Assembly: GCA_903813345.2 (NCBI GenBank)
Contig: CAIIXF020000001.1
Span: 52,347,885 to 52,411,884, forward strand
Length of the DNA stretch: 64,000 nt
Reading direction: 5' to 3'
DNA from: Owenia fusiformis
Lineage: Eukaryota > Annelida > Polychaeta > Sabellida > Oweniidae
In this document: in pieces, positions 1 to 64,000 of the stretch
Layout of the letters: the number at the start of each line of letters is the position of its first letter
Position numbering within the stretch: position 1 is the stretch's first letter
Made by a program: the position numbers and the translations under genes
The notes under the pieces: model-generated
What the model was told of the DNA's origin: nothing
Databases searched by the model: none
What the model saw: only the letters and a program-made list of their open reading frames with translations

Positions 1-129
1 TATCCAATCTTTCTATTAATACAGGATGTGGATAAGGACCTGTCATACGTATTTAACCATCACTTCCTTTTCCAGCACGTAGAACGGACGGCAAATAATA
101 ATGACAACTAGCTCATAACATTGACGAAC

Positions 130-3100
130 CTTCTCTCTTTGACCACCTAAGAATTGAGTCCACCTCATGACCAGCGACAGTGTCACACATCAATGGGACT
201 ACTTCCTCGTCTACTCCTATCACAAAGATGCTCGTCTTTACACCCGTCAACATAGCATTGGCTGTTGAGGCCGAATCGGGGGTTTGTCCATTCACTGAAT
301 AAGTCTAGATTGAAAAAATGGTTTTAGGGTGATGTAAATGACCAGAAGACAGCAGCTACGATGAAGATATGCATTACTAAGTTTGTTTTAGGGTGATGTA
401 AATGACCAGAAGACTGTGCACCACCTTCGTTTCATTGAAAGTTACCACATGATGAAAAGAGGGTCATTTTTACACGAAGACAGGTTCTAGTTTTTAAAAA
501 ATGAATTTTTCATCCTGTGCCATTATCATGGTAAAAATTCAGGTAGAATGAGTACAAAGGGTCTTCTGACTTTGCATATATTAGACCACTGATAGTAAGA
601 ACCATTTTCCATGTGTTTAACGTCTTGGTGGAAACAAAATATCACGTAAACTGGTTAAGCAAACTTTTTATGTTTCGTGGCTTCATTTAACACTTATTTC
701 GTTTGGAATGACCTTGAACCCTTGTGCATTCTGGTCCGCCAAACGAACGAACATTAAATAAGGAATTAGCGCACTCGGGTTTGACTGTAAACCTCTTGCT
801 CACTGTCGTATAAATTATGAATGTAGTAGTTTCTCACGGGTGTCAACGGAAAGAAACAGTAAAACCTGCTTTCCCGAACCCGGAAGTATGTCCTGAATCC
901 GCTTCGCATGCCTTTGACTCTTTCTCCACTCTTGGGAGAAACCAATGCCGTGGAGAGATCTGGAATATCTCAAAGCGTGTTTTAATCACCCCCTAACGCA
1001 CAATATTGGTGCTTTGCTAAGATTTAGGCCTACTTTTCAGGCCCGTAGCCAGAGGGGGAGCTGGGGGAGCGGAAGCTGGCCAGAAATTCTTTCAAAATCA
1101 TGCAGTTTTTCACTATTCTGAGAATTTTTCACATTATTTTTAGCCAAAATTGTGAAAAAGCTCCCCCCCCTGGAAAAAAGCTCCCCCCCCTGGTAAAAGC
1201 TGGCTAGGGCAAGCTTTTACAAATGAGAGCCCCTTTTCGGTAATACAGGCCGAATATCACTAAATGGCCATACTCAAAAAACGAGGCACTGCCCGACCTC
1301 CCCTTCGGACTGAGACTCTACAGTGTAAAATGTCATACTTTTGCCAACATGCTGTGGGAAAATTTGTCCCAGCTTAGTTGATGTTCTTCCCCAGTTCCTC
1401 CTAACTGTTGTCCTCTGAGAATCCTAGCAGCCGACATCGTGGTGAGACCCATTCCGTCGCCAATAAATATGATCACATTCTTGGCGAGATTCGTATTAAG
1501 ACCCCGGTTTGCGGCATAGTTGACTGTGTCTTGACCCTGTCGAATCCACTCAGCAGATCCAACCGACTTCCCTTGCATTCTAGCTTGTTTGTTCTCTTCA
1601 TTCCGCTTCAAAATGTTTTCTTGGGCCATGCGAATCAGTTTACCGATATCGTCATTATTTTGAAAATGGGTTGGTATTCCTGAATATTAAAGAGGCATTC
1701 TTTTTTAAGGTGTTTAAACAATTTTTGTTTTTCAGTTCTCATTCCTCACATCGATAATGATGTATTCAAAAACAATCCTCGTCCACCTCATATCCCAAGT
1801 CAGTGGCGTAGGAACAATGTACGCCAAAACGCCAGTGCGTAGTGTTGAAAAGTGAGAATAAAAAATACTTTTTAACTTTCCTATGTTCTTTAGTCATATT
1901 TTCTCATTGTTTAAATTGTAAAAGTAGCCTAAAGAAATGTTTTGTGGATACCATATCATTATTGGTCTGTCTGGCAAATATCATTTAACAGATTGAATTC
2001 CCTTACCAACATGCTTTATTTCATGAAAATCGAGCCACTATTGACTGTCTTATAAATACAATTTCGCCAAATATTCGTGAATCGCGTTCTCTTCACGAAT
2101 TTGAGAGGAAAGCTGTTTTTTTTTTCAAAAACTACTTTATGAATACCTTTGACATTTTTTCTGCATTTTCCGTAATGCTTATGCTAACTATGGTATCATA
2201 TAATTATAATGATGAACCTCTTTAAATTTAGATATATATTTTTTTTATTCTCCCGTACCCCAATTTTTCAATTTCACTATCGATTTATATTCCGTCGCTA
2301 TGCAAAATCATAGACACGAAATTATAGTTAAGTCAACAATTATCTATTTTCTTACTAAATCACTAATTGTTATTGGTAGTACTTTTTGAAATATGGATGT
2401 TAAAGACAAAAACAACTTGAAAATGCTGATTATTCAATTACACGTTCCATTGATTTCAGTTCTAGAAAAGCGATAACCTAGTTTTTTTTCATTTGACAAA
2501 TAATAGATTCTTGTTTTATAACATTTTTTGGCATCCCCTAAGTCACGTTGACCTCGATTTGACCTTTGTGGTGGGTGTATTTATTTGTTTCATTGATCAC
2601 GAATGCGTTTCTTTATATCAATTGATCAAACTAGTTTCTTTAATCTGTACGTATTGTATTGCACGGTACACGATGGAATCCGACAATACTATATATCTTC
2701 AGATCTTAATTCAATTATTCGAAAATGGTTAAAAAATCTCTAATTGTTTTTTGGAAATTGGTCGTCTCAATCGTTCGAGATATTAGCAAAGTGAGAATGA
2801 TTTGTGTCGAGATTTAAAAGATAGGCTTTCCAAGGTGATTTTAAATGATGAAAATCATTCGAACATTTTAAAGCACATTAAAAAGGTATCGGGGATTTAA
2901 AGCTTGCATATGAAATCGAAACGCCAACCTATACGTATGACCAATCGCCCATACAAATGCATCGCTTAAGTATTTCCGTTCACATTTAGGTTGTGAATAT
3001 TGCAAGCTTGAAATCTCTGTTACCATAAAATGACGTTTTACGAGCATTAAATAGGCGTTTTGATATAGAATATTGACACAATTGTTTCATATTTTTTGGC

Positions 3101-6100
3101 GGGATTTTTGGCGTAGTGTTGAATTTACACCTTCCTACGCCCCTGCCAAGTATAGAGCTATATATTTGCTATGTCAGTGACATTGTCCCAGAAAATATGA
3201 ATTTTGTTTTAGATAGCCTTAAAAGACACATAGATCAACGTCAATGCTATGTATAGGTCAGTAATAGGTTAAATCTCGAATCCAAGGTCATACATAAACT
3301 CCAGGCAACTTGTTATTAAATTTAAAGCGAATTTGACCTTGGAATTTTTTTTAATTTTAATAAACTTTAAAATGCTAATATATGTAAGGCCTTTAGAGGA
3401 ATTCATATCCTGGCTTTCAACGAAAATTATTGTCGTACTAGAATAAAACTACCATGTACACTTCCATGATCAGTCTTTTTAAACGTAAAGTGCCTCTCAA
3501 TTAATAACAAATTATGAAAAGCAATTACTGTCTGCTAAATTTCCGTCTGACACTCAAAAGCAGTATTGGCGTACTAAACTCACCTATGTCACAATTGTCA
3601 CCTGTATACCCAGGTTTGCATACACATGTATAACTATAGACTCCATCAATACATGTCCCTCCAGGTGAACAAGGGTCCGGTGAGCAATCATTTATATCTG
3701 TAATGAGGGAGATGTTTATTTACTTACTAAATTGATACAAACTTTGATTCAGTCTTGCCACCCCACCCTCCCTTAAAATCATTTTTATTTACAGCAATCT
3801 GATAATGAACTTGTACCCCATAATATTTAGACTAACAGATGTATTATCAGAAGGGACTCTGCGGGACCCCATTTGACTCGATGTCGCACCATTGGTCAAA
3901 GTCGCACTTCCACGGAATTATGGATCAAAATGGCCGCAGCAAAACCTTTCTGTGGGACACGACAGTGCAAGGTGGGGCTCGATGGGACAACGGGGACAGT
4001 GTCCCATGACAGTTCGTGAGACTCGATCGGGCACGGTGGGATTCGATTCATATGCGATAGGTGGGACCTCTTTTGTTTTGATATTCTTAGTACCATATTT
4101 GTCAAAGTTTCGGAATTCGGTCTAGAATCATCGGTAACACCCCAGTCACATTTGTCGTACGGAGGCCGTGCGTCGACCGCAGATCAATTAATCAGTGTAT
4201 TTCTGCGGCGAGCGTAGGAAAACTACGCTCGCCTTGCGGCCTCCGTACGGCGTATCCAGTTTTTTACAGGCCGCAGGGTCGCCGTAGAAATTATAACTCG
4301 GAGTTATAATATTTGTTCATTTCTGAGGTCCCCGTAGAAATCAACTGGCTTAACAAGATTGAATCACTATTTGTCAATGTTTCACGATCACTTTTCATTT
4401 GATATTACTATGAATAACATTTATAAATTGTCCCGATGTAAATAAAATGAAAAAAGTATTATTTATCAACAGAAATTAAAAATTCACCGTACGGCTGCCG
4501 TGGGAAATGTGACTGCAAAAGTATGAGTGCGCAGAAATTCCACGGCGAGCGTAGAAATGTTACTGGCCCCAGAAATGATAGACCGCAAGGTCGCCGTAGG
4601 AAATGTGACTGGGGTGTTAGTTCCATTACAACCCAGTCACATTTGTCGCACGGCGGCCGTAAGTCGACCGCAGATCAATTAAATCGGTGAATTTCTGCGG
4701 CGAGCGTAGGAAAACTACGGGCGCCTTGCGGTCTCCGTACGGCGTATCCAGTTTTTTACAGGCCGCAGGGTCGCCGTAGAAATTATAACTCGGAGTTGTA
4801 ACATTTGTTCATTTCTGAGGTCCTCGTAGAAATCAACTGGCTCAACAAGATTGAATCATTATTTGTCAATGTTTCACGATCACTTTTCATTTGATATTAC
4901 ATCCTAGCACTATGAATAACATTTACAAATTGTCCTGATGTAAATAAAATGAAAAAAGGTACTATTTATCAACAGCAATTTAATATTCACCGTGTGGCTG
5001 CCGTGGGAAATGTGACTGCAAAAGTATGAGAGCGCAGAAATTCTACGGCGAGCGTAGAAAAGCTACTGGCCGCAGAAATGATAGACCGCACGGTGGCCGT
5101 GGGAAATGTGACTGGTATTTTTCATTTCTGCGGTGCCCGTAGAAATCAAGTGTCTCAACAAGATTGAATCATTATTTGTCAATGTTTCACGATCACTTTT
5201 CATTTGATATTACATCCTAGCACTATGAATAACATCTATAAATTGTCCTGATGTCAATAGACTGAAAAAAAGTATTATTTATCATCAGAAATTTAAAATT
5301 CACCGTGCGACTGCCTCGGGAAATGTGACTGCAAAAGTACAGTATGAGAGCGCAGAAAAATTCTACGGCGAGCGTAGAAAAGCTACTGGCCGCAGAAATG
5401 ATAGACCGCACGGCGGCCGTGGGAAATGTGACTGCCATGGGGTGTTAATTCCACATATCGAACCATGAATATTCAAAATTCCGTGATCGAAATTTTACAT
5501 TTTAATCAACGATGAAGTATAAACATATAGCCAGTTTATCGAATCAGAAAAACCAGCCGAGTTTAAGTTCATTTGCATTGCGGAGCAACATAGTATGATG
5601 CATGATTGATATGATACCTGTCTCGCAATGATCTCCAGTAAAACCACTTGGACAGATGCAAGTATACCCGTCCCCTTCTTCAGTACATGAACCATCGTTA
5701 AAACAAAGGGATTGTTCACAATAATCTGAAAATATATTCAAAGCCGTGTAAAAAGACTGCATAGTCGTTAAAGTGGTAATGAAACAGCTTTACTTGATTT
5801 AGATTATGTTCATGCAACCCTATCTTATTGATGAGCCACATTTGTTCCGATTCATCGGCTTGAGCCAGGCCGCTCTGTAGGCCTAAGTCTGCATATTCGG
5901 AATTTTGATGCAATTCTCAATAGTCACATCTTATTTTTCAAATATAATCACTCCTTCCAGACATTGTCTGCATCTTTCAATTTTGCACAAAGAATGCACT
6001 AATGTACCTAGAATTGTAAAGAATATTTTTTTCATGAATTGGATAAAAACTGAATTTTCTAGTTTTTTATACATTTTACAAATGTGAGGAAGGGGTGATT

Positions 6101-8842
6101 GATCTTTGAAAAATAACATGTGGCTCTATTGAGGATGGCATCGAAACTCAAAACATGCAGTCTGACCTTAATGTTTTGTTCAAAATTATATTCAGTTTTG
6201 AATAAATACTCAATCTGAGGAAACATATTCAGAATTCTAAAATAAAGCTACCTTCACCGAAATTACACTTGATAAGAAAAAAGAATCTGTTTTGAATAAG
6301 GCTCGGTGTGATTTTATTTTTAGACAGCATCTTTTGATTTATAATTTTAGTATTATCGATATTCCAAACTGTTATCGTGGCTTTTGTTGTACTTACTGAT
6401 CGCTAGACACGTTGCATCTGATCCATCCCATCGATATTGCCTGCCGTGCTTTTCACAGACTCGAACACGACTTCCAACCAACTTGAAACCTTTATCGCAG
6501 CTAAACAAAGCATATTTCTTCACCTTACTCGATCTGATTACCAACTGATTACCATTTGGAGGTGATTCTAAAGGTTGACAACCTGGCCAAGAATACATTA
6601 GGGTCATTCAAAAACTTTTAAACACTGCATGTCAATGAAAGATGGCGAAGTCGTTTGTATCACATCATTTATTTTTTATAGATGTGTCGCCATCTTTTGA
6701 ATCAAGAGTTATATAAAAACATGAACTTTGTCAGAATGGGCATGCACTACTAAGAATCTCTGAACTTCAAATGCTATTTTCTACGTGAGCTTTTTTTCTT
6801 GGTTCAATATAAATATGCAAATCAAGCTTTGTATCATATTTGATTAAGTGTGTAAATAACATGTTTCAATATCATATAAAGGATTGGTATCGATATGGCG
6901 ATCTGAATTCAACATTGTTTTTCTATTAAACCAATTATTGAAAACATTCTGCAAAAACACTGATTGACAACAATTTGATGCGAAAATTATTTAGATATTT
7001 TTTTATAATTGTTTTTGATTTTTAGTGCAATTTATTTTTGTTCCTTTCTACCAATTCTTTCCGAATCTTGTTGGAACAGAATAGCATATACAACATTTTC
7101 TTAGACCTCTCAATATTAAAGTTATACAAAGGAAACTTTGATTTTTATTTCATTAACAAGATACTTTTTTAAATCAACCAAACTTTCCTATGTACATTAC
7201 ACTACATTGACAGTTTTCCAAATGTTGTGATCGTATTTTATTTTAAGGGCTTTCCTGTAATTTCTTGTATATGAGGCCTAAAAGATAAGTGCTCGTCTAA
7301 AATTATTCCCAAGTGTTTGTGGTGACCTGATCTATAATTTGTGTATTGCTTTGAAAGACAGGAGGGTTGTTTCCTTCTAGACCCCTTGAAATTAATTTCT
7401 ACACTTTTTGAAGGAATTGAGAATTGACTTCCATTTAAGGAACCATTCTGAAAGTTTATCTTGGTCAGATTGAATTTTTTGTGGAGATCAAAGATGATTT
7501 TTTGTCTGTCACAATGAAGAAAAAAGAACCTTCAGCATACAGATATAATTGGCTATGATTAATGGGTGACAGGTCATCTCAACCCCAAGTCATCTCAACC
7601 CAGTCCAACTCAACCCCAAGTCAAGTCTTTTGTTGAGTTTTACAGGGTTGAGTTGACTTGGGGTTGAGTTTTACTGGGCTGAGTTGACTTGGGGTTGAGA
7701 TGACCAGAAAGCGATTAATGCATATCTTGTTGCATCTCTTGTTACATTGTGAACCTGTCCGAACCCTCCTTTTGATAGAAAGTCAAGCCTTCTTCTTAAA
7801 TTGTACAACTATAGTTTTGCAGACAATTCTATCATCTTTTCAGATTCTAACTTTAGAATAGCATTGGCCAAATATTATCATATGCACCATCTAAATTTGC
7901 ACTACTGAATATAGCTTGACGTGCAATCTTCTGATTCTTCATCATACGTTTCAAAGCCTTTGGCCCTTGGTCCAATGTTTCACTATATTGCCCTTTGAAT
8001 ATGAGGCTATTCACGGTCCCGTTTACACCGTTCCGTATTAGTGGTTTTGTTGACATTATTACGGAATAAATCATACCATTTCGAAAACTGGTGACATTGT
8101 CCTACGGAAATTGAGATTATGTTTCACAGCAAGTTCGCACGGCGATACTGTATAGCACATACAATGTACTCTAGGTAATTGATCTACTTTCTATGGACAC
8201 CAAACACATCTCTGTCGATAGAATAATGAAAAAGCCTTAGGGTCCCAACCTCCTTTGTTTATATTTACAAAACGTTAAAAGATGACAAAAGATGTCATAA
8301 CTTTTTAAATCTTAAACTCTTGCAACCGATTTCACAGCGACAGATACTTTAGTCTTGTACGAAGCGAACATGTCAGTTTGGTTCGTAATATCTCCAAATA
8401 AACGATTTCAACATTTTAAAAAACAGTATCGCCGTGCGAACTTGCTGTGAAACATAATTTCAATTTTCGTAGGACAAGGTCACCATTTTTCATGAAATTG
8501 TATGATTTATTCCGTATTAATGTCAACAAAACCACTAATACGGAACGGTCTAAACGGGACCGTGTATTAGTATATTAACCGAATGAAGATGTATTTGATT
8601 AATCTTACATAATCGAATAAAACAGGTTGTGAATTTAAAGAACCAACCTGAAGAACATGTATGAGACGTGTATTCAATAAATATCGCCACTTATTTGTAG
8701 AAATGTGAAAATATTCTTATATTCACAAACCAACGATCCCCCTACCTTTAAGCATTTTGTCACGTCGGTTCCCACAAACGCAATCTGATATCATCAACAC
8801 GGTCAGTATGGCCGTGAGCTTGAGTAGCGTCAGTACGTCCAT
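130..8842 (-). CDS. Mosaic secreted alkaline phosphatase with N-terminal sushi and two EGF domains (3' part beyond window)
   Basis: Coding exons on the minus strand: 8842-8746, 6582-6397, 5725-5618, 3697-3584, 1679-1339, 304-130; the gene continues past the left edge. Exon 1 starts MDVLTLLKLTAILTVLMISD, a signal peptide (about residues 1-24). Residues 33-95 form a sushi/CCP domain with four Cys and the usual Trp before the last one (RWDGSDATC). Residues 95-131 are an EGF domain (six Cys, CICPSGFTGDHC). Residues 131-169 are a calcium-binding EGF (DINDC start, CIDGVYSYTC). The alkaline phosphatase domain begins near 169, with the metal motif FIGDGMG and the nucleophile-serine motif TPDSASTA. 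The first four introns are all phase 1, so each added module is symmetric and the frame stays open. All splice sites are GT..AG; the donor at 129 (gttcgt) is weak but also used by the neighbour at 16139. The enzyme would hydrolyse phosphate monoesters outside the cell or at its surface; the sushi and EGF part probably mediates adhesion (inference). Splicing between modules is predicted, not shown. Confidence 0.85.
320..416. repeat. Direct repeat in phosphatase intron
   Basis: A 30-base word starting GTTTTAGGGTGATGTAAATG occurs at about 320-350 and again 66 bases later at about 387-416. It lies just upstream (in gene sense) of the exon 304-130. Confidence 0.8.
1801..3145. mobile_element. hAT-like non-autonomous transposon in the mosaic phosphatase intron
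   Basis: The element begins CAGTGGCGTAGGAA and ends TTCCTACGCCCCTG, imperfect terminal inverted repeats, and is flanked by CCAAGT on both sides (1795-1800 and 3146-3151). Flanking intron sequence is homologous to the first intron of the neighbouring phosphatase (17060-17300), which lacks the insert. No transposase reading frame is visible. The clean flanking repeat is 6 bp, or 8 bp with mismatch. Confidence 0.8.
4137..5446. mobile_element. Head-to-tail array of three inverted-repeat elements
   Basis: Unit 1 (4137-4617) starts ACACCCCAGTCACATTT and ends AAATGTGACTGGGGTGT with TA on both sides. Unit 2 (about 4631-5115) is a close copy, and unit 3 (about 5120-5446) lacks the left part. The units contain internal CG-rich palindromes around CGGCGAGCGTAG. 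The TA flanks suggest a Tc1/mariner-type origin, but no transposase is present. Confidence 0.8.
5930..6170. repeat. Dispersed repeat copy A
   Basis: Shares an interrupted but ordered similarity with 57720-57900 (blocks such as TTTTGCACAAAGAATGCACT, AATGTACCTAGA and GACCTTAAT). It is probably an old transposon family; the full ends are not clear here. Confidence 0.5.
7572..7706. mobile_element. Foldback element
   Basis: GGTCATCTCAACCCCAAGTC at the left pairs with GACTTGGGGTTGAGATGACC at the right, and internal TTGAGTTGACTTGGGG words repeat. The whole 135 bases can form one hairpin. Confidence 0.75.
8012..8564. mobile_element. Long-TIR element in the first intron of the mosaic phosphatase
   Basis: About 145 bp at the left (CACGGTCCCGTTTACACCGT onward) is repeated inverted at the right (ending ACGGGACCGTG), with TATT on both flanks. 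The 270-base centre has no coding potential that I recognise. The right end lies about 180 bases from the signal-peptide exon. Confidence 0.8.
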
Positions 8843-9413
8843 CTTCTTAGTTCCTGTATAATTATTCTGGCCTCGTTAATAATAATTCACATACTATTAC
8901 AAAGCTTCAATAGAAAATATGATTTTAATTTTCAAGGATTATTAGACTCCAGATTTGATTGGTTTTGTCAGTTTTATTCATGAAAATATACAGTTCAAGC
9001 AAACAATAAGGTATCTAATGTTGAATCTGGATATTAGAAATTTCTTAACATTCTAAAGGTATCAATATTTCAGAAGCAAAGAAATAAAATATGCCAAAGT
9101 ATCCATTGTATTCTTGCCAGTATTCTTCTACTTTCTTTTTCCTCTTCCACGCAAGTTTTCTCGGCAACTAGAAGAGCTTACTCTCCGCAACTTACAGGGT
9201 TGGTTTACAAATGTGTCTTCGATAATTGGAAATTAGCTCAATTTTTTTTTATCTAGGTCAAAGGTCAAGAACTAGATCAAATCTTGAGTTTTCACTATTT
9301 CACGACTTTTCTCAATTGTCCTTCAATATTTTGCTCCGGGTCTTTTTCATCATGTTTCTTGGAAAAAAGGCTAATTCCGGAAGGTAAATCGTTTTCTCTT
9401 TAGAGACACGATT

Positions 9414-9990
9414 TTAGAACAAAAATATAATATGGTCAAATATGGTCACATTTACCTCAAATGCCCATAAACTGATGAATTTTAGATTTTCATATAAAGA
9501 ATCATCCCTGAAAATATAAAATGGATCCTTCAAAAGGAGAGCTTGAAAAGGCGTGTACAAGACTTTACAGAGAAGAGTTTTGGACGGAAAATCCAAAATG
9601 GTCACCAACATTTGCCCAGTATACCTAAAACATAATCAGTTTGAGATTTTCATATGAAGAATAATCCCTGAAAATTCGACATCGATCAATTTCGAATGGT
9701 GTAATAATAAGCCATTATTTTTTCAACAAAATATTGGAGTTAAATGCTTTTATATATCCAGAAGGATATCAAGCTGATTAGAGTATATTGTATTAAATGC
9801 ATGTAAATTACTACTGAATAAAAGAAATAAATTAATAAAATAAATATCATACATCAAGAATAAGACATACCATTTACCCAGAATGCCCAAAACCTAATCA
9901 GTTCTAGGACTATGCTAAGAATCATCACTGAATATTTTAAATCGAATCGTGATAAGACTTTTTTCGATGGAAAATCCAAAATGGCTGGTA
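9414..9990. repeat. Three degenerate copies of a 150-300 base repeat
   Basis: The words AATGCCCATAAACTGATGA, TTTTCATATAAAGAATCATC and GGAAAATCCAAAATGG recur in the same order three times with drift. Confidence 0.55.
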
Positions 9991-10159
9991 AGCGCACCTC
10001 AAAATCTACCTTGCTTAAAAAATTTGACACTACAAGGCCTATGTCAAAATCTTGGTCAAATTGATAGTTTTCCTTATTTTTGCGATTCTGACGCTACACT
10101 TTAATCATATTTTTCGTAATTTGATGTACATATAAAAAAAGAATGCTAATAGTATTAGC

Positions 10160-10380
10160 TTTTTGCCGTCAGAAAGCATTTTGACCCATTTTAAGATATG
10201 GTGTCCGAAAAGTAGGTCAAAACATAAGGCTCTCATTTAATGTGTGAGTTATGAAAGAATTGTAGTATTTTCGCAGCCAGAGAGTATTTTGACCTATGTT
10301 TGAGATATGGTGTCTGGAAAGTAGGTCAAAACAAAAAATTCTCAAAATTCAACGTTTGAGGTGTCAAAATAATGGTAAAT
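10160..10380. repeat. Two-copy repeat of about 120 bases
   Basis: CAGAAAGCATTTTGACCCAT ... AAGTAGGTCAAAACA at about 10170-10225 recurs with drift at about 10278-10332. Confidence 0.6.
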
Positions 10381-10484
10381 TTTCTCAGGATTCCAAATCT
10401 GACATCAGAGTGCATGACGTTTTAAAATCTCGAAAAGTCGATATGATGATATCCCTTGTTAAGTCAATGGCGCAAACATGATTA

Positions 10485-10620
10485 GCTACCTACTTAGCTA
10501 CTTATTCAGCTACTTACTCAGCTACCTACCTAGGTACTTACTCACTATTCAGTTACTTACTCAGCTACCTACCTAGGTACTTACTCACTATTCAGCTACT
10601 TTACTCAGCTACCTAATTAG
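10485..10620. repeat. Minisatellite (AGCTACYTA)n
   Basis: Short words CAGCTACTTACT and CTACCTACCTAGGTACTTAC alternate; a longer unit of about 43-50 bases is present twice. Confidence 0.85.
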
Positions 10621-11197
10621 CTATATTTATGTCAATCCAATCTGGAGTCTTAAATTGAACTTGTTCAATTGACGATTCGAGTTATTCAACATAAAGTAAT
10701 GAAGTCATTCAGGCATACATGTCATGTAAATACAAACGTGTTATCTGTGTTTATTTATGTTATATATTACAAATTATTTGCACTTAGAAGATGACACAAT
10801 CGATTTGAAACAAATATACAAGGTGTTTAAAAAGTACTAATATATAGCCATTAACTTAATACTGCATTGGTACTATACACATTTTCACAAAATGTACACT
10901 CCCCTCCATAAATTTGGCAACCTTAGCTCCCCCATTGAACTTCGTGTTAAAGCCTGCGATGAAAATACCTATAATATTGATGAAAACGTAATTTGACTTA
11001 AATTTCCAATACCTCCAAATTTTCTTAATTTTTTCCTCGATTACAATAGGTGGAAAATTTATGATAATTTTTGAAAATCGACATTCCCATGTTAACAAAT
11101 GGGAAATGGTAGGTTTGCCGCAAGACGACAGAATATTCACCCATCCGGGTCCTTGCAAAAAATACAAGTTGGTAGGCAATTGAATTTTCTAACTTTA

Positions 11198-11440
11198 TTT
11201 AAAGATTCTCGCAATCTTTATCCAATCAGCGTTTGCGAGTGTGTCTGCTCACGTATAAAAGGCGAATCCAACTCAAATCCATGCAGGGGTGTATGAGGTA
11301 CTCGAATAGGAAAGAGCTCGTGAACTCTGAATTTATATGCACATGGTCAATGTTTACACATGTTTGGAGTTATTGAAGAAAATGTGATATGGGTGTGGTT
11401 CCGAATTTGAAGTCATTATTGGAAAATATGATTTTAATAC
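11198..11440 (+). repeat. Duplicated promoter-like segment, copy 1
   Basis: This 243-base segment is almost identical to 14934-15176 with no length change. It begins TTTAAAGATTCTCGCAATC and contains a CCAAT box (CCAATCAGCG, 11222) and a TATA box (CGTATAAAAGGCG, about 11252) in order on the plus strand. No coding exon or known RNA follows. Copy 1 abuts the sequence ACAGGGTGTT, a typical transposon end. Confidence 0.75.
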
Positions 11441-11674
11441 AGGGTGTTAAAAAAAACGCAACCCAAAGAAATCGCTATATCTTGAAAAATACTGGTTCAA
11501 TTATGTTCATATTTTCAGGAAATAAAGAAGAGACTGTGTATGTATAGCTCCTGTAAATGGTTAGTTGTAAAACATGATGCCTTGGACACCTGCTCAAAAG
11601 ACAGTTGTACTAGGAAAATATGAAAAATGCAGTCAGGGGTGACTGCAACCGCAAAAAATTAAATAACTATCTAA

Positions 11675-11950
11675 CCATAGTGTTTTGGCTCTTCAAATTT
11701 GGCACAAATCATCTTCATTCACTGTTTGTTAAATCTGTAAAGTGAAATCAAAATCACTTCAGGGACTTTACAGTCATGGTTGAAATGCTTTCAAATCGCA
11801 GTCAAACGCCCTGGTTCGGGGAGCCTTAAGAAGGCATTTTGACCATGACTGTAAAGTCCCTTGAGTGATTTTGATGAAACTCCACAAATTCACCACACAT
11901 TGAATGAGGATAATTGGTGCCAAATCTGAAGTGCCAAAAAAACATGGTTA
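11675..11950. mobile_element. Foldback element downstream of the complete phosphatase
   Basis: Inverted arms of about 130 bases: AAAATCACTTCAGGGACTTT at 11753 pairs with AAAGTCCCTTGAGTGATTTT near 11860, and AACCATAGTGTTTTGGC pairs with GCCAAAAAAACATGGTT. It may be the core of a larger element whose left end is the ACAGGGTGTT at 11441. Confidence 0.7.
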
Positions 11951-12313
11951 GAAATTTATTTGGTTTTATTGCTGTGGAAATATTTTTGCTGGATCTTCAA
12001 GTGAATAGATATCCTGATTACTGATTTACCCCGAACCGACCATTTCCCATTGGTTTAGATTGGAATGGCGATTTTCAAAATTTCATCAAATTTATCATCA
12101 ATTGTCGACCTATTGTGATAGAGGAAAATACAAACTTAGCATGGAATAGTGGCAGGTACTATTCATATTTAAATGAGTTGCTCATAAAATTGTAGGTTAA
12201 TCTGGTAGCCGACGCGTTAGTTTCATTCGCGAATACAAGGTTAGTTTACCAAAAAAACTGACAAAGATAACAAGACTTAAAACCCAGATTAAGACATATG
12301 TTTCACCCAATCA

Positions 12314-12319
12314 TTTATT
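12314..12319 (-). promoter_or_regulatory. Candidate polyadenylation signal of the complete alkaline phosphatase
   Basis: The minus strand reads AATAAA 54 bases downstream of the TAG stop at 12375-12373. The position suits a short 3' UTR, but no cleavage site is shown by the sequence. Confidence 0.5.
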
Positions 12320-12372
12320 TGTCAATGAAAGCGAAAATTGAATACGTTGAAATATAGTGAGGCAGAGTCATT

Positions 12373-15300
12373 CTATGGACGGTTACAATGCATCTTGTTT
12401 TCTCCAACACAGGATGCATATGCCATTGCGTGTGCGACATAACTTTGTTCCTGCACCCCATAGAATAAATGCGCCATGGGACCATTTGCCATTACAATCA
12501 CGTCCTCTCCACTGTGAGTCTCGGAGCTTAGTGGTACTGGACTCTGTTGGCGATAGTTGGAATCACCTATATCAGTGAAGCATGTAGTAAATTAATTGAG
12601 ATGCATGCCTTCCATTTAGATGTATCGTTAATTCTGTTATGATACCCATAGCGTCTGATGCATATAACAATACTTATCTATTTGCTAAGTTCATAAAACG
12701 TACGTGTTCGCGGCCGAGGGGTAAATAATTTTGGACTTGAATAATTTTACATAGAAAAAATTCCTAGTGCTTACTCGTATCGACATTCTCCAGATCCTCT
12801 CGAGTCGTTAGATCCTCAGGGTCAGCTCCAGTATCATTGTAAACACCTTGATATCCTGGACCATTGCCATACGTCAGAGTTGTGTAAGGTTTGTCATCAG
12901 CTGCATCAACTAATGTTTTGCCTATAAAAACAACACATTTTATAGGATATGTTGTGTATGGTTTATAATCAGGTAAATTAACTAAGGTTTTAGGATGTAT
13001 AAAATATAAACCTTCGCCTTCTTTGTATTGTACGGTGAAACGAACCAAATCTCCAACAATTTTTATCACCTAGTAGCGTGTATTTGATCGATGTTGCATT
13101 TACATTGAACAGATTATGACATAGCCTACCCAAAATGGGATTTCCTCTTTCACTGTATCCGCCAAATGCCAGCACGTGTCCATGATCAGCGGTGACTACA
13201 ATTAGAGTATCATTTTCGCTGGTCATGTTGACAGCGGTCTCAACAGCACGATCAAGGGCAATTGTCTCTAGAAGGGCACGTGCTGCTCTACCACTGTGGT
13301 GTCCAGAGTCAATACGTCCACCTTTAAGGAAAAGATGATAACACGTTAAATGATATGAAGTCTACCTGTAAAGAAATGTATCAATGAATGGATTATTGGA
13401 TTACCTCTGTACGATACCTAATATAATAGAGAGGTTTCGACACCGCTCTATTATATTAGGTTAAAATACTGTACCCTCTACTAGTAAGAAGAATCCATTT
13501 TCATTTTTGCTTAGTATTTCGATTGCTTTTTGCGTCATTTCAGAGATCGATGGCTCTCCAGCGATGTCACCATCTATTCTATCAGCGTCATTACGCATGC
13601 TCTGGCGTTCAAACAAACCTAAGAGTACAATTAAAAGCATTAAAGATGTTATAAGACATCGAGATTCATTTGTTTATTTCTTTATTTGTTTGTTTGTTTA
13701 TTTGTTTGTTAATTTGTTTGTTTGTGAGAATGTATTTCAAAACATACTCGTTAGGTTCACGGATGAGGAATTTATGAAGGGGATCGGAGGGGGACAGATA
13801 GTGACACAAAATGTACAAATGAAGGAGAAGATAGTCATAAAACTAATGACAGTTTTTCATTTACCCATAAGGTAATCTGTGTTGGCCGGGTTCACCTCAT
13901 TGAATGCTGATATATTCCAAACATAGGCTGGTCTCTGATTGATACTCAACTTATGATCGTACCATTCCTAGAAATAATGCAGCTCTCATATAGCAATAGC
14001 TGTAGCATGGACCTGGTACCTGTACTCATTTATAGGAGATGCATTTGCCCGGTGGTATCTTAAATGCATTTTGTCGCTTTATCAGCATTCATTACGCCCA
14101 GTTTGTTTGATGCTTCTATGATATGACCTTTATTAGTTTTACAGAAAAAACTGTGATGTGGAACGCCTCTGTAAGGGGAACACCTCTGTAAGATGGAACA
14201 TTTTCGCCACGTCTGTCAGTGAAACACTTCTCAGTTATGAGACCCATTGATTGAGGTAAGCTTCTGCTAGTGGAATACTCTCAAAGTACAAGCACCACCA
14301 TGCAAAGGCGTTCAACCCGTTTATGAAATCGTTACTGGACTTAAGTTAATGAGACGATTTGATGATACTAATATTTGAGTTCATTGCCAGAGACCTACCT
14401 GAATAAGATCCCTGCCGTCCTCTCTGAAACCAACTTCAAAGGGATATTCCGGGTCCTCTTGGTTCTCATTCATGAAGTACGAACGTCCACCTCCCAATAT
14501 AACCTACAGGTGAACAACAATTTAACCTTAGAATTAACCACTGCTTCAGTAAGTGTATTAGTGATGTCTGATATTCATGGTCATAAAACGTGCACGGGAC
14601 TCGTGCACGGGAATTTTACGATTTCTGCTCGAAAATTCAACTTTGCAAGATTTATTTCTTCATGAGAAAGTTTACTAGTATGATAAAATCTGTGACGCAT
14701 TCTATGAATTTTTGAACCGATACGCTTCTCAGGTATGAGATCTATTAAAAACTCGCACACATCACCATTTTCAAATAATAGAAAAATAATACATTATTAT
14801 AAAAATCTTTAGTTTTACTGAAATAAAGTGTGCACCTTTTTTCAAAATAGACATGAAAAGGAATGACATAAGCCAGAAATAATCAAAAATTGAAACATTT
14901 TTTATAAGGCTGCTCGCTAGATCTGATTCTCTCTTTAAAGATTCTCGCAATCTTTATCCAATCAGCGTTTGCGAGTGTGTCGGCTCACGTATAAAAGGCG
15001 AATCCAACTCAAATCCATGCAGGGGTGTATGAGGTACTCGAATAGGAAAGAGCTCGTGAAATCTGAATTTATATGCACATGGTCAATGTTTACACATGTT
15101 TGGAGTTATTGAAGAAAATGTGATATGGGTGTGGTTCCGAATTTGAAGTCATTGCTGGAAAATATGATTTTAATACGTGAAATTATATCTATAAATACAG
15201 CACTAAAACTAACAGTACACATGAAGTACATGTATGATTGTGTCCAGAAATGTTTGAAACCCTTACAGAAAATTCTGTCTGCATATTGTCACCATTGCTC

Positions 15301-17369
15301 TTTCTTCCCGCATTCTAGTGCTGTTTGAATGAATATATTAATTAATGTATTTCTAACTAAAATATATCACATTTTTTTATAAACCACAAACATTTAGATC
15401 ATAAAAAAATCCAATACTTGAGTGAGCACGATATGCAAGGGTTACTAAGTTGATACAGTAAATGACCACTGATATTGTGTTAGCAAATATGTATTAGCAG
15501 AATACGCTGTGTGCGTGGACTAACACCCCTCACTTTCATAGTGAAGTGACTAATTGGTTTATGTTTACGTTTTAATGTGTTTTGGTTTCCTTGTTACAGC
15601 AAGGGGGGCCAGTAAAGTAGACTAACATGTTTGCATGGCAAATTTTGATCGAATATGTGAGACACTTTAAATGAGTTTAAAACGTTTAAAAAGTGATCAA
15701 AAATAACCAATACAGGGCATGAAGAGGGGTTGCGTGGAGGAGAATTGATATGTCTTATATCTATAAGGTAGCTGGATCAAATCATTTGCAAGAAATTTTT
15801 CATCAAGACCTAATGATCTACCTCAATATCAGTATTATTGACAACGAGTTGCTTTGTTATATCAGGACATTGTGCCTCTTCCCACTCCGGTACTTGATGG
15901 TCTCCCTCCCAGCATCGACATGGGGAGTGTGCAAACGCCGCGGCTGGGGTGGCGTGACTCGGCCTTGTTGTCGTGATCAAGCCAGCTGCTTTACCTGCAT
16001 GGTAAAAAGTTATCACAGCTCAATAAATGGGCAAACAGTCAGAAAAGAAATGCCCCCACTCCGATCCATTACTTTCAGTTTCAGTTGCAAATAGAATGGG
16101 CGGCAAATAGTGATCCCAAGCTCATAACATTGACGAACCTTCTCTCTTTGACCACCTAAGTATCGAGTCCACCTCATGGCCAGCGACAGTGTCACACATG
16201 TACGGGACAACCTCCTCATCTACTCCTATCACCCAGACGCTCGACTTCACACCCGTCAACATAGCATTTGCTGTTGAGGCCGAATCGGGGGTTTGTCCAT
16301 TCACTGAATAAGTCTAAAAAACATAAAACCTCTATTATGAAAATGAAAAGCCCATTTTATTTCTTCAAATATGCAATGGATATGAATTATTTTTTGATAC
16401 AATGGGGGTGAGAGGTTTTCTTCAATGATGCAATTTGCTTTTGTTATCTAATAATTGGTCCGCACGTCCGTCGATAAATCTGCAGATCTGCACACTTTCG
16501 GATTAAAAAGTGAGATTAGATCTGAATACTGGTCTGGAAATTGTCAAATGGGGCTCATTTGCCTTTTTAAACTCGGGCCCACTTTTGAAACTGTGGAAAA
16601 TAGAGATCAAAATTTCCAAACAATGAGTAAAAACGCCCTATTTTAGAATTAAGACCACTAGGCCCCGCTAGCTATCCCCCAGACCCTCCAGTGTAAAATG
16701 TCATACTTTTGCCAACATGCTGTGGGAAAATTTGTCCCAGCTAAGTTGATGTTCTTCCCCAGTTCCTCCTAACTGTTGTCCTCTGAGGATCCTAGCAGCC
16801 GACATCGTGGTGAGACCCATTCCGTCGCCAATAAATATGATCACATTCTTGGCGAGATTCGTATTAAGACCCCGGTTTGCGGCATAGTTGACTGTGTCTT
16901 GACCCTTTCGGATCCACTCAGCAGATCCAACCGATTTCCCTTGCATTCTAGCTTGTTTGTTCTCTTCATTCCGCTTCAGAATATTTTCTTGGTACATACG
17001 GATCACTTCTTCACTGAATGTATGGTCATCATCATCCTTTTGAGAATGGGTTGGTTTTCCTGAATTAAAAAGGCACTCTTTCTTAAAGGCGCGTAAATAA
17101 TCTGTGTATTGCTTTTCAGTTCACATTGCTCGCATAAGGTATCATGAAACAATCGCCGTCCACCTCATATCCCTCTATAAAGTTATTTGCTAAGGCAGTC
17201 ACATTGTCTCAAGATATAGATGAATTTTGTTTTAGTAAATAGCCTTAAGGACACATACACAGTCAATGATATATGACATAACAATTTTAAATGACAAATA
17301 GGGCCTACCTCCGTATGCATGCGCGGCTAAAGTTACCACAAGTAGCAGGGTAATGACTCTAGAAGACAT
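12373..17369 (-). CDS. Alkaline phosphatase (tissue-nonspecific type), complete
   Basis: Ten coding exons on the minus strand: 17369-17309, 17059-16707, 16313-16139, 15994-15822, 14503-14399, 13967-13865, 13618-13475, 13321-13130, 12921-12775, 12566-12373. They total 1647 nt (548 aa) with phases agreeing at every junction. Residues 1-18 are a signal peptide. Active-site features are present: D99 in FIGDGMG, nucleophile S149 in TPDSASTA, R207 in [11 protein letters not shown]371 and D376/H380 in [12 protein letters not shown]417/H418 in TADHGH, and H502 in SETHSGEDV. One position differs from vertebrate enzymes: the DHGHH motif reads DSGHH, but the replaced His is not a metal ligand in the human enzymes, so activity should persist. 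The protein ends at HCNRP without the hydrophobic tail of GPI-anchored members, so it is probably secreted rather than anchored (inference). It lies 3.5 kb downstream of the mosaic paralogue on the same strand. Its signal-exon intron is phase 1, the slot where the paralogue holds its extra modules. Confidence 0.93.
13417..13463. repeat. Perfect 17-base inverted repeat in phosphatase intron
   Basis: ACCTAATATAATAGAG and CTCTATTATATTAGGT flank a 13-base loop. It lies 12 bases into the intron downstream of the exon ending at 13475. Confidence 0.8.
13671..13725. repeat. (TTTG/TTTA)n microsatellite
   Basis: Runs of TTTGTTTGTTTATTTGTTTG with few interruptions inside a phosphatase intron. Confidence 0.85.
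14934..15176 (+). repeat. Duplicated promoter-like segment, copy 2
   Basis: Second copy of the 243-base segment, inside the intron between exons 15994-15822 and 14503-14399 of the complete phosphatase and antisense to it. Only a few substitutions separate the copies, so the duplication is recent. Confidence 0.75.
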
Positions 17370-18643
17370 GTTCGTTCGACCAAAACCTTCAAAATAAGTG
17401 AAGTGATTCATTTGCTGATGTGATATCTTGAATCAATAAAGACGCAGACCACCTGATGAATTTTTAAAGTTTTAGAGTTTTGGCGCAAATCTTTAGTGAG
17501 CACAGGGCTACATTTAACTTCAAGGAGCTACTTTACATAAATACCAATGCCATGATCTTTTGGCATGGTTTTGGACCCGTTTTTCAAAGATAATACTTGC
17601 TAAACGATTATGGTTACGGAGTTGGTCGACATACTTAATTAATATTCATTTAATTATTTTATAAACTAGATTGTTACCAAATGGTAGGTTCCCATTGTAA
17701 TCATCGATCACTAATGTTATATTTGAAAATAACCTTGACTTGAAGATTAAAATATATATTGCTGTTCACACCTCACAGGAGGGGCCTCCCTACCTGTAAG
17801 TGAGTATCTCCTGCATATCAAATTGACACTCCTCTGCCCGCAACTGCTATAAAATGCCTGTTTTATATGTAAACCCACTGAACTACTGTAGCATAGCTTA
17901 TATTTTTGATTTTAAGAGAATAAAAATCATAGGTCGCCAACGTTTTTGTTACTGTTTAACAATGTGCAACAAAATCAAAATACATTAAACATGTCATTGT
18001 TTGGTCAGTTGGTATCGTAGCCGCCTCAAACGGTAAAACAAACCCCGGGAACAAACCGTTGGCCCTATGTTTTGTTATATCAAAATAAACATGAGAACAC
18101 CTTATTTAGAATAAGCAAATAAAAATATACCACAATCCATTCGAAATTTGCGTAATTTTCGATTCAAAACGTGTGAAAATGAAATGATATATTTTTAATG
18201 GTAATGTTACAAAATTTGACAAATATTTTTGGGGTAGGGAGTGAAAAAAGTAAGAAAAAATGTCCTGAGTGTACCAATATTCAAACCAACGTAATTATGT
18301 ATTAAGGAAGTTTATCTAGGCTCGACAAAAATCGCCAATACTCTCTAAATCATCATTCGAAGAAATAGCGACCAATGGTAACTTCAGTAATCTAGGCAAT
18401 CCCGGGGTATCACAGGAGAGGAAAACTTAGGCCCATGTTTAACGACCGTCTAGAACATGTTTCTGCCTCTCCTGACTAATAGCCACTCACTCAGTTACCG
18501 TCGCTAGCAAATAATTTTGAAAACTCATTATTTCAAGGCTTTCAAAGTTCTTGAATAAAGAATACACTAGACGAAATGATGTATGTTTGGGGATTCCTCT
18601 TTACCTCACTTTGATTTTCGTGACGTCATTATAAACATGAAAG
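17370..18643. other. Divergent intergenic region between alkaline phosphatase and TMEM245
   Basis: About 1.3 kb separates the start codons of the minus-strand phosphatase and plus-strand TMEM245. It must hold both promoters if neither has distant 5' exons. I see no coding exon. A short stretch near 18001-18060 (TTGGTCAGTTGGTATCGTAG) vaguely resembles a tRNA-type box A but lacks a matching box B. Confidence 0.6.
18621..18628 (+). promoter_or_regulatory. CRE palindrome at the TMEM245 start
   Basis: TGACGTCA, the full cAMP-response element that binds CREB/ATF, ends 16 bases before the TMEM245 ATG. The sequence between it and the ATG ends in AAGATGGC, a YY1-like context seen at many animal core promoters. 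Use as a promoter is inferred. Confidence 0.45.
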
Positions 18644-33073
<14,430 letters not shown>

Positions 33074-33573
33074 TGGCTGAATGAGGTTGACAAGGAATTT
33101 TGATACAACACCAATTTATATTGTTTGCCAACACAGACAAACATAAGACCTACTAACTGGGTGGTAAAGTCAGAGTAGAAGTGCAATCTTACATACAGGT
33201 GTAGCTGAGTTTATGGGTGAATTCCATTAAGAACAATGCATTGACTTAATATGTTGTCTGCTATATATATGCTTGCCAAAAAGATACAAAATCTTGGAGC
33301 ATCTGTAATAAGAGACTTGAGAAACCTTCCATGAATTGTTGACTTAAATATTGTGAGTTGACAATGGTTAAAGGGGAACTGGGTGCCATATTATTGTACA
33401 TAACTTGGGATGAATATCCCATTCTACGCTGTGTTTTCCTGTCCACTCCCTTCAGTTCAAATGAATTGCGTAGGTGCATTTTGCATGTGAAAAATAACGA
33501 TTTCATGACCAGGATTATTATTGTTCTACCTGTTAATGGAAAAAATCTTCCCAGAATTGAATACATGTACTGT

Positions 33574-33895
33574 ACACTTAATTTGACGCTACTTAATTTG
33601 GCGGATTTGCTCAATTTCAAATATTGGCTGCTATTAATTTGGTGGAGTCAGGACTGGGCTCAACTTTTATCATTGATCTGGAAATAATCATTTCAGATTC
33701 ATGTGTTCTACTTACTGTAAGTCTTGGTATAGCACTGACATCCAAATAGAAATACTTAAGAAAGTGAAAAAATTGCAAATTACTTTCCTGAGGATTTTCC
33801 AAAATAGATCTGAAAATTGATGGATTTTTAATTTGGCTGATTTCTTCGATCAATCTGCCAATCCGTCAAATTAAAACGGTAGCCAAATTAAGTGT
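33574..33895. mobile_element. Candidate MITE
   Basis: ACACTTAATTTGACGCTACT at the left and a matching inverted stretch ending AGCCAAATTAAGTGT at the right; about 35 imperfect TIR bases. No clear target duplication. Confidence 0.6.
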
Positions 33896-34800
33896 TTCTA
33901 CGGTACCTTGAAACTTTGGCTAGCTATCTGGTAATAGCATATATAGCATTTTGATATGAGGCTGATCACACATAATGTTCTTTTAACAACTCAAGAACGT
34001 GAGCTGAATTCCAAGTTATGTTTGCAAAATCTAATTGCGCAACATTGAAAGCTGGGAGGAGTGCGACTGTTCATAAGTACTTATATTCTTAAAATTCTGT
34101 TATTAAGCTCATATTATAGATGTACATGTGAAATATATTAGAATCATATTTATCCTAAAACTAGCTTTAATTCTCAGTTGCCATCCACTAAAAAGGGCAT
34201 CAGTTCCACTAATACACAGATCAGCATTACATGTATGTTAACAAGGAATTATTAACCTGTGATATTTGAAAAGTTTCATTCATTGATCAGCCGACATGGT
34301 GAGTTTATGGAAGTGACCAACTCTTTCCCATGTCTATTTGTCTGTTTAAGATGAATTAAAACTGCTTTTTGACTATAAACCAATGCCCATATCCATATTA
34401 TGGGTGTCCAATCCATATTATGGGTGTCCATTTTGGTAATTTACACCATTGGTCTTGGGGCCTTTTGTCTTATTTTAAAAAAATAATCTTTATTTCATCA
34501 CGTGAGCCCATAAAATGGTGCAATTTTGTGCAATAGGCACATTGTCTTACTGTTGTACAGTCTTCAATATATACATGTGCATGATTTATTGTCTTATGTT
34601 AGTAGGGACACTATGCGTTCGATGTTGTGTTTTGTTGTCCTCTAAATAAGTGACTGTATTAATATGAAAAGCATAGCTTCAAATACCACGCAAGCATTGC
34701 CATATCAGATATTGTATTAGGTGTACTAGACTTAATTTAAAAACTTACAACTTTTTGCAATATTAAGTAGGTACATACATGTATGACTGTTAATATCTGC

Positions 34801-35067
34801 CTTTATCCTATGCCAAGTAGAGTTTTAGGGAGATAAGTTGGTAAGATATATCCTGTATCCTGATTTTGAGGTTTCCATATCCAGAACCTCCATATCTCCC
34901 GCCATATCTCCCGCTTCGGTGCATATCTTCCCGCTTCCGGTGCATATCTTCCCGCTTCTGGTAAATGCAATAAAATGATTTTGCATATGAATGATTTGTA
35001 TATTTTTACACCTTGTAGTATTGAAATGACCATATGCCCCTGAAAACTCAACTTGGTATAGGATAAA
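34801..35067. mobile_element. Candidate MITE with internal minisatellite
   Basis: CTTTATCCTATGCCAAGTAG at the left pairs with CAACTTGGTATAGGATAAAG at the right. Inside, CATATCTTCCCGCTTC repeats three to four times. Confidence 0.65.
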
Positions 35068-35070
35068 GCA

Positions 35071-35179
35071 GTTATGTACGGTCGGTTTGGATATAGGGTT
35101 CATCCCTCGTGAGATATGCACATCTATGCATATATCCCTCTGGATAAACCCCATATCCAAAACCTCCCAGTACATAACC
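35071..35179. mobile_element. Foldback element
   Basis: GTTATGTAC ... GGTTTGGATATAGGGTT pairs with AACCCCATATCCAAAACC ... GTACATAAC, four bases after the preceding MITE ends. Confidence 0.65.
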
Positions 35180-36101
35180 CTTATGTATTTTCTAAATTCT
35201 TGGCCATCTGGCTGATAACATTTGCTAATTTTGCTATATGTACTGTAGTTCATTTTACATCGTTTTTAAGATTGGCATGATTTGGATTTAGTAGCATCGT
35301 CGGTTCCCACGCAATCCAATCCAAATCATCTAAATCTGGAATATAGTTTATGTGACCATTAATAGATAAATAAATCAACTACTTCTCCGATAAAATGGAT
35401 AAAATATTTGGTAAGTGTATTTGGTTAATATTTTATTAACACCAAAAAATCAGTTGTTAGTTTTAGTTGTTGGAATTTTGTTTTTTATTTAATATTATAT
35501 TGTTGTTTTATATAGATGCAGGGTTTGGGTATGTTATCCATGTGCATGTGAAATTGAACACTATTTTATTTATTTTTGTATGTATTTTAACATACATATT
35601 ATACAATTTTATGTACAATGTATTGTATCAATTCGTAGCCAAAATGAGAGATTGGCAGAGCATGGGCATGGGTTGAGGCAGGCATTTTAGATACATTGAG
35701 CTAAAAATTAATGTGCGAAACCTCTAAATGCCCCACAATAATAGCATTAGATCCTCTTTATCTTCCATTTGCCTTGCCTGCTTTCAGACCTTTGCTAGGC
35801 TCATAGTCTCATACTGTTGTGTTATGATTTTAAGTTAATGTAATTATTGGACACTATCATAAAATGATATTGAAAATTAATACGAGTTCTGTAACCATAT
35901 ACATGTATGTACATGTATGTATGTTATTTGTATTTAATACTTAATGTGTTGGACCCTGCATTAATACTTGTATAACCCCTAATTTTACCTGAAATATAAA
36001 CCATATCAATTTCTTTACAGTTATGTTGAGAGTTTCGTTATCGTTGCAAACTAGAATTTTTGTGGTAAATATATCCCCAGTCCAGCCAGGGACTAACATT
36101 G

Positions 36102-36930
36102 CGAAAGTAACATTTTAACTCAGTATTTGGAAAACCTCTAATTAATTTTATTAATTTGGCTTATTAGTACCGGAGTACTGTTTAGTGTTCATTATACTAG
36201 GAGTGGGCACCATGCAGATTTATAGTCGTACCTTATAGTTAAAATGATGAAGGATCCTTTGTTCTGCATAGCATAGAATGATGTCACCTGCTATTTTGTT
36301 AGTCCCAAATACAAGGTATTGAAATATGACAAAATATTAACACCTGGTTGTATTTCAAAGAATGACTCCGGAGTAAATCGAAAGTAACATTTTAACTCAG
36401 TATTTGGAAACCTCTAATTAATTTTATTAATTTGGCTTATTAGTACCGGAGTACTGTTTAGTGTTCATTATACTAGGAGTAGGCACCATGCAGATTTATA
36501 GTCGTACCTTATAGTTAAAATGATGAAGGATCCTTTGTTTTGCATAGCATAGAATGATGTCACCTGCTATTTTGTTAGTCCCAAATACAAGGTATTGAAA
36601 TATGACAAAATATTAACACCTGGTTGTATTTCAAAGAATGACTCCGGAGTAAATCGAAAGTAACATTTTAACTCAGTATTTGGAAACCTCTAATTAATTT
36701 TATTAATTTGGCTTATTAGTACCGGAGTACTGTTTAGTGTTCATTATACTAGGAGTAGGCACCATGCAGATTTATAGTCGTACCTTATAGTTAAAATGAT
36801 GAAGGATCCTTTGTTTTGCATAGCATAGAATGATGTCACCTGCTATTTTGTTAGTCCCAAATACAAGGTATTGTAATATGACAAAATATTAACACCTGGT
36901 TGTATTTCAAAGAATGACTCCGGAGTAAAT
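36102..36930. repeat. Three tandem copies of a 276-277 base unit
   Basis: Units begin CGAAAGTAACATTTTAACTC at 36102, 36379 and 36655 and end AATGACTCCGGAGTAAAT. Copies differ at only a few positions (one extra A and GGGC/AGGC in copy 1; TTGAAATA/TTGTAATA in copy 3), implying recent expansion or homogenisation. Confidence 0.95.
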
Positions 36931-36973
36931 CTTGTAATTGCTGGTTGCACAAAAATGGTGGCGACTATGAATA

Positions 36974-37142
36974 CGAGGGGTGATCATTAAGTTCTCATAA
37001 TATCTCTATAATTTCTTTATTTTTCAATACATGTAAAATGTAATGGAATTTTCACAGAATGTGCAGCATTTGATGTCTTACTAATCCAGCAAAATATATT
37101 TAGAATTAAGAGATATTACGAGAACTTTATGACCACCCCTCG
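36974..37142. mobile_element. Mariner-type MITE
   Basis: CGAGGGGTGATCATTAAGTT at the left and a matching inverted end TTTATGACCACCCCTCG at the right, with 34 imperfect TIR bases and TA on both sides. It sits 43 bases beyond the 277-base satellite. Confidence 0.85.
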
Positions 37143-39299
37143 TATGTCACCATTTCTCAGTTATGACATAAAAATGTTATCAAATGTAAATGATCACTTG
37201 ATACACCAAGTATACAAACACAACCTGATAATTGTGTTCTCATTATATTTATTTTATTGCTGATCTTTTATTTATTATTTTATTGTTTATACATTCATTT
37301 ATATATAACAAGAAATATACAAGTTACATTTTGAAAATATCAATGGTAAATATACCACCTTGTTTTGCACCAAGAAAGTATATCGCTTCAAACTTTGCGT
37401 AGTTTATCACAGATAACATGCATTGAAAACAGGATTAAATAATATGCTAATAACAAAGCAAGTTTATCTCTTGACTTCAGTTGTATACAAAAATAATATC
37501 AAAGCAATGATAATAATCTCAGTATATTGTTGACTAATGCAAAAAACTGACCAGATAACAAATACTAAATCGAATAAATTAAACTACATTATATCCTTAT
37601 TATTTGTGAATATAGTACTGCGCCCACTTGCTTTAATGCTTAGAAGATCACTGTCATCTATACGTCATCTATACTTCTATTATTTAAGAAACATAGACTG
37701 AAGAGCAGGTGTTATATTGACAAATACACTCCACATGGCTATGCAAGAGAGTGAGGGGTTCGAAAGCTTTTGTACCTAGCCCTAAGGGGTCATTGTCATT
37801 ATCACACCTGCTCTGAGGTATATATTACAATTCAAACATGAAAACTCCCCAAAATTTTTCGAATATTCAACTTATGGTCTGCCATTACTACAGCCCTCTT
37901 GATGTCACAAATTACTTGTATTACCAAGGGTAGTGTTGACATATATACCCCAGGTAAAATGTTGACTTTGTTCACAGTTTATAGAAGGCGTGAATACAGT
38001 CATGTTCAAATATAATTTATATAAACCATTTCTCATAAATATGTTTAGTAGTATAGTTTTTACATGAGGTGAGGGTGGGGAAGTGGTTTCAGACCTAGGA
38101 AGGAGCTCTACTCCCTCCCAATTATTCTGTTACTACTCCCATCTAGGGCCTGGCATAATATATGCAGCCTTCATACCTTCGCTAGATGAAGTAAGTGCCA
38201 GGCGTTGAAGGGGCAGGATAGCACATTTTAAAAAGATGGAGCACCATATTGAGTCCCAGCTGAATGACTCTCAAATCTGCAAGTGTTTAGTGGTATTTTC
38301 TCTTGAGAGATTGTTGATATATCAATATCATGCGATAAATCACAAGAATGAAAATGATCAGACTATGAGAAGGCTCATCTATAGTTGTTGTTGTATTGCC
38401 ATGACTAAACATTCTGATACTCATAGCATCTTTCTGTCTCACCTGAAGGGCTGGGAAGAAATAAAATTTCATGGTTTATCATGATGATCACTAGAAAGGA
38501 TATGGCATTTCCCACCTGCTACACAGTAGATTTTTTCTTGGCATATTCTGGTCTTTTTCAATTAAGTGTAACTGGTATAGTTGCTTCTTGTTTGCATCCT
38601 TATTCATGAACTCATTCCAATCTTAAGGGACTCATGTATTTCTACATTTGATAAGGTGATGTGCCACCACCCACTTCTCCTATCAGGTTCGTTTATAGAA
38701 TTTTGGATTTAATTATCACATAATCACTCTGCTGTTAGAAGTATCTTGAAAAACATGTATTTTCTGCCAGCTCCAGAAACAAAACAACCCATCAGAGAAT
38801 CCATGAAATTTAGTATGATATTTCCTTAGGGCCGATATGGGCCCAGAGATTTATATTGTCACAAGGAATAAACACATTTTCAATCCATCTCTCATGTGCA
38901 TTTTAAAGACTACATATCTTTCATTTATAAGTCCTTCAATCAATGTGTTAGGATAAGCACAGAATACAGCAAAGTGTAGTGCTGGACACATAAAAGAAGA
39001 CTGATTAATATAAAAAAGCATTTATGTTAAGCCACAATGTCTTACACCAGCAAAACCACATAAACCAATTGAAATAGAAGTTTAGACCCCATAAAACAAT
39101 CAAAGACTATTAAGGAACCGACATCAGTCTTCTTCCACCTTGTCAAGAGCTTACTACAAAGCACTTATCGTGCATATGGCCCATATTGTAAACCCTGACA
39201 TTCCAGCAGAAGATGGACATGGATGGAAACTGAATGACTCCACCATTGCATTGGGTATTGACTGGTATTCTCAGACAAATGATTGTTGATATAGCAGAT

Positions 39300-40105
39300 G
39301 AATCAGAAAGACTCCAGAAGATGTATCTTATGAAATCCAGAACTCTGAAGATGAAATTGATACTTAATGCTGACTTGTTCCCCCCACCCCTCCGAATTCT
39401 GTTACTACCCCCCTCCCATACAATAACTATATACAGTATATTGAGATAACTAAGAAGACCCAGAAAATACTCTTTGAAGAAGTCCAAAAGAAAGAATTTA
39501 TTAGTATTCCTAAGGCTGATTAACTCTGCCCCCTCCCAATTCTGTTACTAACCTCACCCCTCCTCATGCAATAACCAGTCCAATGTAAATGTATCTCAAG
39601 TCAAGTTTAACTCTGTTTTTATAGAGAATAGCAATCATCTACTCTAGTATGGTGGCGACGCCCACTTTTGATTACTTGTGTAATTGTATGTTCTTTGACA
39701 CTGACCAATCATGTAAGTTGTAATATCCCATATACTGAGATGAATATGAAGAAGACCCATGCAGAAGATGTACCCCATGAAATTCAGATATATGTAGATG
39801 AGATTTATACTTAAGGCTGATTAGCTCTGCCTCCTCCCAATTCTTTTACTAGCCCCCCCCCCCTCTGTACCCCCCCCCCCAATGCAATAACTATAACACT
39901 TAGATGTACATTATTTACCAGAAATGCTTGATATAAAATATAATCAAATAAGTCTAGTGTAAATGTATCTCAAAAGTCAAGTTGAACTCTATTTTTATAG
40001 AGTATAGCAATCATCTACTATTATGGGGGCGACGCCCACTTTTGATCACTCATGTAATTGTATGTTCTTTGACACTGACCAATCATGTCAGTTGCAATAT
40101 CCTTT
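39300..40105. repeat. Degenerate three-copy repeat near the SPATA1 3' side
   Basis: A block with AAGATGTA..ATGAAATCCAGA, CTGCC/TTCCCC..CTCCCAATTCTGTTACTA and ATGCAATAAC occurs at about 39310, 39480 and 39755. The downstream part ATAGCAATCATCTACT ... GCGACGCCCACTTTTGAT occurs at about 39625 and 40005. Confidence 0.75.
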
Positions 40106-41149
40106 ATATTTATCAAATGTTTGAACTGTACTGGTTATTTTGAGTGTGCTAAAATGTGCTGATATGTATTGATTCGAAAAATAATCAATATTCTACATGA
40201 GGTACATGTTCAGGTTTTGCAAAATTAAGGATATTTTGAACGAAAAATGTGGTTTCCATGACAACCATGAGTGACAGAGCATTGGAATTTTACATACTAC
40301 CTCAGCATGATCCAATCAACTCCCCATAAAATTATTATGATGATTGAAGACTAACAGAATTATTTATCGAGTGATGATAAAGTACCCCCAGTAATTTTCC
40401 ATTTTAGGGTCGAAAACGCCAATTTGACAACTTTCGCTCCGGATACGGCGCGTCAGACAAACATTTTCTGAAGTATCACATAAAAATACATAAGAAACAA
40501 GTAATTTCAATTTGTTCACGAACTAATACATTTTTGGGTGCTAGCTTACTACCTAATACAATTTGGAAATAATTACATTTCTGAATAAATTAATATAAAA
40601 ATATGGTACACTATACAAAAACTGCACATGCAAGTTTTACTGACCTACTGCGTGCAGTACATACACAGATAGCATTTTAGCTGTATGTATTTAACACATT
40701 GCATGTTGGGGAACCCTTAAGAATAGGGCTCTACATTTGGACACACTTTCCTATATCCTGCTATATCTATCACATCTTCTGCAGAATTTAAAACAATTTA
40801 TCTTGTGAATAACTTGTGAACTTATGAATCAACAAATCAATCTTATCTGATAACACCTGTGTACAGTGAACACCTAGGGAGCCACAAAAATGTGTTCACT
40901 ATAGGTAGGTGTTCACTACAGAGGCAATCTTATACAGAACTCAGTGGAGCTTGCGCTGAGAAGGGATGTTCACTAGACGCAGGTGTTCATTAGAAAGAGG
41001 TGTTCACTAAGATAGGGTTTACTGTTCTGTCTAAATGACCATGTACACGTAGATGTTAATGATTCATTATGTTGTTAAAATGACCTAAGTTGACTAAATT
41101 CAGGTTAAAGTGCTTATATGGACAAGATGTAAGTCAACTGATCATAGAG

Positions 41150-41535
41150 CTGAGTCCATGTGACTTGTGATTTTGGTGAAAGTCATCAGCTCTGACATTA
41201 TCAATATTTAAACTGAAGCTCCACATGGTCTATAACATAGGAAAAGTCCATATGACTTCTGATCATGTTGATGTTCCCTATGACAGTTCATGTGACTCCT
41301 AAAAGTCGATATGACTAATGATTGAAGTGAAGTTCCATATGACCTTTGATAGTTCATGTGACTGAAAGTCGATATGACTTATGACGGAAATGAAAGCCGA
41401 TATGACTTATTACGGGAATGAAAGTCCATGTGACCCATGGTATTTCATATGCCTACTGAAAGTCGATATGACTTATGATCGGAATTGAAGTCCATTACAT
41501 GTGACTATGATCGTGGTGAAAGGCCATGTGATTGC
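41150..41535. repeat. Degenerate minisatellite reaching into the SPATA1 stop
   Basis: The word GTCGATATGACTTATGA and variants (GTCCATGTGACT, TTCCATATGACC) recurs about every 35-45 bases. The last units overlap the final codons and stop of SPATA1 (41505-41535). Confidence 0.75.
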
Positions 41536-44500
41536 GGTGAATAGAGATCTTGAGAGCTCCCCAGTGCTGCCATCTGTTGGGAACGAGTCAGGGTGACATT
41601 AATTTTCTTCTGAGTCAGTTCAGTTCTTAAAGCACGTAATTCTGTCTCTGCTTGGTTCCTCAACTGTAAATAGGAGACATATATGATAAATGCAATAGCA
41701 TAGAACATATAGAGAATAATCAAAATATGTACTGTTACATCATATGTATTGAAATTCAATGTCAATCATTTCAGAACATGGTAAACCGGTTCAAGGAGAG
41801 ACATCAGCTGCAACATTTGGAATATCAATATTCATCATATAATTAGCACATGCCATCTTTAGAAAATGAGCCACAATACTGTCAAATATAATACAACTTA
41901 TTCATAATCAATAATCTGTTAAATGTACCTTCATTTCAGCAGTAAGTTTCATTTTGGCAGTTTCCACCCGTCTTGTTAAATCTTCAATCTCATGTTGTAC
42001 TTTAGTTGCCTGAACTCTGTAGCTATTCTGGAAGATAACATTATTAAGATGAAGATTTATTGCCCGCACATATCCAAGACCATCTGCATTCCTTGAATTA
42101 GACTCAGTTGAACTTGACTCAAAAGGACGAGACAAGTGACAATAGAATAAAAAGTATATTGTACTTACATATTTCTATAAATGTCTGCGATTGTAACTTA
42201 AATGTTTTCTGATCCTATTACTTTTCACATTGAATACAAAAAATATTACTGAAAAGGAAAGTATGATTTCAAAATCAGGTACACAAGGCATAACTATTGC
42301 GAATGGTTACAAAAAGTGTAGCAGGTTGTTACAGATGCTAAACACTTACAACAAATGGCAATGGCAGCTCACAAGTGTGAGTGACTTGAAAATGATTTAT
42401 TTTTAATATAGCCCAGTGAGATTAGAATATATGGTTAACAAGGCATTAACATGCAAAATGTAACCACTATTTGTTACAGACACCAACTGCTGATTGCCAA
42501 TCGCTGTCACAAAAAAACAGAGACCATAACAATATATCACCACTTTTTGGTGGTGACATAATAACAAATAAAGTTTAACTTACTTTTTCTGAGGGGCCCC
42601 CCTTAGCACCTGCTGCTCCCTTCTTGTGAGTATCTTTGGTGCCTGTCTCTAGATGTGACATGAGACGTCTATGTAGTACTTCAAGCTCCCCCCTCAGTCT
42701 ACTACTCTGCTCCTCCAGGGGCGCCGTCCTCTTCTTCTCATCAAAGTATCTCTTCTTCCACTGATCTCGGGCTACAAGAATGTTATTCAACATTATCTCT
42801 TTGCAGTCAATGTATGAGATATCTAAATGAGCTGGGACGTTTCAAAATAAAATAAAATAATTTTTATTGAAAAGTTGTGGACTAAAACTTCCTTCTTCTG
42901 ATTCTGTTACCTGATTGGTTAGTGGTTGGTTACTGTTATTATGTGTTGGTTGCTTTTATGTATCATACCAACCATCTATGCAGATATAGTCCCCCCCCCA
43001 TGTGAACATGTTCTATACTGATCACTCTTTCAACTAAACATATTACGTGTATATAATTTTGTGTGAATAAATGAAATGTCAGATATGAATATACATGTAA
43101 TTCTCCTATAAGTTGAACATACCCATGTTTCTCCTAGTCTGTGTCTTAGCCTGCATCTGTTTAGCTCTCTTCACTAATTCCTCTCTCTTCCTCTCAACCT
43201 CTTTCCTGTCTTCTTGAACTCTCTCCAGCTCTTTTGATATTTGGTCTCCTGAAGCAAATCATACCAGGGTATTATTAAAATGTCATTACTTGTTGAACTC
43301 TTGCTCATTGTAACAAAACTAACAATGGCTATAACTATATACTATTATGTCACTAACCTGTCGCATTCATGGAATGATTATGAAATAATCAACTACATCT
43401 ACTTAATTAAGTTTTTGCACTGTCCATACATTATATCTGATGCTGAACTGTTTCATTGAGAGACAGAATATGTGAAAAGATTCTTTCAAGGGACCCCTGA
43501 AGACTGGTCTAGATCCCGGGTCTACATCATACACTCAATCTGCAATACCTTTAGTTTAGGTTGTGCAAGAATTCCAAAAGAGTTATACTCCACATTACAT
43601 TCATTGTTCTTTCAGGCTGTTTTGGAACTTACTCTCTTCCTGTCTTAGCTGCTCTTCTGATTTATCATCTTCCTCATTCTGGTTTGGTGCATTGGTCTGA
43701 CCAAGGCGTTCTTCTACACCATTCTGAAACACATCAAATAGCTGTATCTTAGGTGTGTAAGAACTTTATAGGCATTATTTCTTTGTATGTTAGATCTTAC
43801 TTTGGGAAATAAGGGTTTGTTTTCCTAAAGACTGGGTGTGCTTTTTTGTAATACTCTTGCATGGTCTTTCCACTTTCAGGAACTTATGCTTTCATTACAT
43901 AATTGTATACAGTACTGCATTATTTATGCAGCTATAAACTTATACATTTAAAATAATATTTGCAGAATGGAACAAATTTTTGGTCCAGGACAAAGTTTTT
44001 TGGCTATTTTTGGGCAAAATTGATTTGTCTCAAATAATAATAAAAACTCTCACTTTTAAATTTTCACCTATCCTTAAGTTAGTTAAGGCCTCTTCTTGCT
44101 GGCGGATCTCTTCTTCCAAAACCTTCTGTCTTTCTTCCCTCTGCCTGCTTCTCTGCTTCTCCTTATCTCTATTAACTCTACTGTGACCATCATCCAATGC
44201 CTCAACAGCATTATCTCGAATATTCACTTGATTCTTGTGTGATCGCTGGTCAAACCTATCATCTGATTGGTCTCTTTCTCTTGACTGTCTATGTTTTGAA
44301 AAATCTTGTGATCTCGGATTTTCCTGACTAGGTCTGCTGTTATTGCTCTCCCGCTCATGACGATTGTCTCTTGATCTACGAGGCTCATGACCTCTAGATT
44401 GTCCATGACTATCTGGGGTTTCAAAATCTCTTGAATCTCGACGTCTATCATAGGATCTATGTGATTGTTTGTCCAAGTGATTTTTATCCAATGTTCTTCT

Positions 44501-47500
44501 GGGATCTTTATAGTCTATGGGATCCTTATGTCTGTTATCACGCGATATCCTGAAATTGATAGAAATTAAATTAAAACATCAACTCCAATGAGTTAACGAA
44601 GACACGTGGATGAGCTAAACAATTAAATTTTGCACAGTTGTTATGCTGTTAAGATGATGTGGACAATTATTGATGTTGACATCTTGTGATGACTATATGG
44701 AGTTAGTTTTTTCATGCTGAATTGTGAATATTTAGGTGATGTACATACTATCAGGTGAAAAGAGGATATCTAAGTGGACGATACCTAGGAAGTGAATCAT
44801 CTGTTCTCTCCCTATCAGAGGGGCTAAGTTCTGCTATACCAGAGTCTCCATTTGTCATAGGTCTTGGATCTTTCTTGTGTCTGCTAAACGTGGCTGTTTG
44901 AGAAGAATGAGGGATGTGGTCTACATGCATACTAGGTGTGGCACTTAATGGGGGTAAAGAGTAGTCTCCCTGACCCCCAGGATCATACTGGGTGGCTTTG
45001 TGCTCAATACTCGATGGTCTATGAGAGCTATGTTCAATTGCAGGGAATTTTTCACTATCATTGGAGTCACTGGATTTGGGAGTTTTTGTTGGAGATGGGC
45101 CTGTAGGGGAGAAGGCTTGGTTATCATGTGGGCTATAGCGCTCTGGATCTATTTCTGTTCCCCCTGTATGACAAATAAACAGGGAACTCAATCAATATAT
45201 GATCTAGCATTATGATATTTTTTATCATCTGCACATATTGTAAACTATCAAAATTGCAACTTTTTCCATGCACACAAATAAAAGCAAACTTTAGACAAAG
45301 GAGAACATGTAGCAAGCTAGCACTCAATCATTTGTGGAGAAGGACTCGAACACATTCCAGAAAAAAGTTATATTCAATTTTACTATGTAGTCATATGAAC
45401 CGTATGTCAAAAATATGTAAAAACAAACCCAAAACATCTTAGGACAGCTTGTTGAAGCCATCATGTCCATGAACAAATTTCTGAGTTTAATGAGATTTCT
45501 GCACAAGTGTATTTGTTGAGTGCTTCAGTCTAATTACCTCTGGTAATTATCAAAATGGATAGATCAAGAATTCAAGCAAAATTGCAAAAGTGTACAAGCG
45601 CACAGTTTTTAAAGGAAGCAAACCATAGAAGCAATTATTAACTTGATGAATAACTTTCAATTCGAGATGTCCACAGATGAAATACTTTTGATTTACTTTT
45701 TCAGACTGAAATGCATTTGATCAGGAGTTCATTAAAATCACCAATCATCAATCTTGCAGCTCGTGAATGTTCAGATTTAATTCATTATTGGAGCGATTGT
45801 CTGCATTTGTTCAGCATATTGGAGTAGACTATTTAGCAGGCTGTCATTATAATGCAGAAGCACAGAGCCACCAGTAAGAAAGATACATCACACCAGGATG
45901 CAGGCATGTAGCACACAAAAGACATGCATGTATAAAAAAAAGTATACTATATACACTGTACATGTAATACAATATGAAACATGCGTGTGGGTGTTCTGTG
46001 ATTAAATGGTGTGGACAAATTTATACATTTACAGAGTGAACACATAAGACTGGTATATGCATAATCATGGTACAATCCAAGGGATTAGATTAGCCTCTTA
46101 TTATTAAACCCTTGTATTTAATTAAGGGGGAGTGTAGCAAACAGTATGGTTGCTATCCTAAGTGGCAACAATTCCTTGAATACTGGCTGTGACTTAAGAT
46201 TAAGACCAAGAAATATCTTCACAGTGAAGTATCATGAAACATACATGCAAAGATCATTAATTGTATTTTTATGAAACATACATGCATAGATCATTAATTG
46301 TATTTTAACAAAATGTTTATCCATCATTGTATTCAAAGCTATAAGTGAGTGATAATTCCAAAAGATGGTACATTTTTAACATTATTTCATATGAAAGATT
46401 CAATAATGCCAACATTTTTTTCATTTTTACAATAGAGTAAATAGAACATGTAGCATCATCAGATGCATCGCTCAATTCCATGATATACAGTATACTTTAC
46501 CATTTCTTTGTCTTGGTTCTTGTTTCGACCTGTGTTGACCAGGACTGTCATATTCAATGGAGCGTGTAGAGTCTGTACTTGCTGAGTTAGTGTTTATAGT
46601 TGACACATCATCGGCAGGTAATAAAGCCCTAACAACTGCTGCTGAAGCTTCTAGCAAAAAGATTTCAGGAAGATAGTTCTGAAATAAGAATAATTGAATG
46701 ATCTTGGGTGGTCTATAACCATGGACAGATACTATTTAGTCTGTATTGTAACCAATGAGTTTACCAACAGAATTACATAACAAGGCATTAAGATGCAAAA
46801 TGTCACCACCTACCACCACCTACCATTTGCTACAGATGCCAAACTCCAAACACAAACCACCGAACATGGTGGTGACATAAAAATCTATGAGAATCAAAGG
46901 AAAGCAATGTCTAATTATGTTTATGCTGGAGAATACATATGTACTGTACATGTAGCTTAATGCAAAAATGCAAAAAATGCATAAAGGCAACCTGATACGC
47001 TTATTTCTAATTCTGTCTTAATGATTTTATAAGACATTGCCATTTGCATGTAATTGTCAATTGACTTATCTAAATATAAGTCTGCAATGTTAATTGTAAA
47101 AATTTAAAAAAATTAAATTAAAAATTATTGTCAGAATGATGTCTCAGACACTGTGCATTTCTTGCTGTTATACTTGGTTACTTACGTGAGGAGGCAGGAA
47201 ACTTTTGACTTTTATATGGAGCTCCTGCTTGGCTTTCACCTACAAAATATGATGAGTGATAAAATAGCAAATAATATCAATAAAAGAGGTCACTGTATGC
47301 TTCCTTACCATGGAGGAATACCTCAAAACTGGTAGTTTTTCTCAAGATTGAGATGGAAACTGCAATTACTAGTAAATTTTTACTTTGAGTTATTTGCAAT
47401 TTTGTCTTTCATAACATAATGCAAGTAAACATAATTCCATTACATTTTTTTGTGAATAATAAAAACTTTTTGTTTTCAAAATACTGAAGTGCTGTTCTCT

Positions 47501-50500
47501 AGAAGAGATCAGAATCAATAAGACACTTTACCTGCAGACAACTGGCAGACATGAAGGTTATTATATTATTGGTGATGCAAAAATCGATATCATACACAGT
47601 TGCTAACATAATTCTTAAAATCGCGGATTCGGTAGTATTGAATCTCTAATAAAGATGGCGCGAAAGTTTTTCCTTATAAGGTCAAAATATTTCCCATGAT
47701 GCAGTTCGCGGGGGAACAAAATTTTTCTACCTTGTTTTTCCCCGTTGGTTTAACATGGGGATTTTCATACCCATTTTTCAAGCGATATTTTCGATCGAAT
47801 CTCCATGCGATCGGAGAAAACAAACTATCAGAAACAATTAGTCTTTTAATAATCTTTATATAACATATATTTTTTTTCATTTTATTGGCTCCTAACGGGG
47901 TGAAAACAATGATTGAAAATGGGAGTATATTCCGGAAGAGAAGAAGTCACGTGACTAGTCGCCATATTGGAAAAAGCAATTCCATTCGACTTTCAACACG
48001 TTCATGCCAATATTACCGCACTACAAACTGTAACATCGATGCAACAACTGAATAAAAGTACTCATCTTCATATTACATTATAGAGTTACGTTGAAAACCC
48101 ACAAACAACTGAGCATTTGACCAAAGAAGACACGTCGCTATTATCTAGGTCAAGTTTAGTGGTTCGAAAGCAAATCTTACATACTCGTTTCCGAATTTTG
48201 TTGTTAATTGTATAATCTTTTATTGATTAAATCTGGTATACTGACTATTAATTCAATGACAAAGAAGAAGAATTCCGATGGTGTCATTTTTTTATTTAGC
48301 TTGCGGGTGTAAAAACAAAATTGCGTAATTAATTTGATTTAGAACTTTCGGGTCTCACAAATAGCTACACGAAATGCATCGTTGAAAAATATTGACCAAT
48401 CAAATTTTGTCCTTTTTGAGTACATATATGCACCATATATGCGAACGTTCTGATTCAAAGAGCGAACAGCGAAATGGAGAATTTCGCTCAAATCAACAAA
48501 AACGCCTTAAGTTGTGTTAGATGATGTGACTGACTGACATACGAGTAGAAGGTTCATATTTTAATATTTTCTGAATTTTTATCATCCTCTGAACTATCTC
48601 TACAGGGTGTCCGGAAAGTAAAGATACAAATGCTCTTATTTCAAGAGATTTACCTGTTAGGAGATGAAATTGCTCCAGAATGTGGAATGACATTATAACA
48701 ATATATCCTGCAACTGTCATGACTTAAAGTATCAAAATGAAAAAAGTTATGGTTGTTATGGTAACGGGAGTCGAGGGTAAGTGGAGCAACGTCACAACCG
48801 TGTTCTACAAATCTCTTTCCTGCTCATATGATCTTGGCACTCCATCATCTATTCCTATATTATATCAAATTATGTACCACAACAGCATAGGGATTAGTAA
48901 TGTAACATTATTTGATCATTTCATATTACTACTTTCATTGAATATCCATTATTTTCCCCATTATCGATACATTATTGGTGCATCTTGACCGGCGATTCAA
49001 AGACCTGACAAAACCGCTGCTGTCCATCTCTCAGATTGCTGATAACATTGTCTTCCAGCTGAGTCTCATTTGTATGTTGAACTTTTAACAAATATTGCTT
49101 TCAAATGGTCATTAAGGTAGAAGTCTAAAGAGGCTTTATCAGGTTAATATGGGGGATTGATCGAAAGGTTTAATGTCAAGACACTCCATTGTAAGATTTG
49201 TTTTTTGCTTTGTGAATTGGTGCATCGTGGAGATGCAATATTGACTTTCCTACTAATGGCCAAGGACCATTCTTCTAGGCACATGTATAATATTTCTTTC
49301 ATTATACTGGTTAGTGACATAACATAGTTCTGATATGTAGCAATGACATCATTATATAAAAGAAAACACTATGGCAGCAATATGGCAGCAATAATACAAT
49401 GATGAACAAAACAAAACATATATAGAAAATACAACAAAAAACACTTTCAAATGGTTGTCTTTTAGCAATTTTTCACTTTTTAGCGTTGTTCTGGAACTGC
49501 TCCACATATCTCTCACATCCGTAACCATAACAACCGTAACTTGAATACATTTAGACTATATGTAATGAAAGTTGGTAGATATATTGTAATATCGTTCCTC
49601 TACAATCTGTAGCAATTTCATTTCAAAAAATCAAAATTTCTTAAAATAAGAGTATTTGTATCTTTACTTTCCGGACACCCTGTATCTGTGTGATAGTGGT
49701 CCGTATCTGAACGCAGAGCTCCAGATACCTACTCCTTCATCCTGGAAGACTGGTAAGATGTCTTTAGCTCAGTGTTCAGCTGAGGGCGGATTCTGATATT
49801 TTTTAATCATATTTGTTATTTTGTTTATTATTATTTTCAAATTATTTATTCACAACATTAAAAAACAAACATATTTACAGACATAATATTAAGATGTAAG
49901 ATTTAAAATTATTGTGTCAATCATATTGTTCCGGGATGTTTGATGAGACATGACATAGCACTTGTTTGTAAAATAAAATACATGTACAGTTAGGGCTGTG
50001 CCGGAACCGGTTCGGACGGTTCGGAATCGGAACCGGAACTTGGTCTCACGGAATCGGAACTTTCGGAACCCCTTTTGGTTCACAAATGAAAATAATTATG
50101 TATGAGTGAGTTCGACGGCGATCATGACGATATCGTCGTCCAAGTTTGTCAGGTTAACACTTACCTTTCCTGTCAAGCAAGTTTGAATGTTTTTACGAAA
50201 GAAATAGACTCTAAAATCTGTAAAAAGAGAGAAAATTCGATCTTTTTTCTACTTGTTTTCACTTCCGGCTGCTCTGACCATAATGCGCATGCGTAATTGA
50301 AAAAGTAAAACTTGATTTCTGTTGATTTCTCCGCTATTTATTTTGTTTATGCGAGTAATACACATGCAAATTGGATGTAGTTTGAAGGAAAACATCACTG
50401 GAGGAACAATGGTCACGGATATTAACGATTCAAAGCAAGTACTAAGGTAAGGGTCCGATATTGTTCCGAAACCCTTCGGAACATGATATTAAAATTCCGA

Positions 50501-53500
50501 ATTCCGGTATTTTAACAAAAGTCCGCGGTTCGGACCGATTCCGGTCGAATGGCACGGCCCTATGTACAGTGGTGTAAGTGATTTAACTTTGTTATGTTAT
50601 GGGAAGCAGTTTTTATTAAAAGTGCATATTCAAAGTTATCATTTTCCATTGACTAATTTTGTGCATTGATAAGGTTAATAAAAAACTGATGTTTTATTCA
50701 ATTACTTATCTGATTATCCCATTGAATATTCATTTGATTGTGCAAGTATGTTTTACTAACACAGTTCAAACAACTAATAAATTCACACTTTTTGGACATT
50801 TGTTTACAAACATATATCAGACGGGTACATGTTATATACACAATATACACAAATACATACCACTAAATGCCTAAAAATATAATATTAATAAGATAAAATA
50901 TATGTATATGTACATGTACATGTTATCATATGAGACAGAATTAATGATTTATTTTGGATTTTTTATTACGACCTACAGGAGTATAAATTATTAGTATATT
51001 CATTATCATTGATAATATCAAGCAGTCAATGTTTATATCTGAACCATGGTAGCAACCCATGAGTATGCCTGATGTATACTGACCATGAAAAGCCATCTAA
51101 TCTGAAGAGTAAATATTGACCTAATAATTTTATAGGGTTCTCTGAGGTTTAATGGCTTCAAATCTATGAAATATTTCAAGCCAGATTTCAAGTTCAATAT
51201 TCAGCTAGTAACCAAAAAGCCTCTTGGCGTCATTATTTCCTGAGACTTTTATGTTAGTCTCAGTTATTTCTAAGAAATCGTGTTTCGATGTATTTTGATC
51301 AATAGAACCTGGGACGATTGATAATTAATCCCTGTTCTACTCTTACAAAGATAGATTTAATTTATTGTATTCTACATTTGTTTAGGTTGAATAAAATCTT
51401 TGTCCACGGATTACTGCTAACTCGTCCTCAAGTGAAATGGCAAATATTCGGAATTACTTATTCGATTGTATCCCACACATTTTTTCTTTAATTCATATTT
51501 GAACAACAGTAATTGGAATATGAACTGTAACCATGTCACCATGTCAACTTTTATCAAGTATCATTTTCTATTATCAACTTTCCCAAAAATGCATTGATAA
51601 TCTGAAAATTGAGTTGCAGCTTACATTTTTACATATGACCCGATTTCTTGTCCATTGATTGATTTGAATATCTAGTAGAACTTAAATGGCCATTCATCAC
51701 CTTTATGATTGTGTACATTCAATCTTTGGATTACAACTATGTTAGGATATCAAAAGTCAACACAAAGACCTTTTATCTGCAGTTATCTCCTTTTATCACT
51801 ATCATTGGCATTGTAGTGTTTATACCTTATTTTCACATCTTGATTCACAAGGTTTCAGTTGTACCTAGTGTTTATATGAAGGAACTTCATTTACCTAATG
51901 TGTCTCTAGATCCAGTGGAAAGGGCAATGGTATTTTCACTCAATTATTAATTTTCTAGCTTTAAATCTCTGTTCCTCAGGTGACATTATATTTACTTCTG
52001 ATTTCATTTCACTACTTGTATATTCTTAGTTTGAAATATTGATGAAATTCCTTTTGCTCTAATTGTTAATAATTCAATTACCATTTACCATTAATAATCA
52101 ACAATTTGGTTAGCTTTTACAGATCCATACTATATGTAGAATAGTACAAGGTTTAGAGTTGAAGCAATTTGCATGTATAGAGATTATTCCATAAAATATC
52201 TGAGGAAATAATCTCCATACATAATCTCATATTTCTGCCAATGAAACAAATTAAGAAACAATGAGATGAAATAGAATTCTGTTTGCAATCTATTAAGTAT
52301 CAGGTAACCATGGAAACAATGCAGTAATGACAACTCCAGCTCTCTTAAATCATGTAAAAGCTGTCATGATTGACTACCATGTGAATTAAATCCTTATTTT
52401 TCTCTTATCATATACAATTTGTACTATTTATTTTAATATGACTGAAACCCCATACCTTGAAATCAAAAATGTTCTTTAACCCGAGTGTCAATCTAGTAAT
52501 TAGTAAGTTGTAATGATTTGCTGGTAAATCACTCTTTTAAGATGCAAATTCAACTTTTAGAAAGGGTGGATTGTTCTTTTACAAATAATCAATTCATGAT
52601 CACTACCAGGGGTATAAATGCTGTTGTTATGTGATGAAACCCATTTATTCATTTATATTTCATAAGTCAATAGACCATTGACATCTAGTTGGAACAAACA
52701 ATGTACTACTAGTATGTGTAATAAATACTAATCAGAGTGCTTCTCTCTCATGTTTGCCAGTTCTTGATTTTATCGACCATGTATTGTTGATAGCAGAGAA
52801 TCACCAGACCCCCCAGGCTTTGTAATGTATAGATCATATGGATATTGATATATTTAATAAAGCAAGTAAATGGACAACCTATTAAAGGGTACTATTAGTC
52901 ATATTTATGTTTATTTTATAGCTGTTGCCAAGGACATGTTTTTTATCTTACATTAATATGCAGATATTATCAGTTACAATATCATGTTATCTTACATTTT
53001 AACATGGAGAACCTAAATAATAATACATGTAACAATCCAAGTACATACTGTAAGTTATCAAAACTTGTACAGGGCATATGTGGCAATTTTACTACAGAAG
53101 TCCAACCCTTGTCTGTAATCTCCAAAAGACAACTCAAATTTGATGTAACCTTAAGCCAAAGCTTAACAAAACAGAGACAGTTGAGATTAAGGATGTTTCT
53201 TCATTTATTTATCCATTTTCGGGTATACATGTTTATTGAATGATCAAGGCCTGGGGGTTCACTGAATATAAACCTTGACGGAGATCCTCGGCGCACATGG
53301 GGTACCTTTTTAGACATTTGGTATAGGCAATGGACACAAATTTTAGGATCTGGTATGAGAATCCCCGGGGGCCCCCCAAAATTATTACTTTGGATGTATG
53401 GGAATGGTCAGTCTTATATTTGGACATTTGGTATGGCTTTTGAACATTATTTAGGTTGGTATGGGAACCCATTGAAATTTGACAGATTGGTATAGGAATA

Positions 53501-56500
53501 TATTGATACCTGAGGGCTCAGCCTAGGACTCTCGCTGAATTTTGGATACAGTTTTGTATACAGTGAACCCCCGGGATCTAGGCATGATAAAATAAGACTA
53601 GAATTAAGAAGAAGGAAAAAGATAGGGTACCTGAGTAAGACATCTGCCTACACTTTTGAGGAAGACAAAGTCGTGTGGGACTGCATCACTACCAAGCTGC
53701 TCAATGATCTCATCACGTAACTGGTATAGTTTCAACTCTGGCACCACTCTGAAATAAAGAGAGCGCTGGGAATCAATGAAAACATTCAGAATGATCCATT
53801 CCATGTAAATCAAGTTGAGGTTCTCACTTCTCAGTACAGTACAAATATTTAGGGCCTCACTTCCCAAAAATAAAGCCTATATGAATATTCAGACCTACTT
53901 TTTAAAAAAGATTGATCAACATTTTCAAAGGGGGAAGGAATTTTTGGGCCTCTCCCCTTATCAATGTGATTAGAAGCATGTAAATGAAAATACACTATCT
54001 ATACTATACACTGTGTATATGATATGATGATAGATTATAGATTACAGTGTATGTATGCTGTTCCCAAGCAGCCAGTGGTAAATACAGATCTGAAAATTGC
54101 TTCTCTTGCTGTCTTGTGGATTTTTTGTATTATTTGTATAACAATGTTAGATAAAGGGATGCTTGAATGTCAAATGCACAACTTATGTTATTTGTTTTAT
54201 AGAGTTGAGGCTTTATCTGTCAGGTCATAATTTTAAAGTTTATCTATAGTACTAAGACAAAGAAGTAATGGAATCAAAGGATTTTCATTTAGCCATTTAG
54301 CTTCCAGCTTAATGAACTAAAGTAGTATGGTCCATGTATTGATTTAATTCCAGTTCATGTGACCCATGGACCTTATTTAAACGCACAAGAAAGCAAAGTG
54401 ATGAATGTCCTTGTCCAAAATAATATTCTATATACTGTACATTTACAGTATTGTGCACCTTAAAATGATTTAAAGAGACTCTATTGAGACTTCTCTGTGG
54501 CATTTTTTCTTTATTCCTTTTTGTTTTGAATTTTTAACACCATAACATTAACTAACTACTCAATATGCAACTTTTCACCACGTAGAATTTTAAAATATCA
54601 AGTTTGAAAATTCCATTTTTATAATGGAGCTCAATGGGAAAAACTACATAATTTGAATTATTTTCAAACGTAGCGGTGCGATTTTGATAAAATTGACAGA
54701 TATAATAAATATTGGTAAGACAAAATGTTTGATGAAAAATGAAGAAAATTCACCGTCCTGGTTACGCAAACTATAGAAAAATCTGAAATAATCATAAAAA
54801 CCTGTAAAAATAGATTGAAGGGGGTGATATTCATTTTTAATGTGCCTTTCACTACTACAGGGTAACCATAATTTTGGTACTGATTTGATTTTTCAATGAC
54901 AATCATTTCTATAGTGTATAGTCAGTTTAAATAATACAATTGCTATATTTCTTTACTGAACAGTGCAATCATTTATTTATTTATCAACAGTAATGCAAAT
55001 TACATATTATACAGTTAGTAAAATATTAAAATAATTCTATTAAAATTAAAGCATTGAGATGATACTTAAATAATTACATATTATATTGATAGGCATATTA
55101 TATTATAGGATTTAAGCCAATGACTCAATGCATTGTAGATGATTAAATTTAACATATGTCCTGATTCTAGACTATGAACGAGGGTGGTAGTCCTAATTCA
55201 AAGCCTAGACTAGAAGACATAAGTGAATTGAAGCATCCACTATTCATTGAATCATGTGCTTTAATTCAATTTCACACGTTGCAAAATATTTTTTACAATT
55301 TCACTTAACAGAATGATATTTTTTCAAAGATATGTTGTACTTTTAGAATCATTTGCTTCAAAGAATTGAACTATGGCGGCCTTTACTCGTTATTTTACGA
55401 TTTCTGCTGTAACTCGAAAAGTAGTCGAGCGATTTTGTTCATATTTGGTATATGAATACTATAAGCATGGCACACTGTCTAATGACTCTTCTGGTAGAAG
55501 GCGGCCATTTTAACGTATTTTACTATAACACGAAAAGTACTGGAGCGATTTTGTTCATATTTGGTATGTGAATACTATAAGCATGGCACACTGTCTAATG
55601 ACACTTTTGGTAGAAGGCAGCCATTTTGAAAAATGGCCGTCATTTTAACGTATTTTACTATAACTCGAAAAGTAGTAGAGCGATTTTGTTCATATTTGAT
55701 GCGTGAATACTATAAGCGTGGCACACTGTCTAATGACACTTTTGGTAGAAGGTGGCCATTTTGAAAATGGCTGCCATTTTTGCTGTATACTTTGTTTGTA
55801 AAAAAATGCCAGCCATGGCTGTTCGATGGGATTTGCTACACTTTGGTGTTGCTGTTGTCTAGTTGAAGGATGGATGGACGGACAAATGGAGGGGTCTCTA
55901 TAGCTTATCTCCTAATCTTCGTTGGATTGAACAATTGTGAATATGGTTTGTTGGACAAATAAAACTGATTGAATGTCTAAAAGCAAATAATGAAGTGGTA
56001 ATTTATTTAAAATCATTAAAATCTCAAACATGCTTGCTTTGGTCTAGTCACTTAATTCCTAAATGTCCCGTAATTAGTATCTATATACCTTATTAGATGC
56101 AGTGAAGGAGTTAAATCATTGGGATATGAATAAATCATGCAAAACATATTTTGTACATATTTCTCATCATTTAGGGTTACCCAGTAGTTTACAAGCTGAC
56201 CTTTGCAAATTATATTTCACTTACTATCCTCATTCGCTATCACGCTATCTAGTTTCTTTCCAAATTGGCCTGGATTGCCTGGTTTATTGGTTTTAGCGAA
56301 CCGTCCATTTCGTCGAACCATCATTTTGCTAAGGTTGTTTGTGATGAATTATACAATATTCAGTTACATATAACTGTACAGCAACTTTATGCAAGGGAGG
56401 GTTATTGTGTGAGAGCACATAAAGTACATGAAGTATTGACCCACTTGTCTCAGTGAATCTTATAAACAGTGCATAAAGTTTTTTCTATGCAATAGAGAGA

Positions 56501-59500
56501 TTTCGCACCTAGTGAAAGTACAACTTATAACATATACTTATACTTATAGGTAAACGTACAAGGTGTTTCATAATGTGGGCTTTTCGTCAAGAAAGATCTT
56601 CTCGGACTGTAATAAATACAGGTCAAAGGGATGCCATTTGTACTTTCTTGAATTGTAGCATGTTTAGTTGATCCAAATGTGTTTGTCTAGAATAAAATAG
56701 GCTCATATATAGTACATATGTTATAGAAAAATAGGCTCATATATAGTACATATGTTATAGAACCATCTCTTCTCAAATTGACTTTTGGAGATGCTCGTTA
56801 TGAAACACCCTGTATGTCATATGTTGAGCTACTGAATGGGTCGTTTCCAGGAATTGCTAGAACCTACTGGTTTGATTGGTGTTTCAAATTGATGGTTAAA
56901 GTATTTGATTGGATACTGTTCCCACTCAGCCAATTAATTTCAAAAAATGCTTGCGGTCAATTGTTCCACACACATGTAGGTAAATCTTTATACGGAGATC
57001 CAACTGTATACGTTATCATCTACGTAAATATACCGTTTTGTAAGTTCACTGAACTTATACTGATCATGAAAACATTGAAATAATCAACTTGTTTATGTAA
57101 TGACTCACTTTAAAGAATCATGACTCACTTTAAAGGATCGTGTTTATAATACACTACAACAACTAGGACACTGAAGCAAGCATTTAATTATAATGTGCAT
57201 AATCTACACGTGCAGATGACAGTGCATTCACAGTCTCTAGTTGATGGAGCTTTTCTATAACGGGAATAGTTATGTTCCATGAAGTACAATTTAAAATTGA
57301 TTTTAGTAAATATAATAGTTCGACATGACCCTTTAAACTATACGTATACGTATAAGTTGCACTTTCACTTATGTGCGAAATCTCTCTAATGATTGGCTCA
57401 CAGTTACTTATAGTGTAAGTTATTTTATTTCTATACAGTGTGGAATAGAGTGTATAAACTTTTACAGTTTCAAGCAGGTTTTAGTGTTTTCTGACCAATG
57501 ATATATTCAGACTTATTCATTTCACGATAATATACTATAATATAATATACTTGTAATACTGACCTACATATCTGTATAGCATATCTTTAACCATCATTAT
57601 AAATTTGAGAAATGTACAGGGTGTCAAAAAATATGTTGTTTTTTAGGTTAGTTTATTTCATATTAAGGTCAGGGTGCACTTTGATGAAATTTCATGACCA
57701 TGTACCATTTGCTATTTTCAGATAAATATAACTCATTCCTCACATCATCTACATCTTTTATTCTTGCACAAAAGATGCATTAGTGTACCTAGACTACTAA
57801 TTGAGGGTTGATAATTCTTCAGAACGTTTGAATAACTAGAATATTCAGTGGTTTACTTTTCGAAATTGCAAAAAAATTCCAACATGCAACCTGGCCTTAA
57901 TCACATTTACAAAACATATTGAGGTCTGCCCTGTCAACCCTCACGCATTAGGTGTGATTGTCACGCATTTGCTGGAAAAATAGAAATCACGCATCAATTT
58001 AGTGTGTATTAAACAAATACTGGATGACCATGAGGTGGATATGCCAGAATACCTATCCGAGGAAAAAATACTAGGCGAAGCGAAGCTGAGCCTAGTATTT
58101 CTTTTCGAGGATAGGTATTCTGGCATATCCACCTCATGGTCATCCAGTATTTATTTTATTATGCACCTCCCTTGAGAAATACTTTATTTTAAAGAATGGG
58201 TCTACTAAAACAGAAGCCGAGCCTAAAAACCCTGGTGTTCGACAATCAAAAATTCCATTTATTCTCTCATTTGGCCTTATTCTTACGTATTACCTCCATA
58301 TATAATAAGTTTGGCCGATCCGGTATCTAGCGCCACCTACCTTTTGTCAGTTAATCACAGGAAATTGAATAGAAATCCCCTGTTCTCATATCACGCAAAT
58401 CTTTTCTCCCTCGCATTCATCTCAAATTCAACATGGAAGAGATTCTAAGAAAATGACGTCATCGACAATTGGACTCGTCTAAAGTATTTTTTCGAGGATA
58501 GGTATTCTGGTATACGGGATGGTTGGAGATCTTGTTGCTTCAATACTGGATAGAACGAGATCTTGCTGCCACGTATGGCAATAGACACCGCAGCTCTTAA
58601 CCAATCAGATTTGAGTATTTTAATGAGGTGCATAATAAGATCAAATATCACGCAAATCACGCATTTTGTTGATATTTTTAAAAATCTTTTTTTGTGAAAT
58701 GCCGACACGGTATAAAACCGAACGGCGAAAAAAGCGAACGCATTCTGTTCGGTCTTTGCACGCGATTGCCGTTTATGTCACGCATTTGGTACAAAATATG
58801 TGTATATATCACGCATTTCTTTCGAAAATATTTACAATCTAACTCTTGGGATATAAAAAATGAGGTGTTCAGATATACAGGTTTCTCTGTATATTTAATA
58901 CATGTACCTATTTCAGAATATAAATCAAATTATCATCAAAATTAGATTAAAGCAGAAATATAGCTGTAAAATACAGAACTGAACAGTGCATAATAATGAG
59001 CAATAATTTTTAAGAATGGAAAATTATTCGATAATAAGAGCTTTTATGAGCAGAAAATTCCAGGACTTTACATGTACTAACTACAATATGTATGGTTTTT
59101 TTTTGTTTTTTTTTATTATTTCCTAATGCAAGATACAAGTATACAAATAACATAATACAATACTAGCAACAGCAACAGGTTGTGTAACACTTACATTTTT
59201 CTAATCAATATTTCAAAGTTAAATAAAAACTCCAAATTTGGATGGTTTCCCTTTTTGTATTTGCTTATAACATTATGTGCCACTGAAATAACTACATTAA
59301 TTTTTTGATCCTTTGTCCCTATCAATTTTTCTGTTGGACTAAGATCAATATTTTTGTTAAATTTATCTTGACAATATTTTTTCATCAATTCCCAAACCTG
59401 TTTAATATGTGGACACTCAACAAAGAAATGTATGTGTCTCTTAATTTACATTTTTCACATTCATTATCATCTTTCTTTTTCATCTTATACAGTAGTTCAT

Positions 59501-61627
59501 TTGTTGGGTATATTTTAAAAATTATCTTATAATAAAGGGTCCTAAGTCTTGACTCCTTCAGACATTGAATTGTTCTAAATAACAATTTCATATCTATGTC
59601 ACCCTCTTCCCTCCATTTTTCAGGAATATTAGGTAGTTCTGTTTGATTTTTGATTATTATATTTTTATAGTCTTTTAATTTTGCTGTTGCTATAACAATA
59701 TTATTATACATATTTTCATTGCTTTTGTGAACAATGGTTTTATTATACAATGAAGATTTAAACAAATTATATTGCATTCTTAACTCTGGTCTTGGGCCTA
59801 TGACATTTAAAATTTCCTCAAACTCCCTTATTTTATCATTTTCATCAATACTCTGTCTAAGTTTCTTTATACCCCTTTTAACCCATTCTTCAAAATATAT
59901 AACCTTTCTACCATATCTCAAACTGTGAATATTCCATAATATATCTTCATTGTTTAATTCATTTTGTAAATCTTTATTGTCTAACCATTGTTTAACAAGT
60001 TCAACATAAAATGATGGCATTTCATCCTGTTTTAATTTTGGTTTCAACAAATATGTATGTTATCAATGCGTAAATTTGTTTCAACTTACCTTATAAAGCC
60101 CATAGACACTGTCTCAGACACTATCTGGTTGATTGCACTGTTTAGATTGTCCCGCCATAACTCAGGTGGCACCAAGTACACATGTAGGTCCACCAACTGT
60201 AAAATAAGAAAAAACATGATATCTGAAAGTCAGATTGAGACTGTTAGAGACTGGTAATGGTGGGGGGGGTCAAGGGGGGTGGGGTAGCATCAAGTGACCA
60301 TCTGAGATGGGGGTCCAAATTGTTGTGATTGAAGACATTATTTGATGCAATCTGAGTGTTTTTCAGATGAATATTTCATCAAACAGAATTGAAACGAACA
60401 CTCCTTTATGAGATATTGCATACTTTCGTCTAAAATTAAATAAACAGCTCTAAGAAAAATGGCAGAACAAAACACACATGGATTTATGATTGGCGTAAGG
60501 GTGCAATATAGTCTAGTGGAAGCCTTAGACAAAGGTAAAGAGTAACAGACTGTAGGCTAGTTTCACAGGAATCTCATCAGAAAAATCTAGGCAGTTTCAG
60601 TCTCACCTAGGCAATAGGGCCCCCATAAGTAAGCCTCTAGGTATCTAATCTTAGGCTAGGCTAGTTCAACGTCGTTAAACTCAATAACGGCGTTCTTTAC
60701 TATTAGGAATTTTATTGGGGCCGTTATTGAGTTTAACCTCTTTGCTATTCTTTCCTTTGATGCAAGTTCTGGATCCATCGAAACCATTTTGCCGCGATAA
60801 CGTGCAATTGATACTTGACAATAATATAAAAACACATAACATCAAGCGATTTAACACAATATTATTGCGTTAAATGTTCATTTATACTCGTAAAATGAGG
60901 CTACACTTACCGATCTCTAAAATGACATTTCCGCATGTCCGTCATTGTGTCTGTTCGTCCGAGTGTCCCGGATCGTAAAATTAAACTACTAGCGAAACGA
61001 AATTGTTGTCAAATAGATTGATAATTATTATCGCGATAAATCGCATTAAAAGATAAATTTTGAGGATAGCAGGTATCTTTGATTGATTTATATAGCGCGT
61101 GTATACACGCAAAATAGTTATCAATTGCAAACCTACTGTTTGTAAATGCAGTGCCGCGATGACGGTTAATTTCTGATACGATTTGCAATTTCGATGTTAC
61201 CGAAACTGACCGACATTTTCGTTATATTCCAAACCTGTCTCCAATATTTCCGTAATTATGCATCAATAGGGTCTAAAGGGGATACGGGATGGTGTGTATG
61301 TATTCATAAGGTATGTATGCATGCTTGAATCACATTCTTTGTGAAATATGACCATGGTTTCAGGGTTTAATTAGTTCCGCTTGTCGAAACCTGCTGAACA
61401 ATTAAATTAACGCATCAAGGGCAAAATGATCATGGAGGTTAGACCTAGCCGGGCCATAAGACATGTCAGATAAGAAACGAGGCCCAGGCTAGGTCTAATG
61501 TTGTTGGACTAAGGCTAGGCTAGATCTAATTTTTTTTAGAAAAAATTGAGAATTTCTTGAAAAAAAATTAAAACAAAATTACCTGTTCTGATGGTGGCCT
61601 ATTATCATATTCTTGTAATTGATTCAT
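41505..61627 (-). CDS. SPATA1: SPATA1, spermatogenesis-associated coiled-coil protein
   Basis: Twelve coding exons on the minus strand: 61627-61583, 60196-60090, 53748-53631, 47239-47186, 46678-46501, 45163-44785, 44549-44054, 43723-43633, 43248-43123, 42771-42584, 42027-41929, 41663-41505. They total 2040 nt (679 aa) with consistent phases. The N-terminal domain (LVDLHVYLVPPELW, VPELKLYQLRDEIIEQLG, FVFLKSVGR, PEIFLLEASAA) and the C-terminal coiled coil (WKKRYFDEKKR, KVQHEIEDLTRRVETAKMKL, LRALRTELTQKK) match vertebrate SPATA1 in order. Between them, residues about 150-460 are disordered and rich in Ser, Arg, Asp and Gln, making this protein about 200 residues longer than the mammalian one as I recall it. 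Exon 7 could also end at 44068, but only 44054 keeps frame with exon 8. Mammalian SPATA1 is testis-enriched and, from memory, linked to IFT20, suggesting a flagellar or ciliary role. The gene converges on TMEM245. Confidence 0.9.
42458..42559. mobile_element. Small MITE in SPATA1 intron, copy 1
   Basis: Starts near ATGTAACCACT and ends GGTGGTGACAT, preceded by AAGGCATTAACATGCAAA. It is related to 46800-46878, whose flank is nearly the same. Confidence 0.6.
46800..46878. mobile_element. Small MITE in SPATA1 intron, copy 2
   Basis: ATGTCACCACC at the left and GGTGGTGACAT at the right with a 57-base centre. The left flank AAGGCATTAAGATGCAAA matches that of copy 1. Confidence 0.65.
47930..47972. 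promoter_or_regulatory. Promoter-like module inside SPATA1 intron 3
   Basis: On the minus strand this reads CCAATATGGCGACTAGTCAC followed by GTGAC and then an ETS-type TTCCGGA. The arrangement ATGGCG, a few bases, GTCACGTGAC matches the module near the SPATA1 start (61744-61763). It lies about 700 bases upstream of exon 4, so it could drive a shorter transcript, or an unannotated plus-strand transcript. Confidence 0.35.
48603..49682 (-). mobile_element. Tc1/mariner element with decayed transposase
   Basis: CAGGGTGTCCGGAAAGTAAA at the left and TTTACTTTCCGGACACCCTG at the right, with TA on both sides; TIRs are about 35 bases. The minus strand around 49000-49300 reads fragments such as KASLDFYLNDHLKAIF in a frame with stops, resembling the SPDLTPLDFFLW region of mariner-like transposases. 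The reading frame is broken, so it is not mobile by itself. Confidence 0.75.
49991..50562. mobile_element. hAT-like MITE in SPATA1 intron 3
   Basis: Starts TAGGGCTGTGCCGGAACCGG and ends ATGGCACGGCCCTA. TGTACAGT flanks both sides (49983-49990, 50563-50570), an exact 8-bp duplication. Internal GGTTCGGA/TCCGAAC words repeat. 572 bases. Confidence 0.9.
53253..53572. mobile_element. Candidate MITE next to SPATA1 exon 3
   Basis: GGGGGTTCACTGAATATA at the left and TATACAGTGAACCCCC at the right. Inside, TTTGGTATRGG words recur. It ends 58 bases from the donor of exon 53748-53631. Confidence 0.75.
55411..55770. repeat. Three tandem copies of a 116-135 base unit
   Basis: Units start AACTCGAAAAGTAGTCGAGC at 55411, 55527 and 55662 and contain TACTATAAGCATGGCACACT. 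Copies 2 and 3 differ by an insertion of AAATGGCCG-type words. Confidence 0.85.
56493..57388. mobile_element. Outer TIR element with a nested MITE
   Basis: TAGAGAGATTTCGCACCTAG at the left pairs with the inverted CTTATGTGCGAAATCTCTCTA at the right; the match spans about 50 bases including TATAAGTTG. No transposase is seen. The 254-base mariner-type MITE lies within its left part. Confidence 0.7.
56559..56812. mobile_element. Mariner-type MITE nested in a larger element
   Basis: CAAGGTGTTTCATAATG at the left and CGTTATGAAACACCCTG at the right, with TA flanks. It contains a 32-base direct duplication (GGCTCATATATAGTACATAT). Confidence 0.8.
57720..57910. repeat. Dispersed repeat copy B
   Basis: Related to 5930-6170 (TTCTTGCACAAAAGATGCAT, TAGTGTACCTAGA, CTGGCCTTAAT). 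It lies inside a stretch that begins ACAGGGTGTC at 57616 and ends near GCCCTGTC at 57938, possibly its ends. Confidence 0.5.
58015..58152. mobile_element. Near-perfect foldback element
   Basis: AAATACTGGATGACCATGAG runs inverted as CTCATGGTCATCCAGTATTT; the arms are about 60 bases with a short loop at AAGCGAAGCTGAGC. Confidence 0.9.
58156..58638. mobile_element. MITE adjacent to the foldback
   Basis: TTATTATGCACCTC at the left and GAGGTGCATAATAA at the right. It contains TTTCGAGGATAGGTATTCTG, also present in the neighbouring foldback, so the two share ancestry. Confidence 0.75.
59096..60050 (-). mobile_element. 5'-truncated LINE, C-terminal part of the reverse-transcriptase ORF
   Basis: A 221-residue open frame at 60050-59385 (minus) and a second in another frame to 59191 look like the region after the reverse transcriptase of non-LTR retrotransposons: PNIPEKWREEGDID, LRTLYYKIIFKIYPTNELLY and the Cys motif CEKCKL. 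The frame breaks just after that motif near 59440. A T-rich tract at 59096-59125 would be the poly(A) tail on the minus strand. The catalytic domain and 5' end are missing. It sits in SPATA1 intron 2, same strand, starting about 40 bases from exon 2. Confidence 0.8.
60675..60738. repeat. 17-base inverted repeat
   Basis: GTTAAACTCAATAACGG and CCGTTATTGAGTTTAAC flank a 30-base loop in SPATA1 intron 1. Confidence 0.8.
60911..60945 (-). other. Possible alternative first coding exon of SPATA1
   Basis: On the minus strand an ATG at 60945 opens MTDMRKCHFRD and runs into a consensus donor (CG|gtaagtg) at 60910. It ends in phase 2, which does not fit SPATA1 exon 2 but fits exon 3, giving an isoform that skips exon 2 and loses the first conserved strand of the N-terminal domain. 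The surroundings (60900-61300) are richer in CpG than the rest of the region. It could instead be a 5' exon of another transcript. Confidence 0.35.
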
Positions 61628-61740
61628 CGCATCGATATGTTATACTCATTTAATTCATATTTTCCGAATCTCATTTAATCTGAGAATATTGGTTTTCAAC
61701 GAAATATTTGCGAACTTTTCAAATCTGTTTCCATGTTAAA

Positions 61741-61770
61741 CAAATGGCGGGTCGTCACGTGACTATCTAT
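61741..61770. promoter_or_regulatory. YY1-like plus E-box module upstream of SPATA1
   Basis: AAATGGCGGG (YY1-like) is followed by the palindrome GTCACGTGAC (USF/bHLH E-box) at 61754-61763, about 130 bases upstream of the SPATA1 ATG. A CRE-like TGACGTAA follows at about 61788. A sister module occurs at 47946-47970. Promoter function is inferred from motif and position. Confidence 0.45.
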
Positions 61771-63510
61771 AGCGACATCTTTCAATGACGTAAAACATTA
61801 AATCTAGGTAAAAAGCCATTGCTATCACAGATCCGGAGGAAGATCCAGCCCCTATGGGTAGGCTCAATGAATAAATAAGATTGTGTCTTGTCCTTGAGTA
61901 TACTGAGCCTAGACACCAAGAAGAGGTACTGGCAGAGGTCCGTGATTGCTATGGTCAAATATTCAACAACTTTTTTACTATTTGGAATTGTTTGTTTATT
62001 AAAGTCGCAGGGTGATGGGTTTTTAGATGATGTTCCCTTATGTTATTTAGTCTTTTTTATATTTCCCTTTTGGCTTCCCCTACGTGGGGTACTTTAACAG
62101 AGTGACTTCTATGGAGGTACATGGGCCAACCGGGAAGTTTCCTTCAACCATAGATCTACATATTTCATAGTTTAAATTATATTCTACTAAAATCTATTAC
62201 TGTTAAATTATATAATTATCTGCTTTAAATGGGCTAATTGAAGTCTTTCAGGTTATTGGCATTCAGGGGTAGGCAAAGACAGCTATTGACAGTAGACTGC
62301 ATATTTCAAAGAAATAACTTATCTTTTAATATTTTTGAGTTGTGATGGGTTGATTCAAAATGTAACTAAACAATGGCATTTCCAGTCCAATAAAATGGTT
62401 CATCAAATGCTTATGGCAGCTATCTTTAAAAGGATGAATGGAAGGAGTTCTCATGTCTAAAAAGCTATCAAGAAACACTGCAAACCCCCTATCATTCAAT
62501 AATTATTGTGAAGTTACCATAATTTTTTTTAATTTGTTTGATTTAATATCAAACAATATTGCAGTGCAAAAGTACTTTTGTACTTGCAATTGGCTGTTCT
62601 GTCTTATTAATCGAGGCTTTTCCTTGGTTACTCAGAACAGAATCAAATTCTCTTAAAGATGGTTATATGACACTCCATATTATGTAGTTGTTTTACAGTA
62701 GAGGGGGTGCTAGGTTTCAATCAATATCTCTAAATCTTGTTTTTGCCCTTTTACACTGCAAAGTGAAAAGTTAACAAAGTTTGAAAGTGCAGCAAGTTGT
62801 TTGGAAATCAACTAAAATTAGTAATCATTTTTCAATATTTTATTTTTATAGTTTTTTTCTTTTTTCCTTTTTATAATTTTCACAATCCAAATACAATAGG
62901 AAATCATTTACAATTTGGATAATAATCAATGATAGCTACAGAAGACTATTTATAAAGTCATCAGTACAAATAGTACAAATAGCAACGAAATGTTACCAGA
63001 TTTTTTATGTCCAAAACTATGAGACTAGAATAAAGGACGAAGACATTAATTTTGTAGTATACTATTTTGTGCTTTTTGTAAACTGAAAAATAACTCCCTT
63101 GCTTTACATAATACAAACACAACATATAAGATATAATTTGGAAAAATAGAAATATAACATACAAGAATAATAAATATAGCATGAACCAACAGCAATGGAC
63201 TTGAGCATAAAATTATTGAATCATGGATACTGAATCATGGATACATAAGTTTTTTATCCATTTACTAGCTCGGTTCACCTCTGTTCATTCATACAATATA
63301 CTTCTCTATATTACGAAGAACTACTAGATCCCACCCATACTCCTCTATTTATGCAGTTGACAAAAATGATTCTTTTCTTTACAAAGCCAGCATTGTGCAT
63401 TTTACATCACAATTATATAAACATAGAGAATATTTGATGTACATGTTCTATAGTCTAGCTAATTTGTTCATTATATGAACTGTATATATCAGTATGCATT
63501 ACATAAACAA

Positions 63511-63786
63511 ACAGGGTGTGACAATATAATAAGGATAAGAATTAATTAATTTTTAATTTCTGAATTTGTAAGTAATTTCATCCATTGTTTTTTGTTTCCC
63601 TCATATGTTGGGCAATGAGGAAGTAACAATACAGATTTGAGGAAGTAACAATTCAGATTTGAGGAAGTAACAATTCAGATTTGAGGCATGATTAACATCT
63701 TATGAGACAGCTAAATGACATAGAAGATAAATTGACTGATGAGATGTAGTTTATACATGTAATGTTAATTATATTGCTACACCCTG
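63511..63786. mobile_element. Mariner-type MITE
   Basis: ACAGGGTGTGACAATATAA at the left and TTATATTGCTACACCCTG at the right, TA on the right flank only. A 22-base unit (GAGGAAGTAACAATTCAGAT) is repeated three times at 63617-63682. Confidence 0.7.
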
Positions 63787-64000
63787 TATGCCCCTGGCAA
63801 AGCTTCTAGATCACTGTTAATAGGCTGCAAAATGAAAAATCCTTGTAAGGTTTATCTCGCGGATTTATCTAAAATGGATTTCCTCTACTACAGCCTTTCT
63901 TATGACACTATTTACATTTGATATGATACTCTGTGATATATTTACAAGACATGAACTTGAATTAGAAATGTCTGAGCCAGTGGTTTACAAGCATTCGAAA

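Follow-up and report, generated by a model that had tools for sequence, protein, structure and literature searches.

Two tandem genes of the annelid Owenia fusiformis, designated A and B, probably each encode one secreted mosaic protein in which a sushi module and two EGF modules precede an alkaline phosphatase (AP), with recombination at a phase-1 intron, followed by duplication, as the best explanation of their origin. In the first of these steps, the 5' exons of a sushi-EGF gene would have come to stand in front of an AP body through recombination within a phase-1 intron, and in the second the combined sushi-EGF-AP unit would have been duplicated to give A and B. Among animals, such mosaics restricted to single lineages are common. 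The window, by which we mean the whole stretch of 64,000 nucleotides analysed (C1:52347885-52411884), holds the 5' part of B and a neighbouring plain phosphatase, gene C; the genome searched totals 498 Mb. In this genome the haemoglobin-linker family, a marker of annelids, matches above its cut-off at three sites, and for the COX1 family no match was obtained at E 0.001.

Gene B occupies the minus strand at G000 C1:52343804-52356726, and its 13 exons join into a single frame of 692 amino acids (coding sequence 2079 nt) in which the sole stop is terminal. The encoded order is signal peptide, sushi, EGF, calcium-type EGF, a linker of about 42 residues and a complete AP. Introns are GT-AG throughout, and the four that form the borders between the signal, sushi, EGF1, EGF2 and first AP (AP1) exons are all phase 1. 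Exons 7-13 lie to the left of the window (C1:52343804-52347764), and the six exons inside it are the following:

8746-8842, minus strand: exon 1, start codon and signal peptide (MDVLTLLKLTAILTVLMISDCVCG...); 97 nt, outgoing phase 1
6397-6582, minus strand: exon 2, sushi (CCP) module; 186 nt, phase 1-1; Pfam Sushi 5.7e-8
5618-5725, minus strand: exon 3, EGF module 1 with six Cys; 108 nt, phase 1-1; Pfam EGF PF00008 1.4e-7
3584-3697, minus strand: exon 4, EGF module 2 with six Cys; 114 nt, phase 1-1; Pfam EGF PF00008 3.2e-9
1339-1679, minus strand: exon 5, linker (about 42 residues) and start of the AP (AP1); 341 nt, incoming phase 1, outgoing phase 0; Pfam Alk_phosphatase 3.3e-11
130-304, minus strand: exon 6 (AP2), AP segment that includes the catalytic serine motif PDSAS; 175 nt; Pfam 1.7e-11

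The exon coordinates of the original prediction, from signal to AP1, were all reproduced on the minus strand with GT-AG borders, and the single open frame that it had proposed from signal peptide to AP is borne out by the 13 exons joining with one terminal stop. Its description of the sushi, EGF1 and EGF2 exons as multiples of three between phase-1 introns also holds, with one module per exon (186, 108, and 114 nt) and phase-1 flanks giving a symmetric 1-1 mosaic. The signal exon has a hydrophobic core (KD 2.35 across 13 residues) and no Pfam match. The sushi module carries the four Cys and the Trp and scores 33.5 bits against PF00084 (cut-off 20.7), and EGF1 and EGF2 reach 32.1 and 37.3 bits against PF00008 (cut-off 21.5). 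EGF2 fits the calcium-binding EGF consensus with DINDC...CIDGVYSYTC, which EGF1 does not, and the Pfam EGF_CA profile (PF07645) gives EGF2 19.4 bits, below its cut-off of 27. This consensus pattern covers both calcium binding and Asp/Asn hydroxylation. The AP of B lies above the curated cut-off of PF00245, and residues 211-689 align to tissue-nonspecific AP with an E-value of 1e-136.

Gene A (C1:52325365-52340331) lies approximately 16 kb downstream of B and repeats its 13 exons in order, lengths, and phases, with an intact frame of 692 amino acids. As this tandem copy has the identical layout and an intact frame, the exon layout of B is not due to chance. We infer that each gene is read as a single transcript. 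The 5' flanks of A and B match each other, and their AP parts are 95.0% identical as protein. The third member of the array, gene C (window 12373-17369), is a plain phosphatase comprising a signal exon and nine AP exons, and its comparison with B locates the junction between modules and enzyme:

17309-17369, minus strand: first exon of gene C, encoding a signal peptide of its own; 61 nt, outgoing phase 1; without a match to the A/B signal exon
12373-17059, minus strand: gene C exons 2-10, AP body without modules; 92.9% identical to the AP protein of B
3163-3250, minus strand: 5' limit of the intron sequence common to B and C, where the 5' half specific to A/B meets the shared AP body; B versus C 80% over 93 columns

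The neighbouring phosphatase had been predicted to carry a phase-1 intron between signal peptide and enzyme, and it does, the 61-nt signal exon of C ending in phase 1. The sequence common to A and C extends from AP1 upstream and covers 212-220 bp of the intron (84% across 584 aligned columns, AP1 included), and the intron homology of A/B with C ends about 36 bp past the donor of the C signal exon. Read 5' to 3', the array consists of C with its own start and AP, then intergenic sequence with the start and modules of B followed by its AP, then intergenic sequence with the start and modules of A followed by its AP. The C signal exon has no same-strand match to A/B, nor do the 4.7 kb upstream of it have one to the A/B 5' flanks. 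Since the 5' flank, signal exon, and modules of A/B are all unlike C, it is the entire 5' end that differs and not inserted modules alone. The original prediction had the modules entering the intron of the phosphatase, from which a C-like signal exon would be expected upstream of the A/B modules; no such match was found and the 5' flank of C differs too, so this part of the prediction has to be revised. With both signal exon and 5' flank different from C, the locus does not present modules inserted into the intron of an otherwise unchanged host gene. An exchange of the 5' half of the gene at the phase-1 intron, in other words a gene fusion, would be the simpler reading. With the junction readable to within tens of bases inside an intron, the array offers a compact case for the joining of modules to an enzyme via a common splice phase.

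Eight AP genes were found in the genome, namely A, B, and C and five further genes, counted by their first AP exon, at three loci:

C1:41470219-41498787: two AP genes (C1:41.47 Mb)
C6:18061405-18069551: one AP gene
C10:4231717-4254846: two AP genes

The catalytic Ser, the Arg, and the metal ligands are complete in A and C (11 of 11) and nearly so in B (10 of 11). The exception in B is residue 354, the His153 position at the third metal site, which is Asp in B and His in all seven of the remaining AP genes; E. coli AP has Asp at that metal site. Judging from its residues, B may be active with an altered metal preference, or it may have lost activity. The codon of Asp354 lies in exon 7 (C1:52347592-52347764), just left of the window. 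Inspected by eye, the C-termini of A, B, and C all read ...HCNRP before the stop and bear no hydrophobic GPI-type tail; both genes at C1:41.47 and both C10 genes have such tails and the C6 gene stops without one. A C-terminal GPI-attachment signal is usual, but not universal, in animal APs. No membrane-spanning stretch of 19 residues was found in A/B outside the signal peptide, and the product is likely secreted, no part suited to attachment being seen other than the modules.

As A/B have no GPI-type tail, the N-terminal modules probably stand in for lipid anchoring. Through them the enzyme would be kept at the surface of a matrix, a cell, or a microbe and would remove phosphate locally. Animal APs are dimers, and a dimer with one arm per subunit would allow two-point attachment; calcium-binding EGF domains are known to stiffen tandem EGFs in other proteins. 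Animal APs are commonly bound to the cell by a lipid anchor; in A/B this task seems to fall to a protein arm. The neighbouring gene C, nearly identical but lacking the arm, offers a natural control for the effect of an adhesion arm on a well-understood enzyme. We put forward tentatively, as possible though open to considerable doubt, the fuller scenario of an anchor swap, in which a GPI-less AP line would have gained a sushi-EGF-cbEGF targeting arm by one phase-1-intron recombination and the copies would then have been diverging in metal chemistry (the Asp of B). It has also to be considered whether A and B are immune phosphatases, the modules binding microbes or host surfaces and the enzyme dephosphorylating lipopolysaccharide or nucleotides there. 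By analogy this draws on the tubeworm Lamellibrachia, for which the available part of one report describes eight AP copies, compared with one each in Capitella and Helobdella, an expansion of sushi genes, and a link of AP to tolerance of Gram-negative bacteria (PMC6862839), and there are eight AP genes here too. However, the AP and sushi genes in the available part of that report are separate genes (PMC6862839), and we find an immune role rather doubtful.

All eight AP genes have a phase-1 acceptor where the enzyme begins; in the five further genes, in which the signal exons were not located, it was read by eye and the phase taken from the two bases that it leaves ahead of the first complete codon. 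On these acceptors, the intron position at the enzyme start appears to be old and common to all AP genes found. The human AP gene also has a phase-1 intron at this point. Modules were found at only two of the eight, A and B. At the loci of the other five genes, tblastn with the whole B protein (E 0.01) returned AP matches only, and none of the sushi matches listed (of 148) or of the module matches listed, which were part of a total of 159, lies near them; the module search scored the best 150 of 1606 candidates, and weak or unscored modules at AP loci are possible. An unrooted tree of the AP bodies sets A+B apart from C and the rest with a support of 0.865, its five paralogue rows being partial (420-467 of 524 columns) and taken from unspliced matches, for which reason deviant residues at the ends of exons (E311 in four genes and H358 in one) were treated as alignment edges. 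As six of the eight AP genes are without modules, we infer the polarity to be one of gain, and the distribution of modules together with the tree favours a gain in A/B. What speaks against a gain is that the donor searches described below did not turn up a source gene for the modules. The reverse direction would make the mosaic the older state and C the derived gene, which would have lost the signal, sushi, and EGF exons and taken a new signal exon. This would be in keeping with modules for which no close relative was found in the genome, as expected of an old fusion, and with the position of C at the array edge, where a duplication boundary could cut a unit. Against this, the searches showed no modules at the five AP genes elsewhere, and with the tree parting A+B from C and the rest, fewer steps are needed if the modules were gained in A/B. 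Both of these counter-arguments could be misled by gene conversion inside the array, which may also make the AP bodies look younger than the fusion. On balance we regard a derived C as unlikely.

The differences between A and B are unevenly spread, with 5 of 504 bases in the module part and 58 of 1572 in the AP part (dN 0.008 and dS 0.019 versus dN 0.024 and dS 0.091, respectively). From the signal exon to EGF1, purifying selection was not detected, exons differing at 4 of 391 sites and introns at 42 of 2784 (Fisher p = 0.65); the local-identity filter removed none of the 3175 columns, gaps were not counted, and this test did not extend to the EGF2 stretch, where 28 of 876 sites differ with the exon counted in. 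With module exons about as similar as introns, the conservation of the modules reflects recent common descent or conversion, and selection is not demonstrated. Closeness of this degree also raises the question of whether A and B are one locus, two haplotypes of which were assembled in tandem, which would leave the architecture real and the gene single. Their introns from the signal exon to EGF1 differ at 1.5% of aligned sites, a level that is plausible for alleles in marine invertebrates. The AP bodies diverge more, however (dS 0.091), the introns are unequal in size, a repeat is oriented differently in the two, and the units stand in a regular array with C. None of these points is decisive, and taking them together we consider two haplotypes quite improbable and two tandem genes the better account.

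A different concern is that two genes have been misjoined, a small secreted sushi-EGF-EGF protein upstream and a phosphatase with its own, unseen first exon. Misjoined genes can mimic new architectures, as described in the available part of one report (PMC3927609), and it is for this reason that the tandem copy and the short EGF2-AP1 intron of A matter. That intron measures 557 bp in A versus 1904 bp in B, most of the difference being one stretch:

1800-3146, minus strand: about 1.35 kb of the EGF2-AP1 intron of B that are missing from that of A, by sequence comparison

Among the five ATG frames of at least 12 codons in the 557 bp of A, none reaches a phase-1 donor that would make an alternative signal exon; the intron of B has a few ATG frames with a phase-1 GT. 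The absence of an alternative signal exon from the intron of A argues against misjoining. Although the frame of EGF2, continued past the donor, runs for 16 codons in A and 19 in B before a stop, AATAAA/ATTAAA signals occur in the EGF2-AP1 intron (three in A, six in B), and misjoined neighbours are a known source of false architectures, the phases fit at every border in both copies and AP1 begins in phase 1 and, like its counterparts in the other AP genes, requires an exon to pair with, which leaves misjoining very unlikely.

The source of the modules was sought in several ways. With the signal exon alone as query, both of the two matches were A and B themselves, a weak donor test as signal peptides change fast. 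The sushi query gave 148 matches (from the best 150 of 190 candidates scored) without a donor, the best-scoring ones outside A/B being 41-43% identical, and with the DNA of window 5600-9000 (signal to EGF1) only intron stretches, mostly of one repeat, were found outside A/B among the best 40 of 6236 candidates. Just downstream of A, where the remainder of a donor gene was predicted, 31.4 kb (C1:52294001-52325400) yielded no same-strand tblastn match better than E 0.75. The module tblastn matches up to E 0.025 in this region are all on the opposite strand, those with E <0.001 being 33-42% identical, and same-strand pattern matches fall in repetitive or antisense frames. At C1:52307000-52310700, on the plus strand and thus opposite to the phosphatases, there are frames that contain several EGF-like stretches and others that look DSL-like by eye, and about 6 kb beyond them lies a repetitive Thr-rich frame, also on the strand opposite to the phosphatases.

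Set against known systems, A/B resemble the tissue-nonspecific type of animal AP (PF00245; chains 10tv and 7yiw) in the AP body, the catalytic Ser, Arg, and metal ligands, and the phase-1 intron at the enzyme start, and differ from it by the sushi-EGF-EGF N-terminus, the linker of about 42 residues, the lack of a GPI-type tail and, in B, the change of His to Asp. Gene C is like B in the AP body (92.9%) and in part of the first intron, and unlike it in the signal exon, the 5' flank, and the absence of modules. Of the Notch-type EGF arrays (PDB 9b3n and 5mwb), 9b3n matches with a whole-chain E of 1e-33, the best stretch being B residues 95-169, that is EGF1-EGF2; A/B differ in having two EGFs only, a sushi module before them, and an enzyme after them. 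An AP of the land-snail shell matrix presents a likeness in its extracellular setting, although in the available part of that report it has the AP domain only, and sushi proteins are separate entries (PMC6368272). According to the available part of another report, Alp genes have multiplied independently in vertebrate chordates, non-vertebrate chordates, and protostomes (PMC3469785). The original prediction knew of no described AP with this N-terminus, and within the open-licence PMC literature, as far as its available texts extend, none was found on this architecture.

Repeats occur in and around the genes. In intron 1 of B, window 8009-8567 holds an element with inverted ends of about 145 bp that are 93% alike; it looks like a non-autonomous DNA transposon, and with the best 40 of 6236 candidates scored, dozens of similar copies were found on most large contigs. 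In B, the intron between EGF1 and EGF2 contains three copies of a repeat of approximately 320-490 bp (window 4137-5453; 85-91% alike), and the corresponding stretch in A is inverted. Near-identical open frames on the plus strand at window 11203-11376 and 14939-15112 belong to an interspersed repeat found beside and inside gene C.
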